NCBI GenBank assembly: GCA_024102795.1
Contig: JAGFJK010000144.1
Span: 1-64,000, forward strand
Direction of reading: 5' to 3'
Length of the DNA stretch: 64,000 nucleotides
Source of the DNA: Pirellulaceae bacterium
Lineage (GTDB): Bacteria > Planctomycetota > Planctomycetia > Pirellulales > Pirellulaceae
Shown here in pieces: positions 1-64,000 of the stretch; the first letter of the stretch is position 1; each line of letters starts with the position of its first letter. The notes beneath the pieces are model-generated. The model searched no databases. It was not told the origin of the DNA and was given only the letters and a program-made list of their open reading frames with translations. The translations under genes and the position numbers were made by a program.

Positions 1-583
1 CCGCCTTGATCTGGTTCATGTCCACGTACACCATGCAGGTCAGCAGCGCCTGCTCATCCAGGATTTCCCGGCACCCGTAGCGTTGCTCCCAAAAATGGCC
101 GGCTCGATTCATCTCACGGTTCGCCAGCCGCGCGATCGGCTCCTTGCAGCGAGCCATTAACCAGCTCAGATTGCTCAGCCCCAGCCGAGCGTACTCCAGC
201 TTGCTGGGGTTTCCCAGCAACCGCTCGATCTCTTCGTCCGTGGGCTCCCGCACCCACCGTTGCTGGTCCGGATTCCACTCCGGCCAGGCCAGCTTCCAGC
301 GGCAAGCCACTTCCTCGTCCGACCACCCGGCCGCGATATCGGGTCGCGTGCGAGCGACCAGGTGCAGGTGGTTCGACAGCACGCTGTGGTTGCCCACGTC
401 GACCGCGAACACCCCGGCCTGGTATTCGAGCAGCTTCTCGATCCAGTCCCGGCGATAATCGTAGTCGTCGCCCGTGTACGAATCCTGGCCGCACAGGAAC
501 GCTCGCTGCACGCACCTCGACCAGCAGTGGTAGACCGCGATTTCCCCGTTGCGGACAACCTGGTTTCTGGCTTGAGCCGGCAT
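1..583 (-). CDS. IS200-like/RAYT (REP-associated tyrosine) transposase, 3' end outside window
   Basis: An uninterrupted minus-strand frame begins at ATG 583 (MPAQARNQVV...) and runs off the left edge with about 194 codons visible. The fold is Y1 transposase-like: an early block VYHCWSRCVQRAFLCG, the HUH-like motif LSNHLHLVART (about residues 67-77), and a late block CMVYVDMNQIKA that normally carries the helix with the catalytic Tyr. Family members nick single-stranded DNA at REP palindromes and usually occur as single non-mobile copies. A second, damaged copy lies at 5158-5792 in the same orientation. The length and intact frame suggest a functional gene, but the C-terminus cannot be seen. 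Whether it acts on the REP-like palindromes in this window is inference. Confidence 0.8.
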   Translation of the reverse strand, partial: MPAQARNQVVRNGEIAVYHCWSRCVQRAFLCGQDSYTGDDYDYRRDWIEKLLEYQAGVFAVDVGNHSVLSNHLHLVARTRPDIAAGWSDEEVACRWKLAWPEWNPDQQRWVREPTDEEIERLLGNPSKLEYARLGLSNLSWLMARCKEPIARLANREMNRAGHFWEQRYGCREILDEQALLTCMVYVDMNQIKA

Positions 584-714
584 CGGTACTCTCCGGTACG
601 CCAAGAGTGTGCGTCTGTACACATTCCAGCGTACCACGCCTGCCGCTCGCCGGTCTTCTCACGGAGTGACCACAGGTTGTCACCGCTCGCGAAAATCTCA
701 CATTTTTCTTCGCC
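1..714. repeat. Long direct repeat, copy 1 (RAYT gene plus its upstream DNA)
   Basis: This segment matches 5271-5923 in the same orientation. It covers the transposase gene and about 130 bp upstream, including the shared stretch ending in catttttcttcgcc. The match starts at or before base 1, so the true left end is unknown. The two copies bracket the PIN-antitoxin remnant and the HIT-PLD-helicase gene. No gene is seen in 584-804 apart from this upstream repeat part. Confidence 0.8.
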
Positions 715-804
715 AGAGCCGGAGGAGGATTCCGAGCGGGGGCTCACTGCCTTGGCCTCTGGCTTTGCGCTGGTTGAGCCCGCCAGTTCGGCCCGCACGG
801 CTCG

Positions 805-1260
805 TCAGAGCAGGGCCGCGAACTGGCGGAGGCTGGCAACCGCCTGTGTCAGGCCCTGGGCTTCAAGTGTCGCAAGTAACTCCTCGGCCGTCTTTGGCGG
901 GTTGCGGAGGCTGTCCCGCTGCGCCTTGACGGCGGCGCAAACCGCACCGGGAGCCAGGTCGAGCAGAGACACGAAGAAATCGTCCGGATGCTGGGCCTCG
1001 ATGTCGAAGCCGGCCAGAATTTCCCCGGGAAAGTCCGTGAGGTTATGGGTCACGATGGCTTCCGCACCGGCGCGTATGGCGGCGGCCAAGACATGGCGGT
1101 CATCGGGATCGGGCAGTGCCATGGAGTCGGCCAGCTCCTCATAGCCGGTCACAAGGCAGTCGCGGACCAGCCCGGCCTGTGCGAGCCGGACAATCAGGTC
1201 ACGCAACGGGGCCGGGTACAAGACGTTCGCGTCGTAGACGGCAGTGACGGGGTGCTCCAT
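805..1260 (-). CDS. PIN-domain toxin, probably with internal deletion
   Basis: Encodes 151 residues. The start, MEHPVTAVYDANVLYPAPLR, has the first PIN acidic residue (D10). The later block ALPDPDDRHVLAAAIRAGA and the stretch VTHNLTDFP are typical of a PIN ribonuclease subfamily whose members are usually near 185 residues. Between LAQAGLVR and DCLVTGYEEL the family normally has about 30-35 more residues holding central helices, so an in-frame deletion is likely; this rests on memory of the family. ATG 1258-1260 overlaps the stop of the antitoxin remnant upstream, the usual two-gene arrangement. It probably no longer cleaves RNA, although the acidic residues at both ends are kept. Confidence 0.65.
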   Translation of the reverse strand: MEHPVTAVYDANVLYPAPLRDLIVRLAQAGLVRDCLVTGYEELADSMALPDPDDRHVLAAAIRAGAEAIVTHNLTDFPGEILAGFDIEAQHPDDFFVSLLDLAPGAVCAAVKAQRDSLRNPPKTAEELLATLEAQGLTQAVASLRQFAALL

Positions 1261-1563
1261 CAGTAGCCCATCCCCAGCTCCTGGGCTTCAGCCGTCAGTT
1301 GGTCGAGCACCTTGGCCCTGGCCTCGTCGTCCTTGCGTTTGTAGGCCATGAGATCGTCGAACCGAATACGGCGGTACTTGTCGACGGTGCGGGACGGGAT
1401 TTTGCTCTCTTCGAGCAGCTTGACGACGTAGGGGCGGGAGACGTTGAGCAGGTCGGCGGCCAAGTTTGTGAGCTGCCAAGCGGCGGCTGGACTCGCGGGC
1501 GAGCACGGCGTCGGCTGCTGTTGGAGCAACCGTCTGGAAATTCTCGGGAATTCGTGTGGACAT
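1260..1563 (-). pseudogene. Excisionase-like antitoxin, frameshifted and shortened
   Basis: Two reading frames join one antitoxin. The N-terminal part begins at ATG 1563 (MSTRIPENFQTVAPTAAD...) behind a strong AGGAGGT ribosome site. The C-terminal part (LTNLAADLLNVSRPYVVKLL...YRRIRFDDLMAYKR...) is in a different frame and ends at 1260. The switch falls near 1465-1480, after ESSRRLAAH. The C-terminal part is a MerR/excisionase-like helix-turn-helix found upstream of PIN toxins. Intact relatives have extra residues at the junction, so a deletion with a frame change is more likely than a single-base error. It lies directly before the PIN gene, with overlapping stop and start. Confidence 0.65.
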
Positions 1564-1992
1564 GGCTTTTACCTCCTGTCTTGGGGACAAAAGTATTTTT
1601 TTCCCATGTAGTCGAAACACACGCAACGCTCGAAACACTCGAAACAACGGGGTGGGAAAGGGGGCAATCCGGATTTGTCCGGAACCGCACGGATTCAATG
1701 ACTTGTCCTGCCTGCACGTTGCAGGTTGCGTAAGGAATACGTGGTTGTTTTCCTAACGGAATCGGATGCCGATCTCAGCTGGACACCAACCTGGTCGGTC
1801 GGAGAAAGCAGGAAAGAGTGCCCCACGCCGAGACAGGCCGTTGGGGCCTTGCCTTCTTCCAATGCTTTCCCCCGGCTCGGGGTTCACCGTCGCCTTCGGG
1901 GTGTTTCGTCACGGGAGTTCGTAGCCGGGGGGCCCCCGCGGCGAATTGCGACAAAGGCCGCGGTCCAGCGCTCACGCACAACCCCTGGTTCG
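1564..1992. other. Intergenic region without recognisable gene
   Basis: About 430 bp between the antitoxin remnant and the 3' end of the helicase gene. The only local pattern is a short run of cgaaacac/cgaaac repeats near 1613-1646. Open frames here show no recognisable protein and overlap in antisense. It probably contains the antitoxin promoter on the minus strand. Confidence 0.5.
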
Positions 1993-4900
1993 TCAAACAG
2001 GGCCCCCTTCGCGAGCAGCATCGTTCCTCACCGGCTCCATCTGCCATGACTCCCCAGCCCGCTCGAACGCCACCTGGAAGCCGGTTCCAGGGCGGCCCGC
2101 GTCCGCGCCGAACCAATCCCGCACAATCTGGCCCAGCAGGTTCGCGCCCGACTCCTCCTGGCTGCGCACCAGATTGACATACTCCTTGGCGAACTTCACC
2201 CGCAGTGTCTGATCGTTGACCCGAACTTCCACCCAGCCCCTCGGCAGATCCGCGAACCGCCGGCGGTCGGGCAGCTTGAGAATCGGTCGGCCACCGGCGT
2301 GAATCACCTTGCACACAAAACGCTGGGACGAGTCGCTGGAATCACTCCGGCCGAGATACTCGGCCAGTCGCCAATCCACCAGTTCGCGGACCAGGCATTG
2401 AAACTCCTCGCGGCACTCCGCGGGCACGCTGAACTCCGAGTGCAACGTCGCGCTGTCGAACTTGAAGAAACAAAAACCTCCCGTCCCCTTGCCGCCACAC
2501 AGGGCGGCGATGGGATTTTGTATGATCAAGGACCGCAGACGACCATCGTCGTCAAGCGACTCGCCGACGTCCACGCGCAGCGTCCGGCTTCGCCGAGCGA
2601 TTCGTTGAAACTCGTTTGTCAGCTCTTCGATGCCGATTCCGCCTGGCAAGGCGTCCAGATTCAACATTGCCAGTAGAGTCAGCATCTTGAAGCTTCTCGT
2701 CATCGGCGTCGTTTCCAGGGTATCGATAAACTCGCCGGCCGCGCCAACCGCCTGCACCTCCCCTGAGCCAAGGTCTCCCATGGACCCAACAAAACCGAGC
2801 CATGATCCGTGCGACTTGCGCAGCGAACGGATCCGGTAGCCCGAATGGTACAATTCCACGGCCGTCGGACGCCCGCCGTGCCTCTGCCGGAAATCCTCGT
2901 AGAAGGAGACAATCGCGTCATCGGCGGCCCGCGTGCGGAGCAACGACTTGATGATGTCAATCGCTTCCAGCTCGTAGGTCACCTCGCAGCCGGCCGGCAG
3001 TGCTGCCTGGCCTTGTTCAAGACGGTGCAAGGCACTTAGCACGTCGGCGTCCGACTGCCGTGCGCCCATGAGCGGTTGCAAGAGCGAACGCACCTTGATC
3101 AGGAACGTGCGGTGATTGCCGATGTAATCAATCATCGTCAGTCTGGCCTTGCCCTCCGCTCGACGCAGGCCGCGACCGAATTGTTGTTGCCAGATCGTAC
3201 TGGACTCAGTCGGCCGCAACATGAGCACCGTGTCGATCGTGGGCACGTCCAACCCCTCGTTGAACATGTCGACGGCGAACACCACTCCGATTCTGCCGGC
3301 TGCGAGCTCGTCGAGTGCCGTGGCGCGGGGAGCCGAGTTCGGACCGGAGTGTACCGCTACCGAGCGAACTCCCGCGTTGGTGAAGTAGTCGGCCATGAAG
3401 TCGGCATGCCGCTGCGAACAGCAGAAGGCGAGCGTCCGCTGGCCGGCGCGCAAGCGGTATTGCTGCAAGGCGTTCTCGGCGCGCCGCGTCGTGGCCACCG
3501 CCTCGGTCAACGCCAGCTCATCAAAGCGCGTGCTGCGCCAGGGCATGTTCAAGTAGTCCACTTCGTCCGGCACGCCATAATACTGAAAGGGACAAAGCAG
3601 ACCGGCTTCGATGCCGGCCAGTATGTCCCGCCGATAGACCAGGTTTTCCTGGCACAGCGCCAGCAAGTCGCCGCCGTCGGTACGTTCGGGTGTTGCGGTC
3701 AGGCCGAGCAGGAATCGCGGCGTGAAGTGATCTATCAAGCGGCGGTAGGTGCGGGCCGAGGCATGATGAAACTCGTCCACCACGATATAGTCGAAACTGC
3801 CGGGCGCGAACTGATCGAGATGCCGCGTCTGTCCCAATGTCTGGATCGACGCGACCAGCACGTCGGAATCCGCCGCCTTCTCGCTTCCCGTGTATCGACC
3901 AAGAAGCGCCAAGGGACGAATCTGGCGGAACGTCTCCAGGGCCTGGCTGAGGATCTCCTCGCGATGAGCGACGAACAGGATCCTGCTGAAATCGTCGCCG
4001 GTCGAATCGAAGGCCGCCAGCCAGGTCTTGCCCAGCCCGGTGGCCAACACCACCAAACCGGCTTGATTTCCCGCCAGCCGTGTAGCCCGCAGAGCGGCCA
4101 GGGCTTCCTGCTGGATGGCATGCGGTTCGGGCGGCGGCTGACGTGCTTCCTCCACGACTTCCACCAGACGCGACGGTGTCACGTCGCCCCGACGAACTCG
4201 ATAAGCTGCAATCCACTCCGGATCGGCTCGCCGTGTTTGGGGGTGGACGAACAGCGCGTCAAACGCCGCCGCGACGTCGGCAAACTGTCGGCCCGCGCCG
4301 GTGTGCAGCACGCGATAGTTCCACTCCACTCCGTCACCCAGCGCCGTGGAACTCAAGTTCGAGCTGCCGACGAACGCCGTGCCGGTACCGTCGCGGTAGT
4401 GGAATATGTAGGCCTTGGGATGGAAGGACGAGCCGGCAACCTCGAACACCCGCAGGTCCACGTGGCCGCCAAGGTCCAGCAGTTCGGTCAGAGCGTCAGG
4501 GTCGGTCGAGTTGAGGTAGTCGCCCGTGAGGATCCGGAGTCGTCCGCCTCGCTGCAACAGATCACGAATATGCTCTCGAAGCCTCTCCACGCCGCTGCGG
4601 AGAATGAACGCCACGGCGAAGTCCGCTCCAGCCGCACCATCCAGACAGTTCTGCAAGTGCGGCAGCAGCGGATCGTCGCCGCCACGGACCAGGTGCCCGC
4701 CAACTCCAGAATCCCGCCGCAGGTCGACGCCCGCACGCCTCGACGCCAGATGGTTCGCCTGTCCAGGGATCACGTGGCGCACCCCGCCTTGCGGTTCGGG
4801 CGTATCGCCCGCCAAGCGCGGGATCAAGTGCAGATGTACGTGCGGGATGGTCTGACCTGCGGCCGCTCCGATATTCACGCCGATGTTGAACCCGTCCGCG

Positions 4901-5127
4901 GAGTACTGGTCGAGAATCACCCGCCGGCCCCGCTGAATTGCGTCCAGCATGGCGTGCTGTTCCGCTTGAGACGCGTCGAACCAGCTCTCAACATGCCGGT
5001 TGGTGACGATCAGCAGGTGCCCCTTCGACACCGGGTATCTGTCCCATACTGCGAACACAAGGTCGTCGCGGAACACGACTGGCAGGTCAGCCGTTGCACA
5101 GAACGGGCAGTCGCTGGGCATGAACAC
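1993..5127 (-). CDS. HIT-PLD-DEAD/DEAH helicase fusion, DUF3427-type, putative defence protein
   Basis: A 1044-residue fusion. Residues about 5-105 form a HIT domain: zinc-like pair CPFC and the histidine triad HVHLHL at 96-101. Residues about 150-300 form a phospholipase-D-type nuclease domain, with HPK at 236-238 and GSSN at 254-257. A superfamily 2 helicase follows: Walker A ATGLGKT (362-368), DEFHH (451-455), TATPER (477-482) and a motif VI of the form QFGRGLRR. The long C-terminus resembles DUF3427-type extensions. Proteins with a PLD nuclease fused to an SF2 helicase are common in defence islands, and the neighbours here (TA remnants, RAYTs) fit that. The target (foreign DNA or RNA) is inference. 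One active site is seen for each domain, so all three may be functional. Confidence 0.85.
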   Translation of the reverse strand: MFMPSDCPFCATADLPVVFRDDLVFAVWDRYPVSKGHLLIVTNRHVESWFDASQAEQHAMLDAIQRGRRVILDQYSADGFNIGVNIGAAAGQTIPHVHLHLIPRLAGDTPEPQGGVRHVIPGQANHLASRRAGVDLRRDSGVGGHLVRGGDDPLLPHLQNCLDGAAGADFAVAFILRSGVERLREHIRDLLQRGGRLRILTGDYLNSTDPDALTELLDLGGHVDLRVFEVAGSSFHPKAYIFHYRDGTGTAFVGSSNLSSTALGDGVEWNYRVLHTGAGRQFADVAAAFDALFVHPQTRRADPEWIAAYRVRRGDVTPSRLVEVVEEARQPPPEPHAIQQEALAALRATRLAGNQAGLVVLATGLGKTWLAAFDSTGDDFSRILFVAHREEILSQALETFRQIRPLALLGRYTGSEKAADSDVLVASIQTLGQTRHLDQFAPGSFDYIVVDEFHHASARTYRRLIDHFTPRFLLGLTATPERTDGGDLLALCQENLVYRRDILAGIEAGLLCPFQYYGVPDEVDYLNMPWRSTRFDELALTEAVATTRRAENALQQYRLRAGQRTLAFCCSQRHADFMADYFTNAGVRSVAVHSGPNSAPRATALDELAAGRIGVVFAVDMFNEGLDVPTIDTVLMLRPTESSTIWQQQFGRGLRRAEGKARLTMIDYIGNHRTFLIKVRSLLQPLMGARQSDADVLSALHRLEQGQAALPAGCEVTYELEAIDIIKSLLRTRAADDAIVSFYEDFRQRHGGRPTAVELYHSGYRIRSLRKSHGSWLGFVGSMGDLGSGEVQAVGAAGEFIDTLETTPMTRSFKMLTLLAMLNLDALPGGIGIEELTNEFQRIARRSRTLRVDVGESLDDDGRLRSLIIQNPIAALCGGKGTGGFCFFKFDSATLHSEFSVPAECREEFQCLVRELVDWRLAEYLGRSDSSDSSQRFVCKVIHAGGRPILKLPDRRRFADLPRGWVEVRVNDQTLRVKFAKEYVNLVRSQEESGANLLGQIVRDWFGADAGRPGTGFQVAFERAGESWQMEPVRNDAAREGGPV

Positions 5128-5157
5128 ACTCCAGTACCCGTGAGGAAAGCCTCGTCA

Positions 5158-5792
5158 TCAGACAAGGATCTTGGCCATTATGTCACACTGGGACCAGTTT
5201 GGCTTGTTCCAAGACGATGCACGAGCGGCAATCGCGCTGGTGCGTGAATCCTCCAGCGTCGCGGCCATGCCCGCCTTGATCTGGTTCAAGTCCACGTACA
5301 CCATGCAGGTCAGCAGCGCCTGCTCATCCAGGATTTCCCGGCACCCGTAGCGTTGCTCCGACTGTAGCCCGATTGCCCCCAATCGGGTTCTTTGGCGCCG
5401 GCTGTGTGCGTTACGCAAGAAGCGATTGGGGACAATCGCTCTACACTCGTGGGCTCCCGCACCCATTGTTGCTGGTCCGGATTCCACTCCGGCCAGGCCA
5501 GCTTCCAGCGGCAAGCCACCTCCTCGTCCGACCACCCGGCCGCGATATCGGGCCGCGTGCGAGCGACCAGGTGCAGGTGGTTCGACAGCACGCTGTGATT
5601 GCCCACGTCGATCGCGAACACTCCGGCCTGGTATTCCAGCAGCTTCTCGATCCAGTCGCGCCGATAATCGTAATCGTCGCCCGTGTACGAATCCTGGCCG
5701 CACAGGAACGCTCGCTGCACACACCGCGACCAGCAGTGGTAGACCGCGATATCGCCATTGCGGACAACCTGGTTTCTGGCTTGAGCCGGCAT
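5158..5792 (-). pseudogene. Second RAYT/IS200-like transposase copy, broken by REP-like insertion
   Basis: Starts at ATG 5792, matching the start at 583 of the other copy, and the first ~115 codons keep the HUH-like LSNHLHLVART motif. At base 5449 the match stops. The 150 bp at 90-239 in copy 1 are replaced here by 89 unrelated bp (5360-5448) holding two palindromes. The C-terminal part resumes in another frame (CREILDEQALLTCMVYVDLN...) and ends at 5158. The frame change removes the middle of the catalytic region, so this copy is dead. Its C-terminus shows what the truncated copy 1 probably looks like beyond base 1. Confidence 0.8.
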
Positions 5793-5923
5793 CGGTGCCC
5801 TCCTGTGCGCCATTAGTGTTCCTCTGTCCACCTTCCAGCGTGCCACGCCTGCCGCTCGCCTGTCTGCTCACGGAGTGACCACAGGTTGTCACCGCTCGCG
5901 AAAATCCCACATTTTTCTTCGCC
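5271..5923. repeat. Long direct repeat, copy 2
   Basis: Corresponds to 1-714 in the same orientation, interrupted by the replacement at 5360-5448. The match ends at the shared atttttcttcgcc. With copy 1 it brackets about 4.5 kb of accessory genes. Confidence 0.8.
5360..5448. repeat. REP/BIME-like pair of inverted palindromes
   Basis: The left unit reads ctgtagcccgattgccccca (from 5362). Its reverse complement contains gattgggggcaatcgggct, matching the right unit gcgattggggacaatcgct followed by ctacac (5422-5446). The two related units thus face each other, about 30 bp apart, the layout of a BIME. Each unit is itself an imperfect hairpin around cgattg...caatcg. REP units are the known substrates of RAYT enzymes, and this pair lies inside a RAYT copy. 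Confidence 0.65.
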
Positions 5924-6347
5924 GGCGCGTACGAGACGTACCTGATCGCCGAAGCCACGGCGCAGGCGACTCGCACGCAGGCTTTACGGCGGACTGTGGC
6001 CTTGGAAAACGGCGATTCAAGTCGAGAGCAAGTTTGTCACAAGGCGTTGGGCGACTCAACGCCGACAGGGATGCCGCTTCTCGAAGCGGCTTGTCCGTGC
6101 CGCCTGGCAAGTTCCCTGGGGGCTCGGCCGAGCCCGTGATCTGGGAAAGAACAGTGATCGGCAATAATTGTCAGCTAGGGCCTCCGGCTCAGTGCCCGCG
6201 GCGCATTTGAGGCTTAAGCGACGGCTCTGCATGGGTTTATGTCGTACCCTGGGCGATGGCGAAGCCGCCGCGACCCACCCATGGGAAGGCGCATGTCGGC
6301 GCCGGTCCAAACCCCCAGGGAATTCCGCGCGCTGGGTCCCATTTTGA
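5924..6347. other. Intergenic region, gene remnants possible
   Basis: About 420 bp between the broken transposase and the HigB operator. A short plus-strand frame from about 5918 reads AGAYETYLIAEATAQATRTQ and looks protein-like, but no start, length or family can be assigned. A gcttctcgaagc hairpin lies near 6073. Nothing else is supported. Confidence 0.4.
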
Positions 6348-6364
6348 TTTACCAACTCGGTAAA
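6348..6364. promoter_or_regulatory. Inverted repeat, candidate HigA operator
   Basis: TTTACC-AACTC-GGTAAA is a perfect 6-bp inverted repeat with a 5-bp centre. It lies 24 bp before the toxin start codon, where the XRE-type antitoxin of such modules normally binds to repress its own operon. The AT-rich surroundings (attttgattt, aactaaaatat) suit a promoter. Confidence 0.6.
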
Positions 6365-6387
6365 CTAAAATATCGAAGGAGTCGATG

Positions 6388-6723
6388 ATGGAGATAACCT
6401 TTTCCTCACGGAGGATCGAGAAACGGTGCAACTCCGCGAAGGAGATACGCGCCAAGCTCGGTGATCGAAATGCCAAATTGCTTCAGCAGCGACGTTCCGA
6501 GATGAAAGCGGCGGACAACCTCGATGACTTGGGCAAGCTTCCCGGTGCCCGCTGCCATGAGCTCAAGCGTGACCGCCAGGGACAACTCGCTGTCGATCTG
6601 GTGCATCCCAAGCAGCTCGTTCTTGAGGCCGCTGACAAACCCAGACCGACAAAGCCCGATGGCGGGCTCGATTGGCAACAGGTGACGAAGGTAGAGGTAC
6701 TTGAGATCGTCGACTACCACTGA
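6388..6723 (+). CDS. higB: HigB-type (RelE superfamily) toxin
   Basis: A 111-residue protein beginning MEITFSSRRIEKRCNS, the plasmid-maintenance killer (HigB) start. The middle (KLGDRNAKLLQQRR, GARCHELKRDRQGQLAVDL) and the end (WQQVTKVEVLEIVDYH) match the RelE-fold mRNA interferase family, which cleaves mRNA at the ribosome. Start 6388 is preferred over ATG 6385 because AAGGAG at 6376-6381 then sits 6 nt upstream. It is followed after 121 bp by a HigA-ImmA fusion, the usual toxin-first order of hig modules. A palindromic operator lies just upstream. The gene is intact and probably active. Confidence 0.85.
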   Translation: MEITFSSRRIEKRCNSAKEIRAKLGDRNAKLLQQRRSEMKAADNLDDLGKLPGARCHELKRDRQGQLAVDLVHPKQLVLEAADKPRPTKPDGGLDWQQVTKVEVLEIVDYH

Positions 6724-6844
6724 GTGAACTTTCAACGGAGAAGACGAGGGTGTGCTCCCGGCCCACTACGGGCAGCAAGGCGTCTCCCGGCCGACAGGGA
6801 GAGGTTGGGTCGGCGACCGATAGCCGACACGAAAGGAGGACCAC

Positions 6845-7939
6845 GTGGCGCGAAAGAAGGACTCCGCGACGCGATACCCATACGAACCTGACTACGCAGT
6901 ACCGCCTGGCCAGACGTTGCAGGAGACCATCGACGCGCTCGGAATTGACCAGCGGGAACTCGCTGCCCGCGCTGAGCTTTCGGCGAAGCATGTGAACCAG
7001 ATCATCAAGGGAATCGCGCCGATTACGCACGATACGGCGATTCGACTTGAACGAGTCACGGGTGTCCCAGCTCGGATGTGGAACAATTTGGAGTCGAACT
7101 ACCGCGAGCAACTCGCGAGGATCGCTGCAAAGGATCGCCTCCAACAGGATCCTGTGTGGCTCAAGTCGATTCCGACCAGGGAATTGATGGCACGAGGCGC
7201 CATCGAACCGACGACTGACAAGGTTGAACTACTGGAGGCCGTGCTGTCGTTCTTCGGAGTCGCAACGGTCGAGGCATGGAAGGACGGTTGGTCCATGCCC
7301 CAGTTTGCATTCCGCAAATCGCTAGCCTTCGAGGGGAAAGCGGGCGCGATGGCGACCTGGTTGCGTTTGGGTGAGATCGAAGCGCAGAAGGCTGAATGTG
7401 CGCCATTCGACAAGGCAGCGTTCCGCGCCGCCCTTGACGAAATCCGGTCGCTGACGGTGAAGGGGCCCGAACAGTTTGTGCCACGTATGATCGAACTGTG
7501 CGCGGCTTCGGGCGTGGCGCTCGTGCTTGTCCCTGAGATCAAGGGAGCGCCCGTCAGCGGCGCGGCGAAGTGGCTTACGCCAACGAAGGCGATGATCTGC
7601 TTGAATCTGCGCGGCAAGAGCAACGATCGGTTCTGGTTCACATTGTTTCACGAGGCCGGACACATCCTCAACGACAGCAAGAAGGAAACCTTCATTGATG
7701 TCGACTATCAGGACGACCCCCGCGAACACCAGGCAAATCAGTTTGCCGCGTCGCTGCTGATTCCAACGAGTCACAACCAGGAACTGCACGGACTGACGTC
7801 CTACCCTGCGGTCGAAGCGTTCGCCCGGAGGATTGGAATTGCCCCTGGCATTGTCGTCGGACGCCTTCAGCGTGAAGGTGTTATCGGATACCACCAATTC
7901 AACGGGCTGAGGCAGCGGCTTCAATGGGCTGAAGACTAA
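6845..7939 (+). CDS. higA: HigA-type antitoxin fused to ImmA/IrrE metallopeptidase
   Basis: A 364-residue protein with GTG start 6845, 5 nt after a near-perfect AAGGAGG. Residues about 20-85 are an XRE helix-turn-helix of the HigA kind ([20 protein letters not shown], then [22 protein letters not shown]). Residues about 195-330 are an ImmA/IrrE zinc-peptidase domain with the catalytic HEAGH at 269-273 and a following [15 protein letters not shown] helix. The HTH probably binds the palindrome at 6348-6364 and neutralises HigB. The peptidase may permit stress-induced removal of a repressor, as ImmA does in ICEBs1. That role here is inference. Confidence 0.88.
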
Positions 7940-8011
7940 AGATACATCGGTTTCGGCCATGCACTTCTGCCAGAACGGAGTACAGCATGTCGCAACATTA
8001 GGCGCCGACAG

Positions 8012-8383
8012 CGCCTGAGCCTCGGCGGTTTCCGCCTGGCGGTACGCGATCAGGGCCTGGACCTGGTCCGGCAGATCCGCCTCGGTCGCCGGAGCCCGCT
8101 TCGCGACTTCCTTCTCGGTCAGCCAGCCGAACAGCGCGCGGCGCGCGTTGTCCTTCGGCTTCGGGCGAGCCATGCGCAGAATGTCCCGCAGGCTCGGATC
8201 GTTACCGATCGACGCCGACAGCAGCTTGCCGACCGAAGCCTCGTTCAGCCACCGCTGGAACGCCCGCTGCAAGCTCGACGACAGACCCGTACCCGACTTG
8301 CCCGCGCGACCGAACTGGCCCGAATGGATGAGCTGGAACACGGTGCGCAGCACGCGACCGTTGTCCACGACCCGCTCTGACAA
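8012..8383 (-). pseudogene. Fragment of a TROVE-domain (Ro/Rsr-like RNA-binding) gene
   Basis: About 124 codons match the middle of bacterial TROVE proteins: [76 protein letters not shown], and [19 protein letters not shown]. The similarity begins abruptly at about 8383 and ends at about 8012. Beyond that the frame reads without homology across the antisense of higA. Ro proteins bind misfolded RNA and Y RNAs. The fragment lacks the ends of the HEAT-like ring and the vWA part, so it is a relic. Family assignment is from memory of conserved blocks. A tRNA-like array lies 320 bp away on the same strand. Confidence 0.65.
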
Positions 8384-8436
8384 GCGGGCGGCCGTTCATT
8401 CCTCGTCTCTAAAAGTAGTGGTCGCGATTGACGCCA

Positions 8437-8650
8437 TCAAAAGCGGCCCGATTCGAGGCAACACTTCTTGAATCGCTTGCCGCTGCCGCAGGGGCAGAGG
8501 TCGTTGCGTCCGAGTTTCTCCTCCAGCAGCTTGCCGCCGTGGACGATCCGCACGCCTCGCTTGACGTTCGTTTCCGATGGGAAGCCCTTCCGCCGCTTGC
8601 TCATCGTCTCGAAAAAAATGGCTGTTCGTCGTCGTCTTGTGTGGACATGG
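8437..8650 (-). CDS. SEC-C motif mini-protein, needs a frameshift at a 7-T tract for the full form
   Basis: The C-terminal part ends in [18 protein letters not shown], a SEC-C zinc-binding motif as found in SecA and many small proteins. Two starts are possible. ATG 8650, behind GGAAGG, begins [12 protein letters not shown] and then meets a run of seven T (8612-8618 on the plus strand as A) and a stop in frame. ATG 8604 lies inside and gives a 55-residue protein starting [10 protein letters not shown]. With six T the two parts would join as ...[13 protein letters not shown]..., about 70 residues. So this is either a slippage frameshift, a damaged gene, or a short protein from 8604. It follows the tRNA array by about 50 bp on the same strand. 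Confidence 0.6.
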
Positions 8651-8703
8651 GGCACCTTCCTTTCCGGATGACGAGGGCCAATCGATCGCGCGGGTTGCTG
8701 CAG

Positions 8704-8776
8704 TGTCCTTGCCAGGAATCGAACCTGGTCTGCAAGCTTCGCGGGCTCGCGTGCGAATCCGGCACACTCCAAGGAC
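8704..8776 (-). tRNA. tRNA-Arg(GCG)-like, unusual C33
   Basis: A cloverleaf is visible: acceptor GTCCTTG/CAAGGAC (7 bp), D stem GTGT/GCAC, anticodon stem CGAGC/GCTTG, T arm CCAGG-TTCGATT-CCTGG. The loop is CCGCGAA, giving anticodon GCG (Arg) but C instead of the near-universal U at position 33. No CCA is encoded. It is the last gene of a five-gene array. The odd loop may reduce decoding or mark a tRNA-like RNA. Confidence 0.65.
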
Positions 8777-8791
8777 GCGAATCGGAATCAG

Positions 8792-8863
8792 TACCTCACC
8801 AGGGAGTCGAACCCCGTCTTGCGGTTCCGAAGACCGCCGTGCTGTCCGGCACACTCGCGAGGC
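8792..8863 (-). tRNA. tRNA-Arg(TCG)
   Basis: Acceptor GCCTCGC/GTGAGGT (two wobble pairs), D arm starting GTGTGCCGGA as in the neighbouring Arg gene, anticodon stem GCGGT/ACCGC with loop CTTCGGA (anticodon TCG, U33 present), and T arm CGGGG-TTCGACT-CCCTG. No encoded CCA. The D arm shared with the downstream gene suggests duplication within the array. Confidence 0.72.
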
Positions 8864-8868
8864 ATCAG

Positions 8869-8940
8869 TATCCCGACCTGGATTTGAACCAGGGCCTGGA
8901 CCTTCGGAGGGTCCAATGCAATCCGCTACACCATCGGGAC
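8869..8940 (-). tRNA. tRNA-Arg(CCG), array copy
   Basis: Acceptor GTCCCGA/TCGGGAT, D stem GTGT/GCAT, anticodon stem GGACC/GGTCC with loop CTCCGAA (anticodon CCG), and T arm CCTGG-TTCAAAT-CCAGG. Separated from both neighbours by only 5 nt. It has the same anticodon as the conventional gene at 31656-31729 but a different body sequence. Confidence 0.75.
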
Positions 8941-8945
8941 AAAAG

Positions 8946-9019
8946 GGCCGAGGACTGGATTGGCCCCAGCACCAGCCGATTTCCAAGACCGGCAGCCTTT
9001 TCAGTCGAGCCACCTCGGC
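8946..9019 (-). tRNA. tRNA-Pro(TGG)-like, degenerate T loop
   Basis: Perfect 7-bp acceptor GCCGAGG/CCTCGGC. The anticodon loop CTTGGAA gives anticodon TGG (Pro) with U33, closed by CCGGT/ATCGG (one G-T pair). The T arm is weak, GCTGG-GGCCAAT-CCAGT, lacking the normal TTC. The D stem is short. Probably a divergent, possibly non-canonical tRNA. Confidence 0.55.
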
Positions 9020-9024
9020 AGTCA

Positions 9025-9100
9025 GGCACGAGCGCAAGGATTCGAACCCTGTGCGACAGTGTTGGAGGCTGTCTGCTCTCCCAGGAGCACACTCGCGTGC
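9025..9100 (-). tRNA. tRNA-Trp(CCA)-like, divergent
   Basis: Acceptor GCACGCG/CTCGTGC with one mismatch, D arm GCTC-CTGGGA-GAGC, and T arm CAGGG-TTCGAAT-CCTTG followed by two extra bases before the acceptor strand. The anticodon region ACAGC-CTCCAAC-ACTGT gives CCA if one mismatched closing pair is accepted. It is the first gene of the array. The identity is less certain than for the Arg genes. Confidence 0.5.
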
Positions 9101-9226
9101 GTAAAGCGCCCCGCCGCTGTTGCCAACGGCGACGGTCTCTTCCTTCTTCAGTTCGACGTGCTCGTCAACAATCGAACGCGGCACGACCCGGTTTTCAGCC
9201 GAATTCAGGCCACCAGTGCAACAAAG

Positions 9227-9254
9227 AAACCCGATGCCTCGCGACACCGGGTTT
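9227..9254 (-). terminator. Hairpin, possible terminator upstream of the tRNA array
   Basis: AAACCCG and CGGGTTT form a 7-bp stem around a 14-nt loop. On the minus strand it is followed by ctttgttg, a weak T-rich tail. It could insulate the array from upstream minus-strand transcription. Confidence 0.4.
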
Positions 9255-9873
9255 GCGTTGGGAGTCTCCCCAAGGCGTGGCTGGCGTCACAAGCGTAGCG
9301 GATGCGCGGGCGGACCATTTGCCGATTGATCGGCCATGCCGCTCATGCACGTTCGTTCGGATTTGCTGCGGGTCCCTAAACGCGTCATGGCCCTGGTCCT
9401 CACACCGTGGCGACAACCGCGTCGCTCATTCGTTCACGGACTGATTAGACGGCGGAGCCTGCTGGAAGGTTCGCGAGAAATTCGCTCGTCCGCCGCCTCT
9501 GTTAGATGCGCCGGCCCCCTGAACTATTGCCCGCCGAAGGAAGATTCGCTTCCAGGCACGCGGGCGCAAGCTGAAAGCCGCACGAGCTGGAAAACCGCAC
9601 GAGCTCGAAGGCCGGCCGCGCGCCAGGCGAAGCGGCAGCTTGCATGACGGGCGGGCCCCGGCCACAATCGAAGAACCCAAGCGGAGGTTAGGGCAACGCA
9701 GAGGTCGGGCACGGTGCGCGGCAGGATGCCGCGACTGGCTTCGGAAGGATGCCGCCAGCAGGTCGCTAACGCGCCGCCGAAGGAATTCCAGTTACCGCTG
9801 AACCAGCACTGGCGGGTGCCCGGCGTGTTCTCGATGGGTTGCGTTGCGCGGCACGATCTTGGACAGGATTCCC
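9255..9873. other. Intergenic region, no gene recognised
   Basis: About 620 bp between the tRNA array and pfk. Several short frames exist in all directions but none resembles a known family. A short repeated ccgcacgagct occurs twice near 9580-9605. The pfk promoter should lie in its last part; no clear -35/-10 pair was identified. Confidence 0.45.
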
Positions 9874-10956
9874 ATGACGCAGACAATTGGCGTGGTGACA
9901 GGCGGCGGCGATTGTCCGGGCCTGAATGCGGTCATTCGAGCGGTGGCGAAATCGGCGATTCGTCGCGGCTGGAAGGCGGTCGGCATTCAGGGCGGCTACG
10001 AAGGCCTGCTGGCCCCCCAGCGCACGATCCCGCTCGAAGGCGACCTGCTTGCCGGCCTGCTGGTGCGGGGCGGCACGATTCTAGGCACCGCCAACCAGGG
10101 ACTCTTCTCGGCCAAGGTTGGCCACGGCGAGTCGCGGCGATTGCCGGTCGAACTGCTCGATCGGACGAAGCGCGGCTGCGAGCAGCTCGGCCTCGCCGGT
10201 CTGGTGTCGATCGGCGGCGACGGTTCGCTGTCCATCGCGCAGCAACTGCATGAGCACGGCATTCCGATTGTCGGCGTGCCGAAGACGATCGACAACGATC
10301 TGGCGGCGACACTGATGACATTCGGGTTCGACTCCGCCGTCGCCTGCGCCACGGACGCCGTCGACCGGCTGCACAGCACGGCCGAAAGCCACCAGCGCGT
10401 CATGGTACTCGAAGTGATGGGCCGCTATGCGGGCTGGATTGCGATCTACTCCGGCCTGGCCGGCGGCGCCGACGTGATCTTGATTCCCGAGGTACCGTTC
10501 CGTTACGAGAGCATTTGCGCGAAGCTGCACGAGCGCCGGCAGGCGGGCAAGCTGTTCTCGATCGTCGTGGTGGCCGAGGGTGCCCGCGAGGCGGGCGCCG
10601 ACTTCGTCACCTCGACCCATCAGCCGCAGAACCGCGAGGCGCGACTGGGCGGCATCGGCGCGCAGGTCGCCGAGCAGATCCAGGAACGCACCGGCCAGGA
10701 AACGCGCGTCGTGGTCCTCGGACATTTGCAACGCGGGGGCGGCCCGACGAACATGGATCGCGCCCTCTGTACGATCTTCGGCACGAAGGCCGTCGAACTG
10801 ATTGCCCAGCAGCGCTTCGGCGAAATGGTCGCCTTCACGGGCAGCCAGGTTGCCAGCGTGCCGATTCTCGACGCGGTCGGGAGGTTGCGCACCGTGCCGC
10901 TCGACGGCGGCTTCGTCATGTCGGCGCGCTCGCTCGGCATTTGTCTCGGCGATTAG
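9874..10956 (+). CDS. pfkA: 6-phosphofructokinase, group III type
   Basis: 360 residues from ATG 9874, chosen because MTQTIGVVTGGGDCPGLN is the normal start and an AGGA lies upstream; TTG 9844 in frame would add ten atypical residues. It phosphorylates fructose 6-phosphate to the 1,6-bisphosphate in glycolysis. The active site shows IGGDGS (glycine at the position that separates ATP from PPi enzymes) together with PKTIDND (lysine, as in PPi enzymes). This mixed combination is typical of group III enzymes, so the phosphate donor cannot be fixed by sequence alone. MGRYAGWIA and LGHLQRGG are also present. It stands alone, 180 bp before the kdp operon. Confidence 0.92.
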   Translation: MTQTIGVVTGGGDCPGLNAVIRAVAKSAIRRGWKAVGIQGGYEGLLAPQRTIPLEGDLLAGLLVRGGTILGTANQGLFSAKVGHGESRRLPVELLDRTKRGCEQLGLAGLVSIGGDGSLSIAQQLHEHGIPIVGVPKTIDNDLAATLMTFGFDSAVACATDAVDRLHSTAESHQRVMVLEVMGRYAGWIAIYSGLAGGADVILIPEVPFRYESICAKLHERRQAGKLFSIVVVAEGAREAGADFVTSTHQPQNREARLGGIGAQVAEQIQERTGQETRVVVLGHLQRGGGPTNMDRALCTIFGTKAVELIAQQRFGEMVAFTGSQVASVPILDAVGRLRTVPLDGGFVMSARSLGICLGD

Positions 10957-11037
10957 CAGCCGCGTCGGCTGAGCCGCTGTCCGCGAGAGGGACCGCTCTG
11001 CTGGCGTCACTGCGCGCCCGCGCCGGCCGGGTTCATC

Positions 11038-11093
11038 TTGACGAAATCTTGATGGGCCCTTTCCAACTCTTGACACCCTTTTGACGCCCCTTT
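11038..11093 (+). promoter_or_regulatory. Phased TTGA repeats, candidate KdpE site and kdp promoter
   Basis: TTGA occurs at 11038, 11049, 11070 and 11081, spacings of 11, 21 and 11 bp, placing all four on one face of the helix. The last two are nearly identical units, TTGACACCCTT and TTGACGCCCCTTT. TTGACA at 11070 could also be a -35 element, but no good -10 at normal distance is seen, which suits activator-dependent transcription. The site lies 44-99 bp before the first gene of the operon that ends with the KdpE regulator. Confidence 0.45.
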
Positions 11094-11136
11094 CGCAACA
11101 ATTCATTCGTGGGACCCCATCGAGGAGAAACCAGAC

Positions 11137-11229
11137 ATGGACATCGTATGGCTTGTGGCGGGAGCCGTGTTCTTCCTCGGTTCCTGGGGCCTCGTGCAAC
11201 TGTTCGGCAGCCTGAATGCGGAGGACTGA
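11137..11229 (+). CDS. 30-residue membrane peptide at head of kdp operon
   Basis: ATG 11137 follows GAGGAG (11122-11127) at 9 nt and encodes 30 residues beginning MDIVWLVAGAVFFLGSWGLV, with one membrane segment and an acidic tail NAED. The stop at 11227-11229 is 2 bp before the kdpF GTG start. KdpF itself is a single-span peptide, so this may be a KdpF-like or KdpA-stabilising subunit. I do not recognise the family. Confidence 0.65.
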   Translation: MDIVWLVAGAVFFLGSWGLVQLFGSLNAED

Positions 11230-11231
11230 CC

Positions 11232-11324
11232 GTGGACTGGACTACCGTTCTCGCTCTGATCGTCGCGGTCGTGCTCGTGATCTACCTGGCCGCCGCTCTG
11301 CTCGTACCGGAGAACTTCTCATGA
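11232..11324 (+). CDS. kdpF: KdpF, small subunit of potassium-transporting ATPase
   Basis: GTG 11232 encodes 30 residues: a hydrophobic span (VLALIVAVVLVIYLAAALLV) and the end PENFS, close to the KdpF tail PE+F. KdpF sits beside KdpA and stabilises the complex. Its stop overlaps the kdpA start (ATGA at 11321-11324), so translation is probably coupled. Confidence 0.8.
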   Translation: MDWTTVLALIVAVVLVIYLAAALLVPENFS

Positions 11325-13069
11325 CCGCCGCTGGTCTTCTGCAAGTTGGCATTTATCTGGGTGTGCTGCTGGCTTGCGTAAAGCCGTTGGGCTCCTATAT
11401 GGCCAAGGTGTACTCAGGTTCTGCACCGCTCCTGGAAGGCGTCGTCGGGCCGCTCGAGCGACTGCTGTACCGGCTCTGCGGCGTCGACAAGTCCGCCGAG
11501 ATGACGTGGCGACAATATGCCTTGGCAGTGCTGGCGTTCAGCCTGGCAAGCTTCATTGCCGTCTACGCATGGCAGCGGACGCAGGGCTGGCTGCCGCTCA
11601 ACCCGCAGGCGCTGCCCGCCGTTTCGCCGGACTCGGCTTTCAATACGGCGGTGAGCTTCACCACCAATACGAATTGGCAGGGATACGGCGGCGAAACCAC
11701 GATGAGCTATCTCACGCAAATGCTCGCTCTGACCGTGCAGAACTTCGTCTCCGCGGCGGCAGGCATGGCCGTTCTGATGGCCCTGATCCGGGGCTTTACC
11801 CGGCACACGTCCCACACGATTGGCAACTTCTGGGTCGATCTGCTGCGGGGGACGCTTTACATCTTCCTGCCTTTGTCTCTGGTGCTGGCGCCGTTGCTGG
11901 TTTCCCAGGGAGTGGTGCAGACGTTTGCCGCTTCACACGAAGTCAGGCTGCTCCAGCCAACCGTCGATGCCGAGGGCAAGAAGGTCACCACGCAGGCCAT
12001 TGCGGTCGGTCCAGCGGCGTCCCAGATTGCGATCAAGCAGCTTGGCACCAACGGCGGCGGCTTCTTTAACGTCAACTCGTCCCACCCACTCGAGAACCCG
12101 ACGCCTCTCTCGAATTTTCTCGAACTGCTGGCCATCCTGCTGATTCCCGCGGCCCTCTGCCACACGTTCGGCGAGCTGGTCGGTGACCGCCGCCAGGGCT
12201 GGGCGCTTCTGGCGGCGATGCTGGTCATCTTCGCTCCACTGCTGGCGAGCACGACGATCTGCGAACAGTCGGGCAATCCCCTGCTCGCTCAACTTGGTGC
12301 CGATCAGGCGGCCTCCGATTCCCAGCCGGGCGGAAACATGGAGGGGAAGGAAAACCGATTCGGGATCGCGAACTCGACGCTCTGGGCGGTGGCGACGACG
12401 GCCGCCTCGAACGGCTCGGTGAACTCCATGCACGACTCTTACACGCCGCTGGGCGGGCTCGTGCCGATGTGGCTGATGCAGTTGGGAGAAGTAGTCTTTG
12501 GAGGTGTTGGCTCTGGCCTTTACGGCATGTTGCTGTTCGCCATCGTCGCGGTCTTTCTCTCCGGCCTGATGGTTGGGCGCACTCCGGAATATCTCGGCAA
12601 GAAGCTCGGTGCCTTCGAGATGAAAATGGCCTCGCTGGCGATCCTGTTCCCCTGCGCGATGGTGCTGGTCGGAACGGCGGTCGCGATTAGTTCCGACTCC
12701 GGCCGAGAGACAATCTTCAATACGGGTCCGCATGGTTTCAGCGAGGTGCTGTACGCCTTTTCATCGGCGGGAAACAACAACGGTAGTGCCTTTGCGGGGC
12801 TCGGAGCAAACACGCCCTTCTACAACGGGCTGCTGGGCCTGTCGATGCTTGTGGGGCGCTTCTGGGTGATGCTGCCAGTGTTGGCCATTGCCGGTTCCCT
12901 GGCTTCGAAGAAGAGCGTCCCAGTCGGGCCGGGAACGCTGCCGACGCATACGCCCCTGTTCGTGGTCTTGCTGGTCGCAGTCGTAATCGTGGTGGGCGCA
13001 TTGAGCTTCTTCCCGGCCCTGGCCTTGGGGCCGATTGTCGAGCACCTGCTGATGGCGGCCGCGCTTTAG
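11321..13069 (+). CDS. kdpA: Potassium-transporting ATPase subunit KdpA
   Basis: 582 residues from ATG 11321. KdpA is the channel-like membrane subunit that binds K+ from outside. The four selectivity-filter-like loops are visible as [40 protein letters not shown] and [13 protein letters not shown], with about ten hydrophobic segments between them. Length and order are normal. It is translationally coupled to kdpF and followed after 11 bp by kdpB. Confidence 0.97.
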
Positions 13070-13080
13070 GAGAGTTCCTC

Positions 13081-15153
13081 ATGACCAGGACAACAACCAG
13101 GCTGTTCGACCGCAAGATACTCCTCGACGCCATCGCGGCCTCATTCTGGAAGCTCGATCCGCGCGTTCAGCTTCGCAACCCCGTCATGTTCGCCGTCTAC
13201 CTGGGCAGCATTCTCACCACGATTCTGTGGCTGCACTCGTTGACCGCCACAACCGGCGAGTCGTCCTCCTTCGTTCTCGGCGTGGCGATCTGGCTGTGGT
13301 TCACAGTGCTGTTCGCAAATTTCGCCGAAGCGATTGCCGAGGGGCACGGGAAAGCCCAGGCGGCTTCGCTCAAGAAAAGCCGGACCACGGTCGTCGCCCG
13401 AAAGCTCACGGGCTCCGCTCCCGGCAAGCACGTACAGTCCGAGGATGTACCTGCGACGGACCTCAAGATCGGCGACGTCGTGATCGTGAAAGCGGGCGAG
13501 ACGATTCCGGCTGACGGTGAAGTCGTTGAGGGCGTCGCCTCCGTCGATGAGAGCGCCATCACCGGGGAAAGCGCCCCGGTCGTGCGGGAAAGCGGCGGCG
13601 ACCGAAGTTCGGTCACCGGCGGCACGCGAGTCATCTCGGATTGGCTCGTCATTCAAGTCAGGACGCTGCCCGGGCAAAGCTTTCTGGATCGCATGATCGC
13701 CATGGTTGAAGGAGCGAAGCGTCAAAAGACTCCCAACGAAATTGCCCTCGCGATTCTGCTCGCCGCGCTTACGTTGATTTTCCTCTTGGTGGCTGCCACC
13801 CTCCTTCCCTACTCGATCTACAGCGTTCAGGCCTCTGGCCAGGGAATGGCGATCAGCCTCACCGTGCTCGTGGCGCTCTTTGTCTGCCTGGCACCTACGA
13901 CCATCGGAGCCTTGCTGTCTGCCATCGGCATTGCCGGGATGAATCGTCTCAGTCAGGCAAACGTAATCGCCATGTCGGGGCGGGCCGTGGAAGCTGCGGG
14001 CGACGTCGACGTGCTGCTGCTCGACAAGACGGGAACCATCACACTCGGCAACCGGCAGGCGACGCGCTTCATTCCAGCATCCGGAACCACCGAGAGAGAG
14101 TTGGCGGAAGCGGCTCATCTGGCGTCGATGGCCGACGAAACCGCCGAGGGACGGAGCATCGCCGTCCTGGCCAAAAGGCAGTTCGGGCTGCGAGGGCGGG
14201 AACTGGAACGCATTCAGCCGCACTTCGTACCGTTTTCCGCTCGCACGCGCATGAGCGGCGTCACCCTTGAAGGCCACGAAATCCGCAAGGGTGCCGCCGA
14301 GGCGGTGGAGACGCACGTGCGAAGTCTCGGCGGGTTCCTGCCGGAAGACGTCCGGGCGGCCGTTCAAGAGATTGCCAGGTCCGGCGGCACGCCGCTCGTT
14401 GTCAGCCGTGACGATCTGGTGCTCGGCGTGATTGAACTTAAGGACATCGTCAAGGGCGGGATCAAGGAGCGGTTTGCCGAATTGCGCCAGATGGGCATCA
14501 AGACCGTGATGATCACGGGCGACAATCCGCTCACGGCCGCCGCCATCGCCGCCGAGGCCGGCGTGGACGATTTTCTGGCGGAAGCGACTCCCGAAGCCAA
14601 GCTGTCGCTGATCCGGGATTACCAGAGAGGCGGGCGGCTGGTGGCGATGACCGGTGACGGGACCAACGACGCCCCGGCTCTGGCGCAGGCCGACGTGGCG
14701 GTCGCCATGAACAGCGGCACCCAGGCAGCAAAGGAAGCGGGGAACATGGTCGATCTCGATTCCAACCCGACAAAGCTCATCGAAATCGTGAACATCGGCA
14801 AGCAGCTCTTGATGACCCGAGGTTCGCTGACGACGTTCAGCATCGCGAACGACGTCGCCAAGTACTTCGCCATCCTCCCGGCGGCGTTCGCGACCACCTA
14901 TCCGGCGCTCAAGGCCTTCGACCTGATGCGTTTGTCGTCGCCCTCCAGCGCCATCCTGTCGGCGGTCATCTTCAATGCCCTGGTCATCATCGCCCTCGTG
15001 CCACTGGCTTTGAAAGGCGTGGCCTACCGGCCCGTGGGGGCGGCTCAACTGCTTCGCAACAACCTGCTGGTATATGGCGTGGGTGGACTCGGCGTGCCGT
15101 TCATCGGCATCAAGGTCATCGACCTGCTGCTGTCCGCCGTTGGCCTGGCATAA
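13081..15153 (+). CDS. kdpB: Potassium-transporting ATPase subunit KdpB
   Basis: 690 residues, a P-type ATPase that hydrolyses ATP to drive K+ through KdpA. Visible motifs are ITGES in the actuator domain, the phosphorylation site DKTGTIT (Asp about residue 316), the nucleotide-domain [10 protein letters not shown] and the hinge [17 protein letters not shown]. Length matches the family. A GGAG ribosome site lies just before ATG 13081. It is the third structural gene of the operon. Confidence 0.97.
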
Positions 15154-15164
15154 GGACAACGCTC

Positions 15165-15740
15165 ATGATTCAACAACTTCGCACGGCAACGCTCGTATTG
15201 ATCGCCCTGACCATTCTGACCGGCGGAATCTATCCCCTGTTGGTGACAGCGATCGCTCAGTTGGCGTTTCCACACCAGGCGAACGGCGGGCTGATTCGGC
15301 AGGGCGAGCGGGTTGCCGGATCCGAGCTGATTGGGCAGCCGTTTTCTGGCCCGCACTACTTTTGGGGACGACTCTCGGCAACCGTCCCGTTTCCGTACAA
15401 CGCAGCCGCATCCAGCGGCTCGAACTTCGGCCCGTTGCACCCGGGTCTGAAGGAAGCTGCCGAAGCTCGCATTGCCGCACTCCGTGCCGCCGGCTCCCCG
15501 GCCGGCGCGATCCCGGTCGATCTCGTAACCGCATCCGCCAGCGGGCTCGATCCCCACATCTCTCCGGCGGCAGCCGAGTTCCAGGTGCAAAGAGTCGCCG
15601 TTTCGAGGAGAATGTCCGAGGACGCCGTGCGTGAACTCATCGGCCAGTCCACGGAAGGCCGACAACTGGGCGTTCTGGGGGAGCCTCGCGTGAACGTTCT
15701 TCAGTTGAATCTGGCGCTGGATCGATTGCAGGCGAAGTGA
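15165..15740 (+). CDS. kdpC: Potassium-transporting ATPase subunit KdpC
   Basis: 191 residues with one N-terminal membrane span ([20 protein letters not shown]) and a periplasmic domain carrying [20 protein letters not shown], the family hallmark, and [18 protein letters not shown]. KdpC raises the affinity of KdpB for ATP and holds the complex together. The stop overlaps the kdpD start as GTGA (15737-15740). Confidence 0.96.
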
Positions 15741-18439
15741 AACCGCTCATGCCAGGTTCGCGTCCGAATCCGGATGAACTTCTCGCCCAGGTGAAGGCCG
15801 AAGAAGCGGATGCCTTGCGTGGCTCGCTCAAGGTCTTCTTTGGGTACGCCGCCGGGGTGGGGAAGACCTACTCCATGCTGGAGAACGCCCAGCGAGCGAA
15901 AGCCGAGGGGCGAGAGGTCGTCGTCGGTTATGTCGAGCCCCATGGACGCTCGGAAACCGAGGCGTTGCTCGCCGGTCTCGAAGCCATCCCGGTACGGGAA
16001 TACGATTATCGCGGTGTCCCGCTCCGGGAGTTCGACGTCGACGCTGCCCTGGCGCGCTGCCCAGACCTGATGCTGGTCGATGAACTGGCCCACACCAACG
16101 CAGCCGGCTGTCGCCATGCGAAACGCTGGCAGGATGTCGAGGAGCTTCTCGCTGCGGGGATTGATGTCTGGACGACGCTCAACGTTCAGCACATCGAGAG
16201 CCTCAACGATGTGATCGGACAGATTACCGGCGTTACGGTGCGAGAGACGGTGCCCGACCGGGTGTTCGATCTGGCCGATGACCTGGAGCTGGTGGACATT
16301 ACGCCGGAGGAACTGCTCCAGCGACTCCAGGCGGGAAAGGTGTATGTTCCCGAACAAGCGCAACGAGCGATTCAGAGTTTCTTCCAGAAGTCCAACCTCA
16401 CGGCTCTCAGGGAACTTTCGCTCCGGCAAGCGGCCCGCCGAATTCACACCGATGTCGAATCGGCCCGGCGGGCGAGGGCCGCCATTCAACCGTGGGCCAC
16501 CGCGGATCGACTTCTGGTCTGCGTCGGACCGAGCCCTACCACGGCTCGTGTCATTCGAACGGCGCGGCGGATGGCGGCGGCGCTGGACGCACCCTGGCTG
16601 GCGGTCTCCGTTGATCTCACCGGCGCACCGTCGAGCAACCCCGCCAAGCAGCAGATCAGCCAGCACTTCCGCCTCGCCGAACGGCTGGGAGCGGAAACCG
16701 TCACTCTGGCGGGACGGACGGTGACCGACACGATTCTGGAATACGCCCGCTCTCGCAACGTCACCAAGATTCTGATCGGCAAGACAAATCAGCCTCGTTG
16801 GCGGCGACTGATTTTCGGCACCGTCGTGGACGACGTGCTGGAGAACAGCGGCGACATTGACGTGTATGTGATCCACGGCGATGAGGAAAGGACGGAACAC
16901 GCTCCCACCCACGCAGCGACATCTTCCGCTTCCAAGCTTCCCTATCTGTATTCCTGCGGCCTGATCGGACTGACGGGCTGCATCGCCCATGGTCTCCGCT
17001 TCCTGCATCTGGCCGATGCCGAGGCGAATACGGTGATGCTTTTCCTGGCGACTGTCGCGTGGACGGCGTATCGTCATGGGCGCGGACCAGCGATACTCGC
17101 CAGCTTCCTGGCCGTGCTCGTCTTCGATTTCTTCTTTATTCCGCCCTTCCATACGTTCGCGGTGGCCGATGCCCAATACGTGGTCACGTTTGCCGTCATG
17201 CTGGCGATCGGCCTTGTCATCAGCACGCTGACTTCCCGGCTGAGAGCGCAGATCGAGAGCACTCGTCATCGGGAGCGGAGGACGTCAGCACTCTATGAGC
17301 TGGGTAAGCAACTCAGTTCGTTGTACGGGAATGTGTTTCTGGCCGGGGCGGCGGGAGGCAAAATTGCGGAGCTGCTGGGCGGGGAAGTGGCCATCTATTT
17401 GCGCCGGACGGCGGGCTCGCCGGAACTGGCCTTCGGGCATGACTCCTCCATTGCCAGACATTCGGTCAGCGTGCCCGTGGCGCAGTGGGTGATTGAGCAC
17501 GATCACGTCGCGGGGGCCGGTACAAACACGCTTCCCAACGCCGTCGCCTTGTTCTTTCCCTTAACGGGCTCCCAAGGCACGCACGGGGCGATTGCCGTCC
17601 GGGTTGCGGACGCTGAGCGGTTGCTTGACCCGGAAGTTCGCCGCCTCCTGGAGGCTTGCGCCAGCCAATTGGCACTGGCCCTGGAACGGGACCAACTGGC
17701 CATCGAGGCTGCCGACGCCCGCATCAAGGCGGAGGCGGAACAGGTTCGCAGCAGTCTCCTGAGCAGTGTCTCGCACGATCTCAAGACACCGCTGGCAGCC
17801 ATCGCCGGGGCCAGCAGCAGTTTGCTGGAAGCCGCCTCGCTGGACGAAGACACGCGGCGCCAGTTGCTCGAAACCGTGGCTGATGAAGCGGATCGACTCA
17901 ATCGGCTTCTGGAGAACATCCTTCACATGTCGAAGCTGGAGGCGGGGGCAGCGACACCGAACCGGCAATGGCATGTGCTGGAGGAGCTTGTCGGCTCGGC
18001 ACTTCATCGCACTCGCCGTGAGCTGGCCAACCACGAGGTGGCCGTTCATCTGCCGAACAATTTGCCTCTGCTGTTCGTGGATGGCCTGCTCATGGAGCAG
18101 GTCTTCGTCAATCTTCTCGAAAATGCGGCTCGCTATACGCCGGCCGGGACACAAGTCGCCATTCGGGCGGCGATCGATGGGAAACACCTGCGGATCGCCG
18201 TCTCGGACGACGGGCCGGGCTTGCCCTCCGGCGCCGAGCAGCGAATCTTCGACAAGTTCTTTCGAGCGACTTCGACCGCTGATGGCGGTCGCGGCAGCGG
18301 CCTGGGACTGGCCATCTGTCGAGCCATCATCCATGCACATGGCGGCACGATCACTGCCGCCAATCGGCCCGTTGGAGGTGCTGAGTTCGTGATGCGACTG
18401 CCCCTGGCGAAAGACGCGCCGCAGGTGGTGGTAGAATAG
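15737..18439 (+). CDS. kdpD: Sensor histidine kinase KdpD
   Basis: 900 residues from GTG 15737; ATG 15749 is also possible. The N-terminal KdpD domain has Walker [14 protein letters not shown] and [11 protein letters not shown]; a USP-like domain follows (about 250-380). A four-helix DUF4118 membrane block lies near 400-500, a GAF-like region near 510-640, then the HisKA box [13 protein letters not shown] and the ATPase boxes ENAARYTP and [15 protein letters not shown]. KdpD senses low K+ or turgor and phosphorylates KdpE. Overlap with kdpC and the 4-bp gap to kdpE point to one transcript. Confidence 0.96.
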
Positions 18440-18443
18440 TGCC

Positions 18444-19136
18444 ATGCAACCAGGCGGTCACCACATTCTGGTCATTGAAGACGAACAACCGATTCGCCGT
18501 TTCCTGATGGCGTCGTTGTCGAACGAGGGCTATCGCATCAGTGAGGCCGCTTCCGGCGAAGAAGGACTGCGGATGGCCTCGTCCCAGCCGCCCGACCTGG
18601 TGATTCTCGACCTCGGCCTCCCCGATCTCGATGGGCACGACGTGCTGAAGCGACTGCGCGAGTGGTACACTTCCCCCATCATCATCCTCTCGGCGCGGGA
18701 TCAGGAGACCCAGAAGATCAAGGCTCTCGACGGTGGAGCGGACGATTATGTGACCAAGCCGTTCGGCATCGGAGAGCTTCTGGCCAGAATGCGGACGGCC
18801 ATGAGGCACGCGCAGCGGAGCGGGCCCGAAGAAACGACCATCACCGTGGGCGATATTCGCGTCGATCGGTCGGCCCGGCTGGTACGCCGCAAAGGCGAAG
18901 AGGTTCATCTCACTCCGCTGGAGTACAAGCTTCTGGTGACGCTGGCCAGGCATGCCGGGAAAGTGCTGACCCACCGATTCCTGCTGCGCGAGGTGTGGGG
19001 ACCGCAGAATTCTCAGGAGAACCACTATCTGCGGGTGTTTGTGGCCAGTCTGCGCCGGAAGCTTGAAGACGATCCGGCTCGGCCACGCTACATTCTCACG
19101 GAGCAGGGAGTCGGCTACCGATTCGCCGCCGATTGA
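18444..19136 (+). CDS. kdpE: Response regulator KdpE
   Basis: 230 residues: a receiver domain with acidic pair EDE, phospho-acceptor DLGLPDLDG (Asp about 53) and the KPFGIGELLARMR block, then an OmpR-type winged helix (LTPLEYKLLVTLARHAGKVL, ...LREVWG, VASLRRKLEDD, TEQGVGYRFAAD). It should activate the kdp operon, perhaps through the phased TTGA repeats at 11038-11093. It ends the operon; no strong terminator is seen, but REP palindromes begin 85 bp downstream. Confidence 0.95.
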   Translation: MQPGGHHILVIEDEQPIRRFLMASLSNEGYRISEAASGEEGLRMASSQPPDLVILDLGLPDLDGHDVLKRLREWYTSPIIILSARDQETQKIKALDGGADDYVTKPFGIGELLARMRTAMRHAQRSGPEETTITVGDIRVDRSARLVRRKGEEVHLTPLEYKLLVTLARHAGKVLTHRFLLREVWGPQNSQENHYLRVFVASLRRKLEDDPARPRYILTEQGVGYRFAAD

Positions 19137-19189
19137 ATGCAAGACGAACGGGCGGGGGCCAGCGGATCTGAATTGCGTCTCGTTTGAAC

Positions 19190-19480
19190 TGGAATGGCAC
19201 GCGAGCTACGGCAAAGTAGTCATCACGCTCCGCGTGATGAACCCCTGCAGGCTCAACGTCTCCTGGCGCGGGGAGTCACCATCGGTCGCTGATCAGCAGC
19301 CGGACCCGCGCCACACGCCAGTCCGGCTGAACTCTGGCCGCGGCCGCGGGTTCAGGCCGCGGTCGGAAGGCTCATCACGCGGAGCGTGATGGCTACTTTG
19401 TCCTGCGGCACCCGGTGCACGCGAGCTACGGAAAAGTAGTCATCACGCTCCGCGTGATGAGCCCCTGCAGGCTCAACGTC
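19190..19480. repeat. Array of REP-like palindromes after kdpE
   Basis: The palindrome catcacgctccgcgtgatg occurs at about 19221 and 19440. Its opposite-facing partner catcacgcggagcgtgatgg, followed by ctactttgtcc, occurs at about 19373. The two direct copies share preceding (gcgagctacgg, aaagtagt) and following (cccctgcaggctcaacgtctcc) DNA. A further inverted copy, cacgcggagcgtgatggctactttgtcc split across 20142-20168, lies near the DGR hairpin. The head-to-tail and head-to-head units resemble BIMEs and may end the kdp transcript. Confidence 0.7.
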
Positions 19481-19583
19481 TCCTCTCGCGGGGAGTCACC
19501 ACCGGTCGTTGCTGAACGCCAGGATCTGCGCCAACCGTACCCATGTTGGAGCTAAATGGCCGCGCCAGCCTCACAAATCACTT

Positions 19584-19830
19584 CTGGCCCCCTCCCCGGC
19601 TTCCGGGGGGGGTTGGGGAGGGGCCTGCGGGACTATGAGGCAAAGCAAGGCGCTTAATTCGCACATGGCCAATCGCGGGACGCGGCTTTCGGACGAGTCG
19701 AACATCAATTGAGGATCTGAATTCATGAGTGCGACAGGTGTTGGGTGATTCCATCGTGTGCCAGGTGCGTCAAACCAGGGTGCACAAGAGCCCCTCCCCA
19801 GCCCTCCCCGGAAGCCGGGGAGGGGGCCAG
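19584..19830. mobile_element. MITE-like element, copy 1, with 41-bp terminal inverted repeats
   Basis: The left end starts ctggccccctccccggcttc and continues to gggttggggaggggc; the right end is its reverse complement with two mismatches by hand count. Each end contains the hairpin ccctccccgg-ctt-ccgggg. The interior (about 165 bp, including caaagcaaggcgct, cgcacatggcc, gacgagtcgaacatcaattg) has no open frame. A second copy of nearly the same size lies at 42349-42593. Non-coding, short, inverted ends and dispersed: a MITE or REP-derived element. No target-site duplication could be fixed. Confidence 0.7.
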
Positions 19831-20100
19831 AGGGATTTCCAGGAGGGCGCTCGGCGCGGTGGCCGTCCCAAGTTTCCCTCGGTTGTCACATCAAATCACC
19901 ACGGCAAAACAACTTATAAGCTGCACGATCTCGAAGCCGGGGAGGGAGCCAGAGGGATATCAAGGGGGAGCGCTCGCCGAAGCGGAGGCCGTCCAAGTTT
20001 CTCTCGTTTGTAACGCCAAGTTCCCTCGGCAAGACAACTCAATAGCTGCACGCTCTCGAAATCGAGGACGGAGCCAGACGGGCATGGAACAGACCCCGCC
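19831..20100. repeat. Imperfect tandem repeat of about 125 bp
   Basis: Two full units and the start of a third run head to tail. Each starts with a version of gccggggagggagccagagg, contains gcgctcg...cggccgtcc...aagttt and ends in agctgcacgatctcgaa. The first unit begins inside the right end of the MITE-like element. One similar unit follows the second MITE copy (42594-42700) and another in inverted orientation precedes it (42185-42275), so the unit seems part of the larger repeat family. Confidence 0.6.
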
Positions 20101-20189
20101 CGAAGGCTCTCCCGGCTACCCAGCCAAATTCTTAGCAAGCCACGCGGAGCGTGATGGCTACTTTGTCCGAAATTTTATACGCGAAGCGC

Positions 20190-20278
20190 TTCGCCAACTC
20201 GCTCCGGCGGCAGGGGGCGTGGCTTTCCGCCGAGCAAGCTCGGCCGCACGCCCCCTCCGCCTGCGCTCGTGGCTCCGC
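20190..20278 (-). promoter_or_regulatory. GC-rich hairpin after variable repeat 1 (DGR homing element)
   Basis: On the minus strand, just after the target-1 stop, comes gagcggagccacgagcg, then a large inverted repeat: ggcggagggggcgtg and cacgccccctgccgcc, enclosing the inner hairpin GCCGAGC-TT-GCTCGGC. The same DNA, almost unchanged, follows variable repeat 2 at 25360-25453 but is absent after the template repeat. DGRs need a GC-rich end (IMH) and often a hairpin or cruciform just after the variable repeat for target recognition; this fits. Confidence 0.75.
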
Positions 20279-23200
20279 TCACTCTTCTGTTTTGCTGCCG
20301 GCTCCGCCGAGCGGAACTGCGGCCACGCGGAAGCCCAGGTAGACGCCCCGGTACGCGGGCCCGAACGCGAGGCGATCCGCCGCACGGCAGCGGCGGGCGT
20401 CGTACGCCCAGCTACCGCCCCGGAAAACCCGGACGCCGGCCTCGCCTGTGGCGTTGCGATCATACACTTTGCGATACCATTCGTCGCACCACTCACCGAC
20501 GTTGCCCAGAATATCCTCGAAGCCCCAGGGGTTCGCATGCGATGCCGATGGCGGAGTTGTTCGTCCTTCGTTATTCTCGGCATTGCACTTCGCCGGATCG
20601 AATTCGTCGCCCCACCAGTAGTTCTGATCCCAAGCGGTACCCGCCTTCGCAGCGTACTCCCACTCGTACTCCCGAGGCAAACGGCAGCCAAGAACATCCC
20701 AGCGTGCCCACAGCGCGAAAGCCCAAGCATCGTACCAACTCACGAAGATCACTGGCGAATCCGCTGCTGGACTTATCGACGCATACAACTCCCGGTAAGA
20801 AGACTCTACCTCCCCATGACCTGGTACAAACAACCGGTACCAACTATTTAAGGTCGGGCAGCGGCTCAACCGAAAGGCGTCAACTTCCTGTAGGGCTTCC
20901 AGGGGAGTCTCATCCTTCGGATACTGACTCTGTTCGAAACGTTCTACGTCCTTATCTCGAAACAACTGCGTATACCATTGCAGCCAGTATTCTCGTTCCT
21001 GCTTACCACGCCTGCCGGGTGTAAAGCTCCAACTAGCGATATGTTGTCGGGCAAGTTCCTCGGGATCTCCATCCCGTTCCAGATACGCCTTCCACCGGAA
21101 CCGCAAGTCCTCGTCCATCCCCTGCTTCTCCGGTGGCGCGCCCATTCGAAACTCGCCGGCGGGAACGTCGATGAAGCTGTCGCACAATTGCTTGGCGGCC
21201 TCTTGGGCTGCTGAGCCCCGACTGCCGGAAAGACACTCGCTCTGGAACTCACCCTGGAATCGTCGCCGAATGGCTAGGGCCGAGGCATTTCCTTGTGCGA
21301 CCAGCTCCCCTAGCGCCGCGCAGGCCCGATAGATAAACTCGCTCGATCGGCGCGTTCCCTCAACGGTACCATCGCCTTGCCGGTATATCGGCTCGATTGC
21401 CAGCAGCCACGATTCCGGGTCGCGCGCCGCATCGGGCATTTCGGACACGAAACGCCATACCCAATAGTACTCCTCGGTCTCGGGCCGATCGGGCACATAC
21501 AGCCAGTCCCAAAGCTGTGTTGTGTCCTCGAAACGGCAATACTGAGCCAGCCACAGCGCGGTGAAGAACTCCTGCAGAGTCCGGTTCCGCCAAAACACTT
21601 CCTGCATCCCTTCGACCGCCGTGTCGAACAGGCCCTGCGAGACGAATTCGTTCAGCGCGGCCAGGGAATCCAGATCGTGTTCCAATCGCTGATCCGCACC
21701 AGCCGACAAGCCAGAGGGTTCCAGGCGACGCAGCAATCGCTCGCGGAATCGTGGAAACTGCTTGCGGGGCACACCGTCGAAGTTGGGCGCTGTGGTTGGT
21801 TCGTCGGCCTCAGCGTCCAAACGGGTGACTTGAGTCGACGTCATCTCGAAGGCCATCGCCGCCAGTACCTTCTGGGCCCGGTCCTTGGAACGGGCCTTGA
21901 GTTTGGCAGGCGTCGATTCCGCCGGATCCAGATTGATCCGCCTGGCCTCGTCCGAACCTTGCATTCCAGCCACCAGCAGGTGCTGGATTGACAGCCAGTA
22001 GACGTCGCCCGCCGTGCGGATCTTACGCAGGTCCGAGTCGGGCAGCGCCCGCAAGTAGGACAACACACGAGGCGTGGAAAGAATCTCGCAGGCTTCCCGT
22101 GGAATCAAATCCAGTCGGTCTCGTCCGCGATCGTCGGTTCCCAGAAACCGGCGTTGTTCGTCCGCTGTGAACTCCTCGACCTTCGCGAATCGCCAGCGGT
22201 ATCCCAACTCGGTCGCGAACAACTGCGACCAGTGCCGCTCCAGGGCGTGCGGCCGGCCGCTGATCACGATCCGGCAACCACGCCAGGCGGGATTGCCGAG
22301 CAACTGACCGATCAGTTGGGCAGCCGAACCATCGGGCGGCTCTTGATCCAGCGCGTCCAGCAACAGCACGAGCCGTCCCTGGTCGCGCAGCGAGTGCAGC
22401 ACTTGCCCGGCCACTCCCGGCGAGGCCGACTCGCACGGAACGCCTTCCGCCTGCAACATCCACCGCGCCAGCTCTGGCAGCAACTCCTCCAGCCGAACTG
22501 GCAGGCGGCTGAAGGGCAGACAGAATGCGGCGGTGGCGCCACCCGGCTCATTCAGCTCCGCTTCCAACCACTCCATCGTGGTCGTCTTGCCCACGCCGGC
22601 GTCCGTGGTGATGACCAGCCGCGACAGATCGCAATAGGAACCATCGGAATTGCCGAGCCTGTTGTGGGCCAGTTCGACGCGGTCCACGGAGCCCCACTGG
22701 CCTTGGTCTTGTTCCGGTCGCAAGGATCCCGACCGCCGCCCAACGCGAAAGTACTCCGGATGCAGGAACCGTTCGGGCCGATCCGTCTGCAGCAGCAGGC
22801 TCAGTTCCTGCGTTTCGATGTAGGGCGGGCGACTGTTTGCGGACTCATCCGCCCACCGTGAGTTCCACCGCAGATTGATGTGCTCCTGGTACGCGGATAC
22901 CAACCGCGCGACGTGCGTCTCCAAGGGAACGCCTGACTGAGCAGTGGTGCTCGACTCGCCCCGCACTTCGCCGTCGGGCGATACCGCGCCCCGCCGTTCC
23001 AGAACTAGATGAACAATCCGTCTCAGGTCCTTGGTCACAAGCTCGACGAAGCTTGTGGGACTCCCTTGCAGTCCGTTGTAGCCAAACAGTATTCCCTGGG
23101 ACTTGACCCGACGGCGGAAAGCCAGAACCTTGCCGTATTGTTCGAGATGCTTCTCGTCACGGATATCCTTCGGGGCGTCGTCGAAGTAGAACGTGATCCA

Positions 23201-23533
23201 AGGGGACCCCGACCTTTCGTTCCTGCGCCGTGCGTCCTCGTATTCCTTTTCTGTTCCCGATTGGTACTGTCCCGTGGGCGTGCCGAAATGGGCCGACATG
23301 ATGCCCACGTAGATGTCGCAATCCGGCGTCTGCTGGTCGACCACTTCCTGCGGCGACGAACCGGTTCCCGACGCGCAGTTTTCCCAACGAAATGGTTCGA
23401 GCCGAAATCCCAGCGCCTGCCCGTCCAGCTCATTCAGCGTATTCAGAATCTTCTCCATCGCGTGGCGCTCCTGCGCCACATCGCCTGGCGACGAGACGAA
23501 CACGCGAATCAGATGCACTTTTTCGCAGCCCAT
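20279..23533 (-). CDS. DGR target 1: DUF4062-NACHT-FGE-sulfatase protein
   Basis: 1084 residues from ATG 23533, 8 nt after GAGG; GTG 23542 is in frame. The N-terminal DUF4062 (about 8-130, IRVFVSSPGDVAQER) has a TIR-like fold used as effector or sensor in conflict proteins. A NACHT/STAND NTPase follows: Walker A TTDAGVGKTTTM near 310 and LVLLLDALDQ near 390. Residues about 785-1080 form an FGE-sulfatase (C-type-lectin) fold: IDVPAGEFRMG, GCRLPREYEWEYAAKAG, NPWGFEDILGNVGEWCDEW. Its last 50 residues are the variable repeat. By analogy with other DGR targets the FGE fold displays a diversified ligand-binding surface, while NTPase and DUF4062 signal. This is inference; catalytic FGE activity is unlikely. 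Confidence 0.9.
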   Translation of the reverse strand: MGCEKVHLIRVFVSSPGDVAQERHAMEKILNTLNELDGQALGFRLEPFRWENCASGTGSSPQEVVDQQTPDCDIYVGIMSAHFGTPTGQYQSGTEKEYEDARRRNERSGSPWITFYFDDAPKDIRDEKHLEQYGKVLAFRRRVKSQGILFGYNGLQGSPTSFVELVTKDLRRIVHLVLERRGAVSPDGEVRGESSTTAQSGVPLETHVARLVSAYQEHINLRWNSRWADESANSRPPYIETQELSLLLQTDRPERFLHPEYFRVGRRSGSLRPEQDQGQWGSVDRVELAHNRLGNSDGSYCDLSRLVITTDAGVGKTTTMEWLEAELNEPGGATAAFCLPFSRLPVRLEELLPELARWMLQAEGVPCESASPGVAGQVLHSLRDQGRLVLLLDALDQEPPDGSAAQLIGQLLGNPAWRGCRIVISGRPHALERHWSQLFATELGYRWRFAKVEEFTADEQRRFLGTDDRGRDRLDLIPREACEILSTPRVLSYLRALPDSDLRKIRTAGDVYWLSIQHLLVAGMQGSDEARRINLDPAESTPAKLKARSKDRAQKVLAAMAFEMTSTQVTRLDAEADEPTTAPNFDGVPRKQFPRFRERLLRRLEPSGLSAGADQRLEHDLDSLAALNEFVSQGLFDTAVEGMQEVFWRNRTLQEFFTALWLAQYCRFEDTTQLWDWLYVPDRPETEEYYWVWRFVSEMPDAARDPESWLLAIEPIYRQGDGTVEGTRRSSEFIYRACAALGELVAQGNASALAIRRRFQGEFQSECLSGSRGSAAQEAAKQLCDSFIDVPAGEFRMGAPPEKQGMDEDLRFRWKAYLERDGDPEELARQHIASWSFTPGRRGKQEREYWLQWYTQLFRDKDVERFEQSQYPKDETPLEALQEVDAFRLSRCPTLNSWYRLFVPGHGEVESSYRELYASISPAADSPVIFVSWYDAWAFALWARWDVLGCRLPREYEWEYAAKAGTAWDQNYWWGDEFDPAKCNAENNEGRTTPPSASHANPWGFEDILGNVGEWCDEWYRKVYDRNATGEAGVRVFRGGSWAYDARRCRAADRLAFGPAYRGVYLGFRVAAVPLGGAGSKTEE
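20317..20439 (-). repeat. DGR variable repeat 1 (VR1)
   Basis: 123 bp at the 3' end of target 1, aligned without gaps to the template at 23698-23820. Hand comparison gives 18 differences. Seventeen are at template adenines (to G, T or C); one near the 5' edge is G to T. The conserved 3' end ctgggcttccgcgtggccgc is the GC-rich end at which homing starts. Changed codons are mostly template AAC/AAT, now Tyr, Arg, Asp, Leu, Phe and Gly. Confidence 0.93.
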
Positions 23534-23697
23534 CAAGTTCACCTCGGGCTTCGAGGGAGAGAAAAACGAGCCGCGGCGAGCGTTCGCATTCCGCTACCAG
23601 CACGCCGCGGCCCCGGGTTCGGATTTTGCCCGCCGGTTGACGGGACGGGAAAGTGGCCTGTTCCGCTCGGCTGGGTATCCACCTCTCGCGCTCGGAG

Positions 23698-23820
23698 CTG
23701 CGGCCACGCGGAAGCCCAGGTTGTCGTTCCGGTTCGCGGGCTCGTTCGCGTTGCGATTCGCCGCACGGCAGTTGCGGGCGTCGTTCGCCCAGCTACCGCC
23801 CCGGATCACCCGGTCGCTGG
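23698..23820 (-). repeat. DGR template repeat (TR)
   Basis: The template for both variable repeats, rich in AAC/AAT codons (GSWANDARNCRAANRNANEP if translated). By hand it holds 24 adenines in 123 bp. It begins just before the reverse transcriptase stop codon (23806-23808), so its first bases overlap that gene. Its RNA copy is expected to be reverse transcribed with errors at A. No hairpin follows it, unlike the two variable repeats, which protects a template from being overwritten. Confidence 0.93.
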
Positions 23821-24834
23821 CCTGCGGCCACTCACCGGTAGCTGTTGTAGCACCGCCCGGCGGAAACGGCAAGATTTCGCCCCGGCCGCGTCGGTGAAGG
23901 CCACCAGCGACGTGGCCCGCTCCTGCAACTGCCGCTCGTCGATCAACCCGTCCAGCCAGGATTGCTCCAGGCGAGTCATCTTGCGGCGGAAACGCAGCTT
24001 GCTCCGCCGGCTCAGCACCACGTGGTCCGGCAGCACGCGGCAACCCAGGAAGTCCACGCCGTGCTCGCGGCGGTTGATGTAGGGATGCGGCTTGAGCTGC
24101 AAGCCCAGCTTCTCGCCGAGAAAATCCCGGCAGCAGTCCAGCAGCACCTGCATGGCCCGCGGCGACTCGCCCCACAACAGCATGTCGTCCATGTAACGCA
24201 CGTAGCCTTTCACTCGCAGTGTTTCTTTGACGTACCGGTCGAACCAGCCCAGGTAGAAGTTGGCCAGGTGCTGCGATGTGAGACTGCCGATCGGCAGGCC
24301 CCGGCCCATCTCGCCCTGGTGTCCGGCCAGGATGCGGGCGAACAAATGCAGCAGCCGCTGGTCCTTGAACAGCCGCTCCAGCCGTTCGAGCAGTACCGCA
24401 TGCGGCACGCTCTCGAAGTATTTTCGCACGTCCATCTTCAGGAAGTACGGATAGCGGCGAGCGAAGCATTGTGCCCGCAGGATCGCGGCCTCGCGACCTT
24501 TGCCGGTTCGGCAGGCGTAGGTATCGTGAATCAACCAGCGTTCCAGCACCGGCTCGCAGACGTTCATGACGGCGTGATGCAGCACGCGTTCCTCGAAGCA
24601 TGGCGCGGTGATCAGCCGTAGCTTCGGGTCGTGGATCACGAAGCGATGCGCACGGCCCACGGGAATGCAGCCGGCTCGCAGTTGGGCCACCATCCGGTTG
24701 AGGTTTTCGTCCAGCTTGTTCGTGAAGGCCCTGGCATCTGGCCGAGTGCGTTTGCCGCGCAGCGCCTTGTAGCAGGCCAGGTGCAGGTTTTTCCACTCGG
24801 CGATGTCGTCAAACAGATTTCCCGTCCGTTTCAT
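23806..24834 (-). CDS. DGR reverse transcriptase
   Basis: 342 residues from ATG 24834 (MKRTGNLFDDI), overlapping the HRDC gene by 26 bp. Motifs: MDVRKYFESVPH with Asp 135, GLPIGSLTSQHLANFYLG with IGSLTSQ at 182-188, and the catalytic YMDD at 214-217. The IGxxxSQ form in place of QGxxxSP is diagnostic of DGR enzymes. It copies the template RNA into cDNA with substitutions at adenine, which then replaces a variable repeat. The compact size lacks RNase H or endonuclease domains, as expected. The stop codon lies inside the template repeat. Confidence 0.95.
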   Translation of the reverse strand: MKRTGNLFDDIAEWKNLHLACYKALRGKRTRPDARAFTNKLDENLNRMVAQLRAGCIPVGRAHRFVIHDPKLRLITAPCFEERVLHHAVMNVCEPVLERWLIHDTYACRTGKGREAAILRAQCFARRYPYFLKMDVRKYFESVPHAVLLERLERLFKDQRLLHLFARILAGHQGEMGRGLPIGSLTSQHLANFYLGWFDRYVKETLRVKGYVRYMDDMLLWGESPRAMQVLLDCCRDFLGEKLGLQLKPHPYINRREHGVDFLGCRVLPDHVVLSRRSKLRFRRKMTRLEQSWLDGLIDERQLQERATSLVAFTDAAGAKSCRFRRAVLQQLPVSGRRPATG

Positions 24835-25309
24835 CCTGGCGTTCCCTCGGCTGTCGCAGTTCCCGCAATCGATCCAGAAACCGCTGACCATACTTCTCGA
24901 CACGCGCCGGGCCGACATTGGGCAGCGCCAGCAGGTCCGACTTGCTGCTCGTGTTCTTCCGCACCATTTCGGCCAGGTGCAGGTCGTTGAACACCTGGTA
25001 GGCGGGTATGTTCTCGGCCTGTGACAGTTCCTTGCGCAGCTCGCGCAGGCTGGCGAAGACCGCGAAGTCTTCCGCGTTCAACACCTCGCGGTAATCCACT
25101 CGCGACCGCTGCTCGGCCGGGCGGCCTGGCTGTCCCGCGGCGGCCGGCACGTCCACATATTCCACGCAGAAGGACCAGAACGTCGCGCCGTCCGACTCGA
25201 TGCAACGTCGGTCCACGTGCAGCACACGGTGGCCGCGGAGGAAGGCGTTCAGCTCCCGCTCGGCGTCCTCGCTGTGACGAAGCGGAATCAGGATGAATTT
25301 GAACGGCAT
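24809..25309 (-). CDS. HRDC-domain DGR accessory protein
   Basis: 166 residues beginning MPFKFILIPLRHSEDAEREL. The C-terminal half (about 85-155) is an HRDC domain: FAVFASLRELRKELSQAENI, PAYQVFNDLHLAEMVR, ALPNVGPARVEKYGQRFLD. HRDC domains bind nucleic acid in RecQ helicases and RNase D. Some DGRs carry an HRDC protein beside the RT, possibly in place of the Avd chaperone; no Avd-like four-helix gene is seen here. It lies directly upstream of and overlaps the RT gene, so the two are co-translated. A role in presenting template RNA or target DNA is inference. Confidence 0.85.
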   Translation of the reverse strand: MPFKFILIPLRHSEDAERELNAFLRGHRVLHVDRRCIESDGATFWSFCVEYVDVPAAAGQPGRPAEQRSRVDYREVLNAEDFAVFASLRELRKELSQAENIPAYQVFNDLHLAEMVRKNTSSKSDLLALPNVGPARVEKYGQRFLDRLRELRQPRERQDETDGKSV

Positions 25310-25359
25310 GTCAGCATACTATCCATGTGTTCAGTATCGTAACGACATTTTTACGCGCT

Positions 25360-25453
25360 GGCGCTCCGCCAACTCGCTCCGGCGGAAGGGGGCGTGGCTT
25401 TCCGCCGAGCAAGCTCGGCCGCACGCCCCCTCCGCCTCCGCTCGTGGCTCCGC
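25360..25453 (-). promoter_or_regulatory. GC-rich hairpin after variable repeat 2
   Basis: Nearly identical to the DNA after variable repeat 1: gagcggagccacgagcg, then ggcggagggggcgtg paired with cacgcccccttccgcc around the inner stem GCCGAGC-TT-GCTCGGC. It occupies most of the spacer between target 2 and the HRDC gene. It may also act as a terminator before the downstream genes. Confidence 0.75.
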
Positions 25454-28400
25454 TCACTCTTCTTCTTTGCTGCCGGCTCCGCCGGGCGGAACTGCGGCCA
25501 CGCGGAAGCCCAGGTTGTCGTACCGGTACGCGGGCCCGCACGCGAGGCGAAGCGCCGCACGGCAGAAGCGGGCGACGTCCGCCCAGCTACCGCCCCGGAA
25601 CACCCGGTCGCCGGCCGCGTCCTGAGGTCCCACGGGATCGCGCTGGGTCGTCCCATCATAGTCCCGCATTCCGTCCTGGCACCACTCCCACACGTTACCC
25701 AGCATGTCAATCAGACCCCATGGATTGGCGCGGATTTCGCTCGCCGGCAATGTGTGTTGCAAACCGCTCTCACTGTTGTGGCACTTGCTCTTGTCGAACT
25801 TGTCGCCCCACCAGAAACGAGTCCTCGTTTCCGCGCGGGCCGCATATTCCCACTCTGCCTCCGTCGGCAGCCGATAACCATCGCCCAGCCACGTGCAGAA
25901 CAACTCCGCCATGTACCAGCTCACCCAGATCGCTGGCTGGTCATCTTCCTGGCTGTATTCGTCACGCCGGTACCGATGCGACGGATCGAACAACTCGAAC
26001 TGGCGATTCGTCACCGCGAATCGCTGCAAACGAAAGGGACTGACCTGAACCTCATGGCGTGGCCGCTCGTCTTCCCACGCTTCCGTGTCCGACTCCGGCG
26101 ATCCCATTTGAAAAGGCTTGCCGTTGTCCCTTGGGTTCGGCGGGCAGCGGACAAAGGACGCCTCCGCCACCAGGTCCCGCGCCGCGGTGTGCTCGGCACA
26201 GCGGGTGTCCGCCAGCAGCCCCGCAAACTCGTCCAGAAAGCGCTCGCGGATGGCCACCGCCCAAGCCTCGTCCCTGCCGCTCACCAGTTGCCAGGCAGCG
26301 TGCAGGCAGCGGCTATCCCGATAGGACCGGTCGAACAAGCTCGCAATGATCTCAATCCAGCGGTCGTCAACCGCCGGCGGCTCCTTGCCTTTCCAGGCCT
26401 GCCGATAGTCACGACCGTCCCACTTCCAATCCCGGTGCACGAGCCAGCGGCACAAGCGATCCAGGTGGTCCGGCAGCTGGACCCCGTCGCGGTCGATCGC
26501 GTCGTAGACCACGAACGGATTGCCGTGCTGGATCAGGGCCTGGGCGAAGTGGCCGTCCACATCGGACCGCTCGGCATCCAGTTCCGACAGCGCGAAGCGG
26601 AAGACCCACTCCCAACGCGCGTCACGAGCGTACCGCCGAGCGACATCGATCCACAGCGATTGGTCCGACTGGGCGAGGTGCTTCGCAGCGTAGTACTCGC
26701 TGAACGATCGGTGCCGCCAGGCCAACCCCGCCTTGCCGTAACGGTCCAGCACCGAGTGCCGGGTAATGATGTCCACTTGCTGCAGCGCCCGCAACATGTC
26801 CACGTCGTAGGTTCGTCGCAGCTCGGCGAACGGCCGCCCTTCGAGCACGGCGGTGAAGTTGCCTTCCTCCCGCGCCACGGTCGCCCAGCCGATGCGCATC
26901 AGGTGATCGTCCACGTCGTCCGCGTCGTAGAACTTGCCGCCGAAATCCGTCGGCTCCGCGCTTCGCAGTCCCTGCCGCACCAGATACGCCACCGCCTCGC
27001 GGTAGACGGCGTGCCGGTTGTGAAGATTGCCGAGCGTCACCTCGGACCGCGGATCGCGCTCGGCCCGCGCCAACTGCCGCAACATCTTCAGCAGCAGCGG
27101 AATCTCCAGCAGCGCCGACCAATGCTGCTTGCGTTCCCGCGCGTCGGCCGGATCGTCCTTGCGGGGCAACAGCACGTCGGCAACGTCCCCCAGAAAATCG
27201 CGGCGCTGGGCTTCCAGATGAAAGCCCTCCGCTCGCAGCGAACTCCAACTGGCACCCGCGAACACGGCGGAGGTCAGAACTTCGGGCCGCAAGGTCATCA
27301 GCACCGGACAGATGGAAACCCCCGCGCACTGCAGGAACAGGCACAGACCGTCCTGGTCCAGGCGCCGAGTGGTCTGGTCCAAGGCGTCCAACAGCAGCAC
27401 GACCTGGCCTTGCCGCACGAGGTGTTCCAGCCAGGCAAGCTGCTCGGCGCGAGCGGTACCGCTGGGCAAATGGTCGTGCAACAACCGCTCGGCGATCGTC
27501 TCCAGCAGGGGCCTTTCGCTTTGCTTCCAATCGTACCCCGACAGCCGATCCATCCGCAGCGGCAGGCGCCCGCGATCCGCCGTTGCGATTCGCTGCTCGC
27601 AATAGTACAGCAGCGCCGTCTTGCCCATGCCGCTGTCGCCGATGATCCGCACGCGGTTGGCTTCCGGAGGCAGGTTGCCGAGTACCAACGACTGAATCTC
27701 GTCCTCCGACAGCCATTCCTTCTCCTCGCGACCGGGGAACATCCCGAGACGTTCACGCTCCATCTTCTGCCGCGACAGGGACGGGACCACGAACGGAGCG
27801 CACTGTTCGTCCAGCCACGCCTGGGCAGCCGCGGCGATGCTCCGCCGGGCGTGGGCGGTCAGTTCGGCCAGTCGGTCGGGAGAAAGCGGCGGCGAACGTA
27901 CTTCCGCCGCTTCGAAAGGGCTGTGGGTGGGGCCGTGTCGAGATGCAGATTCTTGACCGCCAAGAACTTCTTTGACGAGCTGTTCCAGCAAGACTCGATT
28001 GTCCGCTGACAAATGCGTGCCCGACAGTTCGTTTTTCATCCTGCCGCAGATCGCGCCGACCGTGTACGCTCGGTTACCGGCCGCGTAATGCACTCCCACG
28101 GCCCGCAGATCGCTGGCCAGGCATGGTGACCCTGACGAGCCGCCTGCGGTGTTGATCTTATAGCGCAATTGGCTGTGGTTGACCGTTTCCACTTCGCCGA
28201 ACAACAACTTCAATGGCCCGCCGCCGGGGTGTTGCAGAACCAGCAGGGGCCAGTTGACCTTGACCGCCTGGTTGGAGAGACGGATGGGTTGGCGCCCTGC
28301 TGAGTTGCCCTGGGAAGGGCGGACTCGCATCAGGGCGAAATCGGGAACCGGCGAGTCGAGGACCTGCCAGTTATCGGCCAGCCGGTACTCTTCCCCAGCG

Positions 28401-28990
28401 GCAATCGAACCGTCCGGCAGCCGCTCGTAGTCGAAACGAAAGACGACCCGCTCACGGGCCCCCGGGTCGCTCCAAAACGCGTCCGCCACATGATGGCAAG
28501 TCATCACGACGTTTGGTTCGACCAGAAATCCCGTGCCGAATCCTTGGATGCTCTGTATCTCCGGCTGAGGCTCAACGCGGCAGATCGCGCGACGGATCAC
28601 GCCCAGACGCTCAATCCACAGGCCGGCCTCCTGAAATTCCACCCCGCCCAGGACGATGCTCTCCAACTCCTGAAGCTCGACCCCCAAAACGGCCGCGTGG
28701 TCGGCCAGAGGCTTCATCTCCCCTGCGAGGTCCCGCAGGCGCGGTCCCAGCGACGGGTTATATCTGCCGGCGAGCGTTGTGAGCAGACGAGTCAGTTGGT
28801 TCTGCTGGGCGGCGTACTTCACAACCGCTTCGACGCAGGCGTCCAGGCCCTGAATGTTATACGTGATTCGATTCCAACTCTTGCCGATCTCCGCCTCGTC
28901 CACCGCGAGCTTCACGTCGCCGGGAGTCTCGTCAAATCCGCTGACGATGGCGCGCCGGATATCGGCCAGGACTTCGCCTTGGACTCTCAT
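25454..28990 (-). CDS. DGR target 2: adaptor-trypsin-NTPase-FGE-sulfatase protein
   Basis: 1178 residues. Residues 1-95 resemble an effector-associated death-like adaptor domain (EAD). Residues about 130-320 are a trypsin-like protease with His in TCHHVAD (166/167), Asp 217 in VPDFALMRV and Ser 286 in GSSGSP. A STAND/NACHT-like NTPase follows, with Walker A IIGDSGMGKTALLYY (about 449-463) and VVLLLDALDQ. An FGE-sulfatase fold ends the protein: FQMGSPESD, YRLPTEAEWEYAARAE, NPWGLIDMLGNVWEWCQDG, then the variable repeat. The order sensor-NTPase-protease suggests an NLR-like switch in which ligand binding by the diversified end activates proteolysis. That is inference; the domains and the repeat are seen directly. 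Confidence 0.9.
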   Translation of the reverse strand: MRVQGEVLADIRRAIVSGFDETPGDVKLAVDEAEIGKSWNRITYNIQGLDACVEAVVKYAAQQNQLTRLLTTLAGRYNPSLGPRLRDLAGEMKPLADHAAVLGVELQELESIVLGGVEFQEAGLWIERLGVIRRAICRVEPQPEIQSIQGFGTGFLVEPNVVMTCHHVADAFWSDPGARERVVFRFDYERLPDGSIAAGEEYRLADNWQVLDSPVPDFALMRVRPSQGNSAGRQPIRLSNQAVKVNWPLLVLQHPGGGPLKLLFGEVETVNHSQLRYKINTAGGSSGSPCLASDLRAVGVHYAAGNRAYTVGAICGRMKNELSGTHLSADNRVLLEQLVKEVLGGQESASRHGPTHSPFEAAEVRSPPLSPDRLAELTAHARRSIAAAAQAWLDEQCAPFVVPSLSRQKMERERLGMFPGREEKEWLSEDEIQSLVLGNLPPEANRVRIIGDSGMGKTALLYYCEQRIATADRGRLPLRMDRLSGYDWKQSERPLLETIAERLLHDHLPSGTARAEQLAWLEHLVRQGQVVLLLDALDQTTRRLDQDGLCLFLQCAGVSICPVLMTLRPEVLTSAVFAGASWSSLRAEGFHLEAQRRDFLGDVADVLLPRKDDPADARERKQHWSALLEIPLLLKMLRQLARAERDPRSEVTLGNLHNRHAVYREAVAYLVRQGLRSAEPTDFGGKFYDADDVDDHLMRIGWATVAREEGNFTAVLEGRPFAELRRTYDVDMLRALQQVDIITRHSVLDRYGKAGLAWRHRSFSEYYAAKHLAQSDQSLWIDVARRYARDARWEWVFRFALSELDAERSDVDGHFAQALIQHGNPFVVYDAIDRDGVQLPDHLDRLCRWLVHRDWKWDGRDYRQAWKGKEPPAVDDRWIEIIASLFDRSYRDSRCLHAAWQLVSGRDEAWAVAIRERFLDEFAGLLADTRCAEHTAARDLVAEASFVRCPPNPRDNGKPFQMGSPESDTEAWEDERPRHEVQVSPFRLQRFAVTNRQFELFDPSHRYRRDEYSQEDDQPAIWVSWYMAELFCTWLGDGYRLPTEAEWEYAARAETRTRFWWGDKFDKSKCHNSESGLQHTLPASEIRANPWGLIDMLGNVWEWCQDGMRDYDGTTQRDPVGPQDAAGDRVFRGGSWADVARFCRAALRLACGPAYRYDNLGFRVAAVPPGGAGSKEEE
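25492..25614 (-). repeat. DGR variable repeat 2 (VR2)
   Basis: 123 bp at the 3' end of target 2, gap-free against the template. Hand comparison gives 15 differences, all at template adenines (to G, T and C). It differs from variable repeat 1 at many of the same codons, so the two targets were diversified independently from one template. Confidence 0.93.
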
Positions 28991-29261
28991 TTCGTGGGCC
29001 CTTGCCGGAAATCAGACTTTTCCGCTCCGAGTGGAATCCCCGGATCGATTCTCGCGCGGAGCGTCCCTTACCTCGCCGATTATGGCACACCGAAGTGGGG
29101 GTCACCATCGGGTTCGCGACATCGGAGGCAGCCAGTGGTCGCGTTCGACGGTTGGTCGTTTTGCGGCTGGGCTTGCCCGACGGAACTAGAAACCGTAACC
29201 TAAACCTTACAAAGGACTTGTATGCGACAAGGTGAATGATCCTCCCGATAGTTTGAACACC
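28991..29261. other. Divergent intergenic region
   Basis: About 270 bp between the divergent starts of target 2 (minus) and the TIGR04255-like gene (plus). The stretch around 29190-29225 (aaccgtaacctaaaccttac, then aaaggacttgtatgcgac) is the least GC-rich part and could hold promoters for both directions. No clear -35/-10 pair or operator was identified. Confidence 0.45.
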
Positions 29262-30086
29262 ATGGCAAGAACGAGCACCGACTTCACGAATCCGCCGGTC
29301 ATCGAGCTGGTACTAGGGGTTCAGTTCGAGCCAGTGGGTTTGACAAACGCGCACTTCGGTTGGTTCTGGCGGTCGCACCTCGGTGCGGGTTGGGAATCGC
29401 CGAGGGAAGTTGACCGCGCGCCGGAGCAGATCGAGAATTTCGGGGAGGACTTCGGCCTGCGGATCCCCCGGCTTGGAATCCGCCTGCAAACTTCGCCGGT
29501 CGTCAACCGACTTCAACTGACGCATCGGTCAGGCGACAGGATGATTCAGATGCAGGACACAAGGTTCTTCTACAACTGGATCCGAAAGAATGAAGAGTAT
29601 CCGCGATATGACTCGGTGAAGAACGGTTTCCAGATGGCATTCGAGGGCTTCCAAAACTGGATCCAGGAAGAAGGGCTTGGCGAGCTGCGGGCAAACCAAT
29701 GGGAAGTCATCTACGTCAATCATTTCGCCAGAGGCACCGTGTGGGAAGATTCATCCGATTGGCACAGAGTCCTTCCAGGCCTGCTTTCTCCGGTGGTCAA
29801 TTATGGCGGAACACGATTCGAGAATATGAATGGCGAGTGGCGCAGTGAAATACCTGAGCAGAAAGGGCGGCTGCATCTGCTACTTCGGCATCAACCAGGT
29901 CGAAGAAGCAAAGAACCTCGAAGTGATGCGATTGTTCTTCAATTAACTGCTCGAGGTCCAGTTGACGACAGCGTCAGGCTCTTGGACGGCTTCAATATTG
30001 GCCATGAGGCAATTGTTAGAAGCTTTCTCGACATCACGTCCAACGAAGCACAAGAATACTGGGGGTATCCAGGTGGCACAACTTGA
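29262..30086 (+). CDS. TIGR04255 family protein
   Basis: 274 residues from ATG 29262; GTG 29232 in frame adds ten residues and cannot be excluded. The start NPPVIELVLGVQFEPVGLTN is the signature of TIGR04255, a family of unknown function. Family-like blocks include NRLQLTHRSGDRMIQMQDTR and NQWEVIYVNHF. It is the first of three close plus-strand genes whose starts overlap or nearly abut. TIGR04255 genes occur in variable regions, and a toxin or immunity-like role has been suspected only by context. No catalytic motif is visible. Confidence 0.75.
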   Translation: MARTSTDFTNPPVIELVLGVQFEPVGLTNAHFGWFWRSHLGAGWESPREVDRAPEQIENFGEDFGLRIPRLGIRLQTSPVVNRLQLTHRSGDRMIQMQDTRFFYNWIRKNEEYPRYDSVKNGFQMAFEGFQNWIQEEGLGELRANQWEVIYVNHFARGTVWEDSSDWHRVLPGLLSPVVNYGGTRFENMNGEWRSEIPEQKGRLHLLLRHQPGRRSKEPRSDAIVLQLTARGPVDDSVRLLDGFNIGHEAIVRSFLDITSNEAQEYWGYPGGTT

Positions 30087-30480
30087 AGAAACTCGCGTTA
30101 CGATGTCTGGCATCGAAGGTGGCTTTGAGGCAGTGGATGTCGCTGACACGCTGCAGTCGGAACGCTCGCGACAGCGACTTACGTGGGCAGATGTGACGGA
30201 TCGACTTCTCGACATTCGGAATCTCGGCGACGATTGGGATGGGGCCGACGCGGAGGCTCCCGCCGAGCAGGTCGTGGATGGTTCATTTGGCTTGATGCGC
30301 CAATTGCGAAACGAAGGTTTCCCGCCGCCAACAAGCGTTCGCGCAACGCCTGACGGCGGAGTGAGCGTTGAGTGGCGTTCAGATCGGCAGTGCCTGGAAT
30401 TGGAACTTTATGATGACCGCGGAGGCTGGATCCTATCTAAGCCAGGCGCTCAGACAGAAGTGCACCAATTCACGTACTGA
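30073..30480 (+). CDS. Hypothetical protein of the TIGR04255 group
   Basis: 135 residues from GTG 30073, overlapping the previous gene by 14 bp; ATG 30103 is an alternative. An acidic central part (LLDIRNLGDDWDGADAEAP) is followed by a likely beta-rich end (TPDGGVSVEWRSDRQCLELE, LYDDRGGWILSKPGAQTEV). The LGDDWDGxGAxxP type of motif recurs in small proteins beside TIGR04255 genes. Family and function are not recognised beyond this. The overlap suggests coupled translation. Confidence 0.65.
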   Translation: MAQLEETRVTMSGIEGGFEAVDVADTLQSERSRQRLTWADVTDRLLDIRNLGDDWDGADAEAPAEQVVDGSFGLMRQLRNEGFPPPTSVRATPDGGVSVEWRSDRQCLELELYDDRGGWILSKPGAQTEVHQFTY

Positions 30481-30504
30481 CCCTTGTAATGCTGGCGGTT
30501 TGAC

Positions 30505-30921
30505 ATGCCGGGGGAGACACTAGGTCCCGATGAATATGTTTTTCGCAGGGCCCACAAAAGCCATTTGAACTTTGCAGAAGGCATGATCTCATTCAACCGA
30601 GGGCTTGTCACGCCTAATCCTAACGACACAGACGGCCTTTCTGTCTTCAGCGAATCGTCTGGTGTTTCTGCTGATGCCGTGAGAAATGCAGCCCGGAAGC
30701 CAGGGGAGTCATATGTCGTCCGAATACCGGTCAGGCTTCTGAACAGATTTGGCCTGACGGTAATTGAGAAGGCTGACCCTTCCGGTCCTGACGGGCATTG
30801 CGTCATACCCGAGCTAAACTATCAGGATTACAAGGATACCAGGCAGTACGAGCATTGGCGCACCGTTCAGACGGAGTTGTTACAGTTCCTGGACGGAGGC
30901 GATCTTGTAGCCCAACCCTAA
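30505..30921 (+). CDS. Hypothetical protein, third gene of the TIGR04255 group
   Basis: 138 residues, 24 bp after the previous gene. It begins MPGETLGPDEYVFRRAHKSH and continues FNRGLVTPNPNDTDGLSVF. A later part reads KPGESYVVRIPVRLLNRFGL. No membrane span, signal peptide or known catalytic motif is seen. The layout YVFRRxH...F.P...D.DGLS..R resembles small proteins paired with toxins, but this is a weak impression. It closes a three-gene unit. Confidence 0.6.
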   Translation: MPGETLGPDEYVFRRAHKSHLNFAEGMISFNRGLVTPNPNDTDGLSVFSESSGVSADAVRNAARKPGESYVVRIPVRLLNRFGLTVIEKADPSGPDGHCVIPELNYQDYKDTRQYEHWRTVQTELLQFLDGGDLVAQP

Positions 30922-30949
30922 ACACGAAGTGTCCTCTGGCGACATTTTG

Positions 30950-31519
30950 TCAGTTGACAAAAAGCGACTTCACATCTACGCGCCACTGGTCGACGACGTC
31001 ATCCGCCTGTAACTGCTCGTTCTCGCCAAGGACCACGATGTTGTCGGCCGAACGATACGCATGCACTCGGCGAGACGCGGGGTCCACCAGCAACACGAGC
31101 CTTGTGCCGGCGGAGAGCCAGTCGAATGTCTTGTCCTCGACAGCCGAAAACGTATCGGTGGGCGAAATGACTTCCACTGCCAGGTCAGGGGCCAGAGGCA
31201 CAAAGCGCGTGTCGTCGTCAATCCGATCGGCACGAGCCCTGGACACGAACGCTACGTCGGGTGCACGCACGGTGTCTGGATCACGCTGCAGGATAAAACC
31301 GGTCTCGGCGGCGTAGACCACGCCCAGCCGCAGGGCATCCACGTGATTGGCCAGTAGCTGGGCCAGCTTCATCGCCACTCGCCCATGCCGACCACCCGCT
31401 GGCGACACCACACGGAGTTCTCCTCGCACCAGTTCGTAGCAGGCGTTATCTCGCGGCAAGGCCGCCAGTTGGGCCACCGTTGTGACCGCGTCCGTTGTGT
31501 GGGCCGACTCCGACTTCAT
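30950..31519 (-). CDS. Uma2 family (DUF820) putative restriction endonuclease-like protein
   Basis: 189 residues from ATG 31519. The PD-(D/E)XK-like fold of Uma2 proteins is visible: YELVRGELRVVSPAGGRHGR, VRAPDVAFVSRAR, LAVEVISPTDTFSAVEDKTF (the E-V-I-S-P motif with D and E), LVLLVDPASRRVHAY. Such genes are common and often numerous in planctomycetes and cyanobacteria; the function is unproven. It converges on the TIGR04255 group with a 28-bp gap. Confidence 0.85.
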   Translation of the reverse strand: MKSESAHTTDAVTTVAQLAALPRDNACYELVRGELRVVSPAGGRHGRVAMKLAQLLANHVDALRLGVVYAAETGFILQRDPDTVRAPDVAFVSRARADRIDDDTRFVPLAPDLAVEVISPTDTFSAVEDKTFDWLSAGTRLVLLVDPASRRVHAYRSADNIVVLGENEQLQADDVVDQWRVDVKSLFVN

Positions 31520-31655
31520 TGAATCGCTCGCCTGCGCAGAGCGCAATTTGCCAACCTGTGACCACGCCGAAAGTTCAAAAACGGGTCGGAGTTGCGGCCC
31601 GGAAAAGCAAATGCCGCAAGCGGTTGGGACTTGCGGCACGGGTCGTGAGCGAGAG

Positions 31656-31729
31656 TATCCCCGAGAGGATTCGAACCTCTAACCTTCGGCTCCGGAGGCC
31701 GACGCTCTATCCAATTGAGCTACGGGGAC
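31656..31729 (-). tRNA. tRNA-Arg(CCG)
   Basis: A well-formed cloverleaf: acceptor GTCCCCG/CGGGGAT, D arm AGCTC-AATTGGATA-GAGC, anticodon stem TCGGC/GCCGA with loop CTCCGGA (anticodon CCG), variable AGGTT and T arm AGAGG-TTCGAAT-CCTCT. No CCA is encoded. It looks like the normal housekeeping gene for this codon, in contrast to the divergent array copy at 8869-8940. It marks the border between the accessory left part and the core-like right part. Confidence 0.93.
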
Positions 31730-32122
31730 TCGATAAAAACTGGCTTTTCACGCCGTAAACCATATACCCACAACGGTTTGCGGCCAAGGGCCACGGACGG
31801 CCAAGCCGACCGTGAACGTTATTCTACACGTTTTCTGGCGCTTTTCCACTGTCGCTTGCCAAAGCCACCCGTCAGGGGAACAATACGGGTGACAATACGC
31901 GAAATCAGCGGGAAATCCGCGGCTCGACGCGCGGGTGGAGGCCTGGGACATAAGCCGCTATCACATCTCACCCGAAGCCTAAGCGCGGGATCTTCGTCGT
32001 CTCGGCGGGCCCCTCGCTTACCCGTCGGGTTACATTCTATCGAAGACTATCGAATCCGTAACTCTAAAACTTACGCATCGGGTGAAGTTGGAAGCGGGGC
32101 GGTCTAAGCAGGAATCTGGTCC
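31730..32122. other. Intergenic region, no gene recognised
   Basis: About 390 bp upstream of the tRNA and of the next plus-strand gene. It should carry the tRNA promoter (minus) and the promoter of the membrane-protein gene (plus). A symmetrical aactctaaaacttacgc stretch lies near 32060. Nothing else is supported. Confidence 0.4.
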
Positions 32123-33052
32123 ATGAGCAGCCCGGCAGCTTTGACATCAGCCGCGACGCGGTCAACCACTGGCGGTTCGCGGTCCCGCGGGCTCTGGCTG
32201 CGCCTGGTGGTGCTTGGACTGCTGGCCGCGGTGTGCGGAGTTCCCACACTGCTGTTTCTGATCGTCGTGTTCGGGCACCTCAAGGGCGAGGAGTTCGCCG
32301 CCGAGTCGTTCAGCCGCCGCGAGTTCGAATACTACGAGATCCCGCTCGTCCGCATCCAGGTCACTCCCATCTATCGCAGTCCGACCACGGGCAGCCTCGA
32401 ATCCCTGCTCGCTCGCCGCGGTTACCTGCAGACCGCTGACGCCGCCGCGACCAACGCGGTTACCAGGAACCAGACCGCTGACGGCGGTAGCGGCAACCAG
32501 AGCAACGACAACAGCGACGAGACAAGAGACAGCGACGAGACAAAAGACAGCGACAAGACTAAGGACAACGACAAGACCAAGGACAACCTGAACGACGCCA
32601 GCGACGACCAGCGCTGGGACCTGGTGCTCGCTCGACACGGGCAGACGGTCAGCGCACGCGGCGACGCTCAGATTCTTTGCCAGTATCTGGACGCCAGGTT
32701 GTCCAGCGGCGTCTCGCAGTGGCAGCAGTGGACCGAAGACCATCAGGAACTGGCCGACGTGGTCTGGCCGCTGGTGGCCCGGTTAGCCCGGCAGCGGATG
32801 TATGTGCTGGTGCCCGAAGTCTTCGACCGGGCCGAACGCGGCGGCGATCCGGAGCAGGTGGGACGTGAAATCCGCCAGTCGCTGGCCGACGCGTTCCACC
32901 AACTGGCGGTCGCTCAGCAGCAGCAGGGCCGGCACCAGGTCGCGCTGGAGCTGATCGCCGACGGGCTCACCTACGTTCCCGACGACACGCAACTGCTGGC
33001 CGCTCGGCGCCAGTCCGAAGCCGCTCGCGGCGCGGCCGCCGTGACGCCATGA
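32123..33052 (+). CDS. Membrane protein with charged repeat linker
   Basis: 309 residues. A cytoplasmic start is followed by one membrane span (LWLRLVVLGLLAAVCGVPTL, about 26-52). A low-complexity linker near 125-155 is built from repeats of D-[ES]-[TN]-K-D (DSDETKDSDKTKDNDKTKDN). The C-terminal part (about 230-300) is helical with AFHQLAVAQQQQGRHQVALE and ALELIADGLTYVPDD, suggestive of TPR-like repeats. It overlaps the cysteine desulfurase gene by 4 bp (ATGA), so the two are coupled. Function is not recognised. Confidence 0.8.
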   Translation: MSSPAALTSAATRSTTGGSRSRGLWLRLVVLGLLAAVCGVPTLLFLIVVFGHLKGEEFAAESFSRREFEYYEIPLVRIQVTPIYRSPTTGSLESLLARRGYLQTADAAATNAVTRNQTADGGSGNQSNDNSDETRDSDETKDSDKTKDNDKTKDNLNDASDDQRWDLVLARHGQTVSARGDAQILCQYLDARLSSGVSQWQQWTEDHQELADVVWPLVARLARQRMYVLVPEVFDRAERGGDPEQVGREIRQSLADAFHQLAVAQQQQGRHQVALELIADGLTYVPDDTQLLAARRQSEAARGAAAVTP

Positions 33053-34194
33053 ACTGCATCTACCTGGATCACAACGCCACCACGCCCCTGGATCCGCGCG
33101 TGGCCGAGGCGATGCTGGCCGTGTGGCGCGACTATCCCGCGAATCCGGCCAGCCAGCATGGACCGGGGCGGCGAGCGGCCCGGCTGCTGGAGGATCAGCG
33201 GGAGCGGGTTGCCGAGCTGCTGGGCGCGGGGCCAGCGACGCGGGTCGTTTTCACCAGCGGTGCCACCGAAGCGAACAACCTGGCGCTGCGCGGGCTGGCC
33301 GGGTCGAGTCCCGGCCGCGTGATCGTGTCGGCGATTGAGCATCCCAGCGGGCTGGAACCGGCGGTCCACTTGCAGCGGGCCGGCTGGCAGGTGGCCTACG
33401 CGCCGGTCCGCTCGACGGGCGTCGTCGATGTGGAGCGGTTGAGCAAACTGCTGGAAAACGGTTCGCAACTGGTCAGCCTGATCTGGGTCAATCACGAGAC
33501 GGGCGTGATTCAGCCGCTGGATGAAGTGGCCCGATTGTGCCGCGAGCGGCGGATACCGCTGCACACCGACGCGGTGCAGGCGGTGGGGAAGCTGCCGGTG
33601 GATTTCGACCGGCTGGGAGTGGCCGCGCTGTCGCTGAGCGCTCACAAGCTGCACGGACCGGTGGGTGTCGGCGCGTTGCTGGTGCGTGCCGGCGTGCCGA
33701 TTCAGCCGATTCTTCAAGGCGGCTTTCAGCAGTTCGGGCTGCGGCCGGGAACCGAGTCGTTGGCGCTGGCGGTGGGACTGCGGACCGCGCTGGAACTGGC
33801 CGTGCGGGAGCTGGACGAACGAGCTCGGCACCTGACGCTGCTGCGCGATCGGTTCGAATCGACGTTGCTGGCGGCCGACCCGACGATCCGCATCCACGGG
33901 CGCGAGGTACCACGAGCGCCGCACACGTCGAACATCTCGTTGCCGGGGCTGGATCGGCAGGCGGTTTGGATGGCCCTGGACCTGGCCGGCATCGCCTGCT
34001 CGACGGGTTCGGCCTGTGCGAGCGGGTCGAGTGAGTTGTCGCCCGTGTTGCGGGCGATGGGAGTTGCCGAGCCGGAATTGCGGAGCGCGTTGCGGTTCAG
34101 CTTCGGGCGGCTGACGACGATTGCGGAAGTGGATCAGGCTTGCGAACGTATCCTGTTGGTAGCCAGGGAGTTGCGCGAACGAATTCGAGGCTGA
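33049..34194 (+). CDS. Cysteine desulfurase (NifS/IscS-like)
   Basis: 381 residues. The start YLDHNATTPLDPRV is typical. PLP-binding features are FTSGATEANNLAL, the HETG motif VNHETGVIQ, and the Schiff-base lysine in SLSAHKLHGPVGVG (about 205). The catalytic Cys is in CSTGSACASGSSE (about 322). The enzyme removes sulfur from cysteine for Fe-S clusters or tRNA thiolation. No iscU or suf gene is adjacent, and the nearest tRNA-thiolation partner is not seen, so the specific pathway is open. Confidence 0.93.
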   Translation: MNCIYLDHNATTPLDPRVAEAMLAVWRDYPANPASQHGPGRRAARLLEDQRERVAELLGAGPATRVVFTSGATEANNLALRGLAGSSPGRVIVSAIEHPSGLEPAVHLQRAGWQVAYAPVRSTGVVDVERLSKLLENGSQLVSLIWVNHETGVIQPLDEVARLCRERRIPLHTDAVQAVGKLPVDFDRLGVAALSLSAHKLHGPVGVGALLVRAGVPIQPILQGGFQQFGLRPGTESLALAVGLRTALELAVRELDERARHLTLLRDRFESTLLAADPTIRIHGREVPRAPHTSNISLPGLDRQAVWMALDLAGIACSTGSACASGSSELSPVLRAMGVAEPELRSALRFSFGRLTTIAEVDQACERILLVARELRERIRG

Positions 34195-34234
34195 AAAACG
34201 CCGTTGCCGTCTCCCCCGGTGCCGGAAAAACCGC

Positions 34235-34240
34235 TATAAT
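34235..34240 (+). promoter_or_regulatory. Consensus -10 element before dnaA
   Basis: TATAAT in ccgctataattc, 62 bp before the chosen GTG start. No convincing -35 lies 16-18 bp upstream (sequence there is C-rich), so this is a partial promoter call. Confidence 0.4.
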
Positions 34241-34302
34241 TCAGCTTCGTTTCGGAAGGGTGCGGTCATTGGCCCTGGCCTCAGGCCGGGAACGGAGTCT
34301 GC

Positions 34303-35394
34303 GTGGTTAGCGGTGTTTTTTCTATTCCGCTGGAGCTGAGTCGCAACGGCGGGAATCAGCAGGACCGCAAGAACGGTTCGACGTGGATGCTGCGCGAGTT
34401 CGTCAGCGGAGACGAGAACGCGCTGGTCCGCGTCGTGGCGGAAGCTTTGCGGCAGGGCCGGCCGCTGTACAATCCGATCGTCTTCTACGGACCGGCGGGA
34501 ACCGGCAAGAGTCTGCTGGCGCAAGGCCTGGCGGGCAACTGGAAGAAAGCCAATCCGCGATCGCGGATGATCGCCATGAGCGGCGCCGATCTGGTTCGGC
34601 ACTTTGCCAACGCCGTGGAAACCGACGCGGTGTCGGAGTTCCGCGGCCGGTTGCAGCAGGCGACGCTGCTGGTGGTGGACGGCATCGAACAGTTGTCGGG
34701 CAACGAGGCCGCGCAGCGCGAACTGGTTCTGGCCCTGGATCAGCTTACCGAACGCCAGCAACGCGTGCTGGCAACGGCCTCGCAGCTTCCGACCGAGATT
34801 GGCGGACTGCTGCCGGGTCTGGCCAGCCGCTTGTCGGCCGGGCTGACCGTTCCGTTGTCGGCTCCCGGCCCGTTGGCTCGGCAACGCATCGTGCAACGGC
34901 TGGCGGCAGTCCGGCGTCTGCAGTTATCGCCGCAAGTGGTGCAGTTGCTGGCCTGCGGCAGCCCGGCGGTACCTCATTTCCTGAATACGGTCCCGCAACT
35001 GGACCAGGCTCTGTCGCGGCTGAGTGACACGGCGGCGCTGGCCGGCGTGCCGATCGACGAACAACTGGCGGAGAACTATCTGCGGGAAGAATCGCCGTCG
35101 CGACACGCGACGCTCAAGTCGATCGCCACGCAGGTCGCTCAGCACTTTCAAGTCAAGACGGCCGAACTGCGCGGTGCCACGCGGCGGCAGCAGATCGTGC
35201 GGGCTCGCGGGATCGCCATGTATCTGGCTCGCACGCTGACCGACAACAGTCTGCAGCAGGTGGGCAAATACTTCGGCGACCGCGACCACAGCACCGTGCT
35301 GCATGCGTGCCGCAAGACGGAGTCGTTGCTGGATTCCGATCCCGCGATCCGCGAGACGGTGAATATCCTGGCGGAACAGATCTGTAGCCCATGA
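34303..35394 (+). CDS. dnaA: DnaA replication initiator, short N-terminus
   Basis: 363 residues from GTG 34303. The AAA+ part has TWMLREFVSGDENALV, Walker A GPAGTGKS (63-70) and a Walker B VVDGIEQL (about 124-131) where most DnaA have DD. Domain IV for DnaA-box binding is clear: HATLKSIATQVAQHFQVKTA and GDRDHSTVLHACRK. Domain I, which binds DnaB, is missing or very short; typical DnaA has about 450 residues. The gene is followed by dnaN and gyrB, so it is the chromosomal initiator rather than an Hda-like regulator, although the short form resembles one. Confidence 0.88.
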   Translation: MVSGVFSIPLELSRNGGNQQDRKNGSTWMLREFVSGDENALVRVVAEALRQGRPLYNPIVFYGPAGTGKSLLAQGLAGNWKKANPRSRMIAMSGADLVRHFANAVETDAVSEFRGRLQQATLLVVDGIEQLSGNEAAQRELVLALDQLTERQQRVLATASQLPTEIGGLLPGLASRLSAGLTVPLSAPGPLARQRIVQRLAAVRRLQLSPQVVQLLACGSPAVPHFLNTVPQLDQALSRLSDTAALAGVPIDEQLAENYLREESPSRHATLKSIATQVAQHFQVKTAELRGATRRQQIVRARGIAMYLARTLTDNSLQQVGKYFGDRDHSTVLHACRKTESLLDSDPAIRETVNILAEQICSP

Positions 35395-35696
35395 ACGCGC
35401 GGCGGGTGTGAACAACATGTCATTTTCCTGTAACTTTCGGTCACTGATTCGGCCCGGCATCGACAGCCGCCAGGAAGCGGCCGGATGTTTCACCAATGGC
35501 CGACAGTCCGCCGACACAAAACGAACGGCCAACCGACAGCTTTTCCACGGCGTTTGATCGCGCCGCTCGCAGTCCGAATTCCTTGACGCCCAAGACTTAT
35601 CCGAACCGGCCTCGCGCAGTGGCCCGCCTCATTTCAGTGGTCCCTCTTCTTAATACTGTTAGTCCAGAACATTAGAGACATGAGAAAGCCCTGGCC
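35395..35696. other. dnaA-dnaN spacer, candidate replication origin region
   Basis: 302 bp without a gene, one of the few AT-enriched stretches here. Loose DnaA-box-like words are cttttccacg near 35540 and cttatccga near 35597; neither is a perfect ttatccaca. The end (cttcttaatactgttagtcc, near 35647-35666) is AT-rich and may be the dnaN promoter or unwinding element. In many bacteria oriC lies next to dnaA; here this is only plausible. Confidence 0.4.
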
Positions 35697-36815
35697 ATGA
35701 AACTCTCCTGCGAACGCGAGAAGCTGCTGAGTGCCTTCGCCACCGCCGCCACGGTCGCCCCCAGCCGCAGTCCCAAGGCGGTGCTCTGCAACATCAAGCT
35801 GGAGGCGGACGGCGAGCGGGCCGTGTTGACGGCCACGGACATGGAAGTCGGCATCCGCATCGAGGTGGGCGAGGTGGACGTGCAGCAGGCCGGGGCCGTG
35901 CTGCTGCCGGTGCAGCGTTTCGGCTCACTGCTGCGCGAGAGCAGCGACGAGCGGTTGATGATTCAAGTGGACGAGCGGGGGATGCAGGTCAAGGGGGAGC
36001 GGAGCCAGTTCAAGATGCCGGTGGCCAACCCGGCGGAATTCCCCAGCATTGCCACGTTCGAGGTCCCAACGTACTTCGCCTTGCCCGCTCGACTGCTGAA
36101 GGAACTGATCCGCCGCACGCTGTTCGCCACGGATACCGAGAGCAGCCGATATGCCTTGGGCGGCGTGCTGCTGGAAATGGAAAGCGATAAGATCACCGCC
36201 GTGGGCACCGACGGCCGGCGGCTGGCCAAGATGGAATGCGTGGGCAGTGCCGTGGGTGGAGAACCGTCGGCCGACGGCAACAACATCATCGTCCCCACGC
36301 GGTCGATGCAGTTGATCGAACGGGCGATGACGGACGGCGAGGCGGAAGTGCGGTTGGCCTCGCGTGGCAACGACATCATGGTCCGCAGTCCGCGAGCGAC
36401 CATCTATTCGCGGCTGGTCGAGGGCCGGTTTCCCAAGTGGCGGGATGTGTTTCCCAAGCGGCGCGAGTCGATCAGTATCCCGATCACCGTCGGCCCGATG
36501 TACTCGGCCCTGCGGCAGGCGTCGATCGTCACCGACCAGGACAGTCGCGGGATCGACTTCAAGTTCGGCGACGGATCGCTGATCCTGTCCGGTTCGACGG
36601 CCGAGGTGGGCGAATCGCGGGTGGAATTGCCGGTGCCGTACGATGGCGAACCGGTCACCGTGGCGATGGATCATCGTTACGTCGAGGATTTCCTGCGCGT
36701 ACTGGACGCCGAGCAGGCGTTCAGCCTGGAGATCAAGGATGCCGAGTCGGCGGCCGTGTTCAGCACGGAAGACGGTTACGCCTATGTGGTGATGCCGCTG
36801 GCGCGGGACCGCTGA
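35697..36815 (+). CDS. dnaN: DNA polymerase III sliding clamp
   Basis: 372 residues beginning MKLSCEREKLLSAFATAATV. Three clamp-fold domains follow the usual pattern: ICNIKLEADG-like and LTATDMEVGIRIE in the first, RRTLFATDTESSRYALGGVL in the second, and VAMDHRYVEDFLRVLDAEQA in the third, ending in YAYVVMPLARDR, close to the normal C-terminus. The clamp tethers polymerase III to DNA. Position after dnaA is canonical. No recF follows. Confidence 0.96.
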   Translation: MKLSCEREKLLSAFATAATVAPSRSPKAVLCNIKLEADGERAVLTATDMEVGIRIEVGEVDVQQAGAVLLPVQRFGSLLRESSDERLMIQVDERGMQVKGERSQFKMPVANPAEFPSIATFEVPTYFALPARLLKELIRRTLFATDTESSRYALGGVLLEMESDKITAVGTDGRRLAKMECVGSAVGGEPSADGNNIIVPTRSMQLIERAMTDGEAEVRLASRGNDIMVRSPRATIYSRLVEGRFPKWRDVFPKRRESISIPITVGPMYSALRQASIVTDQDSRGIDFKFGDGSLILSGSTAEVGESRVELPVPYDGEPVTVAMDHRYVEDFLRVLDAEQAFSLEIKDAESAAVFSTEDGYAYVVMPLARDR

Positions 36816-36909
36816 GCCGGGCGAAACGGCGAGCGTTGAAGAGTCGAGGCGGCGAGTGGTCATGCGGGCGAGTTGGAATGTGGCCGTCAGCGGGCGGAGG
36901 TGGATTGGG

Positions 36910-39844
<2,935 letters not shown>

Positions 39845-39845
39845 C

Positions 39846-39929
39846 TGGATCGCCAGGCGAGCGGGGGACGTCAGTCCCCTGTTTCTATGGATCGCCAGGC
39901 GAGCGGGGGACGTCAGTCCCCTGTTTCTA
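39846..39929. repeat. Two perfect 42-bp tandem units with terminator-like stem
   Basis: Each unit starts tggatcgccaggcgagcggg and ends cagtcccctgtttcta. Inside it GGGGAC-GTCA-GTCCCC folds as a 6-bp stem followed by tgtttct, a plausible terminator for gyrB. The methyltransferase gene, coming from the other side, ends inside the second unit (39913). Confidence 0.75.
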
Positions 39930-41127
39930 TGGACCGGTGGACTGTCGATACGCGGCGCGGAGAAACAGCGGGCTCACGCCCGCCGCTCGCCTTTCCGCTC
40001 GCCTTGACTTCGAAACAGTGTGCGATTCCGTCCAGGTCGCGGCCGCTGCGCAGGTTCTCCAGCCGCGTGTGGATGATGCTCAGGGCCTGCGGGTCGCTTT
40101 CAATGGCGATCACGGGGCGGCCCAGCTTGATGCCGGCGGCCAGCGTGGTGCCGCTGCCGGCGTAGAAGTCCATGACCAGGTCGCCCGGCCGAGTGCAGAT
40201 CTCCATCAGCATCCTCAGCAGGGCTTCGGGCTTTTTGGAGTCCTTGAAATCGCAGCCCGCGCCGCCCTCGCGGTAAATCGTCGGCACCACCTCGGTGTAG
40301 TCGATGTCGTTCGACGGCAGGATCGGCCGCCCGGCGGCGCCCAGGGACTGGAAGTACACGCCGCTGCGCCGGCGGCGGTTGCCGGTCTGGAACCAGCGGT
40401 ACCCCAGCCCTTGCAGTTCCAGGCCCCAGACGCGGATCAGCAAGTCGTCGCCCAACGGCCGCAGGTGCGTCTCGTACCACTCGCCCGACCAATTGGCGGT
40501 GGCCAGCTTGCCGGCGATCACATAGCGGCGCAGGCCGGGCGAGCCGTTGCTGGTTGTGCCCAGCTCGTACTGCGGCGGCCGGAAGATATCGACCCGCTTG
40601 CCCTGGATCTCGCGGGTTTCGGGCCGCTGGTCGAGCAGCGTGACCGTATGCTTGAACTGCTCCAGGCGCGGCGGCCTGCGGGCCGACTCGAACCGCGCCG
40701 CCTTGTCGCGGCGGTAGATCAGCAGGTACTCGTACACGTCGTGGAACGTGGCGTTGATCATCAGTTGCCGCTGGACGTGCCGGATTTTCACCGGGAACAG
40801 GCCCACGAAGCGTTCGGCGCCGAACACCGTGTCGATCAGCGGTTTCAGGTTGAACAGCTCGGTCTGGTTGATCGACACCGCCAGGAACCCGGCTGGCGAC
40901 AGCAGGCGGAAAGCGGACTCGATCGCCGGGCGGAGCGTGTCCGACCAGCGAGCGTTGGAATCGCGGAATTGGCGCCGAGCGCCCCGCTGGCGGCGCGTGT
41001 TGTAGGGAGGATCCAGATAGATCAACCGCGCTTGCCCTGCCCAGCGCTGCTCCAGTTCCGGCAGCACGGTTCGGCAGTCGGCGTGGTACAACGTGTGCTG
41101 CATGCGAGCTGCTTGAAATTCGGCCAT
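39913..41127 (-). CDS. Type III/beta-class DNA methyltransferase
   Basis: 404 residues from ATG 41127; ATG 41103 (MQHTLYHADCR) is possible. Catalytic motif IV DPPYN lies near residue 42, and the SAM-binding motif I VMDFYAGSGTT near 340, an order typical of beta-class N6-adenine or N4-cytosine enzymes. The middle (HDVYEYLLIYRR, DIDYTEVVPTIYRE) is also family-like. No restriction subunit is adjacent, so it may be a solitary regulator or a housekeeping methylase. Its C-terminal codons run into the 42-bp tandem repeat, so the end may have been altered. Confidence 0.85.
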   Translation of the reverse strand: MAEFQAARMQHTLYHADCRTVLPELEQRWAGQARLIYLDPPYNTRRQRGARRQFRDSNARWSDTLRPAIESAFRLLSPAGFLAVSINQTELFNLKPLIDTVFGAERFVGLFPVKIRHVQRQLMINATFHDVYEYLLIYRRDKAARFESARRPPRLEQFKHTVTLLDQRPETREIQGKRVDIFRPPQYELGTTSNGSPGLRRYVIAGKLATANWSGEWYETHLRPLGDDLLIRVWGLELQGLGYRWFQTGNRRRRSGVYFQSLGAAGRPILPSNDIDYTEVVPTIYREGGAGCDFKDSKKPEALLRMLMEICTRPGDLVMDFYAGSGTTLAAGIKLGRPVIAIESDPQALSIIHTRLENLRSGRDLDGIAHCFEVKASGKASGGREPAVSPRRVSTVHRSIETGD

Positions 41128-41200
41128 CACTCGTCGCCTTGAGCTGGCCAAACCGGACCAGCACAATGGGAACCACCTCAACTCAACCGGAGCCAGCCCG

Positions 41201-42175
41201 ATGATACCAGATGCGTCGCGTCGCGTGCGGATTGTGATTCCCGGTGACGATCCGCCAATGATCGCCGGTTCGCCGCAACTGGAGCGGCTGCGTCAGGTGG
41301 CGGACGTGGTGCTGTTCGATACGCGTCCGGAGGGCGACGAGCAGAAGGTGGCGCGGGCGGCCGAGGCGGAGATACTGCTCAACTCGCGCGGTCTGGTCCG
41401 CTGGCCGGGCAGCGTGTTGCGGCGGCTGCCGCGGCTGAAGATGATCGCCTGCTGTGCCGTGGGATTCGACTGCATCGACATGCCGGCCGCGCGGGAGCTG
41501 GGGATCGTCGTTTGCAACGTGCCGGGGCGGACGGCGGGAATCATCGCCGAACATGCCTTGGCCCTGCTGCTGGCGACCGCTCGGCGAGTGGCCTGGACAA
41601 CGGCCGAAATGAAACAGGGACGCTGGCCGTCGGAGTATCTGGTATCGCTGGCCGGCAAGCGGCTGGGAGTGATCGGCACGGGAAACATCGGCTGCGCGCT
41701 GATCCGGCTGGCCCGCGCGATCGGCATGGAAGTGGTCGCGTGGTCGTTCCATCCGGAGCAAGAGAAGGCCGAGGCGCTGGGGTTTCGCTATGTGGAACTG
41801 GCGGAGTTGTTGCAAACCAGCGATGCCGTGAGCCTGCATCTGAAATTGACCGACGAGAGCCGCCATCTGATCGACGCTCGGGCGCTGGAGCGGATGAAGC
41901 CGGGCGCGCTGCTGATCAACACGGCTCGCGGCGCCGTCGTGGACCAGGACGCGCTGGTCGCGGCACTGCAGTCCGGCAAGCTGGGTGGAGCGGGATTGGA
42001 TGTGTTCCGGACCGAGCCGCTGCCGGCCGACGATCCGCTGCTGACGTGTCCTCAGGTGGTGCTTACGCCGCACGCCGCCGATCAGATGCCCGAAGGTATG
42101 GAAGCACTCTGCCAGGGCGCCGTCGAGAATGTGCTGGCATTTCTTGCCGGCCGGCCGGAGAATGTGGTCGGTTGA
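41201..42175 (+). CDS. D-isomer-specific 2-hydroxyacid dehydrogenase
   Basis: 324 residues. The Rossmann motif is GVIGTGNIG (about 152-160). The catalytic set of the family is visible: Arg in INTARGAVVD (about 240), Glu in VFRTEPLPADD and His in LTPHAADQMP. Members include phosphoglycerate, glyoxylate and lactate dehydrogenases; the substrate cannot be told. The gene is divergent from the methyltransferase with a 73-bp gap. A MITE-like region starts right after its stop. Confidence 0.9.
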   Translation: MIPDASRRVRIVIPGDDPPMIAGSPQLERLRQVADVVLFDTRPEGDEQKVARAAEAEILLNSRGLVRWPGSVLRRLPRLKMIACCAVGFDCIDMPAARELGIVVCNVPGRTAGIIAEHALALLLATARRVAWTTAEMKQGRWPSEYLVSLAGKRLGVIGTGNIGCALIRLARAIGMEVVAWSFHPEQEKAEALGFRYVELAELLQTSDAVSLHLKLTDESRHLIDARALERMKPGALLINTARGAVVDQDALVAALQSGKLGGAGLDVFRTEPLPADDPLLTCPQVVLTPHAADQMPEGMEALCQGAVENVLAFLAGRPENVVG

Positions 42176-42348
42176 TGCTGGTCTTGTCGCATATGGCCCG
42201 ACGCTTCGGCGAGGGCTACCCTTTGATATCCCTCTGGCTCCCTCCCCGGAAGGAGATCGTGCAGCTTATATGTTGATTTGGGTATGAAACTTGGGATGAT
42301 GAACCAATGGTCAGCTCGCCTTCGCAAAGCCCCCCTCACAATACACTT
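42176..42348. repeat. Inverted partial unit of the 125-bp repeat before MITE copy 2
   Basis: The stretch gatatccctctggctccctc (42227 on), then ggaaggagatcgtgcagctt, is the reverse complement of the unit found after both MITE copies. So this element is flanked by outward-facing arms. No gene is seen. Confidence 0.6.
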
Positions 42349-42593
42349 CTGGCCCCCTCCCCGCTTCGGGGAGGGCTGGGGAGGGGCCTGCGGGATTATG
42401 AAGCAAAGCAAGGCGCTCAATTCGCACATGGCCACTCGCGGGACGCGGATTTCGGACGAGTCGAACATCAATTGAGAATCTGAATTCTTGAATGCGACGG
42501 GTGCTGGGCGATTCCATCGGGTGCCAGGTGCGTCAAAACAAGATGCACAAGAGCCCCTCCCCAGCCCTCCCCGGAAGCCGGGGAGGGAGCCAG
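42349..42593. mobile_element. MITE-like element, copy 2
   Basis: Same orientation and interior as 19584-19830. The left end ctggccccctccccgcttcg is 2 bp shorter; the right end closes with gccggggagggagccag. The interior matches base for base over long runs (tcgcacatggcc, acgagtcgaacatcaattga, tccatcg/tccatcggg gtgccaggtgcgtcaaa). Two near-identical copies 22.5 kb apart imply recent spread. The 125-bp unit that follows (42594-42700) is single here but repeated after copy 1. Confidence 0.7.
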
Positions 42594-42737
42594 AGGGATA
42601 TTGAGGTGACGCGCTCGCCGACGCGGATACCGTCCCCGTTTTCCCTCGGTCATATCGCCAAATCCCCTCAGCAAAACAACATAGAAGCTGCACGATCTCC
42701 TTCCGCGGCGGAGTTCTTCGAAATTGGAGTGGCTCTC

Positions 42738-44891
42738 GTGAAATACCTTATTGTGTGGTTACTCGTGTTGTCGTCCGCGGTGCCCGCCGTGGCGCAACAG
42801 ACCGGCTATTACGCGATCCGCGTCGAGGATCGGCTGATCGGCTATGCCACGGTTCAGCCGCAGGACGTGGAACAGGACGGTCGCAAGCTGCGCAAACTGG
42901 TCTCCCGAACGTCGCTGAAGCTGGCGCTGCTGGGGGCCGAGCGGAACGTGGTGCTCGATTCCGAAACGCTGCTGGAACCGGACAAGCAACGGCCGATCAG
43001 CTACCGGCTCACTCAGCGGACGAACCAGACCGTGGGGCACGTGGAATCGGAGTTCGACGCGGATCGCGCTCGCACCTGGATCTGGGCCGAGGGTCAGGCG
43101 CGCGGCGAACCGCGGGAAACGGCCTTGCCGGACGGATGGCTGCTGCTGGGCGGCAACAACTTCGCTCACTGGCAGTTGCTGCTCGACGCCGTTCGAGTCA
43201 GAACCGCTGACCGAACCGCTCAAGCGACCATCAAGCTGAACGTGTTCCTGCCGGAAGCCGCGCAGCTTGAGACGTTGGAACTGGCAGCAGGCGAACCGGA
43301 AACGCTGGACGACGCTGGAACCAGTCGCCGCTGCGTGGTCTGGCGAGTGGAGCAGGCCGGGATCAGCCTGTTGGCCGACGCCGCCACGAACCAGTTCCTG
43401 GCGATGCGCATTGCCGCCCAGGGGACCACCGTGCAGTTGGCCGACGAAAGCGTGGTGCAGCAGGCGCAAGCGGCTCGGGCCGAGGAGCTGCTGAGCCGGC
43501 ACTTTGTGCAATCGAATGTCGCGTTCAGCGATTTTCTGCGCGTGACGCACCTGGTGGCCGACATCGACGTGCAGGTGATCGGCAGCGGAGTGGCGAACGA
43601 CGCGGCCGTGTTGCAGTCGCCTGGGCAGAAGTTCCAGGGTACGAAGCGGGCCGAGCGGATCGTGGGCCAGGTGACGGTCCGCAGCGTGCGTTACGATCCG
43701 GCCAGTTCGCCGCCGTTTCCGACGGGCGACGTGCCGACGGAGCTGGCGGAGTGGCTCAAGCCGTCGCCGTTCATCGAGTCGGACGACCCGGCGATCGTGG
43801 CGCGGGCCGCCGAGCTGACCGCGGGGGCCGGCACGCGCTGGGAGGCCGTGCGGCGGATTGGCCGCTGGGTGCATGACGAGATTGCCTACAAGATTGCCGA
43901 CACCCCGTCCGCTCGCCTGGCGCTGGAGAAGAAGCAGGGCGACTGCGGACCGCATGCCACGTTGATGGTGGCCATGTTGCGGGCGGTGAAGATTCCCGCG
44001 CGGCTGGTGGGCGGACTGGTCTACGCGCCGAACCTGGGTGGCAGCTTCGGGCAGCACGCCTGGGTCGAGGTGCAGATGGGGCCGGCCGGCTGGGTCGCGC
44101 TGGATCCGACGACGGGTGAATTGGAGCAGTTGAGCGCCACGCACATCAAGTTGTTCGAGGGGCTGGGCGGCGTGGTGCCGACGTCGGTGCGAGTGGTTTC
44201 GTTCGAGCCGCCGGCCGCGGGAGTGGCCGCCGCCACACCCCTGACCGCTCGGCCGCTGCCCTGGAAACTGGACCAGCAGCACACGTATCGTTACCGGCAG
44301 GGCGAACAGGAACTGGGCGACGAGAAAGTGACGATTCGCCGCGCGGAGCGGGACGGCAAGCCAGTGTACGAGATGCGGAGCGAGATGGAGTTGGCCGTCA
44401 ACGCGACCGCTTCGTTGAAGAGCACCACGACGCTGGTCACCGCGCTCGACGTGCGGCCGCTGCGGTTCGAACGCGATCTGTCGGTGGGCGGCCAGGCATT
44501 CAAGATTGTGGGCGACTTCGGCGACGGCGTGGTGCGGGTCGCGATCAGCGGCGCTCAGGATGTGAATCAGGAAATCAAGTTGCCGGCGGACACATTCTGT
44601 TTCGACAACAACTTGCTGGGCAGCTTCGCGCTGTTATGCTCGCAGTTGACACTGGAAACAGGCAAGCAAGTCGCCGTGCGCACGTTTCACCCCTCGACGC
44701 TGCAGTTGATCACGCTGACGTTCCAGCCGGGAGAGCTGGAACGGGTGACCGTCGGCGACCGCGAGCTGGAATGTTTTCGCTGCCAGGTGGAGCCGATCAA
44801 GAACACGTTCTGGATCACGCCCGACGGCCGCCTGGTGCGAGTGGGCCAGGGCGAGCTGACGATTACGCTGACCAGTGTGCCGCCACCGTAG
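42738..44891 (+). CDS. Secreted transglutaminase-like protein
   Basis: 717 residues from GTG 42738, 8 nt after GGAG; GTG 42729 is also in frame. The start VKYLIVWLLVLSSAVPAVAQ is a signal peptide. The core (about 350-475) has the transglutaminase-like triad: Cys in KKQGDCGPHATLM, His in GQHAWVEVQMG, Asp in VALDPTTGE. Large beta-rich regions flank it. The papain-like fold may hydrolyse or cross-link peptides outside the cytoplasm. The gene begins just after the second MITE-like repeat, which may supply or disturb its promoter. Confidence 0.88.
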   Translation: MKYLIVWLLVLSSAVPAVAQQTGYYAIRVEDRLIGYATVQPQDVEQDGRKLRKLVSRTSLKLALLGAERNVVLDSETLLEPDKQRPISYRLTQRTNQTVGHVESEFDADRARTWIWAEGQARGEPRETALPDGWLLLGGNNFAHWQLLLDAVRVRTADRTAQATIKLNVFLPEAAQLETLELAAGEPETLDDAGTSRRCVVWRVEQAGISLLADAATNQFLAMRIAAQGTTVQLADESVVQQAQAARAEELLSRHFVQSNVAFSDFLRVTHLVADIDVQVIGSGVANDAAVLQSPGQKFQGTKRAERIVGQVTVRSVRYDPASSPPFPTGDVPTELAEWLKPSPFIESDDPAIVARAAELTAGAGTRWEAVRRIGRWVHDEIAYKIADTPSARLALEKKQGDCGPHATLMVAMLRAVKIPARLVGGLVYAPNLGGSFGQHAWVEVQMGPAGWVALDPTTGELEQLSATHIKLFEGLGGVVPTSVRVVSFEPPAAGVAAATPLTARPLPWKLDQQHTYRYRQGEQELGDEKVTIRRAERDGKPVYEMRSEMELAVNATASLKSTTTLVTALDVRPLRFERDLSVGGQAFKIVGDFGDGVVRVAISGAQDVNQEIKLPADTFCFDNNLLGSFALLCSQLTLETGKQVAVRTFHPSTLQLITLTFQPGELERVTVGDRELECFRCQVEPIKNTFWITPDGRLVRVGQGELTITLTSVPPP

Positions 44892-45128
44892 TCCCGTTTC
44901 GGTCATCCGCCGGTTGCGACTTTCGTGCAGCACGTTGCCGAGCCGGCCTGTGACGACGCCGGCTCCCGCCGCACTGGCGCCCGCCGCCAGGCTCAGCGCG
45001 ATCTCGCCGGGCATGAGACCACCGTCGACGAATCCCAGCAGGCAGGGAACCGCCGCTCCCGCGGTGCCGACCGCCGCCATCCAGGCGTGGTCGATCCAGT
45101 CTGCCAGGCAAGTTCTGGTTTGATTCAT
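44634..45128 (-). CDS. Possible small membrane protein, doubtful
   Basis: From ATG 45128 the frame reads MNQTRTCLADWIDHAWMAAV and then two hydrophobic stretches (GTAGAAVPCLLGFV, GEIALSLAAGASAAGAGVV). After about 85 residues it runs antisense to the end of the transglutaminase gene, with no family-like sequence. The non-overlapping first half could be a real short gene, but the frame may be only a GC shadow. No clear ribosome site is seen. Confidence 0.3.
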   Translation of the reverse strand: MNQTRTCLADWIDHAWMAAVGTAGAAVPCLLGFVDGGLMPGEIALSLAAGASAAGAGVVTGRLGNVLHESRNRRMTETGLRWRHTGQRNRQLALAHSHQAAVGRDPERVLDRLHLAAKTFQLAVADGHPFQLSRLERQRDQLQRRGVKRAHGDLLACFQCQLRA

Positions 45129-45329
45129 ACGACGTGTTCCCCGCCCGCGAAGCGACCCGGCCAACGATCAGGATAGCCGATAAACAGGTAGGCGGAAAAC
45201 AATTCACCACGGGGCGCGGAGCGGGTGGTAGAATTGGCCGCAGGCAAGATCCGACGGGTCTTGGACCCGTCCTGCGTAAGTGGTCCGTCATCAGCTCTGT
45301 CCGTCATCACCCCCAGGGAGCATCGCGGC

Positions 45330-46004
45330 GTGAAGTGTCCGAGTTGCGGAGGCGAAAGTGAACTGGCTGCCGCGGTGTGCGGCTATTGCGGATCGGCGCT
45401 GCCCAGGCCGGCCGCGGAAGATAAGCTGGCAACGTTCCGGCGGTTGAAGGCTTCGCCTGAGTTTGCCAGGAGTGGGCTGGCCGAGCGGCATGAGCAGCTT
45501 CCGAAGTACGAACCGGCGCATAAGCTGTTGCTGGGCGGGTTCTTCGTCGTCTTCATCGGCGGCAGTCTGGTGGCCTTCGTGGTGACGCTGGCCATGGCGC
45601 TCGGCTTCGGCTTCGCGGGCTCGCGCTTCGGGCGCGGCGGGGCGCTGTTTTCGCTTGTGCCGCTGCTGATGGCTTTGGCGCCGCTGGGCTTCGTGCTGCT
45701 GGGCGTGTTTGGCTACCGGGCGCTGCGGCAGAAAATGCACCGGATCGAATCGGCGCCTGTCGAGGCGCTGCCGGTGATCGTCGTCGACAAGCGAACCCAC
45801 GTCAGCGGCGGCGGCGACACGTCCACCACGAGCTCGTACTTCGCCACCTGCGAGACCGAGGACGGCGACCGGCGCGAATGCCAGTTGTGGGATGCCAGTC
45901 TCTATAGCAAACTGGTGCTCGGCGACGCCGGCATCCTGTTCCTGCGGGCTGGCTACGGCCTGGATTTCGACCGCGTCACGCCGCCTTCCGCTCGGCCCAG
46001 ATAG
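45330..46004 (+). CDS. Zinc-ribbon membrane protein, DUF2500-like
   Basis: 224 residues from GTG 45330, behind GGGAG. The N-terminus is a zinc ribbon: KCPSCGGES and AAVCGYCGSALP. Two membrane spans follow (LLLGGFFVVFIGGSLVAFVV about 72-95; FSLVPLLMALAPLGFVLLGV about 112-135). The C-terminus resembles DUF2500: PVIVVDKRTHVSGGGDTSTT, YFATCETEDGDRREC. Function is unknown. It lies alone, convergent with the sulfatase gene. Confidence 0.78.
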   Translation: MKCPSCGGESELAAAVCGYCGSALPRPAAEDKLATFRRLKASPEFARSGLAERHEQLPKYEPAHKLLLGGFFVVFIGGSLVAFVVTLAMALGFGFAGSRFGRGGALFSLVPLLMALAPLGFVLLGVFGYRALRQKMHRIESAPVEALPVIVVDKRTHVSGGGDTSTTSSYFATCETEDGDRRECQLWDASLYSKLVLGDAGILFLRAGYGLDFDRVTPPSARPR

Positions 46005-46061
46005 TTGGCAACGATCGCGCGGCTGGAGGCCTGGGCCGAGTTCACCTGGTCCGGCCCGGGA

Positions 46062-47591
46062 CTACTTCCCTTCGGCGGCCCACTTCTTCATCAGGGCGAT
46101 ATTCCGTTCCACGGCCGGGTTGCCGCGGCCCAGATAGACCGCCATGTCGCTGTCGTACATCGACTCGGACTCCGGCCCGCGGTCGCCCGTTTCGACCATC
46201 CAGCGGTCGAGTCGTTTGCGCAGCGTTTCGAGCGCGGACCGATGCGCGGGATCGCCAGCCAGGTTCTTCACTTGCCAGCGGTCGGTCGTCCATTCATACA
46301 GCTCCTCGGCCGGGCGAGTGGGGCGGAACAGCAGTTCCTCGGCCAGCGGGTCCAGCTTGCCGGTGTCGTGCAGCGAGCGGAGCGTTTGCAGGATCGATTT
46401 GCCATCCTTGTAGGCGTTGGGCTGCAGGTGCGGCCGCTGCGGGTGAAAGTTCCGGATGTACAGGTACCTGGCGGTGCGGACGCTGCGGAGGCGTTCCACG
46501 GTTTCATCACAGCGGTCGCGGGCCGCGAACACGGCGTCTCGCGGCAGATAGTCCTCGGCGAACAGGTCGCGGGCCTGCATCGACGGGGGCAGCGGCAGGC
46601 CGGCCGCGCCCAGCGAGATGGCCGCCAGGTCGATGTGCTCCACCAGGTCCTCGCGGAGCACGTCGCTGGGGATGCCAGGCCCGCGCACGACCAGCGGCAC
46701 ATGCGTGCCCTCGTCATACAGGAACTGTTTGCCTCGCGCGTGGCTGATGCCGTGGTCGGTCATGAAGATGACGAGCGTCTGTTCCAGAATGCCTTCGCGC
46801 TCCAGCCGCGCCAGTACTCGGCCCACGTGCTGGTCGGTGAAGCGGACCGAATCCAGGTAGGCGGCCCAGTCGCGCAGCAACACCGGATCGCGAGGATAGT
46901 AGGGAGGCAACGTGACCTGCTCCGGATCGGTGGCGCCGCCCAGTTCGGCCTGGGCCCGCTCCAGCAGCCGGGTGGCGCTGGCGTCGGTGCCGCCGCGCAG
47001 CTTGCCGCCAGCCAGTTGCACCTGCATGAAGAACGGCTGCCCGGGCTGGCGGCCGGCCCAGTCGTGCGAATCGTACATCGCGGCGTCCCACTGGAAGTTG
47101 TAGTCCGTTTTGCCGAGCTGCGCGGCCGGCCGGGCGTTGCCTCCCGCGCGTCCCGCGCCGGGCAGCCCGCTGCCGATGCAGGTGTAGTAGCCGGCCTGCC
47201 GCAGGAGTGCGGGTATCGGCGTCACTCCCTGGGGCAAGTGGATCTTCTCGGTCCCCCGCCCGCTGCGATGATGGTGCGCTCCGATCGACGTCTGGTACAT
47301 CCCCGTGATCAAGGCCGAACGGCAAGGGGAGCAGACCGGGGCGGTGACGAAGGCGCGGCTGAACTGCGTTCCCTCGCGGGCCAGCCGGTCGACGTGGGGC
47401 GTTTCGATCAGCTTCTCGCCGTAACAGGAGAAGTTCGCCGACATGTCGTCCACGATGAACCACAGGATGTTGGGTCGGTCCGTCTCGCGCTCCGCGGCCG
47501 GTTCCTCCGCGGCCATCACCGCGGGCGACAGCGCGGCCGGCAACATCAGCCAGAGGATGGCGTGCAAAACGACAGGTAAGCACCTTGGCAT
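46062..47591 (-). CDS. Secreted sulfatase (formylglycine type), 1
   Basis: 509 residues from ATG 47591, chosen because MPRCLPVVLHAILWLMLPAA starts a signal peptide and GGGAG lies upstream. The alkaline-phosphatase fold begins RPNILWFIVDDMSANFSCYG (metal-binding DD). The maturation motif is CSPCRSALITGMYQ (C-x-P-x-R), where Cys becomes formylglycine. FMTDHGISHARGK carries further metal ligands. It probably removes sulfate from polysaccharides; planctomycetes have many of these. The substrate cannot be told. Confidence 0.92.
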   Translation of the reverse strand: MPRCLPVVLHAILWLMLPAALSPAVMAAEEPAAERETDRPNILWFIVDDMSANFSCYGEKLIETPHVDRLAREGTQFSRAFVTAPVCSPCRSALITGMYQTSIGAHHHRSGRGTEKIHLPQGVTPIPALLRQAGYYTCIGSGLPGAGRAGGNARPAAQLGKTDYNFQWDAAMYDSHDWAGRQPGQPFFMQVQLAGGKLRGGTDASATRLLERAQAELGGATDPEQVTLPPYYPRDPVLLRDWAAYLDSVRFTDQHVGRVLARLEREGILEQTLVIFMTDHGISHARGKQFLYDEGTHVPLVVRGPGIPSDVLREDLVEHIDLAAISLGAAGLPLPPSMQARDLFAEDYLPRDAVFAARDRCDETVERLRSVRTARYLYIRNFHPQRPHLQPNAYKDGKSILQTLRSLHDTGKLDPLAEELLFRPTRPAEELYEWTTDRWQVKNLAGDPAHRSALETLRKRLDRWMVETGDRGPESESMYDSDMAVYLGRGNPAVERNIALMKKWAAEGK

Positions 47592-47829
47592 GGCTGGCTC
47601 CCGATTCTCGCGGCGTTCCTGGAAGTTCACCCGCATCGGCGGCATGTCCGGCATAACCGGCCGGATGCTCGCCCCGCAGCGAACTTTGTAGCACAGATCG
47701 GCGGCCGCCGTGAGATAATCAGGCGGATTTTGCCGGTTGCGAAAATTGCGGTTCTCAATCCGTATGCCAGACTTGTGAAGGCCGTCACTTCGACAGCGCC
47801 GCTGATCCTGATCCAGGGAAAACCGTCCG

Positions 47830-50560
<2,731 letters not shown>

Positions 50561-50568
<8 letters not shown>

Positions 50569-52045
50569 GCCACGTTATCCGTCGCTGTACCAGCTCAACA
50601 CCCGCGTCTGGTTGACGGAACTGTCCCGATCCCTGGGCCGGCCAGCCACTCTGGACGACATCCCGGATGCCGAGCTGAATCGGCTGGCGGAGCTGGGGTT
50701 CGATTGGGTCTGGCTGCTCAGCGTCTGGCAGACCGGCCCGGCCGCGCAACAAGTTTCGCGCGGTCATGCCGAGTGGCGGCGCGAGTTCGAGCAGACCCTG
50801 CCGGACCTGTGCGAGGAGGACATCGCCGGCTCGGGCTTCGCGATCACCGGTTACACCGTGCACGAGAACCTGGGAGGCGACGCGGCGCTGGCCCGCCTGC
50901 GCGAACGACTCCGGCAGCGCGGCCTGATGCTGATGCTCGACTTTGTCCCCAACCACATGGGTCTGGGGCATCCCTGGCTGGAAGACCACCCGGACTACTT
51001 CATCCAGGGCACCCAGGACGACCTGCGCGGCGCACCGCAGAACTACACGTGCGTCCCTTGCCGGGGACGCGATCTGATTCTGGCCTACGGCCGTGATCCA
51101 TATTTTTCCGGCTGGCCCGACACGCTCCAGCTCAACTACGCCAACTCCGCCACGCAGGACGCGATTCTCGGCGAGCTGCTCAGGATTGCCGGGCAGTGCG
51201 ACGGGGTGCGCTGCGACATGGCCATGCTGATTCTGCCCGACGTGTTTGAACGCACCTGGGGGCAGCGCGCCCCGCTGTTCTGGCCGGTGGCTACCCAGCG
51301 CGTTCGGGAACGGGTTCCCGGCTTTGTGTTCATGGCCGAGGTCTACTGGGATCTGGAATGGACGTTGCAGCAGCAGGGCTTTGACTACGCCTACGACAAG
51401 CGGCTGTACGATCGACTGCGCGAGGGACATGCTCGGCCCGTGCGAGAGCATTTCCACGCGGGCATGGATTACCAGGACAAACTGGCTCGCTTTCTGGAGA
51501 ACCACGACGAACCGCGGGCCGCCGCCGTTTTTTCCAGCGAAGTTCATCAGGCCGCGGCCGTCATCTCGTTCCTGTCCCCCGGACTGCGGTTCTTTCACCA
51601 AGGCCAGCTCGAGGGGCACCGAAAACGCATCTCGCCGCACCTGGTCCGCGGGCCGGACGAACCGGTCGACCCAGCGCTGCGGCAGTTCTACGAGCGTCTG
51701 CTGACAATCTTGCGCCTGCCCGCCGTCCGCGACGGGCAGTGGCAGTTGCTGGAATGCACGCCAGCCTGGGAGGGGAACTGGACCAACGACTGCTGCCTGG
51801 TCTTCGGCTGGCAAGGCCCGCGGAGTGAAGCGCTCGTGGTCGCCGTGAACTACGCACCCAACCAGAGCCAATGCCATGTCCGCTTGCCCTTCGCCAATCT
51901 CGCGGGCAAAATCTGGGAGTTGCAGGACCAGCTCCGCCCCACCAGCTACGCCTGGCATGGCGAAGACCTGCAAGGCAAGGGACTGTACCTCGATCTGGCT
52001 CCCTGGCAGGCCTCCGTTTTCGTCCTGAACAGCGAACGAGGGTAG
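50561..52045 (+). CDS. Alpha-amylase family (GH13) protein
   Basis: 494 residues. The (beta/alpha)8 barrel signatures are MLDFVPNHMG (region I), GVRCDMAMLI with nucleophile Asp (region II), FVFMAEVYWD with acid/base Glu (region III) and FLENHDEPRA (region IV). Compact and cytoplasmic, without a signal peptide. The start overlaps the previous glucosidase gene by 8 bp, so the two are coupled. Specificity (hydrolase or transferase) cannot be decided; subfamilies with this short C-terminal domain often act on small glucosides. Confidence 0.92.
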
Positions 52046-52106
52046 CTTCGGGCAATTCACCCCCGTCTTCTTTTCCTGGGAGACGAGGCAGCGGTGGGGA
52101 TGGAAG

Positions 52107-52511
52107 GTGCTCTCGGTGAAGGAGCTGCTGCTGCGAGGCCTGGAGGAGCTGCTTGGCCGAGGCGATGGACCGCTCCAGTTTCGCCTCATCCTGCAGCCGC
52201 TGGTGGCGTCGTTCATTGCGATTTGCGCCGCGCGGAGGGATCTGCGGGAACGCAAACGGCCCTTTGTCTGGGCATTCGTTCGGGAGCCCTCGCAACGGCG
52301 ACAGATGTTCTTGGAAGCCTGGCGGGAGATCGGCAGGCTCTTCCTCGTCGGCGTGGCACTCGACATAATCTATCAGCTCATCGTCTTGCGGGGGTTGCGG
52401 CCCCTGGAGACGCTGATCGTGGCAACCACGCTGGCCGTGCTCCCGTACCTGCTGGTCCGCGGGCTCGCCAACCGGATCATGGCCTGGTGGAGCCGACGGA
52501 GCGAACCTTAG
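52107..52511 (+). CDS. Conserved membrane protein
   Basis: 134 residues from GTG 52107 (GTG 52116 also possible). Basic and amphipathic N-terminus; hydrophobic segments LFLVGVALDIIYQLIVL (about 78-95) and LIVATTLAVLPYLLVRGL (about 102-120). EWREIGRLFLVGVALDIIYQ resembles small integral proteins found beside carbohydrate genes in this group. Between the amylase and CoA-disulfide reductase genes, 61 and 30 bp from them. No function recognised. Confidence 0.72.
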   Translation: MLSVKELLLRGLEELLGRGDGPLQFRLILQPLVASFIAICAARRDLRERKRPFVWAFVREPSQRRQMFLEAWREIGRLFLVGVALDIIYQLIVLRGLRPLETLIVATTLAVLPYLLVRGLANRIMAWWSRRSEP

Positions 52512-52541
52512 CCAGCAATTGAAGTTGCCAAGGGAGGCAGC

Positions 52542-54242
52542 ATGAAAGTCGTCATTATAGGTGGTGTGGCCGGCGGAGCGTCCTGTGCGGCACGCCTGCG
52601 CCGGCTGGATGAACGGGCCGAGATCGTGATGGTGGAGCGCGGCCCGTACGTGTCGTACGCCAACTGCGGGCTCCCCTACCACGTGGGGCGGGTCATCGAG
52701 AAGGAATCCAGCCTGCTGGTCGCCAGCGAGAAACTGTTTCGGGAGCAGTTCGCCATCGACGTCCGCACCAACTGCGAGGCCGTCGAGATCCTGCCGCGGG
52801 AGAAGCAGGTGAAGCTGCGCGGCGTGGAGACCGGCCAAGTCGTGATGCAACCCTACGACAAGCTGGTGCTGTCGCCTGGCGGTGTCTCCGTGCGACCGCC
52901 GTTTCCGGGCATCGACCTGCCGGGCATCTTCCACGTCCGCACGGTGCCGGATGCGCGGCAGATCAACGAGTGGATCGAGCGGGGGAGCCTGTTTCTGGCC
53001 GGCATGGACAAGTATTCGGGTTTCCAGACCGTCAAACCCAAGGTTCGGGCGGTGGTGATCGGTGGCGGCTTCATCGGCCTGGAAATGGTCGAGAATCTGG
53101 CGCTGCGCGGCTTCGACGTCACGCTGGTCGAGATGATCGACCAGGTGCTGCCGCCGGTGGACGTGGAGCACGCTCGCGTGCTGGAAGCCCACATGCGGCA
53201 GCACGGGGTCCACGTGGCCTTGAACGACGGCGTGGCCGGCTTCAAGCCGATCGACCACGGGGCGATCGAAGTCCAAACCAGGTCCGGGCAAACGTATCCG
53301 GCGGACGTGGTGATCCTGGCGCTGGGAGTGCGCCCCGATACGACGCTGGCCAAGGCCGCGGGTCTGGAGATCGGCGAGCGGGGCGGGATCCGCGTGGACG
53401 ACCAGATGCGCACCAGCGACCCGGACATCTTCGCGGTGGGCGACGCCATCGAGGTGAAGGACTGGGTGACGGGCCAGTGGAGCTTGATCCCGCTGGCTGG
53501 CCCGGCGAACCGGCAGGGCCGCATCGCGGCGGACGTGATCGCGGGCCGCGATTCGCGTTACCGCGGCACCCAGGGCACCTCGATCATCAAGGTCTTCGAC
53601 GTGACCATCGCCTGGACGGGTGCCAGCGAGAAACTGTTGCGGCGAATCGGCGACACGGACTACGAGAAGATCTATCTCTACCCGAATTCGCACGCCGGCT
53701 ACTATCCCGGCGCCAAACCGATCGCGCTGAAGATCCTGTTCCGCAAGTCGGATGGCCGCGTCCTCGGCGCGCTCGGACTGGGGGAGGATAACGTCGACAA
53801 GCGGATCAGCACGATCGCGGGCATGATGCAGATGCATGCCACGGTCTACGATCTGGAGGAAGCCGAGCTGTGTTACGCTCCGCAGTTCGGCAGTGCGAAG
53901 GATCCGGTCAACTTCGCCGGCATGGTGGCCGCCGACATCCTGCGGGACGATATGCCGCTGATCCACTGGGACGCGACCGCGAGCGGATTCCTGCTGGACG
54001 TCCGCCAGCCCGCGGAACTGGCGGTCGAGCACGTTCCCGAAGCGGTCCATATCCCCCTCGGGCAGCTCCGCCAGCGCCTGGATGAACTGCCGCGGGACCG
54101 CGAGATTCACGTGATCTGCCGATCGGGCCAGCGGGCCTACGTCGCGACCAGGATCCTGGTCCAGAATGGCTTCCGGGCCAGGACGATCTCCGGGGGCATG
54201 CTGTCGTTGGCTCACAATTACCTGCTGGGAAAACAGAAATGA
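52542..54242 (+). CDS. CoA-disulfide reductase with rhodanese domain
   Basis: 566 residues. FAD binding by [20 protein letters not shown] and the redox Cys in [12 protein letters not shown] (about 43) mark the single-cysteine CoADR family. NAD(P)H binding at [23 protein letters not shown] binding continues at [12 protein letters not shown]-terminal rhodanese domain (about 480-560) has the active loop [13 protein letters not shown]. Such fusions reduce CoA disulfides or persulfides and handle sulfane sulfur. It overlaps pgi by 4 bp (ATGA), tying redox balance to sugar use. Confidence 0.93.
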
Positions 54243-55894
54243 ACGCGACCGTAACTCCGCTGACCAGTCGCCCGGCGTGGCAGGCACTGGAAACGCATGC
54301 CCGGACCATGCGCGACGTTCACCTCCGGACGCTGTTCGCCGGCGACCCGGCGCGCGGCCAGCGGTTGACCGCCAAGGGCGCCGGCCTGCTGCTGGACTAT
54401 TCCAAGAACCGCGTCAATGACGAGACGCTGCGGCTGCTCGCGCGGCTGGCGGACGAGTCGGGACTGAGGGACCGGATCGACGCCATGTTCCGCGGCGACC
54501 GGATCAACATCACCGAGGACCGGGCGGTGCTGCATGTGGCGCTGCGTGCCCCGCGGGACGCCGCGATTGTCCTGGATGGCAGGAACGTCGTGCCCGACGT
54601 GCACGCGGTCCTGGACAAGATGGCGGGCTTCGCCCAGCGGATCCGCGGCGGCGACTGGAAGGGCCACACCGGCCAGCGCATCCGCAACGTGATCAACATC
54701 GGCATTGGCGGTTCGGACCTGGGACCGGTGATGGCGTACGAAGCGCTCCGTCACTACAGCGAGCGCGGACTGACGTTTCGCTTCGTCTCGAACGTCGACG
54801 GCATCGACCTGGTCGAAGCGACGCGCGATCTTGATCCGGCCGAAACCCTGTTCATCGTGTCGTCGAAGACTTTTACGACGCTGGAGACGATGACCAACGC
54901 GCAGAGCGCCCGGGACTGGTTGCTGGCCGGTCTCGGCGGCGATCCCCGGGCGGTGGCCAGGCACTTCGTCGCCGTTTCGACCAACGATCAGAAGGTGTCC
55001 GAGTTCGGGATCGACACGGCGAACATGTTCGGGTTCTGGGACTGGGTCGGCGGCCGGTACTCGATGGATTCGGCGATCGGCCTGTCCACGATGCTTGCCA
55101 TCGGCCCGGACAATTTCCGCGCGCTGCTGGAAGGCTTCCACCAGATGGACGAGCATTTCCGCACGGCGCCGTTCGAGCGGAATCTGCCCGTCCTGCTGGG
55201 GCTGCTGACGGTCTGGTACACCAGCTTCTTCGATGCCCACACGGCGGCCGTGCTGCCGTACGAGAACTATCTGAAGCGATTCCCGGCCTACCTCCAGCAG
55301 TTGACGATGGAGAGCAACGGCAAGAGCGTCACGCTGGATGGCGGCCAGGTCGCGTATGATACGAGCCCGATCTACTGGGGCGAACCCGGCACGAACGGCC
55401 AGCATTCCTTCTACCAGTTGATCCACCAGGGAACGCGGCTGATTCCTTGCGACTTCATCGCCTTCGCCCATCCGCTCACGCCGCTGGGCCGGCATCACGA
55501 CATCCTGCTGGCCAACGCTTTCGCCCAGTCCGAGGCGCTGGCCTTCGGCAAGACGCTGGAGCAGGTCCAGGCCGAGGGCGTGCCGGCGGCCCTGGCGCCG
55601 CACCGCGTGTTTGCCGGCAATCGTCCATCGAACACGATCCTGGCCGACCGGCTCACGCCGCAAACGCTGGGGGCGCTGGTCGCGCTGTACGAGCACAGCG
55701 TGTTCACTCAGGGAGCTATCTGGAACATCAACTGCTTCGACCAGTGGGGCGTGGAACTGGGCAAGGCGCTGGCGCAGCGGATCCTGCCCGAGCTGGAGGC
55801 GCCGGACGACTCGGCGCTGCGGCACGACAGTTCGACGAACAATCTGATCCGCTGGTACCGCCGGAGTCAGCAACGGGGCGGGACTCTTCCCTGA
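54239..55894 (+). CDS. pgi: Glucose-6-phosphate isomerase
   Basis: 551 residues. Converts glucose 6-phosphate and fructose 6-phosphate. Family signatures: [77 protein letters not shown] and the second signature [15 protein letters not shown]. Length and order are normal. Last gene of the glucan-redox unit that starts with the GH63-like glucosidase. Convergent with sulfatase 2 (36-bp gap), with no obvious terminator between. Confidence 0.97.
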
Positions 55895-55930
55895 CAGTGT
55901 CCGGCGAGCCGCGTGCGCTCGGCACGCTAC

Positions 55931-57340
55931 CTACTTGGGTCGGCCGGACGGCTGGAACCGCAGCAAACTTTGGCCTTCCTCCGGAAATGAAGCCAGGGCC
56001 CGCGTCAGCTTGTCATGGGCCGCTCGCGCCTCGCTGCCCTGCGCGGGCAGTTCCAGCGGAGTTTGTTCCAGCACATCCTGCTCGACATCGTAGAACCGGC
56101 CGTCGCCGTACAGTTTCCAGCGCTGGTCGCGAGCGAAGCGCACGGCCGGAGTGCGCTCCGGCCGCGGGCAGTAGTAACAATACAGCCAGCGCCGCGGTTG
56201 GCCCGGCTGGCCCTTGAGCTGCGGCAGAAAGCTGCGCCCGTCGAGTCCCGCCGGAACCTGGACGCCGGCGGCTTCGAGGCACGTTGGCAGGAAGTCGGTG
56301 GAGTCGACCAGGTCGTTCGAAACGCGAACGGAGGGGATCGTGCCGGGCCAGCAGGCCACCAGCGGCTCGCGCGTCCCCGCGTCCGTCGTGCGACCCTTGC
56401 CGCCTTGAATGGTCCGCTCGCCGAACTGCGAGCGCAGCGACGAATGCGTGCCGTTATCCCCGGAAAACAGCACCAGCGTCCGCTCCGACAGGCCCAACTC
56501 CGCCAGCTTGTCGACCACTCGCCCCACCAGCTTGTCCATGTAGGTCACCATCGCCTCGAAGTTCCGCTGCCTGTCCTTCTGCTGGCGCGACTCGCTGTCC
56601 GGCGTCGGTTCGAACGGATCGTGCACCAGGATCATCGGATAGTAGACCAGGAACGGCCGCTGCCGATTCTCCTCCAGGAACCGCAGCACGTAGTCGCAGA
56701 CCACGTCGGGCCCGTAGGTCGCGTTGTCCAACTGACGGTTCGTCCCGTCGACGCACAGCAGCGGGTTCCAGTACCTCGAACCCAGCCGGTCGACCTGCCA
56801 CAGACAGTGGCGATCGAAACCCGCGTCGGCCGGCCAGGTGCCCTGCTGGCGGAAACGTGGCGGATAGTTTTCGGCCCCCAGCAACTGCCACTTGCCGGCC
56901 ACCAGCGTGGTGTATCCGGCATCCTGGAAATGATGGCCAATCGTTCGCTGGTCCCCGTTCAGCAGCGAAAATGCCGAGTAGTTCCGCACGTTGGACAGGC
57001 CGGTCATCAGTTGGATGCGCGTGGGTGTGCAGAGTGGCTGGGAATAGTAGTGATTGAATCGCATGCCGCGGGCGGCCAACTGGTCGATCCGCGGCGTGGA
57101 GTACTGCCGGCTACCGTAGCAGCCAAAGCACTCGTAACCCACGTCGTCGGCCATGATCAGCACGACGTTGGTGCGCTCGTTCAATTCAGCCGGTGGGGCT
57201 TCCGCAAACGCTGCTGGCACCACGAGTGCCGCCCAGATCAGGCAAGCCAGGCTGCCCGTGATCCGCGGCGGGATTGCCCGAGGTGACGGGCAAATCGCCA
57301 GTTGCAGGAAGCGAAAGAAAACCATCGGGGAATCTTTCAT
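55931..57340 (-). CDS. Secreted sulfatase (formylglycine type), 2
   Basis: 469 residues from ATG 57340; starts at 57382 or 57322 are also in frame. The hydrophobic stretch ITGSLACLIWAALVVPAAFA suggests a signal sequence. The fold starts TNVVLIMADDVGYECFGCYG. The maturation motif is LCTPTRIQLMTGL (C-x-P-x-R). LFSGDNGTHSSLRSQF and ESRQQKDRQRNFEAMVTYMD are sulfatase-like. Its target is unknown. It follows a small membrane-protein gene, from which it is separated by 38 bp on the same strand. Confidence 0.92.
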   Translation of the reverse strand: MKDSPMVFFRFLQLAICPSPRAIPPRITGSLACLIWAALVVPAAFAEAPPAELNERTNVVLIMADDVGYECFGCYGSRQYSTPRIDQLAARGMRFNHYYSQPLCTPTRIQLMTGLSNVRNYSAFSLLNGDQRTIGHHFQDAGYTTLVAGKWQLLGAENYPPRFRQQGTWPADAGFDRHCLWQVDRLGSRYWNPLLCVDGTNRQLDNATYGPDVVCDYVLRFLEENRQRPFLVYYPMILVHDPFEPTPDSESRQQKDRQRNFEAMVTYMDKLVGRVVDKLAELGLSERTLVLFSGDNGTHSSLRSQFGERTIQGGKGRTTDAGTREPLVACWPGTIPSVRVSNDLVDSTDFLPTCLEAAGVQVPAGLDGRSFLPQLKGQPGQPRRWLYCYYCPRPERTPAVRFARDQRWKLYGDGRFYDVEQDVLEQTPLELPAQGSEARAAHDKLTRALASFPEEGQSLLRFQPSGRPK

Positions 57341-57378
57341 GCAGCTTGCCTTTCGCGGAGCACTGTCCAAGCAGCCGC

Positions 57379-57687
57379 TCACTCAATCCGCTCGACCGCG
57401 TTGCGGACGCCCAGCAACGTGGCGTTGGCCACTAGCGCGGCGGACAGGATCAGCCAGGGCAGGACGCCGTTGGCCGCGGCCAGGAATCCATCGAGCGGCG
57501 AGGCCAGTACGGTCACGCGATCCGACGGTGATGTCTCGTTCGCCACGACCTGGGGCGGCTGATCGATATGCGGCCAGCTCCGGTACAACTGCTCGGCCTC
57601 CGGGCGAACCTGGTGGAACGCCGCCGCGAAGCACAACACGGCCCCGATCCAACAGCCCAGGCCCAGGAAACTACGCAAAATATGCAT
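57379..57687 (-). CDS. Small membrane protein
   Basis: 102 residues from ATG 57687, behind AGGAG at 10 nt. Two membrane spans (FLGLGCWIGAVLCFAAAF near the start; GVLPWLILSAALVANATLLG at the end) flank an acidic periplasmic-like loop. It precedes the sulfatase gene by 38 bp and may share its transcript. Family not recognised. Confidence 0.65.
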   Translation of the reverse strand: MHILRSFLGLGCWIGAVLCFAAAFHQVRPEAEQLYRSWPHIDQPPQVVANETSPSDRVTVLASPLDGFLAAANGVLPWLILSAALVANATLLGVRNAVERIE

Positions 57688-57712
57688 GGGAGCGGTCTCC
57701 TGTTCCAATGTT

Positions 57713-57732
57713 GTTCGGCAACATCCAATTAC
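57713..57732. repeat. 20-bp direct repeat, left copy, flanking VapBC
   Basis: gttcggcaacatccaattac, identical to 58581-58600. With the preceding bases it folds as atgttg-ttcgg-caacat. It sits 7 bp before the 3' end of the VapC gene. Confidence 0.8.
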
Positions 57733-57739
57733 GAGGCCT

Positions 57740-58126
57740 TCACCACAACCGGGTGACTCCGTATTGATCGAAAACCGGATCGTTGCTCACAAGAGTGACC
57801 TGTTCAACAATCGACTGGGCTACCAGAAGCCGGTCAAATGGATCACGGTGATGAAACGGAAGCGCTGCTTGCGCTCCAGCGTACTCGACTGTGATTGGCA
57901 GAACCGACAAGCGAAGCTGGGAAATCACCATCGACATCCAGTCTTCGTATGGCATCGATAGCGACAGCTTCCTCATTCCTAACTTGATGGCGATTTCCCA
58001 AATGGTGGCGGCACTCATAACTAGTTCGTTGGCGGGGGTCTGAAGCTCCACAACCGCCTGCGCGCTAAGGCGGGACGGATCATCAACCGCCCAGATCACG
58101 GCATGTGAATCGAGCAGCAGCCTCAC
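57740..58126 (-). CDS. vapC: VapC-type PIN ribonuclease toxin
   Basis: 128 residues from GTG 58126. PIN acidic residues: Asp 6 in LLLDSHAVIWA, Glu near 44 in ATIWEIAIK, Asp in HHRDPFDRLLVAQS and Asp in VSNDPVFDQYG. Family members cleave tRNA or rRNA. The GTGA overlap with the antitoxin stop gives coupled translation. All key residues are kept, unlike the PIN gene at 805-1260. Confidence 0.92.
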   Translation of the reverse strand: MRLLLDSHAVIWAVDDPSRLSAQAVVELQTPANELVMSAATIWEIAIKLGMRKLSLSMPYEDWMSMVISQLRLSVLPITVEYAGAQAALPFHHRDPFDRLLVAQSIVEQVTLVSNDPVFDQYGVTRLW

Positions 58127-58353
58127 TGCATGTATTCCTTAAAGTCTTCCAGTGGACCATCGAAGTCGGCGGCCATGTACAACACCGTGCCACGCATCGT
58201 ACCCAACTGGCGCCGGGCCGCCGGCTGGACTGTGGAGACAAGTCGAGCCACGGGCAGATTGTTTTCCGTGATGATTACTTCCTCGCCAGGGTTGAGTTTG
58301 TGGATCAACTCCACCAGCCTGACCTGTGCTTCGTTGATGGGAACGGTCGTCAT
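58123..58353 (-). CDS. Phd/YefM-type antitoxin paired with VapC
   Basis: 76 residues from ATG 58353, behind GGAGGA. TVPINEAQVRLVELIHKLN is the DNA-binding Phd/YefM start, and GEEVIITENNLPVARLV the core beta-sheet. The last part (FDGPLEDFKEYM) is the short acidic segment that folds on the toxin. It represses its own promoter in known pairs. The longer in-frame extension to 58437 lacks family features. Confidence 0.9.
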   Translation of the reverse strand: MTTVPINEAQVRLVELIHKLNPGEEVIITENNLPVARLVSTVQPAARRQLGTMRGTVLYMAADFDGPLEDFKEYMQ

Positions 58354-58580
58354 CTGAATCCTCCAGACCGACATGGGAAATTCAAGCCTGTTGGTGCCGC
58401 CTGCCAGGAATTGCATTCTCAACGCGCCGACCGACACCCGTTGCCCGCCCTCTTTGCAGCCTAGGGCATCTCGGCCCGGATTGCAAACTGGGCGGATGTC
58501 GTCCTTGCGCCGTGGTCTTCACGCCACACGCCGGCCGCGACGGGTAAGATCGCGCGGATTTCCAGGATTCTTCCGTTGCA

Positions 58581-58600
58581 GTTCGGCAACATCCAATTAC
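58581..58600. repeat. 20-bp direct repeat, right copy
   Basis: gttcggcaacatccaattac, identical to 57713-57732. It also lies in a hairpin (gttgc-agttcg-gcaac). The VapBC pair and about 230 bp upstream of it (58354-58580, no gene seen) lie between the copies. Confidence 0.8.
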
Positions 58601-58728
58601 AGTGGAATGCAGCATAGCCGGAGTGTCGTTCACTTCCGGCCCGGATCTGGGGTGCGGTACTGGCGAGTCGTTCCCGCAGGGGGTTCGTCCAATTTGCGGG
58701 GCTCAAACTCGCGGGGGAGGTTCAACCA

Positions 58729-59337
58729 ATGAAACGTCGATTCCTGATTTTTCTGCCGGCGGTGCTGCTGCTGGCCGTGGCGGATGCCGGCCGTGCGGAC
58801 GAGCGTGCTCCGGGACAGGTGCCGGACGCCGCCCTGGCCGCCATGGGACTGTCCGGCATGCGGCCGGTTTCCGCGGCCGAGGGGCAGGCGATTCGCGGCA
58901 AGGGCTTCGGCCAGGGCTGGTCCGGCTACAACACGAACCAGGCGGTGACCGGCTTCAACTTCCAGTCCGATGCCGTCATCAAGCAGGGCGGCAAGAAGAA
59001 CGAGAACTACGCCGAGTTCGTGGCCAACGACACCGCCTCGGCCAAGATCTACCAGGGCGGCAAGGGCAACGTGAACGAGGCTCTGGTGAATTCCAATTTC
59101 GCCAGCACCGCCCAGATCAAACAGTCCGGCAAGTACAACCTGAATCGCGCGGGCGTGGCGTTCAACAGCTTCTCGGACGTGGTCGTGCGGCAGGGCGGCG
59201 TGAAGAGCGACAACATGACGTTGATCCAGGCGAACAGCAACAGTTTCGTCAAAGTCATGCAGGGCGGCTACGGTTCGTACAACCGGGCCTGGGCGTCGAA
59301 CAACAAGGGCAGCATCATCCACATCATTCAGCATTGA
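58729..59337 (+). CDS. Secreted curlin/Fap-like amyloid repeat protein
   Basis: 202 residues with a signal peptide (MKRRFLIFLPAVLLLAVADA). A conserved spacer LAAMGLSGMRPVSAAEGQ (about 36-53) is followed by five repeats of exactly 23 residues (83-197). At repeat position 4 there is always Q (with G mostly at 5-6), N or D at 11 in nearly all, and small or Asn-rich residues at 18-22; a sixth start, HIIQ, ends the protein. The pattern Q-x-G-x-x-N is that of curlin and Fap amyloid units, where stacked Gln/Asn form a beta solenoid. Next to it are a C39 peptidase and an outer-membrane transporter as in Fap operons. Fibre formation is inference. Confidence 0.75.
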   Translation: MKRRFLIFLPAVLLLAVADAGRADERAPGQVPDAALAAMGLSGMRPVSAAEGQAIRGKGFGQGWSGYNTNQAVTGFNFQSDAVIKQGGKKNENYAEFVANDTASAKIYQGGKGNVNEALVNSNFASTAQIKQSGKYNLNRAGVAFNSFSDVVVRQGGVKSDNMTLIQANSNSFVKVMQGGYGSYNRAWASNNKGSIIHIIQH

Positions 59338-59443
59338 TCAGTGGTTGGGTGGCAACGCGACGGTTCCGGCCGGCTGGCCCGCAGGTGGCGGAGTTCCGAG
59401 CTGCCTAGGCAGTTTTCTTCCAGACGATAAGGACTTGAGAATC

Positions 59444-59770
59444 ATGAAGCGGTGGATTCCTCTTGGCGTGGTGGTCGCGTTAGTGTTCCTGGGAACGGTT
59501 GTTTCGCGCGCTGACGGAGCGGAACCGAAGCGGGGCGAGAACGCCAGGGCGAGCGTCTCGAGCGACCTGCTGGCGCAGATGGGATTGTCCGGCATGCGGC
59601 CGGTTTCGGACCAGGAGGGGATGCGGGTCCGCGGCAAGGGGTTGACCTTCTACTCGGCGAACCTGGCCAGCGTTTACAACGTGAACTTCGCGGGAGTGTA
59701 TATCTTCCAGCGAACCCGCGTTTACTCGTCGTCCGGCATGTCGTCCTCGACCAAAGTCACGCTGCCGTAG
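59444..59770 (+). CDS. Short secreted protein sharing the MGLSGMRPVS spacer
   Basis: 108 residues from ATG 59444, 10 nt after AAGGA. Signal peptide MKRWIPLGVVVALVFLGTVV. LLAQMGLSGMRPVSDQEGMR is almost the same spacer as in the amyloid-like protein just upstream, followed by RGKG in both. The C-terminus (YSANLASVYNVNFAGVYIFQ) is Asn/Val/Tyr-rich with no Q-x-G repeats. It may be a nucleator, minor component or processing substrate of the same system. Family unknown. Confidence 0.72.
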   Translation: MKRWIPLGVVVALVFLGTVVSRADGAEPKRGENARASVSSDLLAQMGLSGMRPVSDQEGMRVRGKGLTFYSANLASVYNVNFAGVYIFQRTRVYSSSGMSSSTKVTLP

Positions 59771-59809
59771 CCGCGCGGGGCGGGCATGATTGCCCGCCCC
59801 AAGCGTGCT

Positions 59810-60574
59810 CTATCGGGGCCGCGTCAAATCACGCCGGATGACCTGCAGTTCCGGGCGCACCAGGCCGGTTTCCCAAGGCTGCGGCAGCAGCGGCGCGTCG
59901 GGCCGCAGGTCGGAACCCGGCTTGGCGATGACCAGCAGCACGCGGTCGGGCCACTGCCGGGCGAATTCGGAGACCGCCAGCCGCAAGTTGCCTCGCAGCG
60001 GGTCGGCCAGAAGGACCCGGTCGCCGGCCAACCCGCGCAGCACGACGAAGTGTTCGTGGCCCTGCGTCTGGATGCGGACGATCACGGGAACCTTCAGCTC
60101 GGTCAGCCGGCCAAGCTCCTGGCGGCCCAGCGACGCCGCGTAGCCCCGGCGGACCGCCACGTTCCTCAGGTCGGTCATCGAGAGGCCGTTCTCCACGCGG
60201 TCGCGCAACTGGACCGGAGTCAACGTCGCCAGGATCGCCTCCAGGAACCAGGCTTCGTCCACGTCGTCGCCCCAGTAGTATCGCGCCACGGTGGCCAGCG
60301 CGGCGGCGCCGCACGAGTAGTCGGTCTGTTGCATCACGACATGGCGTTCGCGGAGCGCCTTCCAGTGTTCGACGCGCGCCGCGAACTGGCGGTTGTTGTC
60401 GCGGACGGGCGGACCCCAGGGGTTCGACCTGGCTTCGGCGGATGGCGCCGCCGAAGCGGATGGCGGCGTCCCGGTGGATGGTGGGGGCGCGGTGGATGGT
60501 GGAGGCGCGGCCTGGCCAGAGATCGGGACCAGCAGCCAGCAGCCGATCAGGATCGCCCGGCGGACGCCGATCAT
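59810..60574 (-). CDS. C39-family cysteine peptidase (FapD-like)
   Basis: 254 residues with signal peptide (MIGVRRAILIGCWLLVPISG) and a Pro/Ser-rich linker (about 24-50). C39 catalytic residues are Cys in MQQTDYSCGAAALATVARYY, His in GHEHFVVLRGL and Asp in LLADPLRG. C39 domains process bacteriocins; in Pseudomonas Fap systems FapD is such a protein and is needed for fibre export. It overlaps the transporter gene by 4 bp (ATGA) and converges on the amyloid-like genes. Confidence 0.88.
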   Translation of the reverse strand: MIGVRRAILIGCWLLVPISGQAAPPPSTAPPPSTGTPPSASAAPSAEARSNPWGPPVRDNNRQFAARVEHWKALRERHVVMQQTDYSCGAAALATVARYYWGDDVDEAWFLEAILATLTPVQLRDRVENGLSMTDLRNVAVRRGYAASLGRQELGRLTELKVPVIVRIQTQGHEHFVVLRGLAGDRVLLADPLRGNLRLAVSEFARQWPDRVLLVIAKPGSDLRPDAPLLPQPWETGLVRPELQVIRRDLTRPR

Positions 60575-61758
60575 GGTCGTGCTCCGCCGCCTGCCTTGGA
60601 CGATCCGAAGCGCGTCACGATCACTCCCAGCTCCACGTTGGTCGCATCGGGCGTGACACCGAAGATCACGAACGGCTCCACGATCTTCTTCTTGGCTGGC
60701 GTCACGCTGGTCAGGGCCAGCCGCACTCGGACCGGTTCCAGCAACGAACCAGGCAGTCCGCGGCCGTCGATCTCGGTTTCGGTAATCACCGAACCCAGCA
60801 CGGCGCCGCTGAGCGTGACGCGGTCGTTAATCGCCAACCCCACGCCCAACTGGTAGGTGATCTCGTCGCCCGGATCCACCCAGACGCCGGAGACTTTCCG
60901 CTGGAACTGCAGGCGGTATCCCGCTCCATAGAACACAATCACCGGGTCGTAGCTGTGGATCAGCCGCAGGTCGGCCAGCCCGCTCCAGAATCCGGAACCC
61001 AGGCTGGCGTCGTTGAGCGACGGCCCGAACGCATCGTTGCCGCTGGGCGCGACCATGCCCAGCGTGAGCACGATGTCGGGCGCGCCGCCCGAACCGGGCT
61101 CCACCAGCACGTTCACTCCCGCGCTGACGTCGCCGATCCCGCCGACGTTCCGCGAGGTGTCGAATTCCGGACTGGCCAACTCGGTCTGCCCCCAGCCCAC
61201 AGGCGCGTTGACAAAGGCCTGGATCGACGGCGTGATGCCGAATCGAACGGCGAAAGGTACCACCAGCGTGCGCCTCCGGATACGCGTGTTGTCCAGCAGA
61301 TTGTTGGACAGCACGGTCGGCAGCAGCGTATCGTCCACCGCGTAGGTCAGACCCAGATCGAACTGCCATTGTCCGGGCGACAGCAGCACGGTCCCCTCGC
61401 GGAGGAACTGCAGGCTGAAGTCCTCCGGCGCCGGGCCCAGCGTGGGCGGCGCTTCCGGCGGCGCGTCGGGGCCACGGTCAGCGGCGTCCGATGATTCGGG
61501 TTGTGTAAGCTGGGAAAGCCGCGGCGACCATTCGGAATCCAGAAGAACTGACGACTGTAACGGTAGATCCCAAGGGGCAATCGGAGGTGGCGGCGGGGAA
61601 AACGTCAGCGGGCCCGCGACGGGAGGCAGACGAAAGATTACCGGTTGTGCGGATCGAAGGGATTGTGCGGCCAGCGGCCGCGCAACTGCGCAGAAGAGGA
61701 TGGGAATAACGAGCAGCCACGCGGTCCGCGTGGCTGGCGGGTGTCGCATCCGCAGCAT
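60571..61758 (-). CDS. Outer-membrane transporter-like protein (FapF-like candidate)
   Basis: 395 residues from ATG 61758, 8 nt after GGAG. Signal peptide TAWLLVIPILFCAVARPLAA. A Pro-rich linker (about 75-110) leads into a beta-barrel-like part with alternating strands: QWQFDLGLTYAVDDTLLPT, TLVVPFAVRFGITPSIQAF, EITYQLGVGLAINDRVTLSG, and the last strand ending ELGVIVTRFG. Resembles 'transporter'/FapF-type 12-strand barrels. Coupled with the C39 peptidase, so it probably exports the amyloid-like proteins; this is inference. Confidence 0.75.
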   Translation of the reverse strand: MLRMRHPPATRTAWLLVIPILFCAVARPLAAQSLRSAQPVIFRLPPVAGPLTFSPPPPPIAPWDLPLQSSVLLDSEWSPRLSQLTQPESSDAADRGPDAPPEAPPTLGPAPEDFSLQFLREGTVLLSPGQWQFDLGLTYAVDDTLLPTVLSNNLLDNTRIRRRTLVVPFAVRFGITPSIQAFVNAPVGWGQTELASPEFDTSRNVGGIGDVSAGVNVLVEPGSGGAPDIVLTLGMVAPSGNDAFGPSLNDASLGSGFWSGLADLRLIHSYDPVIVFYGAGYRLQFQRKVSGVWVDPGDEITYQLGVGLAINDRVTLSGAVLGSVITETEIDGRGLPGSLLEPVRVRLALTSVTPAKKKIVEPFVIFGVTPDATNVELGVIVTRFGSSKAGGGARP

Positions 61759-62299
61759 CCGTCGCTCTCCGTCCCGGTGTGTTTCCAGGCACCCACTGGG
61801 CCTACGTAAACCCACGGCGGGATGTCCCGTCTCCCATTCCATTTTATGACTTGAATCAACCGATACCTTACCTGTGGATCGACCGGGAACTTAGGAATCA
61901 GAAGTAATCTTGTTTTGTGTCGTGCAATCGGAGCGAACGTTGTAATCGCTACCACGCGACCGAATCAGCCGGCTCGGATGCTCGGCACTCGGACGCTTCG
62001 CTGGTACTGCTGGCCGGACGAGTGTTGGCCAGCCGCCGGTCGCGTTGTAGCGGTTCCACCTGGAAGTCCCGCCGTTCCGATTGCCGGCTTACGAACCAGG
62101 TTGAGAGTGGCAACGGTGCTGAGCGTTTTGAGCGTCGTTCCACCGGCCGATTGTTTGCTCGCTCACCACACTTAGTTCCGTCGATTCTGTTTCCTGGAAA
62201 CAGTGAGTTGCCCTTCCACACGCCGCCAGCGGAGACTTCGCTTCGCGGGTCGGGCCGCGGTGGGAGAGGCCAGAGGAAACAGGCACGGAGGACCTGCTC
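61759..62299. other. Divergent intergenic region
   Basis: About 540 bp between the starts of the transporter (minus) and the BBP7-like barrel (plus). The AT-richer part 61850-61920 (tttatgacttgaatcaac, cttgttttgtgtcg) probably holds the minus-strand promoter. No gene is recognised. gttccgtcgattctgtttcc then a tttcctggaaac hairpin lie near 62190. Confidence 0.45.
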
Positions 62300-63472
62300 A
62301 TGGATGCGCGTCGTAGGACAGTTTATTGCATGGCGAGCCTGCTGCTCGTGTTCGCCGCGGCGGCGCCGACCAGCGCAGCGCCTCCGGGCCTGAGCCAGGG
62401 GTATCCTCCCATCGGCCTGTACGGCGGATCGGACGTGCACACGGGCGACCTCAGCGATTGGCGGCTGGCTTCCGCTCAGTCGGAGTCGGCAGCGGCGGAC
62501 GCAGTGGGCGCGGCCGCGTGCGACTCGTGCCTGTGCGGCGACTGCTGCTGCAAACCGTGGCACGTGGTCACCGGTGTGGAAGCCACGTTTCTGCATCCCC
62601 AAGTGCAGGACACGCCCCTGTATCACTTGACACCGATCGGGCTGGAGATCACCAGCCGGCTGGCGAGCCTGGACGACTACTACGCCGCTCCGCGCGTCTG
62701 GCTGGGTTGGCAGCACCAGTCGGGTCACGGGGTGCGAGCCCGCTACTGGGACTTCGAGGCGAGCGCCTGGAACTACGATGCGTTCCTGGTGCCGCTGGCG
62801 CCGGAATTCTTCGATATCGGCAGCTACAACGCCACGAACAAGCTGGAAGCGTACACGATCGACCTGGAGTATACGCGGCGGTTCTGCTTCCAGCGCTGGC
62901 AGATGCTGGGCAGCATCGGCGCGCGGCATGCCAAGCTGGACCGGGCCGAAATGCTCAATTCGCTGACCACCGATCTGATCTCCGGGCCGACGCCGCTGGG
63001 AGTCACCAGCCAGATCATTTCCGAACGGCAAATGAGCGGCACGGGTCTGACGCTGGGGCTGGAAGCGATCCGACCGCTGAACCACTGGAATCTGAACCTG
63101 TTCTGCAGCGGCCGCGGCTCGGCTCTCTGGGGCGACAACCGGTCCACCAACCTGTCGACGATGTACATCGCGCCGGCCGGTCTGGGACCCGGTGCGATCT
63201 CGACCGCCAACGTCCTGCTGTTGGACGATCAGGATACGATGTATATCCTGGAGTTCCAGGTGGGCGTCGAATGGCGTTGCCCGCTGAAGTGCATTTGCGC
63301 CGAGATGTTCATTCGGGCGGCGTTTGAATACCAATACTGGGACGTCGAAGAGGTGTCGGGCGATTACCTGACGCAGGTGGTGCTGGATGTCGATCCCATC
63401 AATTTTGGCGAGACGCGGGATCTGCGAGCCCAGTTCACGGGGCTGGCCTTCGCCATCGGCATCGCCTGGTAA
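62300..63472 (+). CDS. BBP7/Lpg1974-type outer-membrane beta-barrel protein
   Basis: 390 residues. Signal peptide-like start (YCMASLLLVFAAAAPTSAAP). A Cys-rich stretch CDSCLCGDCCCKPWHV (about 75-90) precedes the barrel, a known planctomycete feature. The barrel signatures are WHVVTGVEATFLHPQ, APRVWLGWQHQSGHGVRARY, NKLEAYTIDLEYTRRF, MLGSIGARHAKLDRAE and the last strand TGLAFAIGIAW. The aromatic end fits BAM-dependent insertion. Role probably structural or as a porin; not specified. Confidence 0.85.
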   Translation: MDARRRTVYCMASLLLVFAAAAPTSAAPPGLSQGYPPIGLYGGSDVHTGDLSDWRLASAQSESAAADAVGAAACDSCLCGDCCCKPWHVVTGVEATFLHPQVQDTPLYHLTPIGLEITSRLASLDDYYAAPRVWLGWQHQSGHGVRARYWDFEASAWNYDAFLVPLAPEFFDIGSYNATNKLEAYTIDLEYTRRFCFQRWQMLGSIGARHAKLDRAEMLNSLTTDLISGPTPLGVTSQIISERQMSGTGLTLGLEAIRPLNHWNLNLFCSGRGSALWGDNRSTNLSTMYIAPAGLGPGAISTANVLLLDDQDTMYILEFQVGVEWRCPLKCICAEMFIRAAFEYQYWDVEEVSGDYLTQVVLDVDPINFGETRDLRAQFTGLAFAIGIAW

Positions 63473-63505
63473 GCAAACCGGTTCGCCCGGAACGAAGGTG
63501 TTCTG

Positions 63506-64000
63506 ATGAACGCTGACCGGGACGATGCGGACCGCCACCAGCTTTGGCTGTACGTGTTGAGTAACGAGGCCGTGGCCGAGCAACTGGAGGAAGTTGCCCG
63601 GCTGCTGGAAGACCAGGCGGCCAATCCGTTCCGCATCCAGGCCTACCGCAAGGCCGCCACGACCCTGCGCGGACTGCCGCGACCGGTGCCTGAGTTGCTG
63701 GACGAAAGTGGAGTGGCCGGGCTGCTGCAATTGCCGGGTATCGGACGGTCTTTGGCCCGCTCGATCGAGCAAATGGTGTGCGGAGGCAAGCTGCCGCTGC
63801 TGGAACGGCTGCGCGGTGAGCATGCTCCGGAACGCCTGTTCGCGACGGTGGCCGATATCGGTCCCGTGCTGGCCCACCGGATTCATGACGAGCTGGAAAT
63901 TGAAACGCTGGCCGAATTGGAAGCGGCCGCCTGGGACGGACGTTTGCGGCAAGTCCCCGGCATGGGTACCAAACGCATCCAGGCCGTGCGCGAATCACTG
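63506..64000 (+). CDS. Helix-hairpin-helix protein, PolX N-terminal-like, 3' end outside window
   Basis: ATG 63506, 8 nt after GAAGG, with 165 codons visible. The start AEQLEEVARLLEDQAANPFR and IQAYRKAATTLRGLPRPVPE resemble the N-terminal 8-kDa domain of family X polymerases. Two helix-hairpin-helix motifs follow: LLQLPGIGRSLARSIEQM and VADIGPVLAHRIHDELE, then VPGMGTKRIQAVRESL. The rest may be a polymerase/PHP part or the protein may be an HhH DNA-binding protein. Runs off the right edge. Confidence 0.75.
   Translation, partial: MNADRDDADRHQLWLYVLSNEAVAEQLEEVARLLEDQAANPFRIQAYRKAATTLRGLPRPVPELLDESGVAGLLQLPGIGRSLARSIEQMVCGGKLPLLERLRGEHAPERLFATVADIGPVLAHRIHDELEIETLAELEAAAWDGRLRQVPGMGTKRIQAVRESL

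Follow-up and report, generated by a model that had tools for sequence, protein, structure and literature searches.

In the Fap system of Pseudomonas (fapABCDEF), secretion of FapC requires the periplasmic peptidase FapD and its active Cys, as reported by Rouse in 2017 (PMC5557850). In the available parts of the literature, the target of FapD is left unresolved, with FapE suspected (PMC5557850, PMC6173800, PMC12822426), and action on either FapE or the FapF linker has been considered (PMC5557850, PMC12822426). Fap operons with FapB/C repeats are known from several phyla, and Planctomycetota is not named among them in the accessible portion of the source (PMC12822426). A paper of 2018 reported that homologues of fapD and fapF colocalise in five more phyla, outside Proteobacteria; the part of its account at hand does not list these phyla and names neither the cargos, nor a leader, nor the second outer-membrane-type protein that is termed OMP2 here (PMC6173800). 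Short cargos with a GG leader, a C39 peptidase and a FapF-related channel are combined in the nap island of Neisseria gonorrhoeae, according to the available part of that paper (PMC11798529), and the Acinetobacter Fil system (FilB/FilC) was described as a putative pilus system. Here, we describe a planctomycete locus that is neither Fap nor curli by the curated models. With a probability of roughly two in three, the locus is an export module that is related to Fap and has a curlin-like substrate; it would use Sec transport, a cut by the C39 peptidase, exit through the barrel and putative fibre assembly outside the cell.

Organization of the locus

The window, that is, the whole stretch of 64,000 nucleotides that was analysed, contained the features listed in Table 1. 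The original prediction had placed a repeat protein, a short companion, a C39 peptidase and a barrel together, and all four genes were indeed found there. It had missed two features: the leader common to both secreted proteins, and the conserved OMP2, whose gene lies just beyond the interval that had been flagged. The barrel frame and the start of the C39 gene overlapped by 4 bases, and an in-frame start upstream would lengthen the barrel gene to 61842. The hairpin is possibly a two-way terminator; the terminator scan did not pick it up.

Table 1 Features of the locus, with positions in the window.
Feature	Position	Strand	Description
Cargo 1, secreted, curlin-like repeats	58729..59337	+	202 aa; Sec-type N-terminus, leader, five 23-aa repeats
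Leader of cargo 1, LAAMGLSGMRPVSAAEGQAIRGKG	58819..58920	+	Predicted C39 recognition/cleavage region; leader profile E=2.8e-16
Five tandem 23-residue repeats of cargo 1	58978..59322	+	aa 84-198
Cargo 2, short secreted companion	59444..59770	+	108 aa; leader of the same type as cargo 1
Leader of cargo 2	59555-59650	+	Leader profile E=2.5e-17
GC-rich hairpin	59772..59805	.	Separates the cargo genes from the convergent peptidase/barrel genes; 15-nt arms, 87% complementary, 4-nt loop
FapD-type C39 peptidase	59810..60574	-	254 aa; hydrophobic N-terminus; NCBIfam FapD 88 bits, E=4.7e-25
FapF-like outer-membrane barrel	60571..61758	-	395 aa; Pro-rich N-terminal linker; FapF matches in PDB and NCBIfam
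OMP2, second conserved outer-membrane-type protein of the module	62300..63472	+	390 aa; family at 30 of 60 loci/fragments compared

Peptidase, barrel and OMP2

The peptidase gene was matched by Pfam Peptidase_C39 (E=1.6e-19). Its best NCBIfam match was FapD, followed by FilB, and the FapD score lay below the equivalog cut-off of 330 bits. The FapD model matched 12 of 12 members of the peptidase family, and Q81, C87, H174 and D190 were invariant in the alignment of these members.

The barrel was matched by NCBIfam FapF (E=2.1e-8; 33 bits against an equivalog cut-off of 700) and by Pfam Phenol_MetA_deg (E=8e-7). FapF was the only solved structure matched in PDB, with E=5.4e-7 for the single sequence and E=4.7e-32 for the family profile, and the NCBIfam FapF model matched 21 of 22 members of the barrel family. 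The contrary outcome named beforehand was a barrel of phenol type that lacks any link to C39. The match to Phenol_MetA_deg does not amount to a refutation, since the closest solved relative of the barrel is FapF; in addition, the barrel adjoined the C39 gene on the same strand at 40 of 46 C39 loci. On these two grounds, an autotransporter and a plain phenol-type porin were ruled out as candidates. The scores of the peptidase, the barrel and cargo 1 (see below) were far below the equivalog cut-offs, so that those models make these proteins relatives rather than orthologues.

An exported FapD-related C39 peptidase next to a FapF-related barrel, together with a repeat-bearing secreted substrate, is the arrangement of Pseudomonas Fap. 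Unlike Fap, the planctomycete locus has no recognised FapB/FapC-type repeats, FapA or FapE, its module has the extra OMP2 and a leader on every cargo, and its gene content and order differ from those of fapBCDEF. The N-terminal segment of the barrel was Pro-rich by inspection, in place of the coiled coil of FapF. A likeness to the Acinetobacter Fil system was also observed: NCBIfam FilB matched the peptidase and FilC half of the barrels compared, both more weakly than FapD and FapF. An AlphaFold model of the barrel from three sequences had a pLDDT of 38 and was too poor to use.

The genome of the window contained one strong copy of the OMP2 family. No relative of OMP2 was found by sequence search of PDB, and Legionella_OMP matched the family weakly, in 3 of 14 members.

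A leader common to the cargos

In both secreted proteins, the Sec signal was followed by a leader of the form LxxMGLxGMxxVSDxEGxxVRGKG, which reads LxxMGLSGMRPVSxxEGxxxRGKG across the two cargos of the window. The leaders of cargo 1 and cargo 2 were 76% identical at the DNA level over 74 nt. Planctomycete loci reached via the peptidase mostly encoded short secreted proteins with this leader ahead of unrelated mature bodies, the exception to leader-bearing neighbours being locus L034 on a short contig. What all loci have in common is this leader and not the repeats. Across the 84 cargo proteins of related loci, the leader was constant and the Gly/Ala/Ser-rich bodies were unrelated, and a Sec-like hydrophobic stretch preceded the leader in every one of them (84/84). 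The mature cargos (n=84) had a median length of 88 and about 40% Gly/Ala/Ser, and Cys was absent in 80. A clear tandem period was found only in cargo 1 of the window, and cargos elsewhere were mostly without tandem repeats. Many cargos ended in an aromatic residue.

The hydrophobic, acidic and Gly positions of the leader fit the GG leader register LSxxELxxIxGG, with a variant end, V-R-G-x-G. In the alignment, the R of the V-R-G core was present in 81 and the G in all of 83 leaders, followed by a variable residue and G. The cut is proposed to fall at or just after V-R-G. The leader might instead be a targeting or chaperone-binding segment that travels with the module and is not a substrate of C39. 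Position -7, which is Gly/Ala here and usually hydrophobic in classical GG leaders, would suit such a role, as would the variable residue after V-R-G. However, the register as a whole agrees with that of a GG leader, Proteobacteria have canonical RGG forms in this genomic position, and the catalytic residues of the peptidase are invariant; a role other than that of substrate is thus very improbable to us.

Co-inheritance of the leader and the peptidase

We ran a 34-column leader profile over 397 genomes of the order. The leader was found in 34 genomes and the C39 gene in 37, and 360 genomes had neither. All 34 leader-positive genomes also had the C39 gene. Of the three genomes with the C39 gene only, one had a weaker C39 match, and the other two were incomplete, with the gene on a short contig. 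The co-occurrence gave a Fisher p of 4e-46 over the 397 genomes, a value that ignores relatedness, and a p of 1.6e-37, likewise uncorrected for relatedness, when the eight genomes that had supplied alignment rows were left out. The pair spanned six families of the order sample and was jointly present or absent within single genera (e.g. g61, g19 and g324). Furthermore, in a sample of 392 genomes of the phylum, the leader and C39 were found in the same five genomes; two further leader matches elsewhere were weak and partial (E about 0.002-0.003).

Four families were widely recurrent when every open reading frame of 60 loci and fragments was clustered: the cargo, the barrel, C39 and OMP2. Other genes that recurred at four to six loci were rejected as parts of the module, since they look like ordinary neighbourhood synteny, mostly within one genus, or like an antisense ORF family. 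Several cargos were encoded per genome, and OMP2 often adjoined a cargo gene.

These features bear on two other functions that might be proposed for the module. It could export peptide effectors of the microcin or autolysis-peptide type, the repeat protein being an unusual cargo. Indeed, the gonococcal nap island joins GG-leader microcin-like peptides to the C39 peptidase NapP and the FapF-related channel NapF (PMC11798529, available part). At two Acinetobacter plasmid loci (L156 and L157), the peptidase-channel pair comes with GG/GA-leader cargos, in which a Sec signal and an LSxQEMKDTQGA leader precede a Gly-rich body; small hydrophobic proteins, possibly immunity proteins, are encoded beside them. 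The planctomycete cargos are themselves short, Cys-poor and Gly/Ala/Ser-rich. However, no immunity-like family was recurrent among the 60 clustered planctomycete loci and fragments. Membrane-segment-like hydrophobicity was found in 2 of the 84 mature cargos, the two of the window scoring 0.45 and 0.82, on a measure that separates weakly, since the Acinetobacter and Vibrio peptides (1.06-1.32) were also below the threshold. The curlin-type S-x-hydrophobic-x-hydrophobic-x-Q strands of the window's cargo are, moreover, those expected of a solenoid. Unlike the planctomycete module, the nap island has cationic microcin-like autolysis peptides as cargos, an extra regulator and other genes, and the available part of the paper describes no OMP2 or curlin repeats there (PMC11798529). 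Hence, we consider peptide effectors, the foremost of the alternatives, unlikely.

Alternatively, OMP2 could hold the cargos at the outer membrane as surface proteins (adhesin, matrix or coat) that are not amyloid, the repeats then forming a monomeric beta-solenoid. The conservation of OMP2 and its frequent place beside a cargo gene would accord with this, as would the aromatic final residues and the plurality of cargos per genome. On the other side, no anchoring or sorting motif was identified on the cargos, and exactly spaced curlin-type Q/N ladders together with Fap-related machinery favour polymerisation; this explanation appears distinctly improbable.

Repeats of cargo 1 and their likeness to curlin

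Five exact 23-residue repeats had been claimed for cargo 1. The spacing was exact, with Q-G/S-G triplets at residues 86, 109, 132, 155 and 178; the sequences were not, since any pair of repeats had 6-10 of 23 residues in common. The lag-23 self-similarity of the mature protein was reached by none of 20000 shuffles, and when the lag-23 score was set against the best lag of 10-49, it was unmatched in 2000 shuffles. The repeat follows the pattern S-x-hydrophobic-x-hydrophobic-x-Q, a G-rich turn and N-x-A-x-hydrophobic.

Profile matches to FapD, FapF and CsgA were obtained with NCBIfam; the Pfam curlin repeat model PF07012 matched neither cargo 1 nor anything in the genome of the window. The NCBIfam CsgA model matched aa 86-199 of cargo 1 with E=7.7e-7 and 29 bits, which does not reach the curated equivalog cut-off of 160, and no comparable match was given by nine shuffled repeat regions. 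Among the Fap models in NCBIfam, no FapB/FapC-type repeats were recognised, and the 23-aa repeats matched CsgA instead. The mixture that the original prediction had suspected was supported by the profile searches: the repeats matched CsgA, the peptidase matched FapD, and the barrel matched no solved structure other than FapF.

The five repeats of 23 residues, as in enterobacterial CsgA, the S-x-hydrophobic-x-hydrophobic-x-Q strand and the G-rich turn are shared with curli, and the repeat resembles the two-strand repeat unit of curli as given in the available part of a recent account (PMC12822426). Unlike in curli, the first turn is two residues longer, the second Q is not conserved and cargo 1 has the extra leader. 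CsgG and CsgF were not found in the genome of the window (97.6% complete), and the E. coli control was detected. No credible homologue of the curlin-like body was found in 347 genomes of the order; the lone weak match was antisense to an oxidoreductase-like gene and was regarded as an artefact. The curlin-like reading of the body is thus backed by no protein family. Since the curlin-like body was found only here among these 347 genomes, and CsgG and CsgF were not found, the substrate of this Fap-type exporter seems to be of the curlin type.

Structure predictions were made by AlphaFold with alignments of proteins from the window and related loci. The model of cargo 1 was of low confidence (mean pLDDT 50) and had two strands per repeat. 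FapC and CsgA fibrils ranked first and second in a Foldseek search with this model, with non-significant E values of 0.2 and 0.6, and a PDB sequence search with cargo 1 gave one chance-level match only. As judged from its sequence, cargo 1 resembles a fibre protein of the curli type that is preceded by a second, putatively cleavable leader.

Proposed mechanism

We propose that Sec carries both cargos over the inner membrane. The exported C39 peptidase would then bind the leader in the periplasm and cut it at the variant double-glycine site V-R-G (x-G) or just after it. The mature chain, unfolded and free of Cys, would leave through the FapF-like barrel, possibly with the help of OMP2. Outside, the five-repeat protein would stack as a curlin-like beta-solenoid fibre, of which the short companion may be the nucleator, cap or anchor; this step is proposed because of the curlin-like repeat pattern and the beta-strand-rich, low-confidence model. 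An amyloid export system can safely be put forward only as a hypothesis for the cargo of the window's genome, because the cargos at other loci were found not to be curlin-like.

Should the cargo form fibres, curlin-like fibres and exporters related to Fap would be interchangeable parts, and a Fap-related fibre system would exist in a phylum not named in the accessible portions of surveys of Fap operons. fapD-fapF colocalisation outside Proteobacteria (PMC6173800) and, in the nap island, GG-leader cargo with such a pair (PMC11798529) are already known from the available parts of these papers. As far as the open literature that was searched shows, with subscription papers and preprints outside it, the new elements are the leader of the planctomycete cargos and its joint inheritance with the peptidase, the module of four genes that includes OMP2, the cargo with curlin-like repeats, and the common R-G site.

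The R-G site at proteobacterial Fap-type loci

The leader always occurs with the peptidase and stays constant while the cargo changes, and an R-G core is also found on FapE-position proteins, so that the target of FapD becomes a direct cleavage question. The module thereby suggests, from sequence patterns, what the protease of the Fap machine may cut. Proteobacterial loci were taken from plasmid-collection records with FapD-like peptidases. FapF-like barrels accompanied such peptidases at Aeromonas, Cupriavidus, Polymorphobacter, Croceicoccus, Vibrio and Photobacterium loci. The FapE-position protein, encoded next to the peptidase, contained [ST/A]xxxLxxxRG(G/R) in all six cases that could be read (L148 and L150-L154), with the sequences LADGELAHLRGR, ITDYELATMRGG, LSEEVLARQRGG, LSNSSLEEYRGG, VAQARLDKQRGG and LTDDEMSSLRGG. 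An RG(G)-type site is thus a further likeness of the planctomycete module to Fap, and its presence on FapE-position proteins agrees with the published suspicion that FapD may act on FapE or the FapF linker. At locus L155, which has no recognised barrel, [ST]xxxLxxxRGG was absent.

The background of [ST]xxxLxxxRGG was 11 of 481 ORFs; since the motif was first spotted in these same sequences, the comparison gives a lead set against a background rate and does not count as an independent test. It is conceivable, though we hold it only tentatively and at somewhat less than even odds, that a Fap-type exporter acquired a curlin-type fibre protein, an amyloid subunit that would be made with two leaders used in turn, by Sec and then by C39, and that FapD-type peptidases of different phyla generally recognise an [ST]xxxLxxxRG(G/x) element, also on FapE and on some FapF linkers. 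The motif [ST]xxxLxxxRGG was also present on other short secreted proteins of proteobacterial C39/FapF loci, and in two Cupriavidus barrels it was located at the linker, between the N-terminal helical segment and the barrel.

The genes for a PIN-domain toxin and a Phd/YefM-type antitoxin were flanked on both sides by a 30-bp direct repeat. When the genome was searched, the 19-bp exact core of this repeat was observed at no site beyond the two copies. This bracketing and the confinement of the core suggest that the pair is an inserted cassette, located directly upstream of the gene for cargo 1, the secreted protein with curlin-like repeats. In the gene for its short secreted companion, a 35-nt stretch showed 60% identity to the cargo 1 repeat unit; hence, a single degenerate copy of that repeat may be present in the companion.

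Many planctomycete cargos (loci L129, L131, L138, and L140) shared a C-terminal pattern, approximately V-Y/F-A-G-G-F/Y-S/A-x-A-x-F/L. This suggests a second conserved element, with perhaps a role in assembly or anchoring.

In both Cupriavidus FapF-like barrels, the SxxxLARKRGG-type site followed the N-terminal helical segment and preceded the barrel, a placement that would be expected if the peptidase trims the transporter too.

The Gly-rich peptides on Acinetobacter and Vibrio plasmids carried a Sec signal followed by a GG/GA-type leader, and the neighbouring genes encoded small hydrophobic proteins as well as a C39 peptidase. A FapF-like barrel was clear at the Acinetobacter loci and merely marginal in Vibrio. 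These may be bacteriocin loci using an unusual export route.

Coordinates of the features described
Feature	Location	Remark
Toxin and antitoxin genes	window 57740-58437	minus strand
Direct repeat copies	window 57703-57732, 58571-58600	87% identical
Region including both repeat copies	window 57703-58600	
35-nt stretch	window 59657-59691	
Barrels with SxxxLARKRGG-type site	L149:7865-9337, L153:7847-9298	two Cupriavidus species
Loci encoding microcin-like secreted peptides	L156:404-2033, L157:1447-5543	Acinetobacter plasmids
Locus encoding microcin-like secreted peptides	L159:3376-5492	Vibrio plasmid
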